Origin: Pseudofrankia coriaricola
Lineage (GTDB): Bacteria; Actinomycetota; Actinomycetes; Frankiales; Frankiaceae
Direction: 5' to 3'
Assembly: GCF_001854805.1 (NCBI RefSeq)
Contig: NZ_MBLO01000243.1
Coordinates: 62,001 to 126,000, forward strand
DNA length: 64,000 bases
Shown piece after piece: positions 1 to 64,000 of the stretch. Every line of letters starts with the position of its first letter. Within the stretch, counting starts at the first letter, position 1. The translations under genes were made by a program, and so were the position numbers. Below the pieces are notes generated by a model, which made no database searches, was not told the DNA's origin, and saw only the letters and a program-made list of their open reading frames with translations.

Positions 1-1309
1 GCTGGTCGCGCTCCAGGTCGGTGATCAGCTTCAGCTGGCGGTGGATCAGCGTCTGGCTGCGCCGCGCCAGGTTGCGCATCGAGGCGGACAGCGAGTGCTG
101 CGCGGCGACCTCCGTCGCCGACTGGACGGCCGCCGAGTAGACCTCGCGCAGCGAGCGGGCGACGTCCCCGATCTCGTCGGCGGGTCCGCGCGCCGCGTTG
201 TCCGCCCCGACGTCGGCGTCGACGGGGCGGCGGTCGCGGATCGCGGCCGTCACCGCGGGCAGCCGCTGCTCGGCCATGTCGAGGGCGTCCTCGCGCAGGG
301 CCCGCAGCTGCCGGGCGAGCCGGCGCGCGATCATGACCGAGACGGCCACCGTCATCACCATCACGATGCCGGCGAGCAGACCAGCGAGCCACGCCCGGGT
401 CCTGGCCGACGAGGCGAGAGTGCTGCTGCGATCGGCGAGGTCCAGGGTGATCTGTGCCTCGACGTTGCGCAGCTGGTCGATCTTCGCGTTGGCGGCGGCC
501 AGCCAGTCGGTGCCGGTGACGTCGACGGTTCCGCCGGTCTGCGCGGCGCGCAGCGCCCGGTCCTGCAGGGCGGTCACCGGGCCCAGCGTCGGGCCGACGG
601 CCTGGTCGTAGAGCTGGCGCTGGCCCTGGTCGGCGTAGACGTCGAACTGGCTGACCCAGGCCGCCTCGGCGCCGCTCGCGGCCCGGATGAGGCCGAAGTT
701 GTCGGGGTCCAGGCGCTTCAGGATCAGCAGGATGCTGACATAGCCGCGCTGCTGGGCGGACTGCTCGGCGACGTTGCTGATCGCCGTCAGGGCGGCGACG
801 GTGCGGACCACCTCGGGGTCGGTCGTGCCGACGCCGGCCTGGGCCGGGGTGACGCCGAGCCAGGCGCGCACGATGCCGTTGAAGACATCCGTGCCCGTTC
901 CGGGCTTGAGCGCGTGCGTGTCGATCTGGCGGCGCAGGCCGGGCAGTTTGTCGGTCTGGGTCTCGGCGGCGTTGACGGCGGCGACCAGGCGCGGGTCGTC
1001 CGGCAGTGAACCGGCGACGCTCTTGACCTCCGCGTACGCCCGGTCCACCGGGGCGCGGGAGGCCCTGGTCTCCGCCTCCAGGGCGTGGTAGGCCGAGCCA
1101 ATGTAGGACGACGACGCGTAGCGCTCCTGCGACAACGCCCGGACCAGCGCATTCACCTTGATCGTCAGCTGGGCGGCGGCCTCGCTGCGGCTGGCCGCGT
1201 GCGCCGCGCCCGCCTGCCCGGTCACGAGCAGCGTGGCGAGCCCAGCGAGCGCCAGCAGCGGCACGACCAGTGCGACCGCCAACCGGTACCGAACCGGCCA
1301 GTTCTCCAT
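1..1309 (-). CDS. Nitrate/nitrite-sensing sensor histidine kinase, N-terminal part (runs off the window)
   Basis: Membrane sensor whose kinase half lies beyond the left edge; 436 codons are visible. Residues about 9-29 form a first membrane segment, a helical extracytoplasmic sensing region of roughly 270 residues follows (including QQRGYVSILLILKRL), then a second membrane segment at about 307-328 and a HAMP-like linker. The last visible residues (SASMRNLARRSQTLIHRQL) match the linker before the dimerisation helix in actinobacterial NIT-domain kinases and CvnA-type sensors. The ATG at 1309-1307 has a GGGAG ribosome site just upstream. By family knowledge it would autophosphorylate in response to a small anion or redox cue; the ligand is inferred. 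The kinase core and any partners are outside the window. Confidence 0.8.
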   Translation of the reverse strand, partial: MENWPVRYRLAVALVVPLLALAGLATLLVTGQAGAAHAASRSEAAAQLTIKVNALVRALSQERYASSSYIGSAYHALEAETRASRAPVDRAYAEVKSVAGSLPDDPRLVAAVNAAETQTDKLPGLRRQIDTHALKPGTGTDVFNGIVRAWLGVTPAQAGVGTTDPEVVRTVAALTAISNVAEQSAQQRGYVSILLILKRLDPDNFGLIRAASGAEAAWVSQFDVYADQGQRQLYDQAVGPTLGPVTALQDRALRAAQTGGTVDVTGTDWLAAANAKIDQLRNVEAQITLDLADRSSTLASSARTRAWLAGLLAGIVMVMTVAVSVMIARRLARQLRALREDALDMAEQRLPAVTAAIRDRRPVDADVGADNAARGPADEIGDVARSLREVYSAAVQSATEVAAQHSLSASMRNLARRSQTLIHRQLKLITDLERDQ

Positions 1310-2255
1310 CTCGCTCCCATCGGCAGAAGCGCAACGACGACATTGGGGCCCTGGGGCAGAGGGCGGAGGAGCAGGGGCGGGACACGGAAGGCCGTGGGAA
1401 CGGCCGCGGGACACGGGCTCCCGCCGCGGGTGTGGAGCAGATACGCGGCGGGGCCAAAACATGGGGCCATGACGTGATAGAGGTGGATGTAGGTAACAAA
1501 AACGCGAAGGGGCAGGAGCGTTACGGACTTGAGAGCCAAGAGCCGCCGGGGCCGCGCCGGCACAGGAGGGGGGTGCACCGACGGCGCCGACAGGAACGGA
1601 GGGGGACGTGGCTGCGGCGAGGCGGCACCCCTTTCTCGCCATTGATTGCGGGTGCCGTCCCGAGCCCCGGCGGTGCAGCAGAAGCTAACCCGCCACGGAC
1701 CGCGCGGATAGGTCACCGAACGGTCCTATGTGGGACACGCGTCCTATAGGGGTCAGGATGAACGGTCCTATGTGGGACACGCGTCCTATAGGGGTCATAG
1801 AGGCGCCCATGTGGATAGTCCGTGCTCGTGTCGTGGTGTAGCGTGCCCGGCACACCCTTCGACCAGGCGTAGCGGCGCAGCTACGCCGATCGCCGACCGC
1901 TCAGACGGTCCACCCGCCCACCCGTCCCCACGTCCAACGGACCTCCGGTGGACGTCCGCTGGCGTCTTTACCCACTGCTTACCTACTGCCCCGCTTGCCT
2001 CCTGCCGCCTCCCGGAGACGGCAGGAGGGCGCCACCCGGACATCCAACGGGCGTCCGAGCGCGTCCAACCCGACGGCGACCGAGGCCCGGCGGGCGTCGA
2101 TCGCCGCTGGCCATGTCCCGATGGACGTCCCACGGGCGTCTGATCACGTCCGACCACACGTCCAACCACACCGCTCCCCTAGCCCGGAGCGCGGCGGCGC
2201 GGCGCGGGGCCACCCTCCTCCCCACGCCGCGCCGCCTACAGAGGGAGACGCCCCG
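1310..2255. other. Long gene-free region between divergent genes
   Basis: About 950 bases hold no convincing gene. Visible structure is a 42-bp tandem repeat near 1719-1797 and, from about 1930 to 2175, many short near-copies of ACGTCCAACGG and GGACGTCC separated irregularly. Promoters for the kinase and for the downstream regulator must lie here, but I cannot place -35/-10 boxes confidently. Confidence 0.5.
1719..1797. repeat. 42-bp tandem repeat with internal dyads (two copies)
   Basis: A 37-bp sequence at 1719-1755 is repeated exactly at 1761-1797, giving a 42-bp period. Each copy contains the palindrome CCTATAGG and a hairpin-like GGAC-ACGC-GTCC. Identical copies set exactly four helical turns apart suggest paired operator sites, perhaps for the regulator starting at 2256; that link is inference. 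Confidence 0.75.
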
Positions 2256-3269
2256 GTGCTGCTGGAGAAGCTGTTCGGCCTCGACGAGTTCGGCGTCGCC
2301 GTCTACCGCGCGGCCGCCGGGCACCGGTACTCCGACATCGAGTCGCTGGCCGAATGGGTCGGCAGGCCGGTGCCGCAGGTCCAGGCCGAGGTGCACCGGC
2401 AGATGCAGCGCGGCCTGCTGCGCCTCGTCGGTGACACGTGGGAGGCCCAGGACCCGGCGCTGGTGCTCGAGGCGGAACACGCGTCCGAACGCGTCGAACT
2501 GGAGGCCAGCCGCTCGGTCATGGTCGAGCAGCGCGCGGCGTTATACCGAAGCGGGCTGTTCGCGGACTACCTGGCCGGCCGGCGCCGCCCCGGCCCCCAC
2601 GACCGGGTCGTCACGATCCTCGACCACCACCAGATTCTGCTGAAGATCGCCGAGCTGGTCGACAGCGCCGAGTCCCAGGTGCACTTCCTGCTCGGCGGGC
2701 AAAGCCCGGCGGGCCCGGGGCAGGTCCAGTACATCCAGGACCTGGTGTGGGGGATGGCGCGCGCCGTGGAGCGCGGGGTACGGGTCGCGTCCGTGTGGGC
2801 GCCCGAATATGTCGCCGCGGCCCGCGCGGCCAGCGGTACGCGGCGGCTGCCGCCGCTGGGATGGGTCCGCCAGAGCTCCAATGTGCCGATGCGCGCCGTC
2901 GTGGCCGACGCCCGCGCGGCCATCCTCCCGGTCGACCCGAACAACCTGGACCGGGGGGCGCTCGTCATCGAGGCCCCCAGCCTGCTCGTCATCATCACCG
3001 ACATGATCGAACGCATTCACCGCGACGCGCAGCCGCTGGCGGCCCCCCCGCCCGCCGCCGACCCCGCCGTGCAACGCCGCCAGAACGCGGTGCTCGCGCT
3101 GCTGGCGCAGGGCCATACCGACCACGTGATCGCCGCCGAGCTGGGCGTCACCATCCGCACCGTCCGCCGGGACGTCGCCGACCTCTACGAGGCTCACAAC
3201 GTCACCAGCCGCTTCGAGCTCGGCGCCGTCACGGCCAGCCTCGGCCTCCTCCCCCCGATCGAGACCTGA
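2256..3269 (+). CDS. TrmB-like / LuxR-type helix-turn-helix regulator
   Basis: Probable cytoplasmic transcription regulator of 337 residues. The N-terminal ~60 residues (LLEKLFGLDEFGVAVYRAAA onward) resemble the winged-helix of TrmB-like proteins. A central domain (HQILLKIAELVDSAESQVHF) looks like the PLD-like ligand region of that group. The C-terminus carries a LuxR-type HTH (LLAQGHTDHVIAAELGVTIR). I chose the GTG at 2256 because GAGGGAG lies seven bases upstream and similarity begins there; the frame stays open upstream to 1995, but that stretch is Pro/Arg-rich and repeat-derived. It is a stand-alone gene behind a long repeat-filled leader. Target and ligand are unknown. Confidence 0.75.
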   Translation: MLLEKLFGLDEFGVAVYRAAAGHRYSDIESLAEWVGRPVPQVQAEVHRQMQRGLLRLVGDTWEAQDPALVLEAEHASERVELEASRSVMVEQRAALYRSGLFADYLAGRRRPGPHDRVVTILDHHQILLKIAELVDSAESQVHFLLGGQSPAGPGQVQYIQDLVWGMARAVERGVRVASVWAPEYVAAARAASGTRRLPPLGWVRQSSNVPMRAVVADARAAILPVDPNNLDRGALVIEAPSLLVIITDMIERIHRDAQPLAAPPPAADPAVQRRQNAVLALLAQGHTDHVIAAELGVTIRTVRRDVADLYEAHNVTSRFELGAVTASLGLLPPIET

Positions 3270-3328
3270 GGCGCTCCGGTCGGGGCGAGGCGCTGGGCGC
3301 GCTCGCCCCGTGTCGGGCGCTGGGCGCC

Positions 3329-3678
3329 CTCCCCGCGTGGTGCCGGGCCCTGGCATATGGCGGTGGCAGGGCCCGGACCGGGCTGACGACATGGCTGGGC
3401 TGGCACTGCGCCGATGCGCCGTCACCAGTTGTGGCCGAGTTTCGCCTACTGGTGGCTGGAACGGCGTCGCGGTCTGCCGCGGCTGCACATCCGGGCCCAT
3501 GGAATGTCTGTCAGGCGCTGAACCTGACCTCCCAGATCGGCTTCGCCGATCCCGCAGTGACCCTGCTCCCTGCGTGGTGCCGGGCCCTGGCGTATGGCGG
3601 TGGTAGAGCTGGGTCCGGGCTGACGAGGTGGCTGGGTTGGTACCGCGCTGATGCGCCGTCACTAGCGATGGCCGAGTT
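3329..3678. repeat. Diverged ~110-bp direct repeats, 237 bp apart
   Basis: A block at 3329-3441 recurs at 3566-3678 with roughly 80 percent identity. The offset is exactly 79 codons and, read in the + frame of position 3329, both copies encode near-identical Trp-rich peptides beginning LPAWCRALAYGGGRA. Many differences fall at third codon positions. No start codon with a ribosome site was found, so a gene is not called. The surrounding 475 bases (3270-3744) hold nothing else. Confidence 0.7.
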
Positions 3679-3744
3679 GCGTGGATGGATTGCCGGTATG
3701 CGTCTACACCCATGTCGCCGCTTGCATGTGGGTGGCGGGACCGC

Positions 3745-4650
3745 CTAGGTAGGGCGGGTCGCGATGGTCGTGGCGTGGTGGCGGAAGCTGGCGAGGGCGC
3801 GGCGGACGGCGAGACGCTCGGCGCGATCGGGGCGTAGCAGCGCGATCAGGTAGCGGCCGGTCTCGATGCCGGCGACCTCGCGCAGTGTGATCGCGCCGCC
3901 GGTCGGCGTGGTGAAGCGTGGCAGAACGGCGACCCGGTCGCCGCGGGCGACAAGAGCCTCGACCAGCCGGTTGTCGCGCAGCCGCTGGACGACGGACACG
4001 CTTCGTCCGGTCGCCTCCTCGACGGCCAGGCGGACGGTGTCGAACGGGTAGCCGACCGGGACGCCGTACCACTCGACCTCGACGAGATCATCGGCCGCGA
4101 CCCGCTCCAGGACGGCAAGCGGATGGTCGGCACGCATCGCGATGTCGAGCGGCTCACGGGCCAGCAGCACGCTGACGAGGTCGTCGGCGCCCGGTGGCGG
4201 TCCCTTGCCGAGGCAGTGGCCGATGACGATGTCGTAGTCGGCCACCAGGGCGGCGTACTCGTGTTCGGCGAGGTCCACATCGTCGCATTCCAGCCGGACC
4301 GCCGTCGTCTCGAGCTCGTTCAGCACCCCGGGGAGCAGCAGCGTCGCGGCGCTCGGAAGGGCGGCCACCCGGACGACGCCGGCGGGCTCGCCGCGAAATT
4401 CGTCGAACCGCGCCTGCACCTCGGCGAGCACCCGGGCGACGTCGCGGCCGGCGTCGGCCAGCAGGCGGCCCGCCTCGGTGAGCCGGATCCCCCGGCCGTG
4501 CGGTTCGACGAGGCGGACGCCGAACTCGCGCTGCGCGGTGCGCAGCTGCTGGGAGACGGCGGACGGCGTGCGATGGGTGGCCGCGGCGACCGCGGTAACG
4601 CTGCCGCGCGCGGCGAGCTCGCACAGCAGGTCCAGGTGGCGGACGTCCAC
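3745..4650 (-). CDS. LysR-family transcriptional regulator
   Basis: 301-residue LysR regulator. An N-terminal winged HTH spans about residues 4-62 (HRTPSAVSQQLRTAQREFGV, then RLTEAGRLLADAG), followed by a linker helix and a periplasmic-binding-like effector domain from about 90 to 290. Length is normal for the family. It is divergent from the EamA exporter at 4743, with overlapping dyads between them, so the usual LysR arrangement, autorepression plus effector-dependent control of the exporter, is likely. Effector unknown; by analogy an amino acid or metabolite exported by the neighbour. Confidence 0.92.
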   Translation of the reverse strand: MDVRHLDLLCELAARGSVTAVAAATHRTPSAVSQQLRTAQREFGVRLVEPHGRGIRLTEAGRLLADAGRDVARVLAEVQARFDEFRGEPAGVVRVAALPSAATLLLPGVLNELETTAVRLECDDVDLAEHEYAALVADYDIVIGHCLGKGPPPGADDLVSVLLAREPLDIAMRADHPLAVLERVAADDLVEVEWYGVPVGYPFDTVRLAVEEATGRSVSVVQRLRDNRLVEALVARGDRVAVLPRFTTPTGGAITLREVAGIETGRYLIALLRPDRAERLAVRRALASFRHHATTIATRPT

Positions 4651-4659
4651 GCCGCCAGG

Positions 4660-4683
4660 CTACAGACCCTGTAGGTGGCCTAC
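4660..4683. promoter_or_regulatory. Overlapping dyads, likely LysR operator
   Basis: CTACAG-ACC-CTGTAG (4660-4674) is a perfect dyad and overlaps a second one, GTAGG-TGG-CCTAC (4671-4683). They lie about ten bases beyond the regulator start, between the two divergent genes, which is where LysR proteins bind. Binding by this regulator is inferred. Confidence 0.6.
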
Positions 4684-4742
4684 AGGAATCCACAGATAAG
4701 TTTCACTTGTCCTTACAGCTTGGCGTCCGCGACAGTCACCGC

Positions 4743-5777
4743 ATGCCCGCTCGTCACCGTCTCCTCGCCATGATCGTCGCGGTGGCCTGGGGCGTGAACT
4801 TCCTCGCCATCGACGCCTCGCTCGAGCATTTCCCGCCGTTCCTGCTGGCCGCGGTGCGATTCGCCATCATCGCGGTACCGACGCTGCTGCTGGTGCCCCG
4901 GCCGCCGGTGCCAGCGCGGTGGCTGTTCGGCTACGGGCTCGGCTTCGGGACGTTGCAGTTCCTCTTCCTGTACTGGGCCATGCATGCGGGGATCCAGCCG
5001 GGAGTCGCCTCTCTGGTCCTGCAGTCGTCGGCGCCCTTCACGGTGCTGCTGGGGGCGACGCTGTTCGGCGACACGGTCACGCCGCGCCGGTTGGCGGGCC
5101 TGGCGGTCGCGGTGCTCGGTCTCGCGGTCGTCGGCTGGGAGAGGTCGCACACGGCGGCGATCGGGCCGTTCCTGCTGGTACTGGCCGGCGGCTTCGGCTG
5201 GGCGATCGGGAACATCTGCAACGCCCGGGCGAAGGCGCCCAACCCGTTTCACCTGACCCTGTGGATGTCGGTGGTGCCGCCGGTCCCAATGTTCGCTCTG
5301 TCGCTGCTGGTCGAAGGCCCGCACCGGATCGGCGCGGCATTCTCGACGACTGACCACCTGCCTGGCGCGCTCACCGGGCTCGCCTACACGGTATTGATCG
5401 GCACCCTGCTCGGTTCGGGCATCTGGAGCTGGCTGATGGCCCGGCATGCCGCCGGGCTCGTCGCACCGTTCTCGATGCTCGTCCCGGTCGTCGGCCTTTC
5501 CACCTCAGCCGTCCTTCTGGGCGAGCGCGTCACCGCGCTGGAAATCGTCGGCGCCGCCCTGGTGGTGGGCGGCGTCCTGTCCGGCTCGATGGCCCGAACG
5601 CTCCGGCTCCCCCTGCGCCGCGGGAGCCGCGGCCCGACCACTACGACCAGCCCGACCACTCTGCCTCGTCCGCCCACTCCGGCTGGTCCGATCGCCGCTG
5701 CCGCGGCAACGGGCCGGCCGGACAGGCCGCGATCCCCCGCGGTGGTCGGGACCAACGCCCGTGGCCGCCCGCTCTGA
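4743..5777 (+). CDS. EamA/DMT-family exporter
   Basis: Inner-membrane drug/metabolite transporter of 344 residues with about ten hydrophobic segments forming two EamA halves. The start (RLLAMIVAVAWGVNFLAIDA) and the second repeat (AGLVAPFSMLVPVVGLSTSA) are typical of amino-acid and cysteine-pathway exporters. The final ~55 residues are a Thr/Pro/Ala-rich cytoplasmic tail absent from most relatives. ATG 4743 is chosen because the hydrophobic domain starts right after it; a TTG at 4707 would add twelve residues. Divergent from the LysR gene, so probably induced by it. Substrate unknown. Confidence 0.88.
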   Translation: MPARHRLLAMIVAVAWGVNFLAIDASLEHFPPFLLAAVRFAIIAVPTLLLVPRPPVPARWLFGYGLGFGTLQFLFLYWAMHAGIQPGVASLVLQSSAPFTVLLGATLFGDTVTPRRLAGLAVAVLGLAVVGWERSHTAAIGPFLLVLAGGFGWAIGNICNARAKAPNPFHLTLWMSVVPPVPMFALSLLVEGPHRIGAAFSTTDHLPGALTGLAYTVLIGTLLGSGIWSWLMARHAAGLVAPFSMLVPVVGLSTSAVLLGERVTALEIVGAALVVGGVLSGSMARTLRLPLRRGSRGPTTTTSPTTLPRPPTPAGPIAAAAATGRPDRPRSPAVVGTNARGRPL

Positions 5778-6160
5778 CCGCCCGCCCACAGGGAAATAGT
5801 GGTCGGCCCACGCCCGAGGAGCCCACCGAGCGCCGAACCGTGGCATGTGGACCCGTCTATGGGCTGGCCTATCTGACACACATCGACAGTGGTGCCCCGA
5901 AGCGTGTCAGCTCAGCCTGTCTATGGGCTGGCCTATCTGACACGAATCGCTGTCGGGACGGAGCCGGGTCGGGAGGGCACCCGCGGCGGGCCTGGGCAAT
6001 CACCCTGGCCACCCGCGATCGCCCGCCAGCGACCACCTGAGCCGTACATGCACGACTACATGATGTAGCCGTTGGGCGAGACGGTAGCCGCCAGGCGCGT
6101 TGCGGCGCACACCGCCATGATCGTGGCGGGCGGAGGCCACGGCTGGCTGGGGCGTCAGCA
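5778..6160. other. Intergenic region with dispersed repeat and a 13-bp dyad
   Basis: No gene seen. It holds the 64-bp-spaced repeat pair (5855-5943) and a palindrome CTACAT-G-ATGTAG at 6056-6068 between the convergent exporter and methyltransferase genes. Either could contribute to transcription termination. Confidence 0.5.
5855..5943. repeat. Dispersed intergenic repeat, locus A (two copies, 64-bp spacing)
   Basis: The 25-bp sequence at 5855-5879 recurs exactly at 5919-5943. CTGACAC (5873-5879) and GTGTCAG (5904-5910) form inverted arms around the spacer. The sequence GTGTCAGCTCAGCCTG and its flanks recur near 27474 together with the same 64-bp periodicity, so the two loci belong to one repeat family. 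Confidence 0.75.
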
Positions 6161-6679
6161 TCAGAGGAGACCTGCGAGCCGGTAGAGGACGAGCGAGCCG
6201 GCGACGGCGACGTTCAGCGAATGCCCGGTGCCCACCATGGGGATCTCGACGACGGTATCCAGCAGGGGCACAGCCTCGTCGGGGATCCCGGTGCCTTCGT
6301 GGCCGAGCACCATCACAGTGCGACCGCGCGCCGCCGGCAGGTCGCCGAGGCGGACCGAGCCCTCCGCGAGTTCCACTCCGACGATCGCGGTTCCGGCGGC
6401 GCGGTGGGAGGCCAGCCAGTCGAGCGGGTCGGCCACGCGGTGGACACACGATCGGTGACGCAGGGTGTTTCCCTGAGCGAGTGCCTCGGAGATCCAGTGC
6501 GGCCCGCGCGGCACGGCGAGACAGGCCCCGACGGCGTCGCAGGTTCGCAGCAACGTGCCCAGATTGACGCCGTGCTTCGGCCACAACGGCGCGGCCAGCA
6601 GATGGTTCCAGCAACGATGTGGCCGCTGGCGGCGAAGCCGACGCAGCTCGGCCGGCGTGCGCACGGATGCACCGCTCAT
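6161..6679 (-). CDS. TrmH/SpoU-family RNA 2'-O-methyltransferase
   Basis: SPOUT-class enzyme of 172 residues that methylates a ribose 2'-OH of tRNA or rRNA using SAM. The family motifs are present: a motif-1 region around NLGTLLRTCDAVGA, motif 2 VMVLGHEGTGIPDEAV and motif 3 EIPMVGTGHSLNVAVAGSLV, which together form the SAM-binding knot. The ATG at 6679 is preferred; a GTG at 6709 adds ten residues. No N-terminal RNA-binding extension is present. It lies alone, convergent with the exporter. Target nucleotide cannot be told. Confidence 0.88.
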   Translation of the reverse strand: MSGASVRTPAELRRLRRQRPHRCWNHLLAAPLWPKHGVNLGTLLRTCDAVGACLAVPRGPHWISEALAQGNTLRHRSCVHRVADPLDWLASHRAAGTAIVGVELAEGSVRLGDLPAARGRTVMVLGHEGTGIPDEAVPLLDTVVEIPMVGTGHSLNVAVAGSLVLYRLAGLL

Positions 6680-6944
6680 GCGGTGACGAGGAGCGCGGCC
6701 CCCTTGCACATGGGTGACGTCATGCGATCAAAGGTACCGCGCGCCGGCGCTCGGCGGCCCCCGGCGAGGCGCCCTCCCGCCGAACGTCTCCGCGGGACTG
6801 CGGGGCCACGGCCTCCGCACCGCGCGCGACGGGCATTTCAGCCTTAACGGCCACATGGGGCCCCGCCGTCCACGAGAATGGAATAACAACAAACGATCAA
6901 CTTCATCGGGCGGTCGGGGGGACGCCGCGCCGGGGAGCTCACCG

Positions 6945-7580
6945 ATGCATGACCTGTTCAATGACCCTGCCCGCCGTCTGCTCACCGTCGCTCAGGAAGA
7001 GGCCCTCGACCTCGGCCACGAACAGATCGGCACCGAACACCTGCTGCTCGCCCTGCTGAACCGGCGGACTGGCGCCGGAGCCCGGGTGCTGGCGTCGCTC
7101 GGCGTCACGCTGGAACACGCCCGCTCCGCGGTAGAGGCCGTCGTGGGCCGCGGCCTCGCCAGGCCAGCCACGATGCGAGGAAAGGCCCGGCGAGACCGTC
7201 GCCCGTCCTTCACTCAGCGGGCGGAATGGATCCTGGAACGCGCCCGGCTCGAGGCGAAGACGGCCGACCACGCCCACGTCGGCCCGGAGCACATCCTGCT
7301 CAGCCTGCTGCGCGAGGACGGGGGCGAAGGCGCCAAGATCCTCGACCGGCTGCGGCTCAACCGGGAGGAGGCCCGCCGGCGGACGCTGGTCGCGCTGGGC
7401 GTCCTGCCCTATCCGGGCCCAACCCTGCTCGACTCGGTGTCGGGCGACCTCGACGCCCAGATCGCGGCCCTGCGCGAGGCGAAGGACGAGGCCCTCGACA
7501 ACCGCGACTTCGCCCTGGCGGTCGAGGTTCGCCAAAGTGAGCGAACCCTGCTCGCGCAGCGCGCCCGTGCCACCGCCTGA
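6945..7580 (+). CDS. Clp_N double-repeat protein with UVR-like tail, no ATPase
   Basis: 211-residue protein with two Clp N-terminal repeats: residues 1-70 (LGHEQIGTEHLLLALLNRRT) and about 90-150 (HVGPEHILLSLLREDGGEGA). A C-terminal helix pair (IAALREAKDEALDNRDFALA) resembles the UVR motif of ClpC, UvrB and McsA. There is no AAA+ module, so it cannot unfold substrates itself; it may act as an adaptor or decoy for ClpC. ATG 6945 has GGGGAG eight bases upstream; the upstream in-frame stretch is discarded. A strong hairpin directly follows the stop. A second stand-alone Clp_N protein lies at 33277-34080. Confidence 0.85.
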   Translation: MHDLFNDPARRLLTVAQEEALDLGHEQIGTEHLLLALLNRRTGAGARVLASLGVTLEHARSAVEAVVGRGLARPATMRGKARRDRRPSFTQRAEWILERARLEAKTADHAHVGPEHILLSLLREDGGEGAKILDRLRLNREEARRRTLVALGVLPYPGPTLLDSVSGDLDAQIAALREAKDEALDNRDFALAVEVRQSERTLLAQRARATA

Positions 7581-7611
7581 TCCTCGGAGACGGCCCGACC
7601 GTCGCCGAGGA
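7581..7611 (+). terminator. Strong hairpin immediately after the Clp_N gene
   Basis: TCCTCGG-A-GACGG, a five-base loop, then CCGTC-G-CCGAGGA gives a ~12-bp stem with one mismatch starting at the base after the stop codon. No U-tract follows, as is common in actinobacterial terminators. The rest of the gap to 7941 shows no gene. Confidence 0.75.
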
Positions 7612-7941
7612 CCGGGGAAGTCCGTCGCCGAAGACGGATGCGGTCGCGGATCAACCTCGCCCATGGTTTTGGTGTAGTTTGTGCACGCTGGCCCGGCACG
7701 CGCGGCTCCCCCCGTTCCGCGTATGCCGGGCCGGTGCATGTCCGACGATCCCTCGGCCGCACCAGCCGCATCGGCTGCACCAGCGGCACGGGCCAGGTTG
7801 GTCCCAGGGCCGGGCCCGCTCCCCGGCTCCTCACTTCCCCCGCACTGAACTTCCCCCGCACTGAGCTCCCGGCACCGGGCCAGCCAGCCCAGGTCGCATC
7901 GGCGGGCCGGCCTCCCTCGCGCGGCGCGGGCCAGGCCGGCG

Positions 7942-9966
7942 TCAGCCCGCTGGTGTGGCGCCCGGTTGGCCGCCGGGCGACCGTCCGGGAACAGCCGCGC
8001 GGTCATAGACGGTGAGCGCCTCGCGAACGGTGGACTCGACGTCCTCGGCAATCAGGAAACGGGACTCGACGAGACCCGCGGCGGCGGCACGGACCGCCGA
8101 CTCGTAGGCGTCGCGGGCTGGGAATCCGGGGTCGGTGAGCAGCGGCAACATGCTGCCGAGGAACTCGTACAGCGGGTTCGGCAGCCCGGCGACGGGGCGA
8201 CGCGGGTTCCAACCGGTGTACGCCGCGACCGGGACGGCGACGACGGGCAGCGCGACGCCGGCGGTCTCGTTGCCATCGGCGTCGACCGCGGCGACGACAG
8301 CTGGTTTCGCCGCACCGAACACCGGCGGCCAGCGGCCGGTGCCGGTTTCCGCGCCGGGTCCGAGATCCATGTCCCGGGTGACGTTCAGCGCGTCGAGATC
8401 CGGGAGCCACGCGCCGCCGGTGGCGTCGGTGGCGTCGGTGGCGTCGGTGGCGATGGCGACGGCGGCCGTGGTGGCGGCGGCGTCGATCGTGGTGGCGAAC
8501 TGTTTCAGGACGGCCTCGCGCGTCGACGCCGTTCCGTCCTTCCAGCGGGGAACCTTGCTCGGTGGCGGGTCGTCGCCCATGCAGACCCATTCCACCAGCG
8601 CGACGAACAGGGCGCGCAGGATCGGGCCGACGTCATGCGCGTGGGTCGGGTTCGCCCCCGGCATGAACTCTTTGAGGGTTAGTGCGCCGAAATGGTCGGT
8701 GCCGCGCAGCAGGTAGACGCGCGCGTCCGGGTCGTCAGGCAGGTCCTCGCCGGTCTCCGGATGGATGTGTACCAGCGCGCCGTCGCCGCGCCAGTACTCC
8801 CAGGAGCTGTTGGTCAGGAACAGCTTCGGCACCGCGCTGGGGACCTCCGCCTCGTGGTCCCCCGCCTCATTATTCGCCGCCCCGCTGTTCGCCGCCCCGC
8901 TGCTCACTGCCCCGCTGCTCGCCGCAGCCGCGCGGGGCGGGGCGAGGAGGCCGGCCGTGTCGTACGGAGGCAGGTTTGTGAAGCCGAGCGGGTGGGTGAG
9001 CGAGGGCTGGGCGTATCGGTGGTTGAACTCACCGCGCCGGGCACCCGCGATATGGGCGAAAACGCCGCCGAAGACAACGGCGCCTGCCTCGTCGACGTTG
9101 CGGCCTTCATACAGGAACTGTCGCAGGAACCGGCCCGACTGGGAGACGCCGAAGGCGAACGCATGCGTCAGGTCTCCAGTCCGGCGCAGCCATGAGGCCG
9201 CGTCCCGAACCGCGAGCAGCCCGGTTCCCACCACCGGGCACAGCGACGTCCGGTAGGTCAGCGTGTACCAGTGGAACGCACGGAACCCGCCGTCGAGCGC
9301 CACCGTCGTCGCGTCGACGAACCGCCACCGGTCGCGAGGAACCGGCCGGGGAGCCCCGTCGGGGGTCAGCCGCTCGGTGAGGAACGCGTCCGGGTCGTCG
9401 ACGCCGACGGTCGGGAAGTCGGTGAAGGCGAAGAACGGCGACGAGTCGGAAAGCGGATGGTCCGGCTGGTCCGTGTCCGGACGGAACTCGATCCGTAGCC
9501 ATCCTGGCCCGACGTCGACGGTCGGCGCGGTGAGACCAACGCTCGCTTCGCCGCGCGCCACGTCCCACTGCCAGCCGCACCAGGCGACCGTCCAGCCGCG
9601 GGCGAGCAGAAAGCCGTCGCCCGCGTCGAGCGTGTCCAGGTCGGCGAGCTGTATCGGCGCGCCCGCGGAGAACGGGATGCCGCCGAGCAGCCCCCGGTTC
9701 GGGACGACGAAGACCAGCCCGCCGTTGCCGCCGGCGCGCGGGCGCAGCACCCGAAGGTCGGCCTCGAAACGCGCCAGGCCGTCCGCGCCGGCGACGCGCT
9801 CGAGATCGACGATCCCCCGGTTGGCCGCGGCGCCCGGGTCGACGGCGAACCCAGCCACCGCGGAGACTGCCTCGTAGGCGCCGGCTGTCCCCCATTCTCG
9901 CCCGTCCGCGAACGCCGACACGCTCTCGTCCCGCAGGCCGACCAACGCCATGCCCCGGATCGTCAC
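7942..9966 (-). CDS. Large alpha/beta-hydrolase domain protein
   Basis: 674-residue predicted esterase or hydrolase of the large Abhydrolase_10-like group. The nucleophile elbow is GVSQSGRFLRQFLYEGRNVD near residues 270-290, with Ser as probable nucleophile; LRGTDHFGA and nearby acidic residues may supply the rest of the triad. No signal peptide is evident. Two Ala/Ser/Gly-rich and Ala/Thr/Asp-rich inserts are minisatellite-encoded (8422-8460 and about 8862-8930). GTG 9966 is used; an ATG five codons in is possible. It lies downstream of and in the same direction as the TetR-ligase-lipoprotein genes, so it may hydrolyse an ester substrate for the catabolic region. Confidence 0.82.
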   Translation of the reverse strand: MTIRGMALVGLRDESVSAFADGREWGTAGAYEAVSAVAGFAVDPGAAANRGIVDLERVAGADGLARFEADLRVLRPRAGGNGGLVFVVPNRGLLGGIPFSAGAPIQLADLDTLDAGDGFLLARGWTVAWCGWQWDVARGEASVGLTAPTVDVGPGWLRIEFRPDTDQPDHPLSDSSPFFAFTDFPTVGVDDPDAFLTERLTPDGAPRPVPRDRWRFVDATTVALDGGFRAFHWYTLTYRTSLCPVVGTGLLAVRDAASWLRRTGDLTHAFAFGVSQSGRFLRQFLYEGRNVDEAGAVVFGGVFAHIAGARRGEFNHRYAQPSLTHPLGFTNLPPYDTAGLLAPPRAAAASSGAVSSGAANSGAANNEAGDHEAEVPSAVPKLFLTNSSWEYWRGDGALVHIHPETGEDLPDDPDARVYLLRGTDHFGALTLKEFMPGANPTHAHDVGPILRALFVALVEWVCMGDDPPPSKVPRWKDGTASTREAVLKQFATTIDAAATTAAVAIATDATDATDATGGAWLPDLDALNVTRDMDLGPGAETGTGRWPPVFGAAKPAVVAAVDADGNETAGVALPVVAVPVAAYTGWNPRRPVAGLPNPLYEFLGSMLPLLTDPGFPARDAYESAVRAAAAGLVESRFLIAEDVESTVREALTVYDRAAVPGRSPGGQPGATPAG

Positions 9967-10050
9967 ACATCGGCTGACCAGCCGCCACGCATCCGATCAC
10001 CCCGCGCCACGCGCCGCGGAAACGCGAGAGCCGCTTCAGACAAAGCCCGA

Positions 10051-11016
10051 CTAGACGCGCTCTCCGTTGGTGGACGCGCGGGTCGCCGTCGCCGCTGGAC
10101 GCGCGGCGGGTGCGGGGCCGCCGAGACCGGTGAGGCAGAAGGACCAGAGGTGTTCGGTGACGGCCGTGGTCGCCTCGCCCGGCGGGGCGAAGGCGTAGTG
10201 GTGGTAGACGGTCATGACCAGCTTCGTGATGAGGGCGGCGTCCCGGTCCGGGTCGGTCGGGTGCAGCAGGCCGGCGGCCTGGGCCTCGTGCAGCTCGCGG
10301 GCGATTAAATCGGTGATCGGCTGGATGGCGTGTGCCATGTCCTCCGGGAAACGCTGGTGCAGCCGCCAGTGCTGGGCGGTGATGAAACGCGGCCCGGTGC
10401 CGGCACGTGCTGTGCCATCCACCGCGTCGGCGTCGCCCGGTCCGCCGCGCCGCCCGGCGCCGACGGAGGCCTCGCCGACCGCGCCACCACCGGCCGAGCC
10501 GACGCCACCAATGCCAACGCCGGGAACGTCGCCCACAGGGACGCCGCCAATACCTGGCACGCCGTCAGTGCCAGGAGGGACGCCGTCAGTGCCAGGAGGG
10601 ACGCCGTCAGTGCCAGGGGCGTTTTCGCCGGCGGCGCCGTCGGCCACAGCGGCGAGGCCGCCGTCACCCGCGCCGTCGGCCACGGTCAGGCCTGAGAGGA
10701 TCTCGGTGATGTAGAAGCGCAGGCGGGTCACCGGGTCGGGGAGGTGGCTCGCGGCGGCGGCATAGAGCTCCGCGTTTTCGGCGATCATGTCTTCGATGAC
10801 GGCGACCAGCAGCTGGTCCTTGCCGGGAAAATGCCGATAGAACGTCTGCAGTGCGACGCCGGCCTCGCGGGCCAGTTCCTGGGTGGTGAACTGGTCGCCC
10901 TTCTCGTCGACCAGCCGCCGGGCCGCCTGGACGATCACTTTTGCCTGTTGGATGGTGCGCAGGCGTGAGCGGCGGACCGACGGCGATCGGTCGGCGGCGC
11001 GTTCTGCCCAGGACAC
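10051..11016 (-). CDS. TetR-family regulator with repeat-expanded insert
   Basis: TetR regulator of about 321 residues, much longer than the usual 190-230. The HTH is at about residues 20-70 (FTTQELAREAGVALQTFYRH, then FPGKDQLL). The effector domain is interrupted by ~85 residues of Gly/Pro/Val-rich sequence, partly from a 21-bp tandem repeat encoding PGTDGVP. The ligand-domain helices resume at TAQHWRLHQRFPEDMAHAIQ. GTG 11016 is chosen as the frame upstream is low-complexity and overlaps the ligase gene; AAAGG lies somewhat far upstream. It is last of three leftward genes and probably controls this cluster. Confidence 0.85.
   Translation of the reverse strand: MSWAERAADRSPSVRRSRLRTIQQAKVIVQAARRLVDEKGDQFTTQELAREAGVALQTFYRHFPGKDQLLVAVIEDMIAENAELYAAAASHLPDPVTRLRFYITEILSGLTVADGAGDGGLAAVADGAAGENAPGTDGVPPGTDGVPPGTDGVPGIGGVPVGDVPGVGIGGVGSAGGGAVGEASVGAGRRGGPGDADAVDGTARAGTGPRFITAQHWRLHQRFPEDMAHAIQPITDLIARELHEAQAAGLLHPTDPDRDAALITKLVMTVYHHYAFAPPGEATTAVTEHLWSFCLTGLGGPAPAARPAATATRASTNGERV
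10560..10619. repeat. 21-bp tandem repeat inside the TetR gene (about 3 copies)
   Basis: Units at 10560-10580 and 10581-10601 are identical and a partial third follows. The period is seven codons, so copy-number change would keep the frame and only alter the length of the Gly/Pro loop. Confidence 0.8.
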
Positions 11017-11098
11017 AGGCTCGACGCTACCTTTCGTCGGGGCGGACGCGGCGCGCAGTCCGGGCGGGTCGCCCGGACTGTGGCCGCGATTACCCGGA

Positions 11099-12598
11099 TC
11101 AGCCGCCACGAGCGGCGACGAGGGCGCCGCGGTTGACCTTTGTCGCCTCGCTGCGCGGAATCGCCGCGACGAACTCGACGGTCTTGGGCGCCTTGTAGTG
11201 GGCGAGCCGGTTCTTGGCGTAGGCAATGACGTCATCCGCGGACGGAGGGTTCGCGGGGTCGGCCGGTTCGACGACGGCGTGCACCCGGCGGCCCCATTCG
11301 GGGTCGCGCAGGCCGACGACGACCACGTCGGCGATGGCGGGGTGGTCGATGAGCGCGGACTCGACCTCGGCGGGGAACACGTTGGCCCCGCCGGTGACGA
11401 TCAGGTCGACCCTGCGGTCGACGAGGTACAGGTAGCCGTCGGCGTCCAGGTAGCCCATGTCGCCGGCGGTGTGGAAGCCTTCGTCGGTGCCGCGCAGCCG
11501 CGGGGCGTCGCCCAGGTACCGGTATCCGCCATAGGACGGGGAACGCAGGTAGATCTCGCCGATCTCGCCGAGTGGTGACTCGGCGCCGTCGGCGTCCAGG
11601 ATGCGCAGCTCGGTGCCGCCGATGCCGCGGCCGACGCTGCCCTGGTGGGTGAGCCACTCGTCGCCACGGATCGCCGTGAGACCGAGCCCTTCGGTCATGC
11701 CGTAGGCCATGACGATGCGTTCGGGGCCGACGAGCCCGGCCCACCGGTGGACGAGCGACCGTGGCATGGGAGCCGCGCCCTGAATGAACCAGTCGATGCT
11801 CGACAGGTCGCGGCCGTCGATGCCGGGAAGGTCGGCGATCCGCTGCAGCATTGTCGGGGTCGCGGTGAACGTGGTGACCAGGTGCCGTTCGATGACGTCG
11901 ACGACCCGGGTGGCGTCGAACTTCTCCATCACCACCAGCCGGTCGCCCATCAGCAGGCTGAACAGCGTGGAGAAACCGTTCGTGTGGTACATCGGCGCGA
12001 GCACGAGGATGGTCTGCGGCTCGCGCACCGGGCGCCAGTTCTCGAGCAGCCTCCCGGCATAACGCGGGTCGTGGATGCTTCGCCGCTCGGAAAGGATGAT
12101 CTTCGGGGTCCCGGTCGAGCCGCTGCTGCAGATGCCGTTGACGTGCGGAGAGACGACGTCGGGCAGGTCCGGGACCGTGAGCCGCTCGGTTTCGTCAATC
12201 CAGGCGATGTCCTGCGGGCCCAGGTAGATCCGCGGGTCGATCACCTGGCGCAGTCGTTCGAGCTCCCAGTCGGGCACATCCCAGCGGACCGGCACCGGCA
12301 CGGCGCCGAGCTTCCAGGTCGCGAGCACGGAGAGCACGAACTGCGGCGAGTTGCGCAGCCCGATCCCGAGCCGGTCGCCGGCTCGCAGACCGCGGTCCGC
12401 GAGAGCGGCGGCGAGCTGGCTGGCACGTCGGTCCAGCATCGGCCAGGTGTATGCCGGCTCGGAGCCGTCCAGCCCGATGTGGCGGAACACCACGTCGGTC
12501 GGGTTCTCCTCGACGAGCTGCCGAATCCGGCGGGAGATGCTGACCTCACCCTCGCCGGCCTCGACTTTGCTGGTTTCGGTGTCCAAGGCGGCTTCCAC
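11099..12598 (-). CDS. AMP-dependent acyl-CoA ligase (class I adenylate-forming)
   Basis: Cytoplasmic ligase of ~499 residues that activates a carboxylic acid to acyl-AMP and then acyl-CoA. Diagnostic motifs are the P-loop-like SSGSTGTPKIILSERRS, YGMTEGLGLTAIRGDEW, the hinge region VDRRVDLIVTGGANVFPAEV and the C-terminal catalytic Lys in PRSEATKVNRGALVA. GTG 12598 has GGAAGGGA at good spacing; a TTG at 12625 would add nine residues. It lies between a solute-binding lipoprotein and the TetR gene in one leftward group, so it probably activates the substrate of the catabolic cluster. Confidence 0.92.
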   Translation of the reverse strand: MEAALDTETSKVEAGEGEVSISRRIRQLVEENPTDVVFRHIGLDGSEPAYTWPMLDRRASQLAAALADRGLRAGDRLGIGLRNSPQFVLSVLATWKLGAVPVPVRWDVPDWELERLRQVIDPRIYLGPQDIAWIDETERLTVPDLPDVVSPHVNGICSSGSTGTPKIILSERRSIHDPRYAGRLLENWRPVREPQTILVLAPMYHTNGFSTLFSLLMGDRLVVMEKFDATRVVDVIERHLVTTFTATPTMLQRIADLPGIDGRDLSSIDWFIQGAAPMPRSLVHRWAGLVGPERIVMAYGMTEGLGLTAIRGDEWLTHQGSVGRGIGGTELRILDADGAESPLGEIGEIYLRSPSYGGYRYLGDAPRLRGTDEGFHTAGDMGYLDADGYLYLVDRRVDLIVTGGANVFPAEVESALIDHPAIADVVVVGLRDPEWGRRVHAVVEPADPANPPSADDVIAYAKNRLAHYKAPKTVEFVAAIPRSEATKVNRGALVAARGG

Positions 12599-12794
12599 GG
12601 CCCGTCCCTTCCACGTTCCGTCCAAAATTTCACGTTCGGAGTCGTTGTCCTGTGGGGCTGCCTACCGCGGGCCGGGCTGTTCCGCGGAACGTGGCGGATT
12701 CGCCGGCACCTGGTGGAAACGTCGCCGATCGGCAGGCGCGAACCGCGCAGGCCCGGGGCCGGGATGGTTCCCGGCCCCGGGGTCGCGAGCCGGC

Positions 12795-14126
12795 TCAGCC
12801 GGCAGCGGAGGTGCCGACCAACTCGTAGCTGCTCGGATTCCCCTTGGCATCGAGGGTTGCGGCCAGCGAGCCGCGGGTGCACACGGCGCTCGACAGCGGG
12901 GTGGCCTTGCCGTCGCACTTGAACTTCAGCCCGCCGGCGCCGGGCAGCTCCGCCTCCGGCATCGCCCGGACCGCGCTGAGGATGCTCGCGGGCGTGACGT
13001 CGCCGCTGATCTTGGAGGTCGCGATCTGGAAGCCGGCGAGCGCGCTGAACATGCTCATCCCGCCGATCTGGCTGGTGTCCACACCCTTGGCGTACGCGCT
13101 GACCACGGCCTTGTAGAGCTGGGTGGAGGGGTTGTCGGTCCCGATCGGCGCCGACGCCGTGATCTCAATGCCCTTGAGCAGGTCACCCGGCACCGCCTTG
13201 CGGGTGGCGTCGGTGATGCACTGGGCGATGCTGGTGATCTGGCCGGTGTACCCGACCGCGCGCAGGCCGTTGAAGGCGCTGATGCAGAACGAGTCGTTGC
13301 CGAGCACGAACACCATGCCGGGGTCGCCCGCGACGACGGGTCCAAGCTGCGGCGTCATGTCGGCGGTGCCCGGTGGGATCCGGATGAGCTCGTGCTCCAG
13401 GCCCGCGTCCTTGTACTTGCCGGGCGCCACCGTCGTCTCCAGGCCGAGCGCGGCCGGAACGTCGATGACGATCGACGTCACCTTCTTGTAGCCCTTGTCC
13501 TTGGCCACCTGGATCGGCACGGCGATAGGCCCGGCCGACGGGTCGGACAGGATGAAGGTCGAGTCCTTGTCCGCGAGCAGCGCCCGCTCACTGGTGGCGT
13601 AGAGCATCACCGGGATGCCGGCGTCGTGCAGCGGCTTCCAGGCGTCCTGCATGACGGCGGACTCACCGAACACGGCCGCGACGACCCCGGCCTCGATCAA
13701 CTTGTTCCCGCAGTCGGTCGCCTTGCCGGGGTCGCCCAGAGCGTCACACTTGACCAGCTCGATCGGCCGGCCGGCGATGCCGGCGCGGTGCTCGTTGAGC
13801 CACTTCGCGGTACCGTCGGCGACGGTGTTCTGGGCCGACATGTCCGAGACCTGCGACTTGCCCTCGGTAACGATCCCGATCTTGACGGGCGCACCCTTTG
13901 CCGGCGCGGACGGGCCGAGCAACGACGTCGCCGCGCTTGTCGAGGCGGCCGGAGTGCCGCCACCACCGCCGTCGTCACTCCCGCAGGCCGCGAGGCCAAC
14001 GGTCGCGGCGAGTGCCAAGACCAGCCCGGATAACCCGGCAGACCGGGATAAACCGGATAACCGGCCGGTCATCCGCCGTGAACGTCGGCGATTCGGCCTG
14101 CCCAGCAGGCCCCTCGTGTGTGCCAC
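12795..14126 (-). CDS. Branched-chain-amino-acid-type ABC substrate-binding lipoprotein
   Basis: 443-residue secreted lipoprotein: basic N-terminus, hydrophobic stretch at about 30-47 and lipobox LAAC with acylated Cys48, then a Gly/Ser/Thr linker and a type-I periplasmic binding fold (APVKIGIVTEGKSQVSDMSA; FVLGNDSFCISAFNGLRAVG). Members of this LivJ-like group deliver hydrophobic acids or amino acids to ABC importers. No permease or ATPase genes are in the window, so it is an orphan here. GTG 14126 has GGTGAGG upstream. It heads the leftward group, divergent from the CaiB gene, and probably captures the cluster's substrate. Confidence 0.9.
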   Translation of the reverse strand: MAHTRGLLGRPNRRRSRRMTGRLSGLSRSAGLSGLVLALAATVGLAACGSDDGGGGGTPAASTSAATSLLGPSAPAKGAPVKIGIVTEGKSQVSDMSAQNTVADGTAKWLNEHRAGIAGRPIELVKCDALGDPGKATDCGNKLIEAGVVAAVFGESAVMQDAWKPLHDAGIPVMLYATSERALLADKDSTFILSDPSAGPIAVPIQVAKDKGYKKVTSIVIDVPAALGLETTVAPGKYKDAGLEHELIRIPPGTADMTPQLGPVVAGDPGMVFVLGNDSFCISAFNGLRAVGYTGQITSIAQCITDATRKAVPGDLLKGIEITASAPIGTDNPSTQLYKAVVSAYAKGVDTSQIGGMSMFSALAGFQIATSKISGDVTPASILSAVRAMPEAELPGAGGLKFKCDGKATPLSSAVCTRGSLAATLDAKGNPSSYELVGTSAAG

Positions 14127-14511
14127 TTGCCCTCACCTCGTGGTCGAAGCCCCGCCCAGCGGCGACGGCTTGGGAATGATCAGTCGGGACGACGAGCAGG
14201 CGGGCAACCACGCCCAGGGCACGCCGCAGCCGTCAATCGAAGCGTTCAGCGGCGCGCCTCGGGATCGGGGACCCGCCGCAGGTGTGTGAGCAGCCGGACA
14301 TGGCCGCCGAACGAGACCTCGGCGCCGGCTCGAGCCGTCCGCGCACCGGGAGTGCACGCATGCTCGCAACATTCAACGGGGACGTCAAGCTCTACCTAGA
14401 AGTGAATTGAGGGCTTCTCAGCAACGAGAGTCCCGTTCTACAGTGCGAGGCGTCGTGACATCCTGCGGCACGGCCGAGGGGTGCGGCACGACGCGAGGGG
14501 AGGTCCGTCGA
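14127..14511. promoter_or_regulatory. Divergent promoter region of the two catabolic arms
   Basis: 385 bases between the lipoprotein gene and the CaiB gene. No gene seen. Both arms must be driven from here. The sequence drops in GC around 14365-14445 (CTACCTAGAAGTGAATTGAG), the likeliest promoter/operator zone, but no clear perfect dyad was found. Confidence 0.45.
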
Positions 14512-15786
14512 GTGGACGACGCCGAGTTAGACACGTCAGGCCAAGCAGGCCCGGTAGACCCGCTGGACCCACCCGAGGCTCCAGGCGCATTGGACGGCGT
14601 CCGCGTCGTGGAGCTGGCGCAATGGGTGTTCGTCCCGGTCGCCGGCGCGCTGCTGGCCGACTGGGGCGCGGATGTCATCCGGATCGAACGCCTCGAAGGC
14701 GACCCATACCGGGGCCTGGCCACCCAGGGCATTGGAACCGACAGCGGCGGGGTCAACCTGTCCGTCGCCCTGGCCAACCGAGGCAAACGCTCGATCGCGC
14801 TCGACCTGCGCCGTGAGCAGGGACGAGCCCTGCTGGACGAGCTACTCGCGACCGCGGATGTGTTCCTGACGAACTTCCGGCCCGGGGCGCTCTCCCGTCT
14901 TGGCCTGGACGCCGACACCCTGCGCCAGCGCTTCCCGCGGCTGGTCTACGCCCGGGGCCACGGCTTCGGCGCCCGCGGGCCGGACGCCGACCGGCCGGGC
15001 TACGACTCGTCGGCGTTCTTCGCGCGTGGCGGCCTCGCGCACGTGCTGACCCCGCCGGAGCGGGACTACCCCATCAGCCAGCGCGGCGCGATGGGCGACC
15101 GCAACGGCGCGATGGCGCTGGCGTTCGGCGTGACGGCGGCCCTGCTGCGCAGGGAACGGACGGGCTCCGGCTCGGTCGTCGACGTCTCGCTGCTCGCGAC
15201 GGCGATGTGGACGCTGTCGTCTGACGTGCTCTCGGCGCTGTCCGGCACTCAGCCGCGAGCCATGCCCGGCCGCACCGGCGGCCCGAACCCGCTGGTCGGC
15301 ACCTACCGGACGAAGGACGGGCGCCACATCCAGCTGGTGTTCCTCGAGGCTGACCGCTACTGGGCGGACTTCTGCCAGCTGCTCGGACGCGACGACCTGG
15401 CCGCCGACCCGCGGTTCGCGGACCTGCGGACGCGCGGCGCGAACCGGGATGCCTGCGTCGCCGAGCTGGACGCCGAGTTCGCCAGCCGCACCTTCGAGGA
15501 GTGGAAGGATCTGCTGTCCGGGATCGACGCGCCCTGGGCGCCGGTCCAGGCGGTGGAGGAGCTGCTCACCGATCCGCAGGTGCTGGCGAACGACTACCTG
15601 GGCGAGGTCCACGTCGAGGACGGGTCGACCTACCGGCTGCCGACCGTTCCGGTGCAGTTCGACGAGCGCCCGCCGCCGCTGCGGCGTGCCCCTGAGCATG
15701 GCGAGCACACCGAGGAAATCCTGCTGGAGCTCGGCCGTACCTGGGAGCAGATCGGCGAGCTGAACGAAGCGAAGGTCATCCCGTGA
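14512..15786 (+). CDS. CaiB/BaiF family (class III) CoA-transferase
   Basis: 424-residue enzyme predicted to move CoA between acyl groups. N-terminal signature VRVVELAQWVFVPVAGALLA and WGADVIRIERLEGDPYRG; the region LTNFRPGALSRLGLDAD is family-typical, and C-terminal WAPVQAVEELLTDPQV is characteristic. The catalytic Asp is probably in the segment around PGYDSSAF or RGAMGDRNGAMALAFG. GTG 14512 has AGGGGAGG eight bases upstream. It starts the rightward arm and overlaps the DUF35 gene by four bases (GTGA), so the first three genes are translationally coupled. With the ligase it offers two ways to make acyl-CoA. Confidence 0.92.
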   Translation: MDDAELDTSGQAGPVDPLDPPEAPGALDGVRVVELAQWVFVPVAGALLADWGADVIRIERLEGDPYRGLATQGIGTDSGGVNLSVALANRGKRSIALDLRREQGRALLDELLATADVFLTNFRPGALSRLGLDADTLRQRFPRLVYARGHGFGARGPDADRPGYDSSAFFARGGLAHVLTPPERDYPISQRGAMGDRNGAMALAFGVTAALLRRERTGSGSVVDVSLLATAMWTLSSDVLSALSGTQPRAMPGRTGGPNPLVGTYRTKDGRHIQLVFLEADRYWADFCQLLGRDDLAADPRFADLRTRGANRDACVAELDAEFASRTFEEWKDLLSGIDAPWAPVQAVEELLTDPQVLANDYLGEVHVEDGSTYRLPTVPVQFDERPPPLRRAPEHGEHTEEILLELGRTWEQIGELNEAKVIP

Positions 15787-16301
15787 CCGCCCCGGCACCC
15801 CCGACCACGCCGGCTGACACTTCCACGCCGGCCAACACCTCCACGGCGCCGACCGACGCGTCCACGGCGTCACCCGCCGCCACGCCCACTCGTCGGCCGC
15901 TGCCAGTGCCGGACGAGCAGTCCGCGCCGTTCTGGGCCGCGGTCGCCCGCCACGAGCTGATGATCGCTCGCTGTGCCCGCTGCGGCGCCTTCACCCACCC
16001 ACCCGACATCATCTGCCCGCACTGCGGCAGCACCGACCCGGGCTTCACCTTTCAGCCGGTCGGCGGCCGCGGGACCGTCAGGTCGTGGACAGTGGTCCGC
16101 CAGTCATTCCTCCCGGGCTTCGACGTGCCCTTCGTCCTCGTCGACGTCGAGCTCGCCGAACAGTCCGAGCTGCGCCTGATCGGCCGGCTCCTCGACGGGC
16201 CCGACGCGCCGCTCCGCGTCGGCACCCCGGTCACCGTCGCGTTCGAGGACGTGGCGCCAGAGGTCGCCATTCCCGCCTTCGAGCTGGCGGGTGAGGCATG
16301 A
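15783..16301 (+). CDS. DUF35 acyl-CoA-associated zinc-ribbon/OB-fold protein
   Basis: 172-residue protein. A disordered Ala/Thr/Pro N-terminus (1-40) precedes a rubredoxin-like zinc ribbon with Cys64-x2-Cys67 and Cys78-x2-Cys81, then an OB-fold (RGTVRSWTVVRQSFLPGF, PFVLVDVELAEQSELRLIGR). DUF35 proteins pair with thiolase-like partners: in mycobacterial cholesterol side-chain loss the DUF35 region of ChsH2 binds the aldolase Ltp2. Here it is sandwiched by 4-base overlaps between CaiB and a Cys-less thiolase, which strongly suggests an obligate complex with the latter. Confidence 0.88.
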   Translation: MTAPAPPTTPADTSTPANTSTAPTDASTASPAATPTRRPLPVPDEQSAPFWAAVARHELMIARCARCGAFTHPPDIICPHCGSTDPGFTFQPVGGRGTVRSWTVVRQSFLPGFDVPFVLVDVELAEQSELRLIGRLLDGPDAPLRVGTPVTVAFEDVAPEVAIPAFELAGEA

Positions 16302-17737
16302 GCGAGAACGACGCGGCGCGCGACGACCAGGCGCGGGGCGACCGGGCGCGGGGCGACCGGGCGCGGGGCGACCGGGCGCGGGGCGACCGGGCGCGGGGCG
16401 ACCGGGCGCGGGGCGACCGGGCGCGGGGCGACCGGGCGCGGGGCGACCGGGCGCGGGGCGACCAGCAGCACAGCGGCGGCAGCGCCAGTGGGGCGACCAG
16501 CGACCGGCAGCGGCGCAGCTGGGCTCGAAGCGGCCAGCAACGACGCGGCCGGCCGAGCAACGAGGTGGCCGTCGTCGGCTACGCCCACAGCCTCGTCCGC
16601 CGGCACGCGCCCGAACCGTTGGGTGTCCTCGCCGTCGACACGGCCCGCCGGGCGATCGCCGACGCGGGCCTCGAGGTCGCCGACGTCGACGGGTTCGTCA
16701 GCGCTTCCATGTTCCCGACGGCCGGGGCGCACGCGGTCGAGGACGGGACGAGCATCGTGTCGTCGCAGTGGATGGCCGCGCATCTCGGCGCCGACGCGCG
16801 TTACACCGCCGGCTTCGACGGCGTGGGTGCGCTGACCGGGTCGCTGGCGCTCGGGGTGAACGCGGTCGCGAGCGGCACCGCCGACTATGTACTGCTGCAC
16901 CGGGCCCTGCACAACCCGGTGGGCAGCTATCACGCCAACCCGATGAAGGCGGCGGTCGGCTGGCAGCAGTGGACCGTTCCGCAGGGCTTCTTCGGCCCGC
17001 TGCAGATGATCGCCCTTCCGTACAACGAGTACCTGGCGCGCTATGGCGCGAGCCGGGAGGCGATGGCGGCGGTGCTGGTGGAGGCACGCAAGAACGGCGC
17101 ACGCATCCCCTGGTCGTACTGGCACGGCAAGCCGCTCACCGCCGAGGAGTACCTGGCCGCGCAGACGCTGGTGGACCCGATCTGCCGGTACGACTGCGAC
17201 ATCCCGGTCGACGGTGTCGCCACGTTCGTCCTGACCTCCGCCGAGCGGGCCGCGGACCTGCCGAACAAGCCGGTTTACATCGCCGGCTACGCGTCCGGCC
17301 TGCCGCCGCGGCGCCGGCTGGCGCAGCACTGGCCGCTCGACGACATCATGGACGCCGGCTTCGGCCTGGCCAGCCGGCTGTGGGAGCGCTCCGGGGTCGG
17401 GCCGGCCGAGATCGACCTTCCGCAGGTGTACGACGGGTTCTCGCCGTTCGTGTACTTCTGGCTGGAGGTTCTCGGCCTATGCCCGGTCGGCGAGGCGCAC
17501 CGCTTCGTCCAGGCCGGTGGCATCGACGCCGACCGCCCAGACGGGCTGCCGGCGCTGTCCGGCGGCGGCGCGCTCGGGAACGGCCGCATGCACGGCGTCC
17601 CCCAGATGCTCGAGTGCTATCTGCAGCTGTCCGGTCGCGCGGGCGAACGCCAGCGCGACAAGGCAACCATCGGCGTCGCCTGCCACTCGTCGCCGCACTA
17701 CGGCGGCGCCGTCGTCTACAGCGCCGTCCCGTTCTGA
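16298..17737 (+). CDS. Thiolase-fold lipid-transfer-type protein lacking the nucleophilic Cys (Ltp2-like)
   Basis: 479 residues. After a repeat-encoded tail (ARGDR x8 plus ARGDQ, residues 12-56) a thiolase fold begins at NEVAVVGYAHSLVRRHAPEP. Where thiolases have the acylated Cys, this protein reads AGFDGVGALTGSLALGVNAV, so ordinary thiolysis is unlikely. It keeps the C-terminal blocks PQVYDGFSPFVYFWLEVLG, SGGGALGNGRMHGVPQMLE and GVACHSSPHYGGAVV. Cys-less thiolases with DUF35 partners, such as Ltp2, are retro-aldolases on hydroxyacyl-CoAs; this is the best reading, with Tyr in VYDGF a catalytic candidate. ATGA overlap with DUF35. The gene ends in three TGACC-type repeats and a hairpin. Confidence 0.85.
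   Translation: MSENDAARDDQARGDRARGDRARGDRARGDRARGDRARGDRARGDRARGDRARGDQQHSGGSASGATSDRQRRSWARSGQQRRGRPSNEVAVVGYAHSLVRRHAPEPLGVLAVDTARRAIADAGLEVADVDGFVSASMFPTAGAHAVEDGTSIVSSQWMAAHLGADARYTAGFDGVGALTGSLALGVNAVASGTADYVLLHRALHNPVGSYHANPMKAAVGWQQWTVPQGFFGPLQMIALPYNEYLARYGASREAMAAVLVEARKNGARIPWSYWHGKPLTAEEYLAAQTLVDPICRYDCDIPVDGVATFVLTSAERAADLPNKPVYIAGYASGLPPRRRLAQHWPLDDIMDAGFGLASRLWERSGVGPAEIDLPQVYDGFSPFVYFWLEVLGLCPVGEAHRFVQAGGIDADRPDGLPALSGGGALGNGRMHGVPQMLECYLQLSGRAGERQRDKATIGVACHSSPHYGGAVVYSAVPF
16331..16465. repeat. 15-bp tandem repeat encoding ARGDR (9 copies)
   Basis: Unit GCGCGGGGCGACCGG begins at 16331 and repeats every 15 bases; the ninth copy ends in CAG. It sits in the non-conserved N-terminus of the thiolase-like gene. 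Near-identity between copies points to recent slippage or unequal crossover. Confidence 0.93.
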
Positions 17738-17760
17738 CCCGTTCTGACCCGTTCTAACGC

Positions 17761-17787
17761 GCGGTCCGCGCCGAGAGCGCGGACCGC
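17761..17787 (+). terminator. 11-bp-stem hairpin after the thiolase-like gene
   Basis: GCGGTCCGCGC, loop CGAGA, GCGCGGACCGC. It follows the stop codon by about 24 bases and is followed by a GACAAC hexanucleotide run (about 17792-17818). It probably ends the CaiB-DUF35-thiolase transcript, making the aldehyde dehydrogenase the start of another unit. Confidence 0.7.
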
Positions 17788-17920
17788 TCCGACAACGAGA
17801 ACGACAACGACAACGACAACGCAGCCCCGTTCCGAACCCAGCGCCAGGACCCGGCGCGCGCGGTCCGCGGGGGGCGCGAACCCAGGTACGCGAATCCAGT
17901 AGTCCAGTTGGGAGGCCGGG

Positions 17921-19390
17921 GTGCCGGCAATCATCGAGGAACGGCGTTCGTACGTCGCCGGGCGATGGGTGGATGGCGACGGTTCGTTCGCCGTGGAGAA
18001 CCCGGCCGACGAGTCGACGGTCGCCGAGATCGGCGTGACACCGCTCGCCGAGATCGAGCGGGCCATCACCGAGGCACGGCGCAGCTTCGACGAGGGAGTG
18101 TGGGCCGACAAGCCCGCGGCCGAACGCGCGAAGGTGCTCCTGGCGTTCCTCGACCACATCGAGGCCTCGCACGACGCGCTCGTCGCCACGATGATCGCCG
18201 AAGCCGGCCAGCCGGTCGCGTACGCGGAACGGGCGCAGTTCGCCTCCGGCCTGGCACTCGGGCGCGCGACGATCGACCTCTACCAGTCGATGCGGCACGA
18301 GGAAGCAAGCCCCGTCCCCGTCAACGAGCTGGTGCTCGGCCGGGTGGCGCTCAGTGTCCGGCGGCACGAGCCGATCGGCGTGGTCGCGGCGATCACGCCG
18401 TACAACGGCGCGATCATCATGGCATTCCAGAAGGTCATCCCGGCGTTGATGGCAGGCAACTCGGTCGTCCTGCGGCCCAGCCCGCTGACGCCGATCTCCT
18501 CGCTGGTGTTCGGCGCCGCGGCGGAGGCGGTCGGCCTGCCGCCGGGAGTCCTGTCCGTCGTCGTGGAGGAGGGCGCCGCCGGCGCCGAGCTGCTGACGAC
18601 GCATCCGGCCGTCGACATGGTGTCGTTCACCGGTTCGACCGCCGTCGGGAAGCGGATCCTCGCCCAGGCGGCGCCGACGGTGAAAAGGGTCTCGCTGGAG
18701 CTCGGCGGGAAGTCCGCGCAGATCTACCTGCCCGACGCCGTCGACCGTGTGGCGACCGGGGCGATCATGGTCGTGGCCACCACCGCCGGCCAGGCCTGCG
18801 TCGCCGCCACCCGGATGCTCGTGCCCGCGGACCGCAAGGAAGAGGTGGTCGAGGCGGTCAGCCGCGCCTACGGGTCGTTGAAGGTCGGTCCGCCGTCGGA
18901 CCCGGGCATGATGATGGGCCCGGTCATCAACGACGCGGCGCGGGCGCGCTGCGAGCGGTACGTGGCGCTGGCCGAGCAGCACGGCGGCAAGGTCACCACA
19001 GGTGGTGGCCGGCCCGCCGGCCTCGATCGCGGCTACTACTTCGAGCCCACCGTCCTCGACGTGCCCGACAACGCCAACCCGGCGGCCCAGGAGGAGATCT
19101 TCGGCCCGGTGCTGTCGGTGATCGGCTACCGCGACCTCGACGACGCCGTGCGGATCGCGAACGACAGCGTCTACGGCCTGTCCGGCCAGGTGTACGGCAA
19201 GGACGTCGCCACGGCCACCGCCGTCGCCCGCCGGCTGCGCACCGGCGCGGTCAACGTCAACACCTCTGTGTTCAGCGCCTACGCCCCCAGCGGCGGCTAC
19301 AAGCAGAGCGGTCTCGACCGCGAGCGCGGCCCCGACGGCATCCGCGCCTTCCAGGAGGTCAAGCACCTGTCCATCGGCGAGCTGCGCTGA
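17921..19390 (+). CDS. NAD(P)-dependent aldehyde dehydrogenase
   Basis: 489-residue ALDH-superfamily enzyme that oxidises an aldehyde to an acid. Key residues are present: Asn162 in ITPYNGAIIM, Glu260 in SLELGGKSAQ and the nucleophile Cys293 in AGQACVAATR; EEIFGPVLSVIGY is the C-terminal signature. GTG 17921 has a TTGGGAGG site. It follows a hairpin, so may have its own promoter. In context it could oxidise the aldehyde released by retro-aldol cleavage in the preceding operon or by the P450/SDR steps after it. Confidence 0.93.
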   Translation: MPAIIEERRSYVAGRWVDGDGSFAVENPADESTVAEIGVTPLAEIERAITEARRSFDEGVWADKPAAERAKVLLAFLDHIEASHDALVATMIAEAGQPVAYAERAQFASGLALGRATIDLYQSMRHEEASPVPVNELVLGRVALSVRRHEPIGVVAAITPYNGAIIMAFQKVIPALMAGNSVVLRPSPLTPISSLVFGAAAEAVGLPPGVLSVVVEEGAAGAELLTTHPAVDMVSFTGSTAVGKRILAQAAPTVKRVSLELGGKSAQIYLPDAVDRVATGAIMVVATTAGQACVAATRMLVPADRKEEVVEAVSRAYGSLKVGPPSDPGMMMGPVINDAARARCERYVALAEQHGGKVTTGGGRPAGLDRGYYFEPTVLDVPDNANPAAQEEIFGPVLSVIGYRDLDDAVRIANDSVYGLSGQVYGKDVATATAVARRLRTGAVNVNTSVFSAYAPSGGYKQSGLDRERGPDGIRAFQEVKHLSIGELR

Positions 19391-19421
19391 CCCGATCCCG
19401 GATCCCGTCCCAGTCCCAGTC

Positions 19422-19437
19422 CCGGAACCGGTTCCGG
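19422..19437. terminator. 16-bp perfect palindrome between ALDH and amidohydrolase genes
   Basis: CCGGAACCGGTTCCGG lies 32 bases after the dehydrogenase stop. It could be a weak terminator, a processing site or an operator for the amidohydrolase unit; the sequence does not decide. Confidence 0.4.
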
Positions 19438-19513
19438 ACCCGGCTCGCACCCGCCTCCCGTCCCAGCATGTCTTGGCACGCCCCAGCACAAGCCTCAGCA
19501 CAAGGAGTACCCC

Positions 19514-20722
19514 ATGTCATCTGACGACCCCAGGCTGAACTGGCTGATCTCGGTTGACGACCACATCCTCGAGCCGCCGCACGTGTGGATCGACCGGGTC
19601 GCGAGCAAGGACCGCGACCGCGCCCCCCACATGGTCAACGAAGGCGGCATGGACTACTGGGTGTACGACGGCAAGCGCTACCCCAGCTCCGGCCTGTCCG
19701 CCGTCGCCGGCAAGACGAAAGAGGAGTTCAGCCCCGAGCCGCTGCCCTACAGCGAGATGCGGCCCGGCTGCTACGACCCGGTGGAGCGGGTCAAGGACAT
19801 GGACCGCGCCGGCATCCTCGCCTCACTGTGCTTCCCGACGATCACCCGGTTCTGCGGGCAGCTGTTCATGGAGGCGAGTGACCGCGAGTTCGGCCTCGTC
19901 TGCCTGAAGGCCTACAACGACTGGATGATCGAGGAGTGGTGCGCCGCCGCCCCCGGCCGCTACATCCCGCTCGCGCTCATACCCCTGTGGGACCCGAAGC
20001 TCGCCGCGGCGGAGCTGGAGCGCTGCGCCGCGAAGGGCGCCACGACGTTCGCCTTCTCCGAGAACCCCGAGCCGCTCGGCCTGCCCACCATTCACGATCC
20101 GGACCGCTACTGGGACCCGGTCATGGCCGCCGCCAACGAGCTGGAGATGGTCGCCTCCATGCACGTCGGCTCCTCGTCGCAGGTGCCGAAGATCGCCTCC
20201 AACACGCCGTTCCTGGCCAACCTCACCTGGGGCGCGATGCGCACCTCGGGCGCCATGCTCTCCTGGCTGTTCTCCGGCATGTTCCAGCGCTACCCCAAGC
20301 TGAAGATCGCCCTGTCCGAGGGCGAGATCGGCTGGATGCCGTACTACCTGGAGCGCGCCGAGCAGGTCCTCGACAAGCAGCGCTACTGGGTCCAGCGGGG
20401 CGCGAAGTTCATGGACCACGGCGGCTCCACCGGCGTCGACCTCGACACCCTCGACGTCCGCGCCACGTTCCGCGACCACATCTACGGTTGCTTCATCGAG
20501 GACCACCACGGCATCGCCAGCCTCGCCGAGATCGGCGAGGACAACATCATGTGCGAGACCGACTACCCGCACTCGGACTCGACCTGGCCGAACTGCATCC
20601 AGACGGTGAAGAGCGTCATCGGCCACCTGCCCGCCGAGACCCAGTACAAGCTGCTGCGCGGCAACGCCGAGCGCCTCTACCGGTTCACCCCGGCCGAGCC
20701 GCCCGTCCTCGCCGGAGCCTGA
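19514..20722 (+). CDS. Amidohydrolase-family (Amidohydro_2) metal-dependent hydrolase/decarboxylase
   Basis: 402-residue TIM-barrel protein. N-terminal ISVDDHILEPPHVWIDRV replaces the HxH metal motif with DDH, as is common in ACMSD-like actinobacterial members; ASMHVGSSSQVPKIAS, KLKIALSEGEIGWMPYYLER and the acidic strand MCETDYPHSDSTWPNC are family blocks supplying His, Glu and Asp ligands. It has an AAGGAGT site before ATG 19514. This group often sits in aromatic and steroid-like catabolic clusters, acting on C-C or ester bonds. It leads a tight unit with the ferredoxin (3-base gap). Confidence 0.9.
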   Translation: MSSDDPRLNWLISVDDHILEPPHVWIDRVASKDRDRAPHMVNEGGMDYWVYDGKRYPSSGLSAVAGKTKEEFSPEPLPYSEMRPGCYDPVERVKDMDRAGILASLCFPTITRFCGQLFMEASDREFGLVCLKAYNDWMIEEWCAAAPGRYIPLALIPLWDPKLAAAELERCAAKGATTFAFSENPEPLGLPTIHDPDRYWDPVMAAANELEMVASMHVGSSSQVPKIASNTPFLANLTWGAMRTSGAMLSWLFSGMFQRYPKLKIALSEGEIGWMPYYLERAEQVLDKQRYWVQRGAKFMDHGGSTGVDLDTLDVRATFRDHIYGCFIEDHHGIASLAEIGEDNIMCETDYPHSDSTWPNCIQTVKSVIGHLPAETQYKLLRGNAERLYRFTPAEPPVLAGA

Positions 20723-20725
20723 GCC

Positions 20726-20956
20726 ATGGCCGCGTCCGCCCCCGTTGGCTGGTCGGTCGCCGTCGACCGGGAGCAGTGCATCGGCAGCGGGATCTGCGTC
20801 GTCTACGCCCCGGATTTCTTCACCCACGACGACGAGGCCAAGGCGATGGTCGTCGGCGAGGCGGACGGCGCCGACCAGGCGGCGGTCCGCACCGCGGTGG
20901 AAGCCTGCCCGACCAGCGCGCTCGCGCTGCTGGCCGGCGACAAGAAGGAAGCGTGA
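20726..20956 (+). CDS. P450-type 3Fe-4S ferredoxin
   Basis: 76-residue soluble electron carrier. Cys18 and Cys24 are separated by IGSGI, so the middle Cys of the usual motif is missing; Cys61 is followed by Pro (EACPTSAL). Three Cys indicate a [3Fe-4S] cluster, typical of actinobacterial ferredoxins encoded beside P450s. It starts three bases after the amidohydrolase stop and ends four bases before an SDR; the P450 is two genes downstream and is the obvious redox partner. No ferredoxin reductase is nearby. Confidence 0.93.
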   Translation: MAASAPVGWSVAVDREQCIGSGICVVYAPDFFTHDDEAKAMVVGEADGADQAAVRTAVEACPTSALALLAGDKKEA

Positions 20957-20960
20957 CCTG

Positions 20961-21749
20961 ATGGGAAACCTGCTGGACGGGAAGAGTGCCATTGTCACCG
21001 GCGCCGGCTCCGGCGTCGGCCGGGCCTCCGCCTTACGGTTCGCCGAGGAGGGCGCCCGGGTCGTCTGCGCCGACATCCGGCTGGAACCGGTCAAGGAGAC
21101 GGTGAGCCAGATCGAGGCGGCCGGCGGGACGGCGATCGCCGTCGGCTGCGACGTGTCGAACGAGGACGACGTCGCCGCGATGATCTCCGCCGCCGCCGAG
21201 GCGTTCGGCCGGCTCGACATCCTGTTCAACAACGTCGGCATCCCGACGCCGCGGCTCGGCAGCAAGCTCGAGGACCACACGGCCGAGGACTTCGCGCGCC
21301 TGGTCGGCGTGAACTTCGCCGGCGTGTTCTTCGGCACCAAGCACGCGATCCTTCGGTTCAAGGAGCAGGGCGGTGGCGGGGTCATCCTCAACACCGGGTC
21401 GGTCGCCGGCCTGGTCAGCTGGGGCGGCTCCGTGTACGGCGCCACCAAGGGCGCGGTGCATCAGCTCACCAAGGCCGCCGCGATAGAAGGCGCGCCGTTC
21501 GGCATCCGGGCCAACGCGATCTGCCCGGCCGGGATGCCGTTCACCGGGTTCATGGCGGCCGGCGGCATGGCGGCGACCGACGAGGAGACGCTGCGCCGCG
21601 TCGCCGAGACGACCGGGGCCAACCACCCGCTCGGCCGGCCCATCACCGCCGAGGACTGCGCCGAGGCAGCCATCTACCTGGTCAGCGACCGGGCCGCGAA
21701 CGTCACCGGCGTCCTGCTGCCGGTCGACGGCGGCTACGTCGCGCGCTAG
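20961..21749 (+). CDS. SDR-family oxidoreductase
   Basis: 262-residue classical short-chain dehydrogenase. NAD(P) motif TGAGSGVG near residue 12, DxxD-like CDVSNEDDV, NNVG structural motif, catalytic Ser in ILNTGSVAG and Tyr-x3-Lys in SVYGATKGAVHQLTK; C-terminal GVLLPVDGGY is family-typical. An Asp-containing second strand (CADIRLE) suggests NAD preference. ATG 20961 has GAAGGAAG upstream. It would interconvert a hydroxyl made by the P450 with a ketone. Confidence 0.92.
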   Translation: MGNLLDGKSAIVTGAGSGVGRASALRFAEEGARVVCADIRLEPVKETVSQIEAAGGTAIAVGCDVSNEDDVAAMISAAAEAFGRLDILFNNVGIPTPRLGSKLEDHTAEDFARLVGVNFAGVFFGTKHAILRFKEQGGGGVILNTGSVAGLVSWGGSVYGATKGAVHQLTKAAAIEGAPFGIRANAICPAGMPFTGFMAAGGMAATDEETLRRVAETTGANHPLGRPITAEDCAEAAIYLVSDRAANVTGVLLPVDGGYVAR

Positions 21750-21784
21750 CCGCGACGCCCCAACCGAAAACGGCGGACATTTCC

Positions 21785-23032
21785 ATGACCGAGATCGCCA
21801 CCCTCGACCGAGCACGCATCCAGGAACTCTTCGACCTGCGCGGCTCGTACAACGCCCGTTCCGGCGGCGGATTCGAACAGGACCCCTACCCGGTCTGGCA
21901 CCGGCTGCGGGAGACCGGGCCGGTGCACGCCGGCACCGTCCACGAGCTCACCGGCGTCAATGAGCCACTGATGTTCCAGGGCCTGCCCTTCGACGACCGG
22001 CCGCACTTCTCCGTGTTCGGCTACGCCGCCTGCGACGCCGTCTACCGGGACGCCGAGACGTTCGCCGCCTCCCCCGAGCCGGTGAACATCCAGACCGGCC
22101 CGGCCAGCGCGACAAACAGCATGCTGTCGATGGACGGCGGCGAGCACCGCCGCTACCGGGCGCTCGTTCAGCCGTCGTTCGTCCCGAAGCGGGCCGAGTG
22201 GTGGATCCGCAACTGGATCGAGCAGACCGTCCACCTGCTCGTCGACAGCTTCGCGGGCGACGGCCGGGCCGAGCTCAACGTCGACTTCTGCGCGGCGATC
22301 CCGGTGCTGACGATCACCGGCAGCTTCGGGGTGCCGGTCGAGCGGGCGCTCGACCTGCGCGCCGCGCTCAATGACCCTCCGAGGGTCATCGAGATGCTGC
22401 GACCGATCGTCGCGGCCCGCCGCGCGTCGCCCACGGATGACCTGATCAGCGTCCTGGCCGAGGCCGAGATCACCGATGAGGAGGGCCGCCGGCACCGGCT
22501 CTCCGACGCCGAGATCTACTCGTTCTCGCTGCTGCTGCTCACCGCCGGGTCGGGCACCACCTGGAAACAGATGGGCATCACGCTCACCGCGCTGCTGCAG
22601 CGCCCGGACGTGCTGCGCACGGTCCGCGGCGACCCGTCGCTGCTGCGCCCGGCGATCGAGGAGTCGCTGCGCTGGATGCCGACCGACCCGATGTTCTCCC
22701 GGCATGTCACCCGCGACGTCGACTTCTACGGGACCAGGCTGCCGAAGGGGTCGGTGCTGCATATCTGCGTGGGCGCGGGGAACCGGGACCCGCTGCGCTG
22801 GGACCGGCCCGACGAGTTCGACCCGTCCCGGCAGCTGAGGCCGTCGCTGGCGTTCGGCGGCGGCCCGCACATCTGCCTCGGCATGCACGTCGCCCGGGCC
22901 GAGATACGCGTCGGGATCAACGCGTTGCTCGACCGGTTGCCGAACCTGCGCCTCGACCCCGGCGCCGAGCCCCCGCGCTACATCGGCATGTACGAGCGCG
23001 GCGCGACCGCCATCCCCGTCCTGTTCGACTGA
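21785..23032 (+). CDS. Cytochrome P450
   Basis: 415-residue class-I bacterial P450. Seen: I-helix oxygen-activation motif TAGSGTTWKQ, the ExxR pair in EESLRWMPTD, and the heme loop FGGGPHICLGMHVARAE with axial Cys364. No membrane anchor, so soluble. Electrons probably come from the ferredoxin at 20726. It hydroxylates a hydrophobic substrate, by context an acyl or terpenoid/steroid skeleton; the specific CYP family cannot be set by eye. It starts 35 bases after the SDR with a GGCGGA site. Confidence 0.95.
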   Translation: MTEIATLDRARIQELFDLRGSYNARSGGGFEQDPYPVWHRLRETGPVHAGTVHELTGVNEPLMFQGLPFDDRPHFSVFGYAACDAVYRDAETFAASPEPVNIQTGPASATNSMLSMDGGEHRRYRALVQPSFVPKRAEWWIRNWIEQTVHLLVDSFAGDGRAELNVDFCAAIPVLTITGSFGVPVERALDLRAALNDPPRVIEMLRPIVAARRASPTDDLISVLAEAEITDEEGRRHRLSDAEIYSFSLLLLTAGSGTTWKQMGITLTALLQRPDVLRTVRGDPSLLRPAIEESLRWMPTDPMFSRHVTRDVDFYGTRLPKGSVLHICVGAGNRDPLRWDRPDEFDPSRQLRPSLAFGGGPHICLGMHVARAEIRVGINALLDRLPNLRLDPGAEPPRYIGMYERGATAIPVLFD

Positions 23033-23105
23033 TGACCGGGCCCGGACCGCCAGCCCACCACCGGGGGTCCAGGCCCGCCACGCCATCCGACATCCGGAGA
23101 ACTCC

Positions 23106-23540
23106 GTGAGCGAACCAACCTACGTCCGGCCCGAACTCACCCTGCTGGGAGAGGACCACATCCGGGCCTACCGGGAGACCGACGGCGAGGTCGGCTACCT
23201 GTGGAACGGCGTCCCGATCCTGCTGCTGACCACGACCGGCCGCCGCACGGGCCAGGCACGCACGTCGGCGCTCATCTTCGCCCGCGACGGCGACGACTAC
23301 CTCGTCGTCGCCTCCACCGGCGGGGCGCCCAAGCACCCCGCCTGGTACCTGAACCTCCAGGCCGACCCGGCCGCCGAGATCCAGGTGAAGGCCGAGCACA
23401 TCCCGGTCGTCGCCCGGGCAGCCTCCCCCGAGGAGAAACCACGCCTCTGGAAGATCGTGACGGCCGCCTGGCCGAACTACGACGTCTACCAGACGCGCAC
23501 CGAAAGGGTCATTCCGCTGGTGGTGCTCAGCCGTTCGTGA
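23106..23540 (+). CDS. Deazaflavin (F420)-dependent nitroreductase-family protein (DDN/DUF385-like)
   Basis: 144-residue split-beta-barrel protein. The block ILLLTTTGRRTGQARTSALI followed by DDYLVVASTGGAPKHPAWYL is diagnostic of the Ddn family, which uses F420H2 to reduce quinones, enones or nitro groups. C-terminal ending LWKIVTAAWPNYDVYQTRTE also fits. GTG 23106 with CGGAG upstream. As part of the P450 run it may reduce a conjugated double bond of the substrate, or protect against quinones. Confidence 0.9.
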   Translation: MSEPTYVRPELTLLGEDHIRAYRETDGEVGYLWNGVPILLLTTTGRRTGQARTSALIFARDGDDYLVVASTGGAPKHPAWYLNLQADPAAEIQVKAEHIPVVARAASPEEKPRLWKIVTAAWPNYDVYQTRTERVIPLVVLSRS

Positions 23541-23617
23541 GCACCACCGCTGTTGTGAGCGTCCCGCCGGGACCGTATGCGAGCCGTCCCGCCGGGCCGG
23601 GTGTGAGCCGTCCGGCC

Positions 23618-23737
23618 GTTCGTGAGTCGCCCGGCGTTCGTGAGTCGCCCGGCGTTCGTGAGTCGCCCGGCGTTCGTGAGTCGCCCGGCGTTCGTGAGTC
23701 GCCCGGCGTTCGTGAGTCGTCCGGCGTTCGTGAGCAA
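23618..23737. repeat. 18-bp tandem repeat (6 copies plus partial)
   Basis: Unit GTTCGTGAGTCGCCCGGC starts at 23618, 23636, 23654, 23672, 23690 and 23708 (last with one change) and a partial at 23726; degenerate copies extend back to about 23560. The array lies in the 394-base gap between the reductase and phosphotransferase genes. There is no unique spacer, so it is a minisatellite, not CRISPR. Confidence 0.92.
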
Positions 23738-23934
23738 GCCCGCCGACAGCATGACCACCAGGGAGAACTCGCCGCCCACGGTGTCAGGATTGCCGCCGTT
23801 CCGTTTTCATGGCCTCGTGCCAACCACCGCGACCAAGGAGAAGAGATGCTCCCCCGAGTCCCGACGGAGACCGCGCCCGCGCCGCGCGCCGCGGTCCCAA
23901 CCTCCAGCGACAGCGCCGCCGTCGGGGCCGCCTT

Positions 23935-24999
23935 ATGAGCACGGTCGCGCCCCGGGTGCCCGACACCCTCGACGAGATGCTCTCCCCGGTCTGGCTGGCC
24001 GGGATCCTCAGCAAGCAGTACCCCGGCATCCGGGTCAACGGGGTCACCCGGGGTCCCGTCATCGCCCGGGTCGCGACGAACGCCCGCTTCGAGGTCGACT
24101 GTGATGGCCTGGGCGAGGACAAGGCGCCATTGGCCTTGTGCGTCAAGGGGTTCTTCACCGAGTCTGGCACTCTTGTACCGGGCACGGGAGAGCATGAGGC
24201 GTACTTCTACCGGGATCTGGCCGACTCCACCGGAGTACGCACGCTGAGCGCCGTCTATGCCGACGTCCACCCCGAGCACGGCGCCGGATTGGTCATCACT
24301 CGGGACATCGTCGCCGAGGGCTCGGTCTTCCTCGACGCCCTCGCCCCGTACACCCCGGACCAGGCCGCGGTGAGCCTCTCCCAGCTCGCCCGGCTGCACG
24401 CCTCGACCTGGGGCGTACCCGCGCTCGCGGACGTCGGCTGGCTCGCGCCCCGGCTGGACGGCCATCTGAAGCACCGCGGCTTCAAGGAGATCAACGGCAA
24501 CTTCACCGGCCCGATCGGCGCCGGCGTGCCAGCCGAGGTCCGCGACGCCCAGCGGCTCGTCGACGCCTACCGGCGCTTCGCCGCCATGGTCGCCGCCGCG
24601 TCCCCCTGGTGCGTCGTGCACGGCGACCCGCACGTCGGGAACGTCTACCTCGACCCCGAGGGCCGGCCGTCGTTCGTCGACTGGCAGCTCGCGCAGCGCG
24701 GCCCGTGGTGGGTTGACGTCGGCTACCACATCGCGTCCGCGCTGACCGTCGAGGACCGCCGCGGCCACGAACGCGACCTGCTGCGCCACTACCTCGACGA
24801 GCTGCGCGCCGGCGGCGTCGACGCCCCGCCGCTCGACGACGCCTGGACCGGGTTCCGCCGGGGCATCATCGAGGGCTTCTACCTCTGGGGGATCACCCTC
24901 AAGGTCAAGCCGGAGATCACCAACGTGCTGCTCACCCGGATCGGGACCGCCGTCGCCGACCACGACTCCCTGACCGCCGTCCTCGTCGACGAGGGCTGA
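23935..24999 (+). CDS. APH-family phosphotransferase (acyl-CoA-cluster type)
   Basis: 354-residue protein-kinase-like small-molecule kinase. The Brenner motif is VVHGDPHVGNVYLDPEGRPS, with catalytic Asp, and the metal-binding Asp is in FVDWQLAQRGPWWVDVGYHI. The N-lobe (NARFEVDCDGLGEDKAPLAL) holds the nucleotide-binding Lys region. APH genes inside acyl-CoA clusters are thought to phosphorylate hydroxyacyl-CoA or hydroxyl metabolites, as shown for LvaA, rather than antibiotics. ATG 23935 lacks a good ribosome site; the frame remains open upstream to 23809. It is followed five bases later by an SDR. Confidence 0.87.
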   Translation: MSTVAPRVPDTLDEMLSPVWLAGILSKQYPGIRVNGVTRGPVIARVATNARFEVDCDGLGEDKAPLALCVKGFFTESGTLVPGTGEHEAYFYRDLADSTGVRTLSAVYADVHPEHGAGLVITRDIVAEGSVFLDALAPYTPDQAAVSLSQLARLHASTWGVPALADVGWLAPRLDGHLKHRGFKEINGNFTGPIGAGVPAEVRDAQRLVDAYRRFAAMVAAASPWCVVHGDPHVGNVYLDPEGRPSFVDWQLAQRGPWWVDVGYHIASALTVEDRRGHERDLLRHYLDELRAGGVDAPPLDDAWTGFRRGIIEGFYLWGITLKVKPEITNVLLTRIGTAVADHDSLTAVLVDEG

Positions 25000-25004
25000 C
25001 CGCG

Positions 25005-25892
25005 ATGCCGACGGCCATAGTCACCGGCGCCAGCCGCGGCATCGGCAAGGCGATCGCCGTGCACCTCGCCAGGGCCGGCTTTGACGTCGCGATCACCGCC
25101 CGCACCGTCAAGGACGGGGAGGAGCGCGAGCATTCCTCGACCCTGCGCCGTTCCGACACCAGTCCCCTCCCCGGGTCGCTCTCGTCGACGGCCCTGCTCG
25201 TGGAGGCGGAAGGCGCGCGATCGCTCACCGTCCCCGCCGACCTGACCGATCGCGCCTCGGTGGTCGCCGCCGCCGACGCTGTGCTGGCGGCCTGGGGGCA
25301 GGTCGACGTGCTGGTGAACAACGGCCGCTACGTCGGCCCCGGTCACATGGACTACCTGGAGGAAACCCCACTGGAACTGCTGGAACTGCACCTCGAGGCC
25401 AACGTCCTGGCTCCCCTGGCGCTCATCAAGAAAGTGCTGCCCGGCATGCTCGAGCGCGGGTCCGGATGCATCGTGAACATCACGTCCGGCGCGGGCTTCC
25501 ACGACCCGCCGGCAGCCGCCGGCGAGGGAGGCTGGGGCCTTGGCTATGGCCTCAGCAAGGCGGCCCTGCACCGTGTGGCCGGCGTCCTCCACCTTGAGGT
25601 GGCGGGTCGCGGGGTCCGCGCCTACAACGTCCAGCCCGGTTTTATCGCCACCGAGCGGATGGCGCAGGACATGGGCGGCTTCGGCTTCGACGCGTCCGGC
25701 GCCGCCCCGCCCGACGTGGTCGGCGCGGTGGTCGCCTGGCTGGTGGCCAACCCCGACGCCGCCGACGCGGTCATGGAGGACTCGTCGCCTCCCATGCGCT
25801 CCACCAAGGACGGCCGCAACATCGAGGCCCAGCTGGTATGCCGTGACCTCGGCCTCCTGCCCGGCTGGCCCGGTACACCTGGTAGTTCCTGA
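25005..25892 (+). CDS. SDR-family oxidoreductase with enlarged loop
   Basis: 295-residue SDR. Rossmann motif VTGASRGIGKAIAVHLARAG, NNG at VDVLVNNGRYVGPGHM, catalytic Ser in VNITSGAGF and Tyr-x3-Lys in LGYGLSKAALHRVAG. A ~35-residue insert (EREHSSTLRRSDTSPLPGSL) lies after the second strand, where the cofactor adenosine binds, and is unusual. ITARTVKDG suggests NADP preference. It closes the rightward catabolic arm. Substrate unknown. Confidence 0.9.
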   Translation: MPTAIVTGASRGIGKAIAVHLARAGFDVAITARTVKDGEEREHSSTLRRSDTSPLPGSLSSTALLVEAEGARSLTVPADLTDRASVVAAADAVLAAWGQVDVLVNNGRYVGPGHMDYLEETPLELLELHLEANVLAPLALIKKVLPGMLERGSGCIVNITSGAGFHDPPAAAGEGGWGLGYGLSKAALHRVAGVLHLEVAGRGVRAYNVQPGFIATERMAQDMGGFGFDASGAAPPDVVGAVVAWLVANPDAADAVMEDSSPPMRSTKDGRNIEAQLVCRDLGLLPGWPGTPGSS

Positions 25893-25950
25893 AGATGTGA
25901 AGGTGCTTCCTGGCCGGCCCTGGGGGCGGCCGAGGGGCAGCAGGAGCGCT

Positions 25951-26108
25951 GGACGACCGATCGGTCAGTCGGTAGTCGGTGGGTCGACGGGCCGGTGGGT
26001 GGGTACGCCTGGCACGGCCGTCCGGCAGCCGGACGACCGATCGGTCAGCCGGTGGGTCGACGGCTCAGTGGGTCGGTCGGTACGCCTGACGCGGCCGTCC
26101 GGCTTGCC
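25951..26108. repeat. Tandem ~80-bp repeat carrying a 12-bp palindrome
   Basis: Two diverged copies start at 25951 and 26031. Each opens with GGACGACCGATCGGTCAG, containing the perfect palindrome GACCGATCGGTC, and continues with GGTGGGTCGACGG and TACGCCTG-GGCCGTCCGGC. The 486-base gap 25893-26378 otherwise holds only the dyad at 26107 and no gene. Confidence 0.8.
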
Positions 26109-26123
26109 GGGCGTAACGCCCGG
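26107..26123. terminator. Perfect dyad CCGGGCG-TAA-CGCCCGG
   Basis: A 17-base hairpin-forming dyad; a half copy (ATTACGCCCGGCCCGCG) follows at about 26138-26154. It sits between two converging genes and may terminate transcription from either side. Confidence 0.5.
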
Positions 26124-26378
26124 CCCGCGGACAGGGCATTACGCCCGGCCCGCGTGTCAGACCGGCATTCTTCGGCAGGCCGGCGGCGAGAGCGACAAGG
26201 CACGTTGGGGACGGACGGAGCAGGCACAACGAGGGCCGCGCTGGGCGCGTGGCGAACGTCAGCCTGCGCGGGCGTGAGCTCCCGCCGGTCGGAGCCGACG
26301 CGCGGTCCGTTCACGCTGGCCGCGGCGACACCGTGGGCCTTCGACGGCTCGCAAGAAACGACCTCCAGGCACGTTGCT

Positions 26379-27341
26379 TCACGCGCAGCTTCGGCATGGG
26401 CGGAGGCTGCCGGTCCAGCCACGCAGGTGGAGCGCGGTGGCCTGTCGGCGGGCGGCCTCGCAGGGGTTGGCGAGTACCAACGAGCCTGGCAGGTGGAGGA
26501 TCTCAAGATGGTCGACCTTGATGTCAAAATCGCGCAGCTGGCCCTTTAACCACGCCTCGTGATGCCCGTGGTATTTCCATCCGTCCAGCTCGACGACGAG
26601 CCGTTCACGCTCGTAGAAGCCGTCGAAGGTGTACCAGCCGCCCTGCCCCTGGAAACGGACCTGCCGAGCCGGTTCCGGCAGACCGTGCCGCCGGCACAGC
26701 AGCGCGTGTCGCATCTCCAGCAACGAGTGCGCACCATCGGCCGCGAGCAAACAGCACTCTTCCAGCAACTTGCGGTGCCGGACATGGCTGCGGTGTTCCA
26801 GTGCCTGATTCAGCCGCGTGCCCGTCGTAATACGGCTACGCACTGCCTTCGCGACCAGTTCACAGAGTGCCTCCAAGTCGTCGAGCTGCTCGGCGAGGTC
26901 GAGGACTGTGCGCTCGGGCGACGTACGCGGCGGAGCGTCCGAGCGGCAAATATCCATAGCCGTCAACGACCGGCGAGTGCGGTGGATTTGGACTCCCTCA
27001 GCCGAGGTGAGCTTCATCGGCCCGGTAACGAGCACATGGATGACCGGAGGCGGCTCGTCCAGGAGACCCCAGCTGTGCGCCGCGGTCTCCCGGCAGAGAA
27101 CTGCCTCGGGCCCGGCATAGAGAACCGCGGCCCACAGCCGGGTGTCGGCCGTCAACGGCCCGTTATAGGCGGCATAGACTCTCGGGTGCACCCGCTGCCA
27201 CCGTTGAGCGGCCACCTGCGCCCACACACGATAGTCAGGTATACCGTGTCGTTTCGCCTGCTCGACGGTGAACGCCGCCGCCTGTGCGCGGATGAGGGCG
27301 CCCCACCGGGCGTTCTCCCAGTCCCGAAGGTCGATCTGCAT
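26379..27341 (-). CDS. AbiEi-like winged-helix plus DUF559 endonuclease-like protein
   Basis: About 320 residues. The N-terminus (FTVEQAKRHGIPDYRVWAQV) resembles the winged-helix of AbiEi-type antitoxins; the middle SPERTVLDLAEQLDDLEAL is typical of that family. The C-terminus, FDGFYERERLVVELDGWKYH, is the DUF559/Vsr-like fold with Asp, Glu-x-Asp and a following Lys as candidate metal residues. Such genes are common in actinobacteria without a partner toxin, and none is seen here, so a toxin-antitoxin role is unproven. ATG 27341 has AAGG upstream; extension to 27449 would run into the repeat. Confidence 0.8.
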   Translation of the reverse strand: MQIDLRDWENARWGALIRAQAAAFTVEQAKRHGIPDYRVWAQVAAQRWQRVHPRVYAAYNGPLTADTRLWAAVLYAGPEAVLCRETAAHSWGLLDEPPPVIHVLVTGPMKLTSAEGVQIHRTRRSLTAMDICRSDAPPRTSPERTVLDLAEQLDDLEALCELVAKAVRSRITTGTRLNQALEHRSHVRHRKLLEECCLLAADGAHSLLEMRHALLCRRHGLPEPARQVRFQGQGGWYTFDGFYERERLVVELDGWKYHGHHEAWLKGQLRDFDIKVDHLEILHLPGSLVLANPCEAARRQATALHLRGWTGSLRPCRSCA

Positions 27342-27398
27342 GCGCCGACCTTGCCCCAGTACCGGCTCCGGCTCCATCCGCGCTCGCAGGGCGCAACT

Positions 27399-27501
27399 TG
27401 ACACGAAGCGTGTCAGCTCACCCAGCCAATAGGCTTGCTCATCCAACACACATCGATCGCGGTGCCGTGAAGTGTGTCAGCTCAGCCTGCCAATAGGCTT
27501 G
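27399..27501. repeat. Dispersed intergenic repeat, locus B (two copies, 64-bp spacing)
   Basis: GTGTCAGCTCA followed by GCCAATAGGCTTGC occurs at about 27410 and again 64 bases later at 27474. A tight hairpin TGACAC-GAAGC-GTGTCA lies at 27399-27415. The second copy and the spacer match locus A at 5855-5943 over some 60 bases. The array abuts the start of the AbiEi/DUF559 gene. Confidence 0.75.
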
Positions 27502-27554
27502 CCCAAATGCCACGATTCCAGTTCGGAACGAGGCTCCGGCCGAACGGCACTCCA

Positions 27555-27582
27555 GATTGCCTGGGGCGCGCCCCAGGCAATC
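27555..27582. other. 28-bp perfect palindrome
   Basis: GATTGCCTGGGGCG followed directly by its own reverse complement, with no loop. It lies 200 bases from either gene. It could form a cruciform or bind a large dimeric regulator. The gap 27342-27779 contains no gene. Confidence 0.8.
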
Positions 27583-27733
27583 ACACCGGCCGGCCACGAT
27601 GGGCCGTCAGCGGCCGCTTCAGCCGTGTGCAGTCAATCACCGTAAGTGCTGGACGCGGCCAGCGAGCCCTCGATCGGGGAATCCTGGCGGCGCGACGGTG
27701 GGGCGCTCAGCGCCCGACAAGCGGTGCACGGTA

Positions 27734-27752
27734 GCGGGCGCGGAGCGCCCGC
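27734..27752 (-). terminator. Hairpin after the MarR gene
   Basis: GCGGGCGC-GGA-GCGCCCGC, an 8-bp GC stem 28 bases past the MarR stop on the minus strand; another dyad, GGGCGCT-C-AGCGCCC, lies at 27701-27715. Together they probably end the MarR transcript. Confidence 0.6.
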
Positions 27753-27779
27753 CATATGACCACCCCACGTGGCGCGGCC

Positions 27780-28304
27780 TCAGACGGGCCGGGCGAAGCT
27801 GGCGGGGACGCAAGGGCGCATCGCCTCTGGGACTGCGGGCTCGGCGGCGAGGACGCGCATGAGGAGCGCCAGTAGCTGCTCCTGCTCGGCCGGCGAGAGC
27901 ACGCCGAGCGAGCGCGGCGGGACGGTGAGTATCTCCAGGGCCTGGGCCAGGACCTGCTGGCCCTCCTCCGTCATCGCGACCGTCTTGGCCCGTCGGTCGG
28001 TCGGGTGCGGCTCGCGGCGGGCGACGCCGCGGCGCTCCAGGATGTCCACCACGCTGGTCAGGTATGACGGGTCGTGCCGGAACGTCTCGATCAGCTCGCG
28101 CATGGGGCGCGGCCCGGACGCGAGCACCATGAGGATCTTCATGGCGGCCGGAGTAAGGTCCACCGCCTGGCAGACGTCATGCATCCGGGTATGCGCCTCG
28201 CCGCCCATGGTCAGCGCCAGCATCGCGCGCCAGGTCTCCCGGGCGAGCGTCGCCTCCTGGGTGAGCGCCGCCTCCCCGCCAACCTGCCCAGCGGCCTCGA
28301 TCAT
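27780..28304 (-). CDS. MarR-family transcriptional regulator
   Basis: 174-residue MarR repressor. The winged HTH is MRELIETFRHDPSYLTSVVD, with the wing VARREPHPTDRRAKTVAMTE (conserved DxR). Length and helix layout are normal. It is divergent from an MFS exporter, with a perfect 14-bp palindrome between them, so it most likely represses itself and the exporter until a drug-like ligand binds. Confidence 0.93.
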   Translation of the reverse strand: MIEAAGQVGGEAALTQEATLARETWRAMLALTMGGEAHTRMHDVCQAVDLTPAAMKILMVLASGPRPMRELIETFRHDPSYLTSVVDILERRGVARREPHPTDRRAKTVAMTEEGQQVLAQALEILTVPPRSLGVLSPAEQEQLLALLMRVLAAEPAVPEAMRPCVPASFARPV

Positions 28305-28339
28305 GCCTTGATGGTAGCGGCTGACGTCACGGTGCGGTC

Positions 28340-28353
28340 ATTGTTGCAACAAT
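28340..28353. promoter_or_regulatory. Probable MarR operator, ATTGTTGCAACAAT
   Basis: A perfect 14-bp palindrome 36 bases from the MarR start, in an AT-richer patch. TTGACA at 28358-28363 could be a -35 element for the exporter, so binding would block it. Assignment is by position and symmetry. Confidence 0.75.
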
Positions 28354-28529
28354 ATGTTTGACACCACTCAACGATCGCCCGCATGCTGGGCGACGACAGC
28401 ATCGTTCTCGTCCCGTCCGCTCGCCGGAGGGGCCGCGTCCGGGCCCTCCAGGTCGGCGTAGCCGACCCGGAATGGTCGGCGGCGCGACCGACCTCCCCGC
28501 GTCTACCGCCCTCTCCCCGGGAGATCATC

Positions 28530-30113
28530 GTGCCCGACCAACCCACCGAGGCCCCACCGCCGGCCAGCGCCGCGCCAGGACCGGTCACCGACAAGCTCGA
28601 CCCGGCCCTGCTTCGCCTCGCCGGCACCGTCATGCTCGGCGCGATCATGGTGATCCTGGACACCACGATCGTCTCGGTGGCCATCCACGACCTTGGTAGC
28701 GAGTTCGACACGTCGCTATCCACGATCTCCTGGGTCACCACGGGCTATCTGCTCGCGCTGGCGGTGGTCATCCCGCTGGCCGGCTGGGCGGTCGAACGGT
28801 TCGGCGCCTTCAGAATGTGGAACATCTCGCTGGCCCTGTTCGTGATCGGCAGCGCGCTGTGCGGCCTGGCCTGGTCGGCGCCGGTGCTGGTCCTCTTCCG
28901 GGTGCTGCAGGGCCTCGGCGGCGGCATGATCATGCCGATCTGTATGACGCTGCTCGCCCAGGCGGCCGGCCCGCAGCGCATGGGCCGGGTGATGAGCATC
29001 ATCGGCGTCCCGACGCTGCTCGCCCCGGTACTCGGCCCGGTCATCGGCGGTCTGATCGTCGACAACCTGAGCTGGCGCTGGATCTTCTACGTCAACCTGC
29101 CGATCGGCATTCTCGCGCTGTTCCTGTCCTGGCGGGTGCTGGAGCGTAGCGACCACGGGGCATCGCACCACCGGCTCGACGTCTTCGGGCTCGCCTTGAT
29201 CTCACCTGGGCTCGCCGCACTCGTCTACGGCCTGTCCGAGGCTGGCAACAGCGGCGGCTTCGGCGCGACGAAGGTGCAGGTCGCGATCCCGCTCGGCGTC
29301 GTCCTGCTGGTCGGGTTCGTCGTGCACGCCGTGCGCCGGGCCGATCCACTGCTCGACATGAAGATGTTCCGCAACCGGTCGTTCAGCGTCGCGAGCATCG
29401 CCACCTTCGTCATCGGCGCCATGCTGTTCGGCGCGATGTTCCTGCTGCCGCTGTACTACCAGGTCGCCCGTGGGCAGAGCGCGATGGCCGCCGGCCTGTT
29501 GCTCGCGCCCCAGGGCCTCGGCGCGATGATCGCCATGCCGCTCGCCGGGAAGATCTCCGACCGCCGCGGCCCCGGCTACGTCGTCCCCGTCGGCATGGCG
29601 GTGACGCTGCTCGGCACCCTGGTGTTCACCCAGGTCGACGCGCACACCAACGAGGTCGTGCTGGCGCTGTCCTTGTTCGTGCGCGGCCTCGGTTTCGGCG
29701 CGGCGATGATGCCGGCGATGGGCGCCGCGTACCAGACGCTCGCGCCGACGGATGTGCCAAAGGCGTCCACGACGCTGAACATCCTGCAGCGGGTCGGAGG
29801 TTCGCTCGCGACCGCGCTGGTCGCCGTCGAGCTGCAGCGCGGGATCGCGAGCCGGCTGCCGGGCCTCGCCGGCGGCGGGGAGGGGGCGCTCGCCGCGTCG
29901 TCCGCGCAGAAGCTGCCCGCGGCGATCGCCGACAAGGTGGGCGCGGCCTTCGGCGCGACCTTCTGGTGGATCATCGGCCTGTCCGCCATCGGCCTCGTCG
30001 CCAGCCTCCTCCTGCCGCGCCACCCCGCGGGGTCCGCCCACGCCTCGGCCGCGGCCGAGGCCGAGGCCGTCGGGCCCAGCGTGCCCGCCCGCCAGGTCGT
30101 CGCGGTCGAGTAG
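28530..30113 (+). CDS. DHA2/EmrB-QacA-type MFS multidrug exporter
   Basis: Membrane proton antiporter of ~527 residues with about 14 hydrophobic segments. Motif C-like GPVIGGLIVDNLSWRWIFYV and the N-terminal GAIMVILDTTIVSVAIHDLG are DHA2 hallmarks. The GTG at 28530 has GGGAG seven bases upstream and gives a normal cytoplasmic N-terminus; an ATG at 28383 would add 49 basic residues. Controlled by the divergent MarR gene. A strong hairpin follows the gene. Substrates unknown. Confidence 0.92.
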   Translation: MPDQPTEAPPPASAAPGPVTDKLDPALLRLAGTVMLGAIMVILDTTIVSVAIHDLGSEFDTSLSTISWVTTGYLLALAVVIPLAGWAVERFGAFRMWNISLALFVIGSALCGLAWSAPVLVLFRVLQGLGGGMIMPICMTLLAQAAGPQRMGRVMSIIGVPTLLAPVLGPVIGGLIVDNLSWRWIFYVNLPIGILALFLSWRVLERSDHGASHHRLDVFGLALISPGLAALVYGLSEAGNSGGFGATKVQVAIPLGVVLLVGFVVHAVRRADPLLDMKMFRNRSFSVASIATFVIGAMLFGAMFLLPLYYQVARGQSAMAAGLLLAPQGLGAMIAMPLAGKISDRRGPGYVVPVGMAVTLLGTLVFTQVDAHTNEVVLALSLFVRGLGFGAAMMPAMGAAYQTLAPTDVPKASTTLNILQRVGGSLATALVAVELQRGIASRLPGLAGGGEGALAASSAQKLPAAIADKVGAAFGATFWWIIGLSAIGLVASLLLPRHPAGSAHASAAAEAEAVGPSVPARQVVAVE

Positions 30114-30209
30114 GCAGCGCGGTTGCCGCGCGAGGGCCCCGCCTCGGGCCGCACGGCTCCGCACAGCACAGCAGCACAGCAGCACAGCACAGCAGCACAG
30201 CACCAGGAG

Positions 30210-30240
30210 AATCCCCAGCCGGCGTCGTCGGCTGGGGATT
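30210..30240 (+). terminator. Rho-independent-like terminator after the MFS gene
   Basis: AATCCCCAGCCG, a seven-base loop, CGGCTGGGGATT, then TCTCGTTGTC. A 12-bp perfect stem with a short T-rich tail, the best terminator in the window. It is preceded by a CAGCA-rich microsatellite (30165-30202). Confidence 0.88.
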
Positions 30241-30385
30241 TCTCGTTGTCCCCCGCACCGACGGCTACGCCCGACCGGTTACGCTTTTCCCGATCTCGGC
30301 GGGGGTAGGTGTATAGAGCACGGATTGTCTCTGGGCCGCGGCTGGCGCGCCGGTCCACAAGTGGCCTGCCGCGAGGAGGACCCAA

Positions 30386-30697
30386 ATGTCGACAGATGAG
30401 ACCGAGACAACACCCGGCTCCCGCCCCAGCCCGGTGGCGGCCACCGGCTCCCGTTCCAAGCCGATGGCTACTACCGGCTCCCGACCCGGCCTGGTGACGC
30501 CCATGGGTTCCCAACGGTGGTTCGGCGCGCCTCGCTATCTCGTCCTGTGCCTTCTCGGCGTCGCCATGCTGGGCTCGCTCGGCGGCTGGATCGCGATGGT
30601 CCTGATGGACAAGGAGGTGCCCGACGGCTTCCCGGTCGTCATCGGCACCGTCATCGGCGGCCTCGTGGGCATAGCCGCCACCGACAGATCCTCCTGA
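30386..30697 (+). CDS. Small two-helix membrane protein, unknown function
   Basis: 103 residues: a disordered Thr/Ser/Pro-rich N-terminus with repeated TGSR motifs (1-45), then two hydrophobic helices (YLVLCLLGVAMLGSLGGWIA and PVVIGTVIGGLVGIAA) separated by MDKEVPDG. GAGGAGG lies before the ATG. The size and hairpin topology resemble holin-like proteins, but there is no lysis or phage gene nearby. I do not recognise it. Confidence 0.7.
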   Translation: MSTDETETTPGSRPSPVAATGSRSKPMATTGSRPGLVTPMGSQRWFGAPRYLVLCLLGVAMLGSLGGWIAMVLMDKEVPDGFPVVIGTVIGGLVGIAATDRSS

Positions 30698-30723
30698 CGA
30701 CCGGCCGACGACCGGCGCGGCCC

Positions 30724-31078
30724 ATGGACAGAGCACGCCTCGCCGATCTGCTCTCGGCTGGCGGCGCGGTCGCCCGGCTCTGTGGCGACGCCTTGGCGGC
30801 CGGTGCGACGTTCGAGGTCTGGGACGACGACGTGGAGTCCGCGGAGCACTGGTACCGGCTCTGCGGACGTCGGACGGGGACGGTGGCGCGAGTCGGTCAG
30901 CCGTCGATCGGGAATGCCCGAGGCCGTCGCTGATCTCGCTGCCTTCCCCGGGCCGGAGCTGGTAGTCGGGCATGTCGACGCCCGCCCCGCGGGTGGCTTC
31001 TACTCCCAGATCTTCCTGGCTCCTGACCTCGACAGGGTAGTCGCCTGTCTGGGCGTAGCTCCCTCGCCGACGACCTGA
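30724..31078 (+). pseudogene. Frameshifted small gene of unknown function
   Basis: ATG 30724 opens a frame reading LADLLSAGGAVARLCGDALA, then FEVWDDDVESAEHWYRL, and stops at 30933. From about 30914 the next frame continues with MPEAVADLAAFPGPELVVGH and FLAPDLDRVVACLGVA to 31078. Removing one base at the GGGAATG of 30911-30916 joins them into one ~117-residue protein of coherent composition. It is either a recent pseudogene or a sequence error. Function unknown. Confidence 0.6.
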
Positions 31079-31205
31079 ACGCCGAAGGCCGACCGGCCTC
31101 GACACGGGCTGGGGGGCGGGCGGCGGAAAGGGCCGCGGCGCCTGACGAGGGTGGGCGGCGTGTCCGCCGCCGGAGGCCGGGGCGGCCTGCCAGGCCGCTA
31201 CCGCC

Positions 31206-31229
31206 GCTACCCGCCGCGCTGCGGGTAGC
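31206..31229. terminator. Hairpin GCTACCCGC-N6-GCGGGTAGC
   Basis: A 9-bp perfect stem with a six-base loop between the frameshifted gene and the flavoprotein gene. Likely a terminator for the former. Confidence 0.55.
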
Positions 31230-31320
31230 GAGCGGGTGGCATTCTCGTGATGTTGATGTCGGACTGGCGCCGAATGGTGCTGGTCTGGCTGGTGAGGCCG
31301 GTGCGAGGGAGGGGTGCCTG

Positions 31321-31854
31321 GTGAGCCGGCGCATCGTCTACGTGATCGTGTGCGGAGCGGGGCCCGCCGGGGACGTCGGGCGGCTGGTGACGCGCGCCCG
31401 GCAGGCCGGCTGGGATACCTATCTTGTTCCCACGGACACGGCGCGGCAGCACTTCCTCGATGTGCCAGCGCTCGAGGAGCTCACCGGCCACCCGCTGCGC
31501 GGGCGTTTCCGGACGACCGGCGAGCCTGGCCGCCTGCCCGGCGCCGACGCCGTCATCGTGGCGCCGGCGACCTACAACACCATCAACAAGTGGGCCGCGG
31601 GCATCGCCGACACCTACCCACTCACCCTGCTGGCCGAGCTGACAGGTGCCGGTGTGCCGATCATCGTTCTGCCCTATGTCAACTCGGCGTTCGCCGCCAA
31701 CCGCGTCTTCACGCGCAGCGTCGACGAGCTGCGAGCCAGCGGGGTGACGGTCCTCTACGGCCCAGGCGCCTTCGAGCCGCACCCGCCGCGCGGCGGAACG
31801 ATCGACACTTTTCCTTGGGATCTCGCCGTTCAGGCCCTCGACGTCAAGGTCTAG
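31321..31854 (+). CDS. Flavoprotein-family (DFP/PPC-decarboxylase-like) protein
   Basis: 177-residue protein of the HFCD flavoprotein fold. N-terminal strand VYVIVCGAGPAGDVGRLVTR and the FMN-contact block VIVAPATYNTINKWAAGIAD with PIIVLPYVNSAFAANRVFTR identify it; these proteins bind FMN as homotrimers and some decarboxylate peptidyl or pantothenoyl Cys. The decarboxylase His is not obvious, so a binding role is possible. GTG 31321 has GAGGGAGGGG upstream. A paralog lies at 43702-44274. Role unknown. Confidence 0.82.
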   Translation: MSRRIVYVIVCGAGPAGDVGRLVTRARQAGWDTYLVPTDTARQHFLDVPALEELTGHPLRGRFRTTGEPGRLPGADAVIVAPATYNTINKWAAGIADTYPLTLLAELTGAGVPIIVLPYVNSAFAANRVFTRSVDELRASGVTVLYGPGAFEPHPPRGGTIDTFPWDLAVQALDVKV

Positions 31855-32002
31855 CCACCGCCGCGACCTCGTCGCCATCGTGCGGGAACACCACCGCCGC
31901 CGGCACGACCCGGTAGTTCGACGCATCCGACGAGTACTCGGCCCGGCGCCGCGCCGAGGCGTCGACCTCGCGAAGCCCGGCCCGGGCCAGCGCCCCGTCA
32001 AC
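31844..32002 (-). pseudogene. Remnant of a FAD-linked oxidase N-terminus
   Basis: Minus-strand translation gives GLREVDASARRRAEYSSDAS followed by NYRVVPAAVVFPHDGDEVAA, which closely resembles the start of FAD_binding_4 oxidases of the D-lactate/glycolate dehydrogenase type. It ends at a stop at 31846-31844, just inside the end of the flavoprotein gene, and has no start codon. Only ~50 codons of a protein normally above 450 survive, so it is a relic. Confidence 0.6.
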
Positions 32003-32036
32003 GCCTCGGATCGCTCACCCACCCATCCTGTCTCTC

Positions 32037-32948
32037 TTACCCTGATCCCGCGGTCTCGGCGCGAGGGCCAGTGGGGGTGCCTGGGCCCGTCTCCCGGCCC
32101 GCCCGGCCAAGCCCTTGCTGGCCGTGCTGGCCGTGCTGGCCGTGCCGATCGAGGACGAGGGCCAGGTAGTCGGCAGTGGGGCCGTCAAGGGCCGCCAGGT
32201 CGCCGGGCGCCGAGACGAACGCGATCTGGTCGAGTTCCGGGTCGTGGCCGCGCGCCTTCTCGGCCTCGAGCAGGGACGCGTACTGGTCGCGCAGCGACGT
32301 GACGGGCCTGGGCGGGGCATGGAACAGGACACCGACATCGCCCTGAGTGCTGAGCACGAGGCACTGGAGGCCGAGGTCCTCGGGCGCCGCCTCGGTTCCG
32401 GTCTCTTCTCGCAACTCCCGGGCCGCGAGCGCGCGAAGCCCGTCAACATCCAAGGGCTCGCCCTCGGCCTTCGGTGGCTCGCCTGTCCCGCTGGGCAATT
32501 GCCAGCGGCCGGGAGCGGCCGTCCACGACGCCATCCGCCCGACCAGCAGCCGCTCGTCGTCCGTCGGTTGCAGAATGCTGACGAAAAGGTGCGGAAGCCA
32601 GCAGGTGGCACCGGGAACCTTACGCAGCACGTAGCGCCGGTATGTCGTCCGGATCCAGGCGAGCACCAAGCCGTCAGGGCCTTCCCGCGCCAGCCCGCCG
32701 GACGCGGCCACCGACCCGTCGAACATGCTCGGCTGGGCCAGGAGGGCGTCGTCCCATGCGCGGTTGGTGAGGTTCTGCTCCTCGGCCGACAGCCGCGGCG
32801 CCTCGACCTCCACCAGCCGGAGCCGCTCGGTCGTCAGAACCATGAGCTCGTCCGGCGGAGCCAGCCAGTCCGTCACCGGATCAGACTCGCACAGCCGATG
32901 CAACGCGCTCCGCACCGGAAGGCACCACGTTCCTCCGACCGAAGCCAC
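32037..32948 (-). CDS. Nudix-domain protein
   Basis: Up to 303 residues. The Nudix box is recognisable as ALAARELREETGTEAAPEDL preceded by Gly-rich WQLPSGTGEPPKAEGEPLDV, which coordinates Mg and cleaves nucleoside diphosphate-linked substrates. A ~110-residue N-terminal region (LMVLTTERLRLVEVEAPRLS; WIRTTYRRYVLRKVPGATCW) is shared with actinobacterial Nudix relatives of unknown substrate. The C-terminus has a GQH repeat from a 9-bp tandem run near 32116-32145. GTG 32948 falls inside a large hairpin; ATG 32843 is an alternative start. Confidence 0.72.
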   Translation of the reverse strand: MASVGGTWCLPVRSALHRLCESDPVTDWLAPPDELMVLTTERLRLVEVEAPRLSAEEQNLTNRAWDDALLAQPSMFDGSVAASGGLAREGPDGLVLAWIRTTYRRYVLRKVPGATCWLPHLFVSILQPTDDERLLVGRMASWTAAPGRWQLPSGTGEPPKAEGEPLDVDGLRALAARELREETGTEAAPEDLGLQCLVLSTQGDVGVLFHAPPRPVTSLRDQYASLLEAEKARGHDPELDQIAFVSAPGDLAALDGPTADYLALVLDRHGQHGQHGQQGLGRAGRETGPGTPTGPRAETAGSG

Positions 32949-32971
32949 CGGCCGGTCCGGCCGGTGGCTTC
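32941..32971. other. 14-bp-stem hairpin over the Nudix start
   Basis: GAAGCCACCGGCCG-GTC-CGGCCGGTGGCTTC is a perfect hairpin covering the GTG start. It could mask translation initiation or act as an attenuator; alternatively it marks the true 5' limit and the gene starts downstream. From 32972 to 33276 I see no gene. Confidence 0.7.
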
Positions 32972-33276
32972 CGTGTCATTCCATGAGATCGGCTGGCCGG
33001 CGCCGGCGTGCGCCGCGGTGACCGCACGGGTCACGTCCGGCATGGTGAGGCCGTGGCCGGGTGCGCGCCTTCGCGGCGCCGATGCCCCAGAGCGACGCGT
33101 TCATGGCACCTCGTTCTGGTGCCGCGCCGGCAAAGGTCCGCCCCGTCCGCGACTGTTCATGATCGCCACGGGCATGTCGCCGCGGTCGCGATTTGGCCCG
33201 ATTCACGACTACGGCGACACGGTGGTGGTGATCTACCAGTCGCGTGCTGGCGGGCGAACGTTGGTGGGGGGCGGCA

Positions 33277-34080
33277 CTAGGCACCGCCAGCCTCACTGTC
33301 CGGACGGGCGGCGGCCTGGGCCGCGGCGACCACTTGGGCGATAAGACCGGCGATGTGTCCCTCGGAGGTGCCCTTTGTGATGCCCAGGTCACCGAGCAGT
33401 GGCCTGCCTTCCTCCAGGTTCTCCAACTCGAGCAGGGCGAGCAGGATGTGTTCGGTGCCGATGTAGTTGTGGCCGAGGCGCAGCGCCTCGCGGAAGGTCA
33501 GCATCAGCGCCTTCTTGGCCCGGCCGTCGAACGGGACGAGCTTCGCCGCGGATCCCGCTCCCCCGGCCGAGCTCGTCTCGACGCGCGGCGGCAGCGCCTC
33601 CGTGGCGGCGGCGCGGACCACGTCCAGCGAGACGCCGGACGCGACGATCACCTTCGCCGCGATGGCCTCAGGTTCGGCCAGCAGGCCGAGCACGAGGTGT
33701 GCGGGGGTGATCTGGTCGTTGCCTGCCGCGATCGCCTCGTTCTGGGATGACATCACGACGTTGCGGGCCCGCGGGGTGTAGCGGGCGAAGCCCTGGTTCG
33801 GATCGAGGTCCGACGGCTCGCCGGGGTCCTTCGGCACGAAGCGCTTCTGCGCGGCCTGCTTGGTGACGCCCATGTTCCGGCCGATCTCCGTCCACGAGGC
33901 GCCCGAACGGCGCGCCTGGTCGACGAAGTGCCCGATCAGGTGGTCAGCAACGTCGCCGAGGTGATCGGCCGCGATGACCGCATCGGCGAGTTGGTCGAGG
34001 GGGTTCGAGTGCACCGTCTTGATTGCGTCGATCAGGTCGTCGAGCCGCACGGGTGCCGTCATCAGCACTGGTTCCACCAT
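33277..34080 (-). CDS. HTH plus Clp_N protein, no ATPase
   Basis: 267 residues. An N-terminal helical HTH-like domain (about 1-85) holds SGASWTEIGRNMGVTKQAAQ, followed by a conserved FVPKDPGEPSDLDPNQGFAR linker and two Clp_N repeats (ITPAHLVLGLLAEPEAIAAK; NYIGTEHILLALLELENLEE). Without AAA+ modules it may sense Clp substrates or proteolytic load and regulate genes through its HTH. Two perfect dyads lie directly upstream, suggesting autoregulation. The downstream Nudix gene is also leftward but some 330 bases away. Confidence 0.88.
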   Translation of the reverse strand: MVEPVLMTAPVRLDDLIDAIKTVHSNPLDQLADAVIAADHLGDVADHLIGHFVDQARRSGASWTEIGRNMGVTKQAAQKRFVPKDPGEPSDLDPNQGFARYTPRARNVVMSSQNEAIAAGNDQITPAHLVLGLLAEPEAIAAKVIVASGVSLDVVRAAATEALPPRVETSSAGGAGSAAKLVPFDGRAKKALMLTFREALRLGHNYIGTEHILLALLELENLEEGRPLLGDLGITKGTSEGHIAGLIAQVVAAAQAAARPDSEAGGA

Positions 34081-34082
34081 GC

Positions 34083-34127
34083 GTCAACCATAGGTTGACG
34101 AGAGATCGTCGTCAACCTATGGTTGAC
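34083..34127. promoter_or_regulatory. Twin perfect operators upstream of the HTH-Clp_N gene
   Basis: GTCAACCATAGGTTGAC (34083-34099) and GTCAACCTATGGTTGAC (34111-34127) are each 7-bp-arm dyads and reverse complements of one another, centres 28 bp apart. The first begins two bases beyond the ATG. This is a textbook repressor site, probably for the gene's own HTH domain. Confidence 0.82.
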
Positions 34128-34935
34128 GACACCGGGCCATCCGTCGCCGATCTTCGTTGACCAGGCGTGGACGCCGGTCCACATACCCGGCCAGCGATCT
34201 TTGGCATGCCCGGGAGGCGGTGGGCCGCACTGATCACGAGCCGGGTATGCGCCAGACGAGACAAATCGGGCCATGCGACGCCAGTCCGCATACCCGCCCG
34301 GGGATCACAACCGAGCCCCGCCGGCCGAACACCGATGATCGCTGACAGTGGATGAGAACCGGCGTCCGGCGCCCCACCGACACCCATCCCCGCGAGACCT
34401 GCGAGCAAGGCGCCGACGCCGGACTGGGAGCGAGACTGGGACAGAGAGCAGGAGCGGGACCGAGAGCGGGACCGGAAGAGGGAGAGGGACCCGCGGCGGC
34501 CGGCGCGCAAGCACGGCATCGCCAGTCTCTGGCCGGCGGTGGAGACGCGTGCGAGCGGACAGCCGGCGGGGCGGCGCGAGCGGCACCGCGCGGCTCGGCG
34601 GGAGCCGAGATGCATAGAGGATGCCGGTCGGTCGGCGCGGTACGGGGGGATCCGCGCCGGCCCGGCCGGCATTCACTCGATAGTGCCGCAAGACAAGGGA
34701 AGTGTCGATACCCGCGGCATGGTCGTTCGCCCGTCATCGTCGGTACCAGCGATGCAAGCGCCCCGATCCGGCACGGCGCGAGCGCATGTGGGCAGGTGAG
34801 CCCGGCCGGGCGGGCGCGGGCGTGATACGGCGGTCGCTCTCAGACGGCGACCACGCATCTACGACAGGTCACCGCGTGGAGGACACTGGCAGCCCCGCCT
34901 CGGAGACCGGCCGCGGGCGCGGGGATCATCGGAGA
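34128..34935. other. Gene-free region with CATACCCGGC dyads and a purine-rich tract
   Basis: No gene is supported. CATACCCGGC (34182-34191), its inverse GCCGGGTATG (34240-34249) and CATACCCGCC (34289-34298) are embedded in a diverged direct repeat (about 34170 and 34279). From about 34423 to 34492 the plus strand is strongly purine-rich, with repeated GAGCGGGACC-like units. Confidence 0.5.
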
Positions 34936-35700
34936 ATGGCTACTCCCCCGACGAAGCTCGACGGGCCCGCCGACAGCTACGAACGAACCCGGCCCCGGTA
35001 CCCGGTCGAGCTGTTCGCCCACGCCGTCACCCTGCTGCCGGCGGACGCCCGGCCGACGGTCGTGGACGTGGGCGCGGGCACCGGGATCGCTCTGGAGGCG
35101 CTGCTCCCGCAGCTTCCCGCCGACGCGGAGGTGCATGCGGTCGACGTGTCCGGGGAAATGATCACCCTCGGTAAGGAGAAGTTCCCGCAGGTGGCGTGGG
35201 AACAGGGCAAGGCCGAGGAGTTCCTCGGGCGGTTCACAGGCATCGACTTCGTCGTGTCCGCCCAGTCGTACCAATGGATGGACCGGCCAGCTTTCCTGGC
35301 TGCCGCCGCCCGAGCACTGCGGCCAGGCGGGGTGTGCATGGTCGTCCAGAACAGCCGCGACTTCCAGGTAGGGGGCCTCGCCGCAGAGTACGAGAACCTT
35401 CTCGAGGAGATCTCGCCCTTCCACAGCCGTAGCCGCGCCTTCCAGCCCATCGATGTCGAGACGGAGTTGTCGGCCCACTTCGACGAGGTGGAACGCCGCG
35501 CGACGGAGTGGCGGCAGCCACTCACGATCAACGAGTTCGTCGCCATGGGCTCGTCGTCGACTCAGGGCCAGCGCGCCATCGCCGCCGCCGGCCCGTTGTT
35601 CCTCCGTCAGGTCCGCGCGCTGTGCGCCAAGCACGAGAAGGACGGCCGAGTCCTCCTCCCCTACGTGACCGAAGCCTTCTACGGCAGGGCCCGTGCCTGA
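34936..35700 (+). CDS. SAM-dependent class I methyltransferase
   Basis: 254-residue methyltransferase of the UbiE/Tam-like group. Motif I is VVDVGAGTGIALEALLPQLP, the acidic end of strand 2 is AEVHAVDVSGEMI, and the post-motif block is FVVSAQSYQWMDRPAFLAAA with ARALRPGGVCMVVQN. The opening SYERTRPRYPVELF is typical of small-molecule methyltransferases related to trans-aconitate methyltransferase. ATG 34936 sits very close to GGAG; the frame is open further upstream but non-conserved. It stands alone. Acceptor unknown. Confidence 0.88.
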   Translation: MATPPTKLDGPADSYERTRPRYPVELFAHAVTLLPADARPTVVDVGAGTGIALEALLPQLPADAEVHAVDVSGEMITLGKEKFPQVAWEQGKAEEFLGRFTGIDFVVSAQSYQWMDRPAFLAAAARALRPGGVCMVVQNSRDFQVGGLAAEYENLLEEISPFHSRSRAFQPIDVETELSAHFDEVERRATEWRQPLTINEFVAMGSSSTQGQRAIAAAGPLFLRQVRALCAKHEKDGRVLLPYVTEAFYGRARA

Positions 35701-35859
35701 CGGGCGCGCGTCGGTCCTGCCGTGCCGCGGCTGGTGGCCAGATCGCCAGCCCGACCGGGTCCACCGAGCCCAGGAAGACCGGCGACCCGCGGCGGATCCT
35801 CGCGGGCGGCCAGCCGAACGACTTCCACTACCGAACGTTGACGCAACCGAGGCGAGCAG

Positions 35860-35868
35860 TTATCCACA
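35860..35868 (+). promoter_or_regulatory. Isolated consensus DnaA box TTATCCACA
   Basis: A perfect 9-mer in the 470-base gene-free stretch 35701-36169. No second box was seen nearby, so this is not an origin; it could titrate DnaA or be chance. Confidence 0.45.
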
Positions 35869-36169
35869 GGTTGCCGGACGTGACTACGCAGGCAACGCTT
35901 TGTGTGGTAGCACCTCTTTGTCAACGAATACGCCGGACTGTCCGGACGGTCCGGCGCCGCAATTTCTGCCAGACAGCCAATACTCAAGGGGCGATCGGCA
36001 CCTGTGTCGGTCGCGCGGCCGCGTCGTTCCGCCGTTCGCGACGAGCCATCCGGGCCGAGACGAGCCATCCGGGCTGAGTTGTCAGCGCATCGCGCTCGCC
36101 ACTGGTTCTGGTGGGATGCCGCGCCCCAGCGCGAAGGCGTCCCCATGCCATGCCTTACTGGGAGGGCCC

Positions 36170-36214
36170 ATGCGTCCCGGCTTTCACCGCCGCCCCCGTC
36201 GCCCGGCCGCGTGA
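36170..36214 (+). CDS. 14-codon leader ORF coupled to the LysM gene
   Basis: ATG 36170 follows a strong TGGGAGGG site and encodes MRPGFHRRPRRPAA, a basic peptide. Its stop TGA overlaps the GTG of the next gene (GTGA at 36211-36214). The next gene has no ribosome site of its own, so this ORF probably delivers ribosomes by translational coupling. Confidence 0.55.
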   Translation: MRPGFHRRPRRPAA

Positions 36215-38796
36215 GCCGCCCGATGACGGCGACCACGCCACGCACCGCGCCACGCGGCCGGCCCGATCCCGCCGAGCTGGTGACCGGCCGGGGCGGCGCA
36301 CGCGGGTCGTCGCGCGCCGGGCGGGGCGTGAGCGACCGCGGTCGCTGGGACGCCCGGGCGGGCCGCGGCAGCGGCACCGGCACCGGCACCGGTGAGGACG
36401 CAGCCGCCGGCCTCGGCCCGGCAGGCACCGGCCGGGCAGTCAGCGACCTGTCGGGCGGTGGCCCGACGGGCGGTGGCTCGGCGGACGACGGCCTGACGGA
36501 CGGCGGCCCGGCAGGCGACGGCGGCTGGCCGCATGGTGTCGGCTCGTCGCCCCGCTGGACGTCGCCGCCCCGCCGGGGCTCGCTGGCCTCCCGGGGTCGG
36601 CCGGCCCCGACGTGGAGCGGCGGTGGGCGAAGCGGCCGCGCATGGGCCGGTGACGGCGCGCTGGCCGGCTGGCCAGGTGTGGCCGAGATCCTCCGTGGGC
36701 TGGCCGCGCTCGCGTCGCTCGTCGCGCTCCTGGTCGTCGTCCCCGTCGTGCTGTGGGCCTGGCGAGCCAACCCGCTGCCCATGGCGGGCCAGCCGTATGC
36801 CGGGTGGGATGTCGTCGCCGCGGTGAGCTGGCTGCTGTGGGCATGGCTCGTCGTCTGCGTCGGCTTCGAGATCGCCGCCCAGCGGGCACGGGCGACCGGC
36901 CGGGACCGGGCCGCCCGGCCGGGAGGGACCAGCGGGGCAGCCAGAAGCAGCGGACGGTTCGAGCCCGGCGCGCCGGGCAGCAGGCCGAGCGGCACGCGTC
37001 GCGGTCGAGGCGGCAGGCCGAGCGGTGAGGCGGCCCCGTCCGGCCCGGCCGCGCGAGCCGCCGACGAGGCGCGGGGCAGGCGCCGGCACGCGGCGCCGGC
37101 ACCACCGTTCGTCCGGCGGGGCGCCGCCCGCCTGGTCACCACCGCGGGCGTCGTCGTGGCGGCCCTGATGTCCAGCCGCGCCGCGCTCGCAACCACGGAG
37201 CAGGACCAGCGCCCGGCCACCGTCGCGACCGCGACCGCGAGTCCGGGCCCGGCCGACACAGCCAGCCCGATGAACCACAGCGTCGACACTCCGGCTGGGC
37301 CTGCCTCGTCGACCGGTCCGGTCGACCCAGTCAGTCCAGTCGCCTCCGCCGATCCCGGCTTCGACTCCGACTCCGACTCCGGCTTCGGCTTCGGCTTCGG
37401 CTTCGACGGCTCCGGTCCTAGTTCCGGGGACCCGACCAGTCGAGTCGATGCGGAGGACCCAAACGGTCCGGCCGGACCGGATGTCTCCGGCGCGGCCGGG
37501 GGTGACGGGCAGCCGGTCGCGCTGCTCCCCACGGCCGGTAACCACACCGTCCAGCAGGGCGAGTCTCTCTGGTCGATTGTCGAGGACGGCTACCCCGAGG
37601 CGGCTCCCGCCCAGATGCCCGCCGCGGTCGACACCGTCTTCGCCGCCAACCGCGGCGCCGCCGATCCCTCCGGCCACCGCCTCGCCGACCCGGACCTGAT
37701 CAATCCGGGTATGCGGCTCGCGCTGCCCGTCCTGGACGCGGCCGGGCGCGCCGCCCCGGCTCCTGGAGGCGGCGCTCCGGCTCCCGGCAGTGCCCCGGCT
37801 CCCGGCAGTGCCCCGGCTCCCGGCGGTGCTCCGGCTCCGGGCGGGGCTCCTGCTCCGGGCGGGGCTCCTGCTCCACGCGGCGGCGATACTCCGGCATCAC
37901 CTGGGGGCGCGCCCGCAGGGGAAACGCCGCGGACGTCGACGCAGCCGCCCACGGCGTCGCCGGGCGGCGCGCAGCCACCACCCGCGCCGACACCACGGCC
38001 GACGCCGCCGGCCAGCACGCTGGCCACGCCGGGCGCGTCACCGACGACGACACCCGAGGCAGGGCCGTCATCCGCCGCCGGCCCGGCGTCTCCCGGCCGG
38101 ACGACGGCGAGCGGTTCGCCGACCGGTCCCGGAGCGCCCTCGCCCGGCACCGGCACCGGACCCCAGACGCCCGGGACCGGCGGAACGGCCGATGGCCGCT
38201 CGGGAAGCGATGGGACGGCGGAACACATCGGGCCGAGCCGGGGTGCGCATGACGTCCCGAAATGGCAGGCCGAGACGTGGGTGACCGCCGCCGGCCTGCT
38301 CGGGGCCGCGACCGTCGCCTCCGTCTCCTCCTCCCGGCGCCGCCGCCGTGAGGAGTCCGAGTCGGACACGATCTCGGTCGCCGGCCCGGACGGCGACTCC
38401 TCGGACAGCGGGCCAATCTCGGTGGAAGTACTGCGGCCTGCTGACCCTCCCCCACCGCCACCCGCCCTCGGGACGGATGCCGATGCGGCCCGCCGTTTCA
38501 AGGCCCTGCGGGCCGCTCTCCTGCTCGGTGAGAAACACCTGCGGTCCGGCAGTCCCGACGCCGCCCTGGCCGCCACGCAGGGCGGCCTCGTCGTCCACCC
38601 CGCGCATCCCGGTCTGTTCGCGCTGCGGATGCGTGCCCACGCGGCATCCGGCGACCACGTCTCGATGACCAGCGAGTACGGCGCCTATCTCTTTGCCGAA
38701 CAGGCAAACCCCTCGTGGACCGGCGAGACTGACCGCGATCTGGAGAATCTCTACTGGTCCCTGCGGCACCAGCTGGAATCAGCCGGCGGCCCCTGA
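36211..38796 (+). CDS. Membrane LysM protein with C-terminal BTAD-like TPR domain
   Basis: About 861 residues. A long disordered N-terminus (1-150) precedes membrane helices (LAALASLVALLVVVPVVLWA; VVAAVSWLLWAWLVVCVGFE) and a third near ARLVTTAGVVVAALMSS. A LysM peptidoglycan-binding domain follows (HTVQQGESLWSIVEDGYPEA to NPGMRLALPV), then ~200 residues of Pro/Ala/Gly repeats (APAPGS/APAPGG), another helix (WVTAAGLLGAATVASVSSS), and a C-terminal helical domain (GEKHLRSGSPDAALAATQGG) like the bacterial transcriptional activator domain. Actinobacterial LysM-BTAD proteins are poorly characterised; linking the wall to regulation is an inference. Confidence 0.82.
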   Translation: MSRPMTATTPRTAPRGRPDPAELVTGRGGARGSSRAGRGVSDRGRWDARAGRGSGTGTGTGEDAAAGLGPAGTGRAVSDLSGGGPTGGGSADDGLTDGGPAGDGGWPHGVGSSPRWTSPPRRGSLASRGRPAPTWSGGGRSGRAWAGDGALAGWPGVAEILRGLAALASLVALLVVVPVVLWAWRANPLPMAGQPYAGWDVVAAVSWLLWAWLVVCVGFEIAAQRARATGRDRAARPGGTSGAARSSGRFEPGAPGSRPSGTRRGRGGRPSGEAAPSGPAARAADEARGRRRHAAPAPPFVRRGAARLVTTAGVVVAALMSSRAALATTEQDQRPATVATATASPGPADTASPMNHSVDTPAGPASSTGPVDPVSPVASADPGFDSDSDSGFGFGFGFDGSGPSSGDPTSRVDAEDPNGPAGPDVSGAAGGDGQPVALLPTAGNHTVQQGESLWSIVEDGYPEAAPAQMPAAVDTVFAANRGAADPSGHRLADPDLINPGMRLALPVLDAAGRAAPAPGGGAPAPGSAPAPGSAPAPGGAPAPGGAPAPGGAPAPRGGDTPASPGGAPAGETPRTSTQPPTASPGGAQPPPAPTPRPTPPASTLATPGASPTTTPEAGPSSAAGPASPGRTTASGSPTGPGAPSPGTGTGPQTPGTGGTADGRSGSDGTAEHIGPSRGAHDVPKWQAETWVTAAGLLGAATVASVSSSRRRRREESESDTISVAGPDGDSSDSGPISVEVLRPADPPPPPPALGTDADAARRFKALRAALLLGEKHLRSGSPDAALAATQGGLVVHPAHPGLFALRMRAHAASGDHVSMTSEYGAYLFAEQANPSWTGETDRDLENLYWSLRHQLESAGGP

Positions 38797-38839
38797 ACGA
38801 GCCGCACCCGCCGGAAGGTCGACCCCGGACGATGGGTCG

Positions 38840-40093
38840 TCAGGCAGCGGCGACAGAGCGGAGCGGAGCGAGCGCCGCGCTCCAGCTGACGACCTGGTCG
38901 AGCATCGTGTGCAGCGCGGCCAGGTCCTCGTCGCCGGCCTCGAAGACGGCGGAGGGCCCGGAATCGGCCATGGGCGACAGAACCAACCGTTCACGGACAT
39001 CCGCCATCATCAGCTCACCAGCGATCAGCCGCAGGCGCTCGACCGCCTGGCCGCCGACAACGCCATACGACACGAACCCGACAGCCTTGTTGTTCCATTC
39101 CGCGTACAGGCGCTGGAGCGCGCCCTCGAACATCCGGGAAATACCGTGGTCGCGGTCCGAGGCGACTATGACAAACCCGTCCAAGGAAGCGATCCTGGCT
39201 GCCCACTCAGTCGCGTGGTCGTGCCGGTCATGGCTGGCCAGGGACGACAGCGGCACGTCCGGCGGAGGCGGCGAATAGTCGTGTGGGGCGACCAGTTCGA
39301 ACTCGGCGTCACCGCGGCGCGAGGCCACGTCGCGGACCCACGTGGCCACCTGCTCGCCCCCTCGATGGGGCCGCTCTGAACCGAGGATGACGCCGATCCT
39401 GATCGGCGCGGGTTCTCCCGTTCCGCTCGGGTCCGTCGCCGCGTTCGCGGTGGTGGTGAGGATTCGCGGACGAGCCGGTTGCCGGGGTATCTCGGGATCG
39501 GCCCGGATCGGACGTTGTCCCGAGCGCACCGGTGACGGGAGCAGCCGGTAACAGCGTTGGATGAGGAAGGCGGCGAGCGGAAGCTCGGCGAAGCCGGCGA
39601 GCGCGGCCGACACCCAGACATCGGATGTACCGACATCAAACGAAATGTCGAACCATGCGTCGCAGATGAGCAGGACGGCGGTAGCCGGTCCGGTCAGGAA
39701 CACGGCGCGGTGACGTCGCCAGCCGAGTACGACGGTGGCCGCCATGGCCGTGATCAGTATCGAGTCGAAGCCCACCCACGCGGCGCGCCACTGGTGGACC
39801 TCGCGGTTCTCCGGCAGCGTCACGGCGAGAAGGATCGTCCACGGAACGAGGCTGGCGGCGCATATCGCGAGAAGCTCCAGCGTGTGCCGGGACTGCGGCC
39901 GCATCGGGGCAGCCGGCGCGGCGCGGCGGGATGCTCGGGGCGTCGCCGCTCCAGCCGACGACCCGCCCGACAGATCGGGAACGATGCCGGCCTCGAGGAG
40001 AGCCCGCAGCCGCCCGGCCCGCCCGACGGCGACGGCCCGCCCGACGAGCCCGGACACAACCCGCCCGATCTTGCCGTCGCCGCGGGCAGCCAT
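38840..40093 (-). CDS. Fusion of a four-helix membrane domain with an NADPH-dependent FMN reductase
   Basis: 417 residues. Residues ~71-215 carry four hydrophobic segments (LAICAASLVPWTILLAVTL; DSILITAMAATVVLGW; ATAVLLICDAWFDISF; ALAGFAELPLAAFLIQRCY). From ~235 the protein is a flavodoxin-fold FMN reductase: IRIGVILGSERPHRGGEQVA, the flavin-contact loop GFVIVASDRDHGISRMFEGA and NNKAVGFVSYGVVGGQAVER. FMN reductases are normally soluble ~190-residue proteins, so membrane tethering is unusual. ATG 40093 has an excellent AAGGAGG site. It might reduce quinones or metal chelates at the membrane. Confidence 0.85.
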   Translation of the reverse strand: MAARGDGKIGRVVSGLVGRAVAVGRAGRLRALLEAGIVPDLSGGSSAGAATPRASRRAAPAAPMRPQSRHTLELLAICAASLVPWTILLAVTLPENREVHQWRAAWVGFDSILITAMAATVVLGWRRHRAVFLTGPATAVLLICDAWFDISFDVGTSDVWVSAALAGFAELPLAAFLIQRCYRLLPSPVRSGQRPIRADPEIPRQPARPRILTTTANAATDPSGTGEPAPIRIGVILGSERPHRGGEQVATWVRDVASRRGDAEFELVAPHDYSPPPPDVPLSSLASHDRHDHATEWAARIASLDGFVIVASDRDHGISRMFEGALQRLYAEWNNKAVGFVSYGVVGGQAVERLRLIAGELMMADVRERLVLSPMADSGPSAVFEAGDEDLAALHTMLDQVVSWSAALAPLRSVAAA

Positions 40094-40290
40094 AGTCGCC
40101 TCCTTGGCCGGATCGTTGTCACACTGACGAGTACACGTCCGCCAACGGTCGACAACAATCGGATTCCATTGCCTCGTTCTGCCCGGGGGCGTCTGTCGCG
40201 GAGCTCACCTCGGCGCCGGCGCCACCCCGGTGGCGGCGGAGCCGACGACGCGAGTGGATCTTTACGACGGCAACCTGGTGGATGGCACGG

Positions 40291-40385
40291 GACGACTCGG
40301 GCGGCATGTGGTGGCCCGGAACGCCTGTGGTGGCCCGGAACGCCTGTGGCGGCTCGGGTCGCATGTGATGGCTCGGAAGCCATGC
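40291..40385. repeat. 19-bp tandem repeat (five units)
   Basis: Units at 40310-40328 and 40329-40347 are identical (GGTGGCCCGGAACGCCTGT); those at 40291, 40348 and 40367 are diverged. They fill the gap between the FMN-reductase fusion and the phosphotransferase gene. The rest of 40094-40451 shows nothing. Confidence 0.85.
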
Positions 40386-40451
40386 GGTGGATCGGCGTGG
40401 GACTGACCGGTTCCGGGCGGCACCGGGCACCTGGCTTGGAGAGGCGGCAAC

Positions 40452-41483
40452 GTGGGTGAACTCGACGGTTTGACCCGTCCGGAGCTGGTGGGCCCGTTAT
40501 TGGCCGAGACGTTGGGCGACGACGGGTGGCGCACGATCGAGCCGCGGCTGATCGCGGGCGGGAAGTCGAACCTGACGTTCGAGCTGCTAAGCCCGGCGGG
40601 GTCGGTCGTGCTGCGGCGGCCGCCGTCGGGGCACATCCTGCGCGGCGCGCACGACATGGGCCGGGAGGCGCGGGTCCAGGCGGCGCTCGCCGGCACGGGC
40701 GTCCCGGTCGCGCGCATCCTGCTCGTCCGCGACGAGTCCGGCCCGCTGGGCGTGCCGTTCTACGTGATGGAGAAGGTGGCGGGGCACGCGATCCGCGACA
40801 TGCTCCCGCCCGGTTACGCCGAGGACGGCGCCAGCCGGGCGGCGATCGCGGACGCGCTGGTCGACACGCTCGCGACGCTGCACGCGGTGGACCCGGTCGC
40901 GGTCGGGCTGGGCGACTACGGGCGGCACTCCGGGTTCATGGCCAGGCAGGTGCGGACCTGGACGCGCCAGTGGGAGGCCGCGAAGACACGCGACGTGCCG
41001 GCGATGGACGAGCTGGGGCGCCGGCTGGCGGCACACCCGTTCGCCGAGCCCGCACGCCCGTCCGTCGTGCATGGCGACTACCGCCTCGACAACGTGCTCA
41101 TGCACCCTGAGGGCCCGAGCCGGATCGGCGCGGTGCTGGACTGGGAGCTGTCGACGCTCGGCGACCCGCTGGCCGACCTGGGCATGCTCCTCTTCTACTG
41201 GACCGAGCCAGGCGAACGGTCGCCGCTGCTGATCCCGGCGGTCATGGCCAAGCCCGGCTTCCCGGGCCGGGTCTACCTCGTCGAGCGCTATGCGTCGCGA
41301 AGTGGCGCGGACCTCGCGGACCTCGGCGCCTACCTCGCCTTCGCCCACTTCAAGTTCGCCGCGATCGCGCAGGGTGTCGCCGCCCGGGCGGCCGCCGGCG
41401 TGATGGCCGGCCAGGACTTCGGCGACCTGTCCGGCGCGCCCGAACGGATCGCTCTCGACGGCCTGGATCGCTGGAAGGGATGA
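40452..41483 (+). CDS. APH-family phosphotransferase, ACAD10/11-associated type
   Basis: 343-residue kinase. N-lobe IAGGKSNLTFELLSPAGSVV, Brenner motif SVVHGDYRLDNVLMHPEG with catalytic Asp, and IGAVLDWELSTLGDPLADLG with metal Asp. This is the kinase type fused to acyl-CoA dehydrogenase in human ACAD10/ACAD11 and, in Pseudomonas putida LvaA, phosphorylates 4-hydroxyacyl-CoA. GTG 40452 has GGAGAGGCGG upstream. The acyl-CoA dehydrogenase next door (198-base gap) makes the pair a split version of that fusion. Confidence 0.9.
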   Translation: MGELDGLTRPELVGPLLAETLGDDGWRTIEPRLIAGGKSNLTFELLSPAGSVVLRRPPSGHILRGAHDMGREARVQAALAGTGVPVARILLVRDESGPLGVPFYVMEKVAGHAIRDMLPPGYAEDGASRAAIADALVDTLATLHAVDPVAVGLGDYGRHSGFMARQVRTWTRQWEAAKTRDVPAMDELGRRLAAHPFAEPARPSVVHGDYRLDNVLMHPEGPSRIGAVLDWELSTLGDPLADLGMLLFYWTEPGERSPLLIPAVMAKPGFPGRVYLVERYASRSGADLADLGAYLAFAHFKFAAIAQGVAARAAAGVMAGQDFGDLSGAPERIALDGLDRWKG

Positions 41484-41539
41484 GCCGGGGCACCGATCAT
41501 CCTGGGAGGGCCCGGACCGGTCGGCGGCGAAGGCGAAGC

Positions 41540-41606
41540 GCGACAGCCGGGTCACCTGGAGGCCCGCGACAGCCGGGTCATCTGGAGGCCCGGGACAGCC
41601 GGGTCA
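41540..41606. repeat. 26-bp tandem repeat (2.5 copies)
   Basis: Copies at 41540-41565 and 41566-41591 differ by one base (GCGACAGCCGGGTCACCTGG core); a partial third follows. It separates the kinase and dehydrogenase genes. Confidence 0.85.
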
Positions 41607-41680
41607 GCCGGGACACTCCGACAGTGGGAAAGCCTCGGGCGGCGGGGAGCCCGAACTGCTGAGAAGGACGGGAGACGGCC

Positions 41681-42886
41681 ATGGACTTTGAGCTGTCGGC
41701 CAAGGCGCGCGACACCTGCGAGCGGATGTGGGACTTCATGCGGGAGGAGGTGTTCCCGGCTGAGCCGGTATGGCGCGACTGGCTGCGTGAGCATGGCGAG
41801 CACGCGTACCCACCGGTAATGGAGGAGCTGAAGGCCTCCGCCCGCAAACGCGGCCTGTGGAACCTCTTCCTGCCGGCCTGGTCGGGCCTGTCGAACGTGG
41901 ACTACGCGTCGGTGGCGGAGATCTCCGGGTGGTCGCCGGTAATCGCCCCGGAGGCGATCAACTGCCAGGCGCCCGACACCGGCAACATGGAGACGCTGGA
42001 GCTGTTCGGCACCTCCGAGCAGCGGGCCCGCTGGCTGGAGCCGCTGAAGGACGGGCACATCCGGTCGGCATTCGCGATGACCGAGCCCGCCGTCGCCTCG
42101 TCGGACGCGACGAATATCCGGACGTCGATCGTCCGCAACGGCGACGAGTACGTCATCGACGGCCGGAAATGGTTCATTACCGGTGTCGCGGACGAGCGGT
42201 GCGAAATCCTCATCGTGATGGGCCAGACCAATCCGGACGCGGACCCGCACCGCCGGCAGTCGATGATCCTCGTGCCACTGGCCACGCCGGGGGTCACGGT
42301 CGTGCGCCACCTGCCGGTGTTCGGCTTCCAGGACCAGCACGGCCATTCCGAGATCGTGTTCGAGGATGTCCGGGTGCCGGCGTCCAACCTGCTGTCGGGC
42401 GAGGGCGAGGGGTTCGCGATCTCGCAGGCGCGTCTCGGCCCCGGACGGATCCACCACGCGATGCGGGCGATCGGGATGGCCGAACGGGCGCTTGCCCTGA
42501 TGGTCGAGCGGGCGAAGAGCAGGACGGCGTTCGGCGGGCCGCTCTCCGATCAGGGCGTGGTGCGAGACCTGATCGCTCGTTCACGGATCGAGATCGACCA
42601 GGTACGGCTGTACGTGCTCAAGACGGCCTGGCTGATCGACCGGCATGGCGCGCGCGGCGCCGCCACGGAGATCTCCGGAATCAAGGTCGCCGCGCCGGCC
42701 GTGGCGACCGCGGTCATCGACCGGGCGATCGAGGTCCACGGTGCCGCCGGCGTCAGTGACGACACGCCGCTGGCCCACTTCTACGCCTCGGCGCGCGCCC
42801 TGCGCATCGTCGACGGCCCGGACGCGGTCCACCGGCGCACCATCGCCCGCCGCGAGCTGCGCGCCGAACGCCCCTACCTCGGCTGA
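41681..42886 (+). CDS. Acyl-CoA dehydrogenase, ACAD10/11-like
   Basis: 401-residue FAD enzyme. Seen: SAFAMTEPAVASSDATNIRT (flavin/substrate loop), DGRKWFITGVADERCEILIV, LGPGRIHHAMRAIGMAERAL, and the FAD-binding EVHGAAGVSDDTPLAHFYAS with DGPDAVHRRTIARRE near the C-terminus, where Asp rather than Glu is the likely base. Long-chain and ACAD11-type members share this layout. With the upstream kinase it may turn a phosphorylated 4-hydroxyacyl-CoA into an enoyl-CoA, by analogy with LvaC. A GGACGGGAGA site precedes ATG 41681. Confidence 0.93.
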   Translation: MDFELSAKARDTCERMWDFMREEVFPAEPVWRDWLREHGEHAYPPVMEELKASARKRGLWNLFLPAWSGLSNVDYASVAEISGWSPVIAPEAINCQAPDTGNMETLELFGTSEQRARWLEPLKDGHIRSAFAMTEPAVASSDATNIRTSIVRNGDEYVIDGRKWFITGVADERCEILIVMGQTNPDADPHRRQSMILVPLATPGVTVVRHLPVFGFQDQHGHSEIVFEDVRVPASNLLSGEGEGFAISQARLGPGRIHHAMRAIGMAERALALMVERAKSRTAFGGPLSDQGVVRDLIARSRIEIDQVRLYVLKTAWLIDRHGARGAATEISGIKVAAPAVATAVIDRAIEVHGAAGVSDDTPLAHFYASARALRIVDGPDAVHRRTIARRELRAERPYLG

Positions 42887-42977
42887 CAGCGACCGCCCGC
42901 CGACATCCGTGGACGCCCGCAAACGCTCTCGGGCGCCCGCGGATCCGGCGGGAGGGCGATACTCGTCGGCGCGAGGT

Positions 42978-43319
42978 CTAGTCGCCGCCGTCGGTGTGGG
43001 TGCGGATCCACTCGTCGATGAGGCAGGTGGCCAGCCAGTGACCGCTCGACACGGCCATATGCCTCGCCGATATGCCGTTCCCACCCTCGCCCCGCCGGCG
43101 CGGGTCCGCGCCGCGGGCGAGAAGGTACGCCGTCATGTCGACGTGCAGCGGTTCACCGGTCAGCGCGTGCGCGTCCAGCTCCATGTCTATCGCGCGGTGC
43201 AGGAGCGTAAACCCGTCTCGTTCCTCGTGGACGTCGGCGCCGGCGTCCAGGAGGTCCCGGAGGGCGGGCAGGTCCTCCATCTCCACGGCGCGGTGCGTGG
43301 GAGTCAAGCCGTCGAGCAT
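42978..43319 (-). CDS. Ankyrin-repeat protein
   Basis: About 113 residues with three to four ankyrin repeats: GLTPTHRAVEMEDLPALRDL, DGFTLLHRAIDMELDAHALT, LHVDMTAYLLARGADPRRRG and NGISARHMAVSSGHWLATCL. It mediates protein contacts; no enzymatic domain and no signal peptide. ATG 43319 has AGGGG upstream; a GTG at 43388 would add 23 residues. Partner unknown. Confidence 0.78.
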   Translation of the reverse strand: MLDGLTPTHRAVEMEDLPALRDLLDAGADVHEERDGFTLLHRAIDMELDAHALTGEPLHVDMTAYLLARGADPRRRGEGGNGISARHMAVSSGHWLATCLIDEWIRTHTDGGD

Positions 43320-43701
43320 GCCGCTTACCCCTGAACCTTGCACCAGAGCCCACCAGCCCCTTCCTGGTGACACGCCTCGACCGGACACGGCTGCAGGTCG
43401 ATGATCCTATCCGGGCGCCATGAGCCAGGTTCCGCCCGGTATGCCGGATACGGCCTACCAGGGGATCGGCCCGATGCCCCCATAGCGGAGAAACCCGCGG
43501 CGGACTACCATCCGCCGGGTATGCCCGCTGTCGCCGAGTGAATACCAATGGTATGTACGGCAAGACTCCCGGGATCGGCTCGGGAGCTGTCCGCAGCGCC
43601 GACGACCGGCGGGTAAGCGAGCCCGGCCGGTATCGGCGACATTTACGTCACGGGCATGGTTCGCTCTCGGGCCTCAGGCGAGCCTGGTAGGACATCGGAG
43701 C
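43320..43701. other. Gene-free region with operator-like dyads
   Basis: Contains ATACCA-A-TGGTAT (43542-43554), a perfect 13-bp dyad about 150 bases before the flavoprotein gene, and GCCGGGTATGCCCGC (43514-43528) that recalls the GCCGGGTATG dyads near 34240. No gene seen. Confidence 0.5.
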
Positions 43702-44274
43702 ATGGCCAGGGTTGAGCTCGGGGTGCTTTACGTCCTCGTGTGCGGCGGGCAGCCGGCGCGCGAGATCGAGCCGTTCGTCGAGCGGGCGCTCGCCGCCGGC
43801 TGGGACGTGTGCGTGGTCGCGACGCCGGCCGGGATGAAGTTCCTGGACGCGGCGCGCCTGGCCGAGCTGACCGGGCACCCGGTGCGCTCCGAGTACAAGC
43901 GCCCCGAGGAGCCGGACGTGCTTCCGCCCGCGGACGCGTTCGTCGTCGCGCCGGCGACGTTCAACACGGTGAACAAGCTCGCCGCCGGCATATCCGACAC
44001 CCTCGTGCTCGGCCTGGTCAACGAGGGCCTCGGCGCCGGGAAACCGATCCTGCTCGCGCCGTTCCCCAACCGGGAGCTCGCACGGCACCCCGCCTTCGCC
44101 GCGAGCCTCACGGCGTTGCGTTCCTGGGGCGTGCGCGTCCTTTTCGACGGGGAGGACTTCGCCCCGGCCCAGCCGGACGCGGCATCGGCCGGCGGCCCGC
44201 GGTTTCCCTGGGACGCGCTCACCGCACGGCTGTCTCACCTCGCCGCCGGGTTCCCCGTCCGGCCCGCCGGCTGA
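43702..44274 (+). CDS. Flavoprotein-family protein (paralog of the 31321 gene)
   Basis: 190-residue HFCD-fold protein. VLYVLVCGGQPAREIEPFVE and VVAPATFNTVNKLAAGISDT align with the equivalent blocks of the gene at 31321. PILLAPFPNRELARHPAFAA carries the FMN-proximal Pro-Asn. It probably binds FMN; no CoaB domain is fused. It stands alone behind a dyad-containing leader. Function unknown. Confidence 0.82.
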   Translation: MARVELGVLYVLVCGGQPAREIEPFVERALAAGWDVCVVATPAGMKFLDAARLAELTGHPVRSEYKRPEEPDVLPPADAFVVAPATFNTVNKLAAGISDTLVLGLVNEGLGAGKPILLAPFPNRELARHPAFAASLTALRSWGVRVLFDGEDFAPAQPDAASAGGPRFPWDALTARLSHLAAGFPVRPAG

Positions 44275-44338
44275 CGCGCGCTGGGTGGCGAGGAGGCGGC
44301 CCGGGGCAGGCGGGCGGCCAGGGCGTCGCGGTCGATGT

Positions 44339-44368
44339 TTGACTTGGAGCGCGCTCGAAGTTCTAGCG
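44339..44368 (+). promoter_or_regulatory. MerR-type promoter/operator
   Basis: TTGACT (44339-44344) and a -10-like TCTAGC (44363-44368) flank an imperfect dyad ACTTGGAGCGCGCTCGAAGT. A dyad inside a lengthened spacer is the classic MerR site. Transcription would start within a few bases of ATG 44376, implying a leaderless message. Confidence 0.65.
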
Positions 44369-44375
44369 TCGAGGC

Positions 44376-44887
44376 ATGGTCGATGGTCGCACCGCCCAGA
44401 GGCTGCCCGAGCCCCGCGCCGCCAGCGGCGGTATCCGAGACGACACGGACCGTCGGGACGCTCGTAACACGTCATGCACCCTGACCGACGTGAAGACCGG
44501 GCCCGGGCTGAGCATCACCCAGGCGGCACGGGTCAGCGGAGTCACCGCGCACACGCTGCGCTACTACGAACGGGCCGGTCTGATGCGCGACCGGGTGGCC
44601 CGGGCCTCGTCGAGTCACCGGCGCTACTCGGCCGAGGACCTGCGCTGGATCGGCACGCTGACGGCGCTGCGGCGTACCGGGATGCCGATCCGCCAGATCG
44701 CCGAGTACGCGGCCCTGGTGCGGGCAGGGGACGGCAACGAGGCCCGGCGCCTGGAGCTGCTCGCCGGGCATCGCCGCCGGGTCGCCGAGCGGCTGGCCGA
44801 GGTCAGCCGCCACCTCGAGGCCATCGACACAAAGATCGAGATGTATGCGAGCAAGAGCGAGCTCAACACGGAGAGGACGCTCACCTG

Positions 44888-44888
<1 letters not shown>
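44376..44888 (+). CDS. MerR-family transcriptional regulator
   Basis: Up to 170 residues. The HTH begins at [20 protein letters not shown] with the wing [20 protein letters not shown], then a dimerisation coiled coil ([20 protein letters not shown]). No conserved metal-binding Cys is present, so a small-molecule or redox cue is likelier than metal. The 38-residue N-terminal extension is not typical; GTG 44490 is an alternative, but the promoter position favours ATG 44376. Its stop overlaps the aldo/keto reductase start (TGATG), so both are co-expressed. Confidence 0.88.
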
Positions 44889-45922
<1,034 letters not shown>

Positions 45923-46006
45923 CCGCGGTCAGCCGGTGGCGCCGCGCCCAGGCGCCGCCCCCGGCGGTTGCGCCTCGGGTCGACCGGGCGCGAGAATTAC
46001 GTTCCG

Positions 46007-46852
46007 ATGACGGAGAACATAATTCCTTTGGCCGATGAGCCCAACGCGGCGGCCCACGCGCCCGTCGTCCGCTACGAGGTGGCGGACCGCGTCGCGACCG
46101 TGACGCTGAACCGCCCCCAGGCGCGCAACGCGCTCAGCCGCGCGGTCACGTACGCGCTCTGGGACGCCGTCAACGCCGCCGAGGACGACCCCGGCGTCGA
46201 CGCGGTGATCGTCACCGGGGCGGACCCGGCCTTCTGCGCGGGCGTCGACCTCAAGGAGGTCTCGGGCGAGACCGCACCCTCGGCCAGGAAGCGGCCCGAG
46301 GGCACTGGTCCCGAGCGCGGCGAGGACGGCCTCTTCCGGTTCCTGCCCGTCATCTCGAAACCCGTGATCGGGGCCATCAACGGCGTCGCGGTCACCGGCG
46401 GCCTCGAGATCGCCCTGCAGTGCACGCTCCTGGTGGCGTCGGAACGCGCCCGTTTCGCCGACACCCACGCCCGGATCGGGATCATGCCCGGCGGCGGCCT
46501 CACCGTGCTGCTCGCCCAGTCCATCGGCCTGCGCCGGGCGATCGAGATGTCGCTGACCGGCAACTTCGTCACGGCGGACGAAGCCATGCGCCTCGGTCTC
46601 GTCAACCACGTCGTGCCGCACGAGGAACTGCTGCCGTTCGCCTGGCGGCTGGCCGCCGACATCGTCAGCAACGACCAGCGCGGCGTGCGGCGGCTGCTGC
46701 GGCACTATCGCCAGCTGGCCGACACGGCCACCCTCACCGAGGCGCATCTGCTCGAAGGCGTGCTCGCCGAGACGTGGGAGCCGGGAACGCGCGACGTGGC
46801 GTCCAGGCGGGCCGCGGTGGCCGCACGCGGCCGCGCCCAGTCCAGCCCCTGA
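46007..46852 (+). CDS. Enoyl-CoA hydratase/isomerase-family (crotonase) protein
   Basis: 281-residue crotonase. Oxyanion-hole blocks are VIVTGADPAFCAGVDLKEVS and KPVIGAINGVAVTGGLEIAL. Where hydratases have catalytic Glu before the LG of the active loop, this protein reads FADTHARIGIMPGGGLTVLL, as in actinobacterial EchA-like variants, so the reaction may not be simple hydration. ATG 46007 is preferred over an upstream in-frame start. It is not tightly linked to other acyl-CoA genes. Confidence 0.9.
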   Translation: MTENIIPLADEPNAAAHAPVVRYEVADRVATVTLNRPQARNALSRAVTYALWDAVNAAEDDPGVDAVIVTGADPAFCAGVDLKEVSGETAPSARKRPEGTGPERGEDGLFRFLPVISKPVIGAINGVAVTGGLEIALQCTLLVASERARFADTHARIGIMPGGGLTVLLAQSIGLRRAIEMSLTGNFVTADEAMRLGLVNHVVPHEELLPFAWRLAADIVSNDQRGVRRLLRHYRQLADTATLTEAHLLEGVLAETWEPGTRDVASRRAAVAARGRAQSSP

Positions 46853-47191
46853 ACCGCGCCGGGCGCCCTGTTCGCGCCAGACCCGCCGCCGTGGCCGGCG
46901 GCGCCGCGACACTGGCGACACGGCGGGGCGGCGGCGACCGAACTGAGCATCGTCGGCCCAGGTCACGGCGGTGCGAGGTCAGCGGTCTCACCGCGGGCCT
47001 ACCACCGCTGACGGCCGGGATTGTGCTACGCGGCAGGAATTTCTCCGACGCCGGGACTTCCGTCAGGCCGCGCGGCGATCAACCGGGACGGATCCGCGCA
47101 ATCTCATGAATGGACGTTCAGTAACAGCGGCGCCTGGAGCCTGCTCGGTCTAGCCTGACGTGACCGGCGCTGATCGAGGACGGAGGCGACG
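46853..47191. other. Gene-free region
   Basis: About 340 GC-rich bases before the hydrolase gene. I see no gene, clear repeat or strong hairpin. Confidence 0.4.
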
Positions 47192-48064
47192 GTGGTGGGC
47201 AGACGGGCAATCATGCGGGTCGACCGGGATGGGATCGGCGTCTACGTCGATCTTGCGGGGCCCGCCGACGGCCGGCCGGTCGTGTTCCTGCACGGCCTGG
47301 CCTCGAGCGGCACCGTGTGGGACTGGCTGCCTCCAGCGGTCACGGCCGACCGGCGGATCGTCAAGGTCGACTTCCGGGGACACGGCCGCTCCGACCGCGC
47401 GCCCGAGGCCTACCTGCTCCCCCACTTCGCCGACGACGTGGCCGTGGTGCTGCGCGACGTCGTCGGCGGCCCGGCGACCCTGGTGGGGCACTCGCTCGGC
47501 GGTGCCGTCGCCTGGGCCGTGGCCCAGCGCCATCCCGGCCTCGTCACCGCGCTCTTCCTGGAGGAGCCGCCGCTGTTCCAGGGATCCCGCGCCGACGACG
47601 CCGGCTCGCCGGCCGGGACCGTCTTCGCCCGGCTTCGGGCCGCCACAGACCAGTGGCAGCGGGAGGGCGTGTCCATCGACGAGATCGCGAAACGGCTGGC
47701 CGACACGTCGTTCGGCCCCGCGTCCGCGCCGACGATGGGGGCCGCCTACACCAGCGACGCGGTCGAGGCGACCGCGTTCAGCCTCAAGCACGTCGACGTG
47801 CGGGTGATCGACGCGGTCCTCGACGGCTCGATGCTGGCCGCGCTCGACACGTCCGCGCCGGTGCCCGCGCCGGTCTTCCTCCTCGCCGCCGACGAGGCGC
47901 TCGGTGCCGTGTTCACCACCGCCCACGCCAAGCAGCTGGCCGAGGACCACCCGTCGGTCGAGGTCGTCCACCTGACCGGCGCCGGCCACTGGATCCACCT
48001 GGAACGCCGCACCCGCCCCGTCTTCACCCGCCACCTCGTCGACTTCCTCACCCGCTACTCCTGA
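47192..48064 (+). CDS. Alpha/beta hydrolase
   Basis: 290-residue soluble hydrolase. Oxyanion strand VVFLHGLASSGTVWDWL, nucleophile elbow LVGHSLGGAVAWAVAQRHPG with Ser, and the catalytic His in LTGAGHWIHLERR; DFRGHGRSDRAPEAY is the family block after strand 4. GTG 47192 with GGAGGCGAC upstream. Stand-alone; likely an esterase or C-C hydrolase, substrate unknown. Confidence 0.9.
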   Translation: MVGRRAIMRVDRDGIGVYVDLAGPADGRPVVFLHGLASSGTVWDWLPPAVTADRRIVKVDFRGHGRSDRAPEAYLLPHFADDVAVVLRDVVGGPATLVGHSLGGAVAWAVAQRHPGLVTALFLEEPPLFQGSRADDAGSPAGTVFARLRAATDQWQREGVSIDEIAKRLADTSFGPASAPTMGAAYTSDAVEATAFSLKHVDVRVIDAVLDGSMLAALDTSAPVPAPVFLLAADEALGAVFTTAHAKQLAEDHPSVEVVHLTGAGHWIHLERRTRPVFTRHLVDFLTRYS

Positions 48065-48329
48065 TCATGAGGACGGCGCCGGGCACGGCCAACGAGGGCC
48101 GGCCCAGTCCGCACGCGGTCCCGCCAGGCAGAAGGCTTCCCACCGGGCCCGCGGAGCGGCCGCGCGCCTCCGCCCGTCGGCCCGGCCGGGAAGGACGCTC
48201 CCTACGGGGGCGTCACCGACGGTGCACCCCCGCCGCACGGACAGTCCGCACCGCCGCCTTTACCGGTCGTTTAATCCCGATCTCGGTAGGCTTGACAAGG
48301 GCTGGACTCCAGCGGTGCGGGGGACGGGA

Positions 48330-50147
48330 ATGACGGTCGATTCATCGGCGGACTCCGGGTTCGACCGCGACCTCCCGCCCAACTTCCGCCAGCTGGTGCC
48401 CGTCGGATCCGGGTCGGCCGGCCAGGTGTACCGGGCGTACGACGAGGCGCTGAGCCGCACCGTCGCGCTGAAGCTGTTCACCGGGCCGCTCACGGACGAC
48501 CCGGCGGCGCTCGCCGCCTTCCGCCTCGAGTGCGCGACGCTGGGCCGGCTGAGTGCCCACCCGGGCGTCGTCTCCGTCCACAGCGCCGGGGTCACCCCCA
48601 GCGGCCGCCCCTGGCTGTGCATGCGGTTCGTCGCGGGTGGCGCCCTTTCCAAGGCGCTGCGCCGCAGTGGGCCGCTCACCCAGGCCGAGGCCCTGCGCAC
48701 CGGCGTCCTCGTCGCCGACACGCTCGCCTGGGCGCACGGGCTGACCCCGCCGGTCCTGCACTGCGACGTGAAGCCGGGAAACATCCTGCTCACCGGCGAC
48801 GGGCATCCCCTGCTCAGTGACTTCGGCGTCTCGGTCTGGGTGGCGTCGGGCCGCTCGTCCGTCACCGTCAAGGGCTTCACCCAGGCCTACGCCGCGCCGG
48901 AGGTGCTCTTCCACGGCCGGTTCTCGCCGAGGTCGGAGGTGTGGAGCCTCGCGGCGACGCTGTTCGAGATGCTGACGGGCACGCCGCCGTTCGAGCAGCT
49001 GCCCGGGGAGGGCACGGGCGCCTTCATCGAGCGGGTCGGCTACGGCCTGCCCCGCGACGCCGACATAGGCCTGTCCGGGCCGCTGCGCGCGCTGCTGCGG
49101 CGGGGCCTCGCCGTCAACCGGGAGGACCGGTGGCCGTCAGCCGCCGCGTTCGCCGCGGCGATCCGGAGCACCCAGGCGGCGCTCGGCCTGCCCGTCACGC
49201 CCGCCACCCCGGCCCCGGCACCGCCCCCGTCCCACGATGTCCTCGTCGCCGACGCGCCCGTCATCCACGCCACGCTCCCGCCGTTGCTGCCCAGCCCCGC
49301 CGGCCCGCCGTCGTTGTCCAACGGGACCCCGCCCAGGGCGCGCGGCACCCCGGCGGACGGCCGGCCGGTACACCCGAGCCAGGAACCGGTAGACCCGAGC
49401 CAGGAGCCCGCGACACCCGACGACCTGGCGGGCGGCGCGGAGCAGCGGGCGCCGGGCACCGCCGCGAAGCAGCCGGGCACCGGGCCGCGCCGCACGGTGC
49501 CGCACTGGTGGATACCGGCGGCGTTCACCATCGTCGTGGTCGTCGCCCTCGCCCTGATGCTGGTACCGCGCAGCCGTGGGCCAAGCACGGTGAGCGAGCC
49601 GTCGCTCGGTACCAGCCTCAGTGCCGGCCTGCCCACCGGCGCCACGCCGACATCCTCGCTCCTGGTCGGGACGGAGCCATCGCCGCCGCCGGCCTTGACA
49701 CAGCCGGCACCGAGCGCCGCGGGCTCCACGACGCCGCCGACGGGCGGCACGCGCTCGCAGGTCCCGCCCACGCAGACGGCCCAGCCCGCCGCGGCGCAGG
49801 CCATCCTCCACTCCGGCCAGCGGATGGAACAGGGCCAGAAGCTGGTGTCGGGCAACGGCCGGTTCGTCGCGGCCCTGCAGTTCGACGGGAACCTCGTCGT
49901 GTACTCCGAAGGCCCCGGCCCGGTCACCCCCGCCTGGGAGTCCGGGACCAGCGGGACCGCGGCGGCCTACGCCGTGATGCGCGACGACGGCGACCTCGTG
50001 CTCTACGGCACCGACGAGACGACCGTGTACTGGAACTCGGGTACCCACGGGTCTGGCACGTACCTCTGGATGCGTGACGACGGTGAGCTCGTCATCTGCC
50101 TCGAGGACGGCACCGTCCTGTGGGCCCGCAGGAGCGGAAGCGGCTAG
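48330..50147 (+). CDS. Transmembrane Ser/Thr kinase with extracytoplasmic bulb-type lectin domain
   Basis: 605 residues. The kinase domain (about 20-280) has Gly-rich GSGSAGQVYRAY, Lys48 in VALKLF, catalytic HCDVKPGNILL (Asp146; Cys replaces the usual Arg) and DFG at 164-166, then YAAPEVL. A Pro-rich linker leads to one membrane helix (394-413). The outer part ends in a bulb-lectin-like domain (492-601) whose first repeat, QFDGNLVVY, matches the QxDxNxVxY mannose-site consensus; the others are degenerate. The layout suggests a receptor that binds glycans outside and phosphorylates inside. ATG 48330 has GGGGGA upstream. Confidence 0.88.
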   Translation: MTVDSSADSGFDRDLPPNFRQLVPVGSGSAGQVYRAYDEALSRTVALKLFTGPLTDDPAALAAFRLECATLGRLSAHPGVVSVHSAGVTPSGRPWLCMRFVAGGALSKALRRSGPLTQAEALRTGVLVADTLAWAHGLTPPVLHCDVKPGNILLTGDGHPLLSDFGVSVWVASGRSSVTVKGFTQAYAAPEVLFHGRFSPRSEVWSLAATLFEMLTGTPPFEQLPGEGTGAFIERVGYGLPRDADIGLSGPLRALLRRGLAVNREDRWPSAAAFAAAIRSTQAALGLPVTPATPAPAPPPSHDVLVADAPVIHATLPPLLPSPAGPPSLSNGTPPRARGTPADGRPVHPSQEPVDPSQEPATPDDLAGGAEQRAPGTAAKQPGTGPRRTVPHWWIPAAFTIVVVVALALMLVPRSRGPSTVSEPSLGTSLSAGLPTGATPTSSLLVGTEPSPPPALTQPAPSAAGSTTPPTGGTRSQVPPTQTAQPAAAQAILHSGQRMEQGQKLVSGNGRFVAALQFDGNLVVYSEGPGPVTPAWESGTSGTAAAYAVMRDDGDLVLYGTDETTVYWNSGTHGSGTYLWMRDDGELVICLEDGTVLWARRSGSG

Positions 50148-50223
50148 CTCGGGACCTCAGGGATCGCCGGTGGAAACCGCCTGGCTCCTGTCTTGGACGC
50201 GGTCGATGGTCGATGATGGCAGC

Positions 50224-50595
50224 ATGCTCACGAACGCCTGGCCGGTTCGGGTTGTCCTCGCCGTCGTGACACTCACGGCCGCGGTGGCGCTGGCCGGCTG
50301 CGGTGGCGGGAGCAAGGCCGCAAGCTCCGCGCCCGGCGACGCCAAGGCCGCCTGCGAGGCGCTCGTGCGGACCAAGCCGACCCTGACCCACCCCACCGAC
50401 GTCGACTGGCGGCGGCTGCGGGCCGCCGGTGACCTGGGCGTCGCCGCCGCCACCGCCGACAAGAAGAAGTACGGCGACCTCTCCCAGCCGTTCGCCGTGG
50501 TCTACCGGGACGCGCTGAACTCCGAGACGACCTCCATCTACACCGACGCCCGCGCCGCCCTGTCCGTCTGCGCCGACAAGAAGCTGCCCCACTGA
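50224..50595 (+). CDS. Small lipoprotein of unknown function
   Basis: 123 residues: signal peptide with hydrophobic core VVLAVVTLTAAVALAGC, lipobox LAGC, then a Gly/Ser linker and a helical domain with two further Cys (KAACEALVRTKP; LSVCADKKLPH) that could form a disulfide. It starts 76 bases after the kinase-lectin gene and points the same way, so it may be a cell-surface partner. ATG 50206 is an alternative start. Confidence 0.75.
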   Translation: MLTNAWPVRVVLAVVTLTAAVALAGCGGGSKAASSAPGDAKAACEALVRTKPTLTHPTDVDWRRLRAAGDLGVAAATADKKKYGDLSQPFAVVYRDALNSETTSIYTDARAALSVCADKKLPH

Positions 50596-50667
50596 CGCGA
50601 CCTGACGCGACCTGACCAGGGTGGCCTGACCGGCGCCGTGGCCGTGGCCGTGGCCGTGGCCGCGAGG

Positions 50668-51633
50668 TTAGGCGACCGTGGCGGCGTTGGCGCGTTCGAG
50701 CAGGTAGGTGCCCGCGACGATCGGGGCGTAGGCCGTGCCGGCGACGAGCGGCTCGACGACCGTGTCGACGTCGGCCTCGAGGAAGACGATGAGGGAGATC
50801 AGTTCCTCGTCCGGGGCCTCGGCCGGCGGCGGGAGCACCCGGTGACGGGTGGACCGCCAGCGGTCGCCGGTCCAGCGGGCCAGCAGGTCGCCGACGTTGA
50901 CGGTGAACGCGTCCGGCTCGTAGGGGGCGTTCATCCAGCGGCCGGCGCGGTCCTGGACCTGAAGGCCGCCGTAACCGGGCTGACGGTCGAGGACCGTGAG
51001 AACGCCCCAGTCGGTGTGCGGGGCGACCCGGAACTGGCCGTCGAGCGGGGTTCCGGTCCGCGAGCGCGGCGGGTAGCGGTTGATGTTGAGGGTGTGCGGG
51101 CTGGAGCGCACCCGCTCGGCGAACCAGGGCTCCGGCAGGCCGAAGGCGACGGCGCAGGCCCGCAGCAGGTCAGCGTAGAGGCCGCGGACCTCGTCCGTAT
51201 AACGCTCGCAGAGCGCCGCGAGCTCGGGGCACTCGGCCGGCCACACGTTGGGGGCGAACCACGTCTGGTCGACGTCCACGTCGCCGGTGGCGAAGGTACG
51301 CCCGATGGTCAGGCTCTCCTTGAGGTCGGCGCGGGTCGAGTCGACAGCCTGGCCGTAGTAGGCGTTGGCCTCGCTGCCGGGCGCGATCCAGCCGCGCCCG
51401 CCGACCGCCGTCGCGTAGGCCGCCTTCGTCCCTGCCGGCAGGGCGAAGAACCGCGCGGCGGCCGCGCGGATGTCCGCCCGCAGCCCGGCGCTGATCCGGT
51501 GCCCCTCGACCAGCAGGAACCCGGACTGCCGCAGTGCCACGTCCAGCTCGCAGGCGAACCGGTAGCGCTGGTCACCGGTGCCGTCGCGCCAACGGCCGAT
51601 GTCGAGCAGCGGGAAGTCCGGTGTCGTCGTCAC
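50668..51633 (-). CDS. 2-oxoglutarate/Fe(II) oxygenase of the isopenicillin-N-synthase family
   Basis: 321-residue non-heme iron oxygenase. The facial triad is in VAPHTDWGVLTVLDRQ (His, Asp) and WRSTRHRVLPPP (His); the RxS-type co-substrate Arg is in the latter segment, followed by LISLIVFLEADVD. N-terminal DFPLLDIGRWRDGTGDQRYR is typical of plant-like 2OG oxygenases. It converges on the lipoprotein gene across a GTGGCC hexanucleotide run. It hydroxylates or desaturates an unknown small molecule. Confidence 0.9.
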   Translation of the reverse strand: MTTTPDFPLLDIGRWRDGTGDQRYRFACELDVALRQSGFLLVEGHRISAGLRADIRAAAARFFALPAGTKAAYATAVGGRGWIAPGSEANAYYGQAVDSTRADLKESLTIGRTFATGDVDVDQTWFAPNVWPAECPELAALCERYTDEVRGLYADLLRACAVAFGLPEPWFAERVRSSPHTLNINRYPPRSRTGTPLDGQFRVAPHTDWGVLTVLDRQPGYGGLQVQDRAGRWMNAPYEPDAFTVNVGDLLARWTGDRWRSTRHRVLPPPAEAPDEELISLIVFLEADVDTVVEPLVAGTAYAPIVAGTYLLERANAATVA

Positions 51634-51976
51634 GTAGGTCCCTCGCCTCCGCGGCCCATGGTCAGGGCCGTCCAGTCGTCGGCCGGAGCATCGGCGCGGC
51701 CCGCACGCACCCGGCCACGGCGCTCGGCGAATCGCCGCCTCGCGGGGCCTGGCCTGGCGGAGCCACGCGTCACCGGCAGGCAGCGGCGCCGCGCGGTGGT
51801 ACCCGTCTACCTGCCATTACGGCCCATCGACGTTTCGCCAGGCGGCCCCGCGAGTTACGAGACCGTGGCCATCGCCAATCCGGGCACGACAGGCTGGCCG
51901 CGGTCCGACAGCCGCGTCGGAGGCGGGTCAGCAACGTCAAAACCGGCGACGGCGACCGGCGACCGGCGACGGAGCC
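51634..51976. other. Gene-free region
   Basis: About 340 bases between two leftward genes. GC-rich with short GCGACCG repeats near 51950; no gene recognised. Confidence 0.4.
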
Positions 51977-52162
51977 CTAGCCGTCACGGTCGCGCCGGAC
52001 CTGTTTGCAGGTGCAGCCCTGCGGCCGGCGGCCGGGCGGCCAGGTCAGCACGACCTGACGGTCGAGCGCGCGCGAACGCGCCCGCTGGAAGTCCCGGCAC
52101 GCCTCGCAGGGCAGGTAGATCTGCGGCCCGGTCGTCTCTCGCTTCCCGTACGTGTCCCCCAT
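51977..52162 (-). CDS. Small Cys-rich (possible zinc-binding) protein
   Basis: 61 residues with a CEAC pair near residue 19 and a CTC pair near residue 50, separated by a basic segment (RDFQRARSRALDRQVVLTWP). The spacing could bind zinc. Charged and Cys-containing composition argues for a real gene over a chance frame, but there is no strong ribosome site. Function unknown. Confidence 0.5.
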   Translation of the reverse strand: MGDTYGKRETTGPQIYLPCEACRDFQRARSRALDRQVVLTWPPGRRPQGCTCKQVRRDRDG

Positions 52163-52660
52163 ACTTCGGAGAGTAGCGCGATCGGCGGGCGTTCCGGAGA
52201 TGCGGATGCTCGGCGTGCCTGGTTTCCGGCTGCCGGAGACAGCGCGCGGCGCGGAACGGCGGCCAGGGCGGGCGGCGCGCGCGGCCAGCCATCACTGCCC
52301 GGGCGGTTCTCCCGCACGTCCGGCGGCCTGGCCGTCTAGGCGCGGGACCCGCCACCGGCACGAGCGGCCTGCCACTGGGGCCGGGCGGCTCGTCACCGGC
52401 ACCGGCGATCGGGCTCGGCGATCGGACTCGGTCAGCGGGAGGCGGTCCCGCGGCGAGGAGTCATTTCCCCCGGCCGCGACGGCCCACAAGGGCCGCCCAA
52501 AAGGGCCGATGCGGGTCTTGCCACCGGGTACACCGGCGGACCGTTGTCAGGAAATCGACATTCCCTGGCCGAGGCCCGCACTGGGAGCCTGGCTGGCCTA
52601 AACAGCGTCCGTACCCGGTACAAACGGCGAGGGTAACAGCCGCCCGCGGCCCGGTACGGT
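52163..52660. other. Gene-free region
   Basis: Roughly 500 GC-rich bases with no convincing gene or repeat. Short CACCGGCACCGGC runs occur near 52395. Confidence 0.4.
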
Positions 52661-53020
52661 TCAGGCGCTCTTGCGCGAGGGGGCGGCGGCCGGCGCGTCG
52701 GCGGTCGTGGGAGCGGCCCCGACGATGGTCCAGCGGCGGTCACGCGAGGCCGCGACGCCGAGATCCTGCATACGACGCAGTTCGACGGTCACCTCGGCGG
52801 CGGAGAGACCGAGGTCATAGGCGAGGGAGCGGGCCCGAAGCGGGCGGTCGGCGCTTGAGAGGGCCGCGTGCAGGCGGACAGCCACCCAGCTGGGGCGGCC
52901 TGGCGTGGCCGCGGCGGGCGGCTGGTGAAGCCGCCTCGGCTGGCTCGGAACGGAGGGGGCCTCGGCTACTAACCGGGGCTTCCGACGAGCAGAAGAAGTG
53001 TTGCCGCTCACAACATGCAT
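52661..53020 (-). CDS. Small winged-helix-like protein
   Basis: About 119 residues. A Pro/Arg-rich N-terminus leads into WVAVRLHAALSSADRPLRAR and SLAYDLGLSAAEVTVELRRM followed by a basic wing (ASRDRRWTIV), the pattern of a compact winged helix; the tail is Ala/Pro-rich. ATG 53020 is used; a GTG at 53065 would add 15 residues. It may be a DNA-binding regulator; no partner gene adjoins it. Confidence 0.6.
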   Translation of the reverse strand: MHVVSGNTSSARRKPRLVAEAPSVPSQPRRLHQPPAAATPGRPSWVAVRLHAALSSADRPLRARSLAYDLGLSAAEVTVELRRMQDLGVAASRDRRWTIVGAAPTTADAPAAAPSRKSA

Positions 53021-53160
53021 CAGGTTCACCCATCCAGAATTCGGTTTCTCCCAACAATGCTTCACGGCCGCGCCTCAGTCACGGTGAGGTTCATCGCGCA
53101 ACAGCCGGTAACCGTGCGAATACGTAATATTCATGACACCTGAGCGTGCGTCCGCGTGAC

Positions 53161-53192
53161 GTCGGATCACACTCGACCTCCCTCGATCCGAC
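53161..53192. other. Inverted repeat GTCGGATC / GATCCGAC
   Basis: Eight-base perfect arms with a 16-base spacer, some 140 bases upstream of the winged-helix gene. Possibly an operator. The region 53021-53560 otherwise shows no gene. Confidence 0.45.
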
Positions 53193-53567
53193 GCGAGCGG
53201 CACCCACTCCAGGCGGCGCGGGGCGAGATTCACCGTTGCCTCCAGCCCGCTTGCGACATCGCTCCGTAGTCAGCACGTGACTCTATACGGTAACCGCCCG
53301 ACCGCAAGGTGTAGCAGCACCGGCAGCCGCCGTGCCGGGCCATGACGGCCAAAGGTAAGACGAGGACCGCGACACGAGGCCGTCGACCGAGCTCCCCGAC
53401 GTGATCTCGCGCGGGACGGCAGACCGAGCGACACGACCAGCGCGGGTGATGGGTGCCGCCGGCGCACGCGACACACCTCCCGATTGGTAGCCGAGCGCGA
53501 CCGCCCGCTTCGGGCCTTCCCATCCGGCAGAGCGACCACGGCGGCAGCCCTTGCGGCGAGACGGATA

Positions 53568-53586
53568 TTAGGGAAACCTAACTTAA
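53568..53586. promoter_or_regulatory. Iron box 1 (IdeR/DmdR-like)
   Basis: TTAGGGAAACCTAACTTAA contains TTAGG-N4-CCTAA and resembles the IdeR/DtxR consensus TTAGGTTAGSCTAACCTAA. It lies ~200 bases before a second, better box. In a GC-rich genome such AT-rich symmetry is unlikely by chance. Confidence 0.65.
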
Positions 53587-53765
53587 CCAGCAGCAATCCT
53601 ACCGGTCAGGCCGGCGCGCCACCCAGGGGCTGGGCCGCCAGCCAGGCCGACGGTTACAGGAGGCCCGCCCCGCGAACCCACACCCGGACCACCCGGACCC
53701 CGGCCGGCCCGACGAGAGGCCCGGCGACGTGACCGCGGACGTCGCCACATGACATCGACGACAAC

Positions 53766-53779
53766 TTAGGCTAGCCTAA
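53766..53779. promoter_or_regulatory. Iron box 2 (IdeR/DmdR-like), TTAGGCTAGCCTAA
   Basis: A perfect 14-bp palindrome with a further TTTAGG just downstream, close to the IdeR/DmdR consensus. It ends 16 bases before a start codon and precedes the PanD-like and N-monooxygenase genes, so these are expected to be repressed by iron. Confidence 0.8.
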
Positions 53780-53795
53780 CTTTAGGAGCCGCGAA

Positions 53796-53831
53796 ATGCA
53801 CCGGTATGGTCACCATGAGCAACCGACCTGA
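53796..53831 (+). CDS. 11-codon His-rich ORF behind the iron box
   Basis: ATG 53796 has an AGGAG site eight bases upstream and encodes MHRYGHHEQPT. A second ORF from ATG 53815 (MSNRPDHPTYPARRHQ onward, to 53973) overlaps it in another frame. Either could be a leader peptide for the downstream genes. Position just after the operator is the main support. Confidence 0.4.
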   Translation: MHRYGHHEQPT

Positions 53832-54011
53832 CCACCCGACGTACCCGGCCCGCCGCCACCAGCGCGCGGGTGACACCGCGCCGTCGCCCCGCGCCGCCGC
53901 GCCAACCGCCGCTCACGGCACCGTTCGACCCGCGGCACCGAGGCACCGTTGCACCCGCCGCCCGGCGGCATGACCCAGTAGCCCGACGCCTCATCCAGGG
54001 AGTACGTCCCC

Positions 54012-54269
54012 GTGTACCGGTCCTTGCTCACAAGCAAGATCCATCGCGCCGCCGCCACCCAGGCCGACCCGCACCGCGTCGGTTCGATCAAGATCGACCA
54101 GGAGCTGACGGCCGCGGCGGGCCTCATCGAGGGCGAGCAGGTCCGGGTCGTCGACATCGACATCGATAACGGCGGTCACCTGGCCGCCCATGCCATCCCC
54201 GACGTCGTCGACTCCGGCATCGTCGGCGTCGGCTCCGGTGTCCTCGGCGTCAACGGCGCCGTCTCCTGA
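54012..54269 (+). CDS. Shortened PanD-like (aspartate 1-decarboxylase fold) protein
   Basis: 85 residues against ~126-139 for PanD. MYRSLLTSKIHRAAATQADP and HRVGSIKIDQELTAAAGLIE align with PanD, including Lys9 and the Gly24-Ser25 self-cleavage site that forms the pyruvoyl group. The substrate-binding Arg54 and proton-donor Tyr58 positions are both His (NGGHLAAHAI), a ~10-residue insert follows, and the protein stops at NGAVS, where PanD continues through the conserved NGAA block for some 45 residues. Lying between iron boxes and an N-monooxygenase, it may have a siderophore-linked role or be decaying. GTG 54012 with GGGAG upstream. Confidence 0.75.
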   Translation: MYRSLLTSKIHRAAATQADPHRVGSIKIDQELTAAAGLIEGEQVRVVDIDIDNGGHLAAHAIPDVVDSGIVGVGSGVLGVNGAVS

Positions 54270-54636
54270 CACCGCCGCGCTGGCCGTCCGCCCCTTCCGT
54301 CCCAACCCGCGGTCCCCGGACTCGCCGGCGTCGGGGATGTCACCTCCCCCGAGCGGCCAGCTCCGCGCCCCGGGCCGTCAGCACGCCCGCCCGCCCGCAC
54401 GTCCTGGCGAGCGAACCGGCTGACGCCCCGAGAAGGCACGGCCGACCGGACGACAGAGGCCGGCCCGCGCGGTCTCCCCACCAGGCCGAACGGCGGCGGC
54501 GCGCAGGGAGCGCGAGCCGGCGTTTCCGCCGGCGCGCCGGCGCCCGTCCGCTGCCCGCCCTGCCCGACCTGCCCGGCTGTACGACGGCCGTCGTTCCGCA
54601 CCAGCCAACCCGCACCCACACCCACCGGAGGCACCC
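54270..54636. other. Gene-free region
   Basis: About 370 GC-rich bases between the PanD-like and monooxygenase genes. The missing PanD C-terminus was not found in any frame here. Confidence 0.45.
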
Positions 54637-56022
54637 GTGGTAGGGCGACCGCATCCCGCGGCACCGCAGTCAACGCAGACGACGGCGTCGGAGCTCTACG
54701 ACGTCATCGGCGTCGGGTTCGGTCCGGCGAACCTGGCCCTGGCGATCGCGATCGAGGAGCACAACACGCGCGTTGACGAGCGGGACCGACGGCGTGCCGT
54801 CTTCCTGGAATGCCAGGAGCGGTTCGGTTGGCACCGCGGGATGCTCATCGAGGGCGCCACGATGCAGGTCTCCTACCTCAAGGACCTGGTAACGCTGCGC
54901 AACCCGACCAGCGACTTCAGTTTCCTGGCCTATCTGCACGGCCTCGGGCGGCTGGTCGACTTCATCAACCACAAGACGATGTTCCCGCTGCGCCACGAGT
55001 TCCACGACTACCTGGAGTGGGCGGCCGGCCGGCTCGACCACCTGGTCCAATACGGCCAGACGGTGACGACCCTGCGCCCAGTAGTCGAGGACGGTGAGAT
55101 CACCCACGTCGACGTCGTGAGCCAGGACGGCGACGGCCACACCGTCGTCCGCCGTGCCCGCGACGTCGTAGTCGCGCTCGGGCTGGAGCCGCGGCTTCCG
55201 GCCGGCGTCGCGCTGGATGACCGGGTCTGGCACAACCGCGATCTGCTTGACCGGCTCGGCAACCTGCCGCCGCTGCGGCACGGCCGGTTCATGGTCATTG
55301 GTGCTGGCCAGAGCGGTGCGGAGGTCACCGACCACCTGCACCGGACGTTCCCCAGCGCCGAGGTCCACGCCGTCTTCGCCCGCTACGGCTACAGCCCGGC
55401 GGACAACAGCCCGTTCGCCAACCAGATCTTCGACCCGGACGCCGTCGACGACTTCTTCGAGGCGTCGCCGGACGTCCGCCGGATGCTCACCGACTACCAC
55501 CGCTCGACCAACTACTCCGTCGTCGACATGGATCTCATCGAGGACCTGTACCGGCGGGTCTACCAGGAGAAGGTGCGCGGCCCGCGCCGCCTGCACCTGC
55601 TGCGTGCCTCCCGGCTCGCGGAGCTGGAGCGGCTGGACGACGGGGTGCGCGCGATCGTCGAGTTCCTGCCAACCGGCGAGCGACGCGACCTCGACGTCGA
55701 CGTCGTCGTGTTCGCCACCGGCTACCGGCCACGGGAGCCGCGCGCGCTGCTCGGCGAGGCCGCCGAGGCGTACCGCGTCGACGACGCGGGCCGCCCGCTG
55801 TTCACCCGCGACTACCGCCTGGTCACGGCCGGTCCCGCCACGGCCGCCGTCTACATCACGGGAGCCACCGAACACACCCACGGCATCTCGTCGACCCTGC
55901 TGTCCAACGTCGCCGTCCGCGCCGGTGAGATCCTCGCCTCCATCCTCACCCGCGCCGACTCCCCCGCCACGGCGGACGACGCCCTGGCCGGTGACCATCG
56001 CCTCGTCTCCGCGCTGCGCTGA
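54637..56022 (+). CDS. L-lysine/L-ornithine N-monooxygenase (SidA/IucD/PvdA type)
   Basis: 461-residue flavin monooxygenase that N-hydroxylates an amino-acid side chain or diamine, the first step in hydroxamate siderophores. FAD motif VIGVGFGPANLALAIAIEEH (23-42), substrate region GMLIEGATMQVSYLKDLVTL, NADPH motif MVIGAGQSGAEVTDHLHRTF and C-terminal VVFATGYRPREP identify it; SPFANQIFDPDAVDDFFEAS is also family-typical. GTG 54637 follows a GGAGG site. Upstream iron boxes fit. No siderophore synthetase or transporter gene is in the window, so the product is unknown. Confidence 0.93.
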   Translation: MVGRPHPAAPQSTQTTASELYDVIGVGFGPANLALAIAIEEHNTRVDERDRRRAVFLECQERFGWHRGMLIEGATMQVSYLKDLVTLRNPTSDFSFLAYLHGLGRLVDFINHKTMFPLRHEFHDYLEWAAGRLDHLVQYGQTVTTLRPVVEDGEITHVDVVSQDGDGHTVVRRARDVVVALGLEPRLPAGVALDDRVWHNRDLLDRLGNLPPLRHGRFMVIGAGQSGAEVTDHLHRTFPSAEVHAVFARYGYSPADNSPFANQIFDPDAVDDFFEASPDVRRMLTDYHRSTNYSVVDMDLIEDLYRRVYQEKVRGPRRLHLLRASRLAELERLDDGVRAIVEFLPTGERRDLDVDVVVFATGYRPREPRALLGEAAEAYRVDDAGRPLFTRDYRLVTAGPATAAVYITGATEHTHGISSTLLSNVAVRAGEILASILTRADSPATADDALAGDHRLVSALR

Positions 56023-56031
56023 CACCGGGAG

Positions 56032-57198
56032 CTACGCCGACTGGTGGCCGCCGAGCAGGAGCTGGCGGTAGCTGGGGAAGTCGGGGTAGCCGGTCGCCTG
56101 GTAAAGGGCGTCGGCGACGGCGCGGGCGAAGGTGTCCGCCGCGGCGGCGAGCAGCTCGTTGAGGTTGCCCGCCGGGCGGGCGCCGGTGGCCAGGGCGAAG
56201 ACGGAATCACCGTCAACCATCGTGTGCACCGGGCGGATCGCCCGCGCCATCCCGTCGTGCGCGCTCGAGGCGAGCCGCCAGCACTGGGCCTTCGTCAGTA
56301 TGGCGTCAGTCGCGACGACACCGATCGTGGTGTTCATGAGCAGGCCCGGAGCCGGCGCCTGGGCGGGCGTCGAGCCCCGCGGGCCGGACTCGTGGGCCGC
56401 CGTGGCGAAGTCCGGCGGGAACGGCCTCGGCGCCCGGTCCGAGGCCAGCCAGGCCGCGAGCAGCTGGGCGTCCGGCGGAGGTAGCTCGGCGTCCAGGTCG
56501 CCGTAGAGACGGCCGGTGCGCGGGTCGACGGCGGAGCCCGCCGAGTTGACCACGGCCAACGCCGCCACGGTCGTCCCGTCGCCGAGCACTGTCGACGCCC
56601 CGCCGACCCCGCCCGCGAGGGCGTCGCTGACCGCGCCCGTCCCGGCGCCGACGGTGCCGCGCGTCATGGGCCCGGCGGTCGCGTTGTCGTAGGCGAGCGC
56701 GCCGAGCTCCGGCCCGGGTACCGCGTGTGACGCCGGCGAGGCGCCACCGCGGCCCAGATCGAAGATCACCGCTCCGGGGACGATCGGGACGACCCCCGCC
56801 GGCCCGACCGGGAAGCCGATGTCCGCGTCCGCGAGCCGGCGCATCACCCCGTCCGCGGCTGACAGCCCGAAGGCGCTCCCGCCAGTCAGCACCACCGCGT
56901 GTACCAGCTCGACGGCGTTGCGAGGGTCGAGCAGATCGGTCTCCCGGGTCCCCGGCGACCCGCCGGCGACGTCGACTCCGCCGACCGCCCCGCCCGGCGG
57001 CGCGAGGACGACGGTCACCCCGGTCCGCCACCCGCCGCCGATCCGCTGCGCATGCCCGACGGCGATCCCCGGCACGTCCGTCAGCGACCCGCCAAGCCCC
57101 TGGGCCACCGGTCCCGTGGCGGCGCCGGTGACCGCGCCCGTGGCTACGGCCTCAGCTGGTCGGCCCGAAAGCTTCATCGCCCGCATTCTGCCGGCCAC
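56032..57198 (-). CDS. P1-family (S58, DmpA-like) peptidase
   Basis: 388-residue Ntn-like hydrolase. GGSLTDVPGIAVGHAQRIGG and VVLTGGSAFGLSAADGVMRR are N-terminal signatures. The self-cleavage site is in LLMNTTIGVVATDAILTKAQ, where cleavage would expose a Thr nucleophile. Relatives release N-terminal residues from peptides or hydrolyse beta-peptides and amides. GTG 57198 has GGAGG five bases upstream. It converges on the N-monooxygenase gene with a 9-base gap. An Ala/Thr-rich start is not a convincing signal peptide. Confidence 0.9.
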   Translation of the reverse strand: MAGRMRAMKLSGRPAEAVATGAVTGAATGPVAQGLGGSLTDVPGIAVGHAQRIGGGWRTGVTVVLAPPGGAVGGVDVAGGSPGTRETDLLDPRNAVELVHAVVLTGGSAFGLSAADGVMRRLADADIGFPVGPAGVVPIVPGAVIFDLGRGGASPASHAVPGPELGALAYDNATAGPMTRGTVGAGTGAVSDALAGGVGGASTVLGDGTTVAALAVVNSAGSAVDPRTGRLYGDLDAELPPPDAQLLAAWLASDRAPRPFPPDFATAAHESGPRGSTPAQAPAPGLLMNTTIGVVATDAILTKAQCWRLASSAHDGMARAIRPVHTMVDGDSVFALATGARPAGNLNELLAAAADTFARAVADALYQATGYPDFPSYRQLLLGGHQSA

Positions 57199-57586
57199 GC
57201 CACCTCCGCGCGACCGGCACTAGTTCAGGCGGCGCAGACCGGCGAGACGGCGGAGGTCGAGGACGCGCAGCCGCTCGGCGACGCGCTCCAGCAGGGCTGG
57301 GTCGTCCACGAACGTGACGGGCCCCTTCGCGGGCGGCACCGGCCGACGCACTCGCCGCGGCAGCGGCGTGGCGTCTCCTAGTCCTGTGCTCGGACGCACC
57401 CGGCTCCTCCGTCGCCAAACCCCGGCCAAAGTCCGACAGCCCCCACCCTGTCATTCTGGCCGCCCCCGCACCACCAGAAACCCCGACTCTGCCATGGCCA
57501 GGCACTTCGCGTGGATGCGGGGCCCGTCGGCGTGGACGCCGGCCCGTCGGCGTGGACGCGGGGCCCGCCGACCCGGTCCCGCCGCG
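57199..57586. other. Gap with a 20-bp tandem repeat downstream of the acc operon
   Basis: GGCCCGTCGGCGTGGACGCC at 57521-57540 is repeated with one change at 57541-57560, just past the AccC stop. A minus-strand frame at 57220-57429 (ending FVDDPALLERVAERLRVLDL) has plausible composition but no known family and is not called. Confidence 0.5.
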
Positions 57587-58966
57587 TCACCGAGCGTGGC
57601 TGCCCAGACCAGGTGGGGCGGACTGACGGAGGGCGTCGGCGAGCGACGTGTCGTGGGTGGCCGAGCGGAACCGGGAGTCGTCGAGCACCTGGCGCAGGAA
57701 CGGCACCGTCGTCGACACGCCGGGGCCGGCGAGCCGCAGCTCCTCGAGCGCGGCGCGCATCCGGCGCAGCGCGCCGTCACGGTCCGGCGCCCAGACGACG
57801 AGCTTGGCCAGCAGCGAGTCGTACATCGCCGGGATCCGGTAGCCGGGGAAGGCGTGGCTGTCCACCCGCACGAACGGCCCGCCGGGCAGGTGGCACTCCT
57901 CGATCACGCCGGGTGTCGGCGCGAAGGCGCGGGCCGGGTCCTCGGCGTTGATCCGGCACTCCAGCGCGGCGCCGCGCGGCTGGACCGCGTCCTGGGTGAG
58001 GTCGAGCTTCTCCCCGGCGGCGACCCGGAACTGCTCGGCGACGATGTCGATACCGGTGACCATCTCGGTCACGGGGTGCTCGACCTGCAGGCGGCAGTTG
58101 ACCTCCATGAAGTAGTAGTTGCCGTCCGGGTCGACGAGGAACTCGACCGTGCCGGCGCCGACGAACCCGGCCGCGCCGGTGCCACGCAGCGCGTCCCGGC
58201 CCATCCGCTCCACCAGGTCGGCGGGCAGGCCAGGGGCCGGGGTCTCCTCGACCAGCTTCTGGTGGCGGCGCTGCACCGAGCAGTCGCGGGCGCCGAGGTG
58301 CACGCCGTTGCCGTACTGGTCGAAGAGCACCTGGATCTCGACGTGCCGGGCCGACGGCAGGTAACGCTCGACATACACCCGGCCGTCGCCGAAGACAGCC
58401 TGCGCGCTGGCGCGGGTCTCGGTGTAGGCGCGTAGGAACTCCTCCGGCTGCACCACGATCCGCATGCCCCGGCCGCCGCCGCCCGCGGCCGCCTTGATGA
58501 TGACCGGGTAGCCGATGGAGTCCGCGAACGCCCGCGCCTCGTCGGCGTGGTCGAGGGCGGTGTGGCTGCCGGGCAGCAGCGGCAGGCCGGCAGCCACCAT
58601 CATCGCCCGGGCGACGGCCTTGTCACCGAGGCGTTCCAGCACCCCCGACGGCGGCCCGACGAACGTCAGCCCTTCGGCCTCGCAGACCTCGGCGAGGTCC
58701 GGGTTCTCCGAGAGGAACCCGTAGCCGGGATGGATGGCGTCCGCGCCGCCGAGCCGAGCCGCCTCGATGATCGCGGGAATGCTGAGGTAGCTGCGCCCGG
58801 AGGGCGCCGGGCCGATGTGGATGGCGCGGTCGGCCTGGTGGACCACGGCCGAGTCCCGGTCGGCGGTCGAGTAGACGGCGACGGTGCGCAGGCCGAGCTC
58901 GCGGCAGGTGCGCACGACCCGCAGCGCGATCTCGCCCCGGTTGGCGATCAGGACAGTGGTGACCAT
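57587..58966 (-). CDS. accC: Biotin carboxylase subunit of acetyl-CoA carboxylase
   Basis: 459-residue ATP-grasp enzyme that carboxylates biotin on AccB. TVLIANRGEIALRVVRTCRE, HPGYGFLSENPDLAEVCEAE, the Gly-rich loop IIKAAAGGGGRGMRIV and FMEVNCRLQVEHPVTEMVTG with catalytic Glu/Arg are all present. It is last in a leftward operon; its ATG shares one base with the accB stop (TGATG). The gene lacks a fused BCCP domain, unlike most actinobacterial AccA-type alpha chains, so this is a bacterial-type four-part ACC. Confidence 0.95.
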   Translation of the reverse strand: MVTTVLIANRGEIALRVVRTCRELGLRTVAVYSTADRDSAVVHQADRAIHIGPAPSGRSYLSIPAIIEAARLGGADAIHPGYGFLSENPDLAEVCEAEGLTFVGPPSGVLERLGDKAVARAMMVAAGLPLLPGSHTALDHADEARAFADSIGYPVIIKAAAGGGGRGMRIVVQPEEFLRAYTETRASAQAVFGDGRVYVERYLPSARHVEIQVLFDQYGNGVHLGARDCSVQRRHQKLVEETPAPGLPADLVERMGRDALRGTGAAGFVGAGTVEFLVDPDGNYYFMEVNCRLQVEHPVTEMVTGIDIVAEQFRVAAGEKLDLTQDAVQPRGAALECRINAEDPARAFAPTPGVIEECHLPGGPFVRVDSHAFPGYRIPAMYDSLLAKLVVWAPDRDGALRRMRAALEELRLAGPGVSTTVPFLRQVLDDSRFRSATHDTSLADALRQSAPPGLGSHAR

Positions 58967-59706
58967 CAGGCCGCGGCCACCGGGGCGAGCAGGAACAGCC
59001 GGTCGCCGAACTCGACGCCGCCGCCGTCCGGCCGGCACACCTCGACGATCCGGCCGGACTGGCTGGCCTCGATCGGGATCATCAGCTTCATCACCTCGAG
59101 GATGGCGAGCTGCTGGCCGGCCTTGACCGTGTCGCCGACCCGGACGAACGGGCGCGCCCCCGGCTCGGGCGCGTGGTAGAAGACCCCGACGCTGGGCGAG
59201 GTCACCTCGATCTGGCCCGCGGCCGGCGGCCCACCGGCCTCCCGGCCAGCCTGGCGGTCGTCGTCGGCAGCCGCGCCGGTGGCGGTGGCGGCGCCCGGTG
59301 CGGCGCCCCTGCCCGTGGCGGCGCCCGCCGGCGCCAGGTCCCGTCGGGGCGCCGGGACACCGCGCCGCGACCAGCCGTTCGCGGCGGCCTGGTCGACGCC
59401 GTTCGTGGTGGGCTCGTCCCAGCCGTATCCCGCCGTGCCGGCGGAGCCGCCGTCCGACCAGGAGACCTCGACGGTCAGCGGCCCGGCGGTGACGCGCAGG
59501 CGCGTCGGGGGCCGGCCGGCCTCCTCGCACAGCGCGACAGCGTTGTGCCGGACCGCGGTGAGGACGAGGTCCAGGTCGGCGACGCCGAGGCCGGCCAGAG
59601 CCGGGCCGGAGTGGTCGGCGACGCCGGGCGGCGTATGGCCGTCGCCGGCCAGGTCCGCGCCGGATGGAGGAGTGTCGGGGCGGCGGGCGGTACTGATGGT
59701 GCTCAT
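58966..59706 (-). CDS. accB: Biotin carboxyl carrier protein
   Basis: 246 residues. The biotinyl domain at the C-terminus has [15 protein letters not shown] with Lys207 as biotin site and the preceding [20 protein letters not shown] thumb region. The N-terminal ~165 residues are Ala/Gly/Pro-rich with a conserved patch ([20 protein letters not shown]) unlike the usual BCCP linker. The start overlaps accDA by four bases (ATGA), tying its synthesis to it. Confidence 0.95.
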
Positions 59707-61667
59707 GCGGGGGCTCCCTGCTCTGCGGCGGTCGGGTCTGCCTTCTCGGCGCCACCGTCGGCCACAGGCCCCCCGTTTCCGTCGGCCTGCCCGTGTGGCG
59801 CGTCGGCGCCGGCCGCCGGGAACGCGGTGGACGCCGTCGGCGCGGGTGAGGTCGGCGGCGTGGGCTCGGCGGACGGCGCGGATGCGGTGGACGGCGACTC
59901 CGGGGACGGCGCGGGCGCGCCAAAGCGGCGAAAGCGGGCGTGCCGGCCGGCGACGAGTTCGGCCGGCCCCTGGCCGACGAGCTCGCCGAGAACGTCGCGC
60001 AGCGCGGCCTCGACGAGAGCGGCGGCCTGTACGGGGTCAGCCCCCGAGCCGCCGTCGGGCTCGGGCACGACGGCGTCGATGACGCCGAGGCCGAGCAGCT
60101 GGCGGGCGTCGACCCGCAGCGCCTCCGCGGCCCGCGGCGCCGCCGCCGGGTCCTTCCACAGGATCGCGGCGCACCCCTCGGGGCTGATCACCGAGTAGAC
60201 GGCGTTCGCGCACATGAGGACCCGGTCGGCGACGGCGAGCGCGAGCGCTCCCCCGCTGCCGCCCTCGCCGGTGACGAGCGCGACGACGGGCACCGGGAGC
60301 GCGCCCATGAGCCGGAGGTTCTCGGCGATCGCGACCGACTGGCCGCGTTCCTCGGCCTCGATCCCGGGGTGGGCGCCCGCCGTGTCGATGAAGGTGACGA
60401 CGGGCAGGCCGAGCTTCGCGGCCAGCCGCATCACCCGGGCCGCCTTGCGGTAGCCGGCGGGGCTCGGCATGCCGAAGTTGCGCGCCGTCAGCTCCTCGAC
60501 GGTGTGCCCCTTCTGGGTTCCCATGACGGCGACGCCGAGGTTGCCGAGCCGGCCGAGGCCCGCGACCATGGCCGGGCAGTCGGCACCCGCCCTGTCCCCG
60601 TGCAGCTCGTTGAAGTCGTCGAGCATGAGCGAGACCAGGTCCAGCGTGGTCGGCCGGGTGAGCCCGCGCGCCAGCCGGACGACGTCCCACGGGTGCCTGG
60701 GCGGCAGCCGCGACGGGTCGGTGATCATGCTTCCCGACGGCGCGGGACCAGCCGGCGCGGCGCCACTCGGCGCCGGCTGGCTGTCGGCCGCCTGGGCCGT
60801 GGCGGGCGCGCGGCGGCCCGAGGCCGCGACGGTCAGCAGGCGCGACAGCATCGCGCGCAGGTCGCCGCGCGGCACGATCTGGTCGACGATGCCGTGCTCC
60901 AGCAGGAACTCGGCCGTCTGGAAGCCCGGCGGCAGGCTCTGGCGGATCGTCTGCTCGATCACCCGCGGCCCCGCGAAGCCGAGCCGGGCACCCGGCTCGG
61001 CCACGATCACGTCGCACAGGGTCGCGAACGACGCGGCCACGCCGCCGAACGTCGGATCGGTGACCAGCGCGATGGTGAGCACGCCGGCCTCGTCGAGCCG
61101 GCCGAGCATCTGGCTGGTCTTGGCCATCTGCATGAGGGAGAGCACGCCCTCCTGCATGCGGGCTCCCCCGGACGACGTCACCAGCAGCAGTGGCACCCGC
61201 TCGGCGAGCGCCAGCTCCCCCGCGCGGGTGATGGCCTCCCCGACCGCGGAGCCGAGGCTGCCGCCGAGAAACTGGAAGTCCATGGCGGCGACGACGACCG
61301 GCGCCCCGTCCAGGTGGCCGCGCGCGCAGAGCACCGCCTCGTCGAGGCCGGTCGCCGTCTTGGCCTTCGCCAGCCGCTCGGCGTACGGCCGGGTGTCTGT
61401 GAACCGCAGCGGGTCGGGGTCCGCCGGCTCGGGCGTCGGGAGCTCGGACCAGCCTGGATCGAGCAGCAGCGCGATCCGCTCCGGCGCGGTCAGCGGGGCG
61501 TGCCAGCCGCAGTCGGGACAGACCCGGGCGGTCGCGAGGAACCGCTTGCCATAGAGCAGTGCGCGGCAGCGCCCGCACAGGTGCCACGCCGACCGGTCGA
61601 CGACGTCTCGGCCCGCGCCGGCTTCCCCGGCGGGCCGCGCGGTGGCGGGCGCTCCGGAGGCGCTCAC
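59703..61667 (-). CDS. Fused carboxyltransferase beta-alpha of acetyl-CoA carboxylase (AccD-AccA)
   Basis: 654 residues. The beta part (about 1-285) has a zinc finger CGRC-x15-CPDC and [20 protein letters not shown] with [20 protein letters not shown]. After an Ala/Pro linker the alpha part follows ([60 protein letters not shown]). A Pro/Ala tail ends the protein. Transfers CO2 from biotin to acetyl-CoA, making malonyl-CoA. ATGA overlap with the pfaD-like gene upstream ties malonyl supply to the lipid synthase. Confidence 0.95.
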
Positions 61668-63415
61668 GCCGCGCCCCGGTACGCGACGGGGCCACCGGCG
61701 ACGAGGGTGGCGGCGACGGAGCCGGCGGGTGCGCCGGCGGGTGGCCGGTAGCCGGCCGCGGCGGCCGGCAGGTACCCGCCGGCGAAGCGCAGGGCGGCCG
61801 CCCGGGCGGCGTAGGCCGCGCCGAGCATCAGCTCATCCGCGACGTCGACCACGCTGCGGCTGGTCACGTCGGCGAGGTAGCTGCCCTCGGCCCACTCGTT
61901 GAACGCGCCGAGCGCCGGGCCGCACCAGATCTGGTAGTCGGTGACCCGGTCGGCGGCCGCGGAGATCGCCCAGCTCGACGACAGGCCGAGGTACCAGCGG
62001 AATACCAGCGCCATCCGCCGCTTCGGGTTGCCCTCGGCGCGGGTGATCTGCTCGGGGTCGCGGCGGTTGAAGTAGGCGACGGTGTCGGCCCAGACATCGG
62101 CGACCGGGCGGCGCAGCACCGAACGCTCCAGCCAGTCGACGTCGGCGGCGGGCAGCGCCTCGAGCCCGTCGTGCGCCCGGTACATCTCCAGCAGCCGCCG
62201 GGCGCGGCCGGCGAACATCGTGCCGGACCGCAGCACCTGGACCTCGGCGCCGATCTCGAACATGTCCGACGCGGGCGCGAGGTCGACGTCGGTCGGGCCG
62301 GCGCGGCCCAGCAGCGCCTTCGCCGGCTCCGACTGGCCGGACTCGACGCACGACTGGTTGACCGAGCCGGTGACCACGTAGGCGGCGCCCATCGCGAACG
62401 CGGCCAGCACGGCCGCGGGCGTGCCGATGCCGCCCGCGGCGCCGACCCGTGGCGGGCGCCGGTAGCCGAGCTCGGCGGCGACGGCGTCGCGCAGCCGGAT
62501 GATCTCCGGGAGGAGCACCGCGAGCGGGCGACGATCGGTGTGCCCGCCGGAGTCGGCCTCGACGGTGACGTCGTCGGCCATCGGCACCGCCCTCGCCAGC
62601 TCGGCCTGCTCGGCGGTGACGGTCCCCGCCGCCACCAGCGCCCGCACGATCGGCTCGGGCGCGGGGCGCAGGAAGTGCTCCGCGACCTCCTGGCGGGACA
62701 GCTTCGCGACCACCCGGTGGCTGGCGACGGGCCGGCCGGACCGGTCGCGGTGCAGGCCCGAGACACGGTAGGCGACGATCTGCGGGGTGAGCGCCACGAA
62801 CGCCGACGCCTCGACGCAGCGAACCTGGTGGCGCAGGCAGGCGGCCAGGGTGGCCCGCTCCAGCTCCAGCTCGTTCGGGCTGTGGATGAGGTTGCAGGCG
62901 AACGGCGCCGCGCCGACGCCGCGGCGGATCTCGGCGAGCGCGGTGTCCAGCCGGTCGGGCAGGACACCCGCGGCTCCGAACGACGCGAGCAGGCCGGCGC
63001 GGGCCAGGGCGATGACCATCCGGGGCGAGGCGATGCCGTTGGCCATCGCGCCGGTCATGTAGGACAGGCGGACGCCGTGGTCGGCACGGAACCCGGCCGC
63101 GCCGAGCTGCTCGGGCAGTGTGGGCGGGGCGACGGCGAGCACCGCCGCGCCGGCGGCGTGGGCGGCCGCCGGGTCCGCGGTCACCGCGAGCCGGCCCGCC
63201 TGGTCGCGGACCAGCAGGCAGGGGTTCCCCACCCGGGCAAGCGCCGCGTAGATGTCGCGCCCCGTGCGTCCGAGACCGTCGGCGTCGAGGGTGGCCGGCA
63301 CGTCGGCGCCTCGGCCGGCCGCGCGCGGGCCGCCCGCCGCGGGCCGGACCGCCTGGGGTGGGACGGATGTCATGGGCGGGGCCGGTCGTGCGAGGGCTGG
63401 GGGTGGTGTCGTCAC
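61664..63415 (-). CDS. pfaD: PfaD-type enoyl reductase of a PUFA/secondary-lipid synthase
   Basis: 583-residue FMN TIM-barrel protein of the nitronate-monooxygenase-like PfaD family, a trans-acting enoyl reductase. Seen: [20 protein letters not shown] and [20 protein letters not shown] (FMN barrel), [40 protein letters not shown] with [20 protein letters not shown], and the PfaD-specific C-terminus ([33 protein letters not shown]). GTG 63415 starts five bases after the upstream dehydratase gene and has AAGGAG upstream. It reduces the double bond left by the dehydratase during chain building. Confidence 0.93.
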
Positions 63416-63420
63416 GATGC

Positions 63421-64000
63421 TCAGGCTCCTTCGCCGCGCTCGCCGCGCCCGCCGGTCGGGACGAGGTCGCCCACGTCCTGGCCGCGCGCGTCGGCGGCGC
63501 GGATCTCCGCCGCTATGTCGGTGAGTCCGTAGATGCGCAGTCCCGGCTTCCAGACGCTGGCATCGGCGACGACCCGGACCCGTCCCGGGCCGCGCAGGAC
63601 CTCGCGGATGTGCGCCTCGATGGTCATCTCGCCGTCCTCGGCGAGGATCTGGCCCCGGTACCGCCAGCTCATCGGCAGGCCGGTCGGCAGGACGAACACC
63701 GGTTCGTCGAGCCCGTCGGCCAGGCCGGTGTCGACCATCCACTCCTGGATCGCCTGGATGACGGCCTCGATGCCAAGCGAGCCGGGCATCACCGGGTCGA
63801 GCCAGAAGTGCCGGGAGAAGAACCAGTCGTCGGCGCGTACCTCGCGGGTCGCGTGCAGGTAGCCGCGCCCGTGGTCGCCGCCGCCGTCGACGACGGTGAC
63901 CTCGTCGAGCAGCGCCATCGCGCCGGTCGCGCACAGCGGCGCGCCGGCCGCGCGGCGGCCGGCCACGTCGATGGTGCGCGCCGCCGCGGCGGGCGGCCGG
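63421..64000 (-). CDS. PfaC-like protein, C-terminal FabA-type dehydratase domain (partial)
   Basis: The last 193 codons of a gene extending past the right edge; no stop or start interrupts the frame up to base 64000. FFSRHFWLDPVMPGSLGIEA is the hot-dog dehydratase signature (catalytic His in RHF) seen in PfaC/HglC C-termini, and VVADASVWKPGLRIYGLTDI closes the domain. It should dehydrate 3-hydroxyacyl-ACP. The ketosynthase and ACP modules, if present, lie outside the window. Confidence 0.88.
   Translation of the reverse strand, partial: RPPAAAARTIDVAGRRAAGAPLCATGAMALLDEVTVVDGGGDHGRGYLHATREVRADDWFFSRHFWLDPVMPGSLGIEAVIQAIQEWMVDTGLADGLDEPVFVLPTGLPMSWRYRGQILAEDGEMTIEAHIREVLRGPGRVRVVADASVWKPGLRIYGLTDIAAEIRAADARGQDVGDLVPTGGRGERGEGA

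Follow-up and report, generated by a model that had tools for sequence, protein, structure and literature searches.

Marine bacteria and myxobacteria are the best-known sources of PUFA-type synthases, which are assumed to use the malonyl-CoA common to the whole cell, and PfaABCD systems usually depend on the housekeeping acetyl-CoA carboxylase (ACC). The question raised by the locus described here is whether an actinobacterial synthase of this type can carry an ACC of its own and, if so, what it would make. The locus lies at the end of the 64,000-nucleotide stretch of DNA that we analysed (the window, bases 62001-126000 of contig C243) in the 11.2 Mb genome of Pseudofrankia coriaricola. We conclude that it is part of a real, conserved and coherent operon encoding a single-ketosynthase PUFA-type synthase with a dedicated ACC.

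Layout of the operon

The original prediction described a leftward run of a PfaC-like dehydratase gene (the DH gene), PfaD, a fused AccDA, AccB and AccC, and all five genes and four junctions are arranged as it claimed (Table 1). Five bases separate the DH stop from the PfaD GTG, 4-base overlaps join PfaD to AccDA (GTGA) and AccDA to AccB (ATGA), and a 1-base overlap joins AccB to AccC (TGATG). One correction concerns the 'PfaC-like' gene: only its 3' part is inside the window, and the whole gene has dehydratase domains and no KS-CLF region. A PfaA-like KS/ACP gene, which the prediction proposed to look for upstream, is found just outside the window and 2 bases from the DH gene, the upstream order on the one strand being FAD oxidoreductase, GDSL hydrolase, PfaA and DH.

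Table 1. Genes of the operon and their positions (window positions, or contig positions where C243 is given)
Feature	Position	Strand	Remarks
DH gene (PfaC-like dehydratase without KS/CLF), 3' part	63421..64000	(-)	FabA-like domain PF07977; runs past window to C243:128156
PfaD-type enoyl reductase	61664..63415	(-)	GTG start at 63415; TIGR02814
AccDA, fused carboxyltransferase beta + alpha, 654 aa	59703..61667	(-)	GTG start at 61667; TIGR00515 + TIGR00513
AccB, biotin carboxyl carrier protein, long N-terminal extension	58966..59706	(-)	ATG start; PF00364
AccC, biotin carboxylase	57587..58966	(-)	ATG start; NF006367
Whole DH gene, 911 aa	C243:125421-128156	(-)	domain scan
PfaA, 2297 aa	C243: ATG 135052, stop ends 128159	(-)	TIGR02813
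GDSL hydrolase	frame C243:135197-135850	(-)	upstream of PfaA
FAD oxidoreductase	frame C243:135949-137148	(-)	first gene of operon, upstream of GDSL hydrolase

The gene overlaps are compatible with coupled translation, and the operon is probably co-transcribed. Because the GDSL hydrolase and PfaA genes are spaced by 144 bases, PfaA may also have a promoter of its own. A scan for promoters and terminators returned one promoter-like site within accC, versus 0.1 expected, and no terminators. Farther upstream are a divergent hot-dog thioesterase gene and an acyl-CoA ligase gene (FadD-type), while the downstream flank in this genome holds an S58 peptidase and a Lys/Orn monooxygenase, with no glycerol-3-phosphate-like transporter adjoining AccC.

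Synthase, carboxylase and predicted product

A domain scan of PfaA gives KS-AT-ACP-KR and a DH-like C-terminal end, the latter a sub-threshold Pfam match to PKS-DH (19.7 bits). The protein scores 1433 bits against TIGR02813 (cut-off 1010), its KS Cys/His/His, AT GHS, ACP DSIK and KR motifs are present, and one PfaA above this cut-off is found per genome here and in two other genomes (G012 and G016). PfaA of the source genome has a single ACP, that of P. asymbiotica has two and other relatives have up to 5 matches; the count here may reflect a repeat collapsed in assembly. Tandem ACPs, usual in PUFA synthases, are not required in the accessible text of Shulse and Allen (PMC3098273). PfaD reaches 612 bits against TIGR02814 (cut-off 449), and a PfaD profile built from 16 relatives finds the PUFA-synthase PfaD structures 6lkc (720 bits) and 4yx6 (709) as the best solved structures, with lower scores for trans-AT ERs (4cw5, 507; 4z38, 430).

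The DH protein contains a FabA-like domain at residues 747-877 (PF07977, 120 bits), and the His and Glu of its HFxLDPVxPGSxGxE motif are invariant in 18 rows. No KS domain in it was matched by Pfam or by a PDB sequence search, and a KS/CLF hidden in its N-terminal part was considered and rejected on this result. The source locus has one KS match in total. Since the DH protein has no KS/CLF, we regard this as a single-ketosynthase system. Structure prediction for the P. asymbiotica orthologue gave a model (mean pLDDT 77.6, pTM 0.77; of low quality over roughly the first 170 residues and at 275-309) whose best PDB match is a FAS DH domain (2cf2), followed by PKS PsoA chains and FabA. The 50 fold matches listed for it are dehydratases, other hot-dog proteins and PKS chains, none of them named as a separate ketosynthase, and the repeated helix-and-sheet units that the model places before the FabA-like domain are probably further hot-dog folds.

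AccDA, a single protein, passes both the AccD family (TIGR00515, 322 bits, cut-off 317) and the AccA family (TIGR00513, 327 bits, cut-off 319), has the zinc ribbon (CGRC...CPDC) and is, judged by its sequence, E. coli-type. AccB passes PF00364 (72 bits) with the biotin motif EVMKL at residue 204 and stays below the cut-off of TIGR00531 (86.5 bits, cut-off 115), and AccC passes NF006367 (614 bits, cut-off 597) and falls below that of TIGR00514 (607 bits, cut-off 626). With zinc ribbon and biotin motif in place, the E. coli-type set of AccA, AccD, AccB and AccC is complete. The source genome has one strong AccA, at the operon (326.7 bits; runner-up 90.5, both TIGR00513), and the five congeners without the cluster (G001-G004 and G006) have nothing above 94 bits in the same search. 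We therefore consider the ACC dedicated, as had been proposed. Across the family, an AccA of at least 300 bits is found in all 24 DH-bearing genomes except G028, and in one of the 11 DH-less genomes (G018).

How does this system compare with those already known? With the omega-3 PUFA synthase encoded by pfaABCDE in Shewanella and Moritella, the operon shares the KS-AT-ACP-KR core of PfaA, the FabA-like DH and PfaD. It differs in lacking KS-CLF, which is part of PfaC in known PUFA synthases, in having neither PfaB nor, among the operon proteins, PfaE, in having one ACP in this copy, and in adding the DH-like end of PfaA and the ACC genes. No PPTase (ACPS domain) was found among nine operon and flank proteins scanned. 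Streptomyces KS-CLF-DH clusters with PfaD (L100, L112) also have a PfaA with a DH-like C-terminus, a related DH and PfaD directly behind it, but they carry a second KS-type region ahead of the DH domains; by domain content they seem to resemble Type L of Shulse and Allen 2011. Among the best 80 of 143 relatives, none of the 16 KS-CLF clusters with 7 kb of downstream DNA has AccD within 8.5 kb, and AccD-like DNA (54-55%) is found about 9 kb away in 4 KS-CLF clusters.

Shulse and Allen 2011, in the accessible text (PMC3098273), sort secondary-lipid synthases into Types A-T, report an ACC gene adjoining another such cluster (Koribacter, Type R) and name Frankia alni, CcI3 and EAN1pec among the hosts of Type M, said there to carry a PPTase domain. 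Type M and our operon are found in the same host genomes, and a PPTase domain is ascribed to the former. Assignment of the operon to Type M was rejected, as the PPTase feature fits another CcI3 locus (L184), which has the layout ER-like-KS-AT-ACP-KR plus KS-AT-DH-PPTase. The accessible text of PMC4035055 describes the pfaA of 'cluster #11' in Nocardia brasiliensis IFM 10847 as KS/AT/ACP/ACP/KR with a predicted PUFA product, and the term 'acetyl-CoA carboxylase' is absent from its main text as far as accessible. A locus of the same strain (L133) is probably this cluster and, unlike the source operon, has no linked ACC. Similarly, Rhodococcus qingshengii (L095) has an ACC-less version of the operon. 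The accessible part of PMC7502451 states that PUFA accumulate in strains of R. erythropolis and calls the mechanism not elucidated; strain PR4 of this species represents Type Q. We found no description of the operon together with its ACC in the open-access literature. Pieces of it are already in print, namely the Nocardia 'pfaA' and the genes of F. alni ACN14a in a symbiosis table, and the ACC-coupled operon is undescribed in the accessible parts of those papers.

From the established functions of these families we can propose how a chain would be assembled. AccC would carboxylate the biotin on AccB, and AccDA would form malonyl-CoA by passing this carboxyl group on to acetyl-CoA. The AT of PfaA would load the malonyl unit onto the ACP, the one KS would extend the chain, KR would reduce it and the DH domains, in the DH-like end of PfaA and in the separate protein, would dehydrate it, with selected double bonds reduced by PfaD. 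The acid may then be released by the GDSL hydrolase or the adjoining hot-dog thioesterase, modified by the FAD oxidoreductase and activated for insertion into lipids by the upstream FadD-type ligase. Enzyme activity, product class, the release and activation steps, regulation and the benefit of coupling are all predictions from sequence, and the proposed 'locking' of malonyl-CoA flux to the synthase would be one possible consequence of this arrangement. Overall, we give a probability of roughly 0.6 to the reading of the operon as an iterative fatty-acid/polyketide synthase of the PUFA type that has a single ketosynthase and an E. coli-type ACC of its own, and a long-chain fatty acid is the most likely predicted product.

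The genes next to the operon bear on the product class. We surveyed the flanks of 47 loci from the best 80 of 143 relatives (26 of the 27 complete loci, 11 without PfaD and 10 with PfaD only), where the counts are lower bounds, as many flanks stop at 10 kb or at a contig end. Acyl-CoA ligase flanks at least 14 of the 47 loci, hot-dog thioesterase at least 11, metallophosphoesterase at least 7 and fatty-acid desaturase at least 4. Permeases and binding protein of an sn-glycerol-3-phosphate-like ABC transporter are found at 15-17 or more, and its ATPase at 6 or more; the ATPase exceeds the UgpC subfamily cut-off (452 vs 432 bits), and the UgpE match is far under its own (116 vs 297 bits). These recurring neighbours point to a lipid product, albeit weakly, since shared neighbours may stem from shared descent.

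The AccDA-AccB-AccC cassette is not new in itself; what matters here is that it is linked to a synthase of the PUFA type. Additional cassettes occur in some Frankiaceae genomes. Seven of nine that we fetched have KS-like matches nearby (two matches in four of them, one in three), and the other two (L182, L183) are of the same operon kind as the source. Three of the seven were inspected gene by gene, and we call them type II-like from size and gene order. They share functions and order with the ACC of the operon, with AccD 56-65% and AccA 58-64% identical, but their partners are KS-like genes and not PUFA-type PfaA/PfaD. In the AccDA tree the operon copies form one clade (34 rows, SH-aLRT 96), outside which fall these 7 other Frankiaceae copies and one Streptomyces copy. 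The KS-adjacent cassettes could be taken to mean that the operon makes a non-lipid polyketide, for example a polyene or an aromatic compound, with the ACC as a supply module shared with polyketide clusters and PfaD and DH as trans-acting tailoring enzymes; the operon is, moreover, headed by a FAD-binding oxidoreductase, a class that includes polyketide oxygenases. We consider this unlikely, because PfaA and PfaD best match PUFA-synthase families, the neighbours are of the fatty-acid type and the operon's AccDA clade stands apart from the other copies.

Nitrogen fixation and symbiosis

Since the original prediction had guessed at a lipid of the vesicle envelope, we compared the operon with nifH. 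A DH match is present in 25 of 58 related genomes (own included), comprising 24 of the 35 genomes of the window's family and a single genome outside it, where the match is weaker. Within the family, nifH scores over the cut-off in 25 of the 35 genomes, and the DH gene is found in 21 of the 25 nifH-bearing versus 3 of the 10 nifH-less genomes (Fisher p = 0.004), as would be expected if the product were a symbiosis lipid, for instance one in the envelope of nitrogen-fixing vesicles. However, in an rpoB tree built from 34 of these genomes (without G010, which has a partial rpoB only) nifH changes only twice, giving 2 independent pairs, and the link is for this reason without independent support. 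Moreover, nifH is absent from the source genome (best match 27.9 bits, cut-off 394), and its sister G005 and G011 likewise have the operon and lack nifH. Nor is the operon restricted to nitrogen fixers: Nocardia, Amycolatopsis and Actinokineospora carry it and, to our knowledge, make no such vesicles and are not known for nitrogen fixation.

The literature contributes to both sides. The accessible part of PMC10252897 gives 108 conserved genes that symbiotic clusters 1-3 share and the cluster 4 strains CN3 and DC12 lack, and the list holds five genes in or adjoining the F. alni ACN14a copy of the operon (FRAAL3189, 3191 and 3194-3196). By the coordinates given there, the listed genes correspond to the FAD oxidoreductase, DH, PfaD and AccDA, with a LysR gene nearby. 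The annotations are 'fabA beta-ketoacyl synthase' for DH, 'pksE' for PfaD and 'accA' for AccDA; the accessible part names accA, and no discussion of a lipid synthase was found in it. On the other side, the vesicle envelope is described as hopanoid (PMC5745019, accessible part). Taken together, the absence of nifH from the source genome and the operon's presence in genera not known for nitrogen fixation count against the vesicle-envelope guess, and we regard a symbiosis lipid as quite improbable.

As a separate observation, the source genome illustrates that a nifH-less member of its genus can keep genes from this symbiosis list. The ACC proteins FRAAL3158/3159, less abundant in nodules according to the accessible part of PMC8951365, were considered as the operon's ACC and rejected, the ACN14a copy being at FRAAL3191-3196 onward by the PMC10252897 coordinates. 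No FRAAL319x identifiers occur in the accessible main text of that nodule proteome.

Conservation and descent of the operon

The conserved order PfaD-AccDA-AccB-AccC, whose search had been suggested with the original prediction, is found across families. The PfaD of the closest named record, P. asymbiotica (L061), shares 97% identity across 513 columns. Of 20 loci fetched from the window's family, 17 carry PfaD and the full set of ACC parts; two of the remaining three end at contig ends, and in the third, the second locus of G032 (L059), both PfaD and ACC are missing. In a wider scan of species genomes, the best 80 of 143 relatives were analysed by tblastn and a script; 17 of these, from Streptomyces or Kitasatospora, are of the KS-CLF kind, and 63 were labelled single-KS, wrongly so for L116. 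The counted set, drawn from the same 80, consists of 48 loci from other species that are single-KS and extend 7 kb or more downstream; L116 was left out, and where upstream DNA was scant or absent (L098, L101, L109, L137 and others) loci were classed as single-KS by the kinship of DH and PfaD. PfaD with all ACC parts is found in 27 of the 48, PfaD only in 10 (Rhodococcus, some Nocardia, Streptomyces himastatinicus) and neither in 11. Full ACC therefore goes with PfaD (27 of 37 PfaD-bearing versus 0 of 11 PfaD-less loci), and the 10 loci of this clade that have PfaD but no linked ACC indicate that the linkage is not indispensable. Near two PfaD-less loci (L069, L072) lies a carboxylase pair of a different, distant kind, and another locus counted as PfaD-less (L065) has no KS or AT match upstream either.

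The junctions are conserved as well. In the complete loci from the best 80 of 143 relatives, overlaps of -1 or -4 are found at PfaA-DH in 21 of 25 (other species), and, among the 27 that include the near-identical P. asymbiotica, at DH-PfaD in 23, PfaD-AccDA in 19, AccDA-AccB in 24 and AccB-AccC in 22. Taking the start nearest to the stop favours overlaps, and a random-stop control with the same procedure, and so the same bias, gives 20%. Over 32 loci, PfaD distances correlate with those of AccC (r = 0.915), AccA (0.815), AccD (0.800) and DH (0.827), the correlation with ACC being about equal to that with DH, and 0 of 999 permutations reach each value. It is very improbable, then, that the acc genes are mere neighbours with no functional tie or encode a housekeeping ACC: the ten PfaD-bearing loci that lack them could be cited in favour, but the conserved overlaps, the correlated distances, the confinement of full ACC to PfaD-bearing loci and the lack of an E. 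coli-type AccA in the five cluster-less congeners speak against this.

On the PfaD tree the ACC label changes 6 times, versus 14.4 in shuffles, which is compatible with an early gain of ACC and several losses. Frankiaceae rows stand in four places, with six F. alni-type rows beside non-Frankiaceae rows, and support for the deep branches does not exceed 85-89; repeated uptake of the operon by Frankiaceae is possible. It is tempting to speculate further that, in this actinobacterial clade, ACC and the single-KS synthase form one complex that passes malonyl-CoA directly and makes a long-chain fatty acid, polyunsaturated or oxidised and so far undescribed, that goes into glycerolipids, and that the system was kept or repeatedly taken up in symbiotic Frankia, although we think this fuller picture unlikely to hold as a whole.

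The reading that we favour, a single-ketosynthase PUFA-type synthase with its own ACC, means that carboxylase and synthase genes stay together, overlapping in a single operon, in a widespread group from soil and plants, so that substrate supply and product assembly are testable as one unit. For work on malonyl-CoA supply in engineered high-GC hosts, it also offers an ACC module of natural origin. Finally, it provides a concrete gene set for a predicted Frankia lipid, some genes of which are already in a published symbiosis gene list.

Further PfaA-like and PfaD genes

In the window's genome, a profile search recovered extra PfaA-like genes on contigs C271, C86, C256 and C257, all under the cut-off of TIGR02813, the PfaA family. 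At the C271 locus (L185) an NMO/ER-like domain stands N-terminal to KS-AT-KR, and there is a second KS-AT gene. Its counterpart in F. casuarinae CcI3, L184, has a DH and a PPTase at its end; L184 may be the real Type M, the class said to carry a PPTase (Shulse and Allen 2011, PMC3098273).

Second PfaD genes resembling that of F. alni are found in genomes G014, G017 and G029. The F. alni gene, matched to FRAAL1675 by coordinates, is also among the ACN14a genes in Table 1 of PMC10252897, conserved in symbiotic Frankia clusters.

Features in the window and at related loci
Feature	Position	Remarks
Ser/Thr protein kinase	48222-50147	long C-terminal extension
L-lysine/L-ornithine N-monooxygenase	54637-56022	siderophore type; PF13434, 366 bits; convergent with the S58 peptidase gene
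S58 peptidase gene	56032-57198	minus strand
PfaA-like locus L185	G000:C271:36000-53000	under TIGR02813 cut-off
Second PfaD (FRAAL1675)	G012:C1:1796429-1797751	F. alni; adjoins PfaA-like gene
Distant carboxylase pair near DH gene	L069:14541-16212	Nocardia locus without PfaD
Distant carboxylase pair near DH gene	L072:14705-16397	Nocardia locus without PfaD

The operon and carboxylases beyond the window

Within the family, genome G011 (genus g5) represents a second lineage that carries the operon but lacks nifH; its operon apparently lies on two contigs, as L051 and L182. Downstream of the DH gene, at a distance of about 9 kb, four Streptomyces KS-CLF loci (L115, L124, L134 and L139) carry AccD-like DNA (54-55%, tblastn). 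The carboxylase pairs of the two Nocardia single-KS loci show identities of 32-34% and 48% (tblastn), and there a carboxylase was possibly joined to a single-KS synthase a second time, independently.
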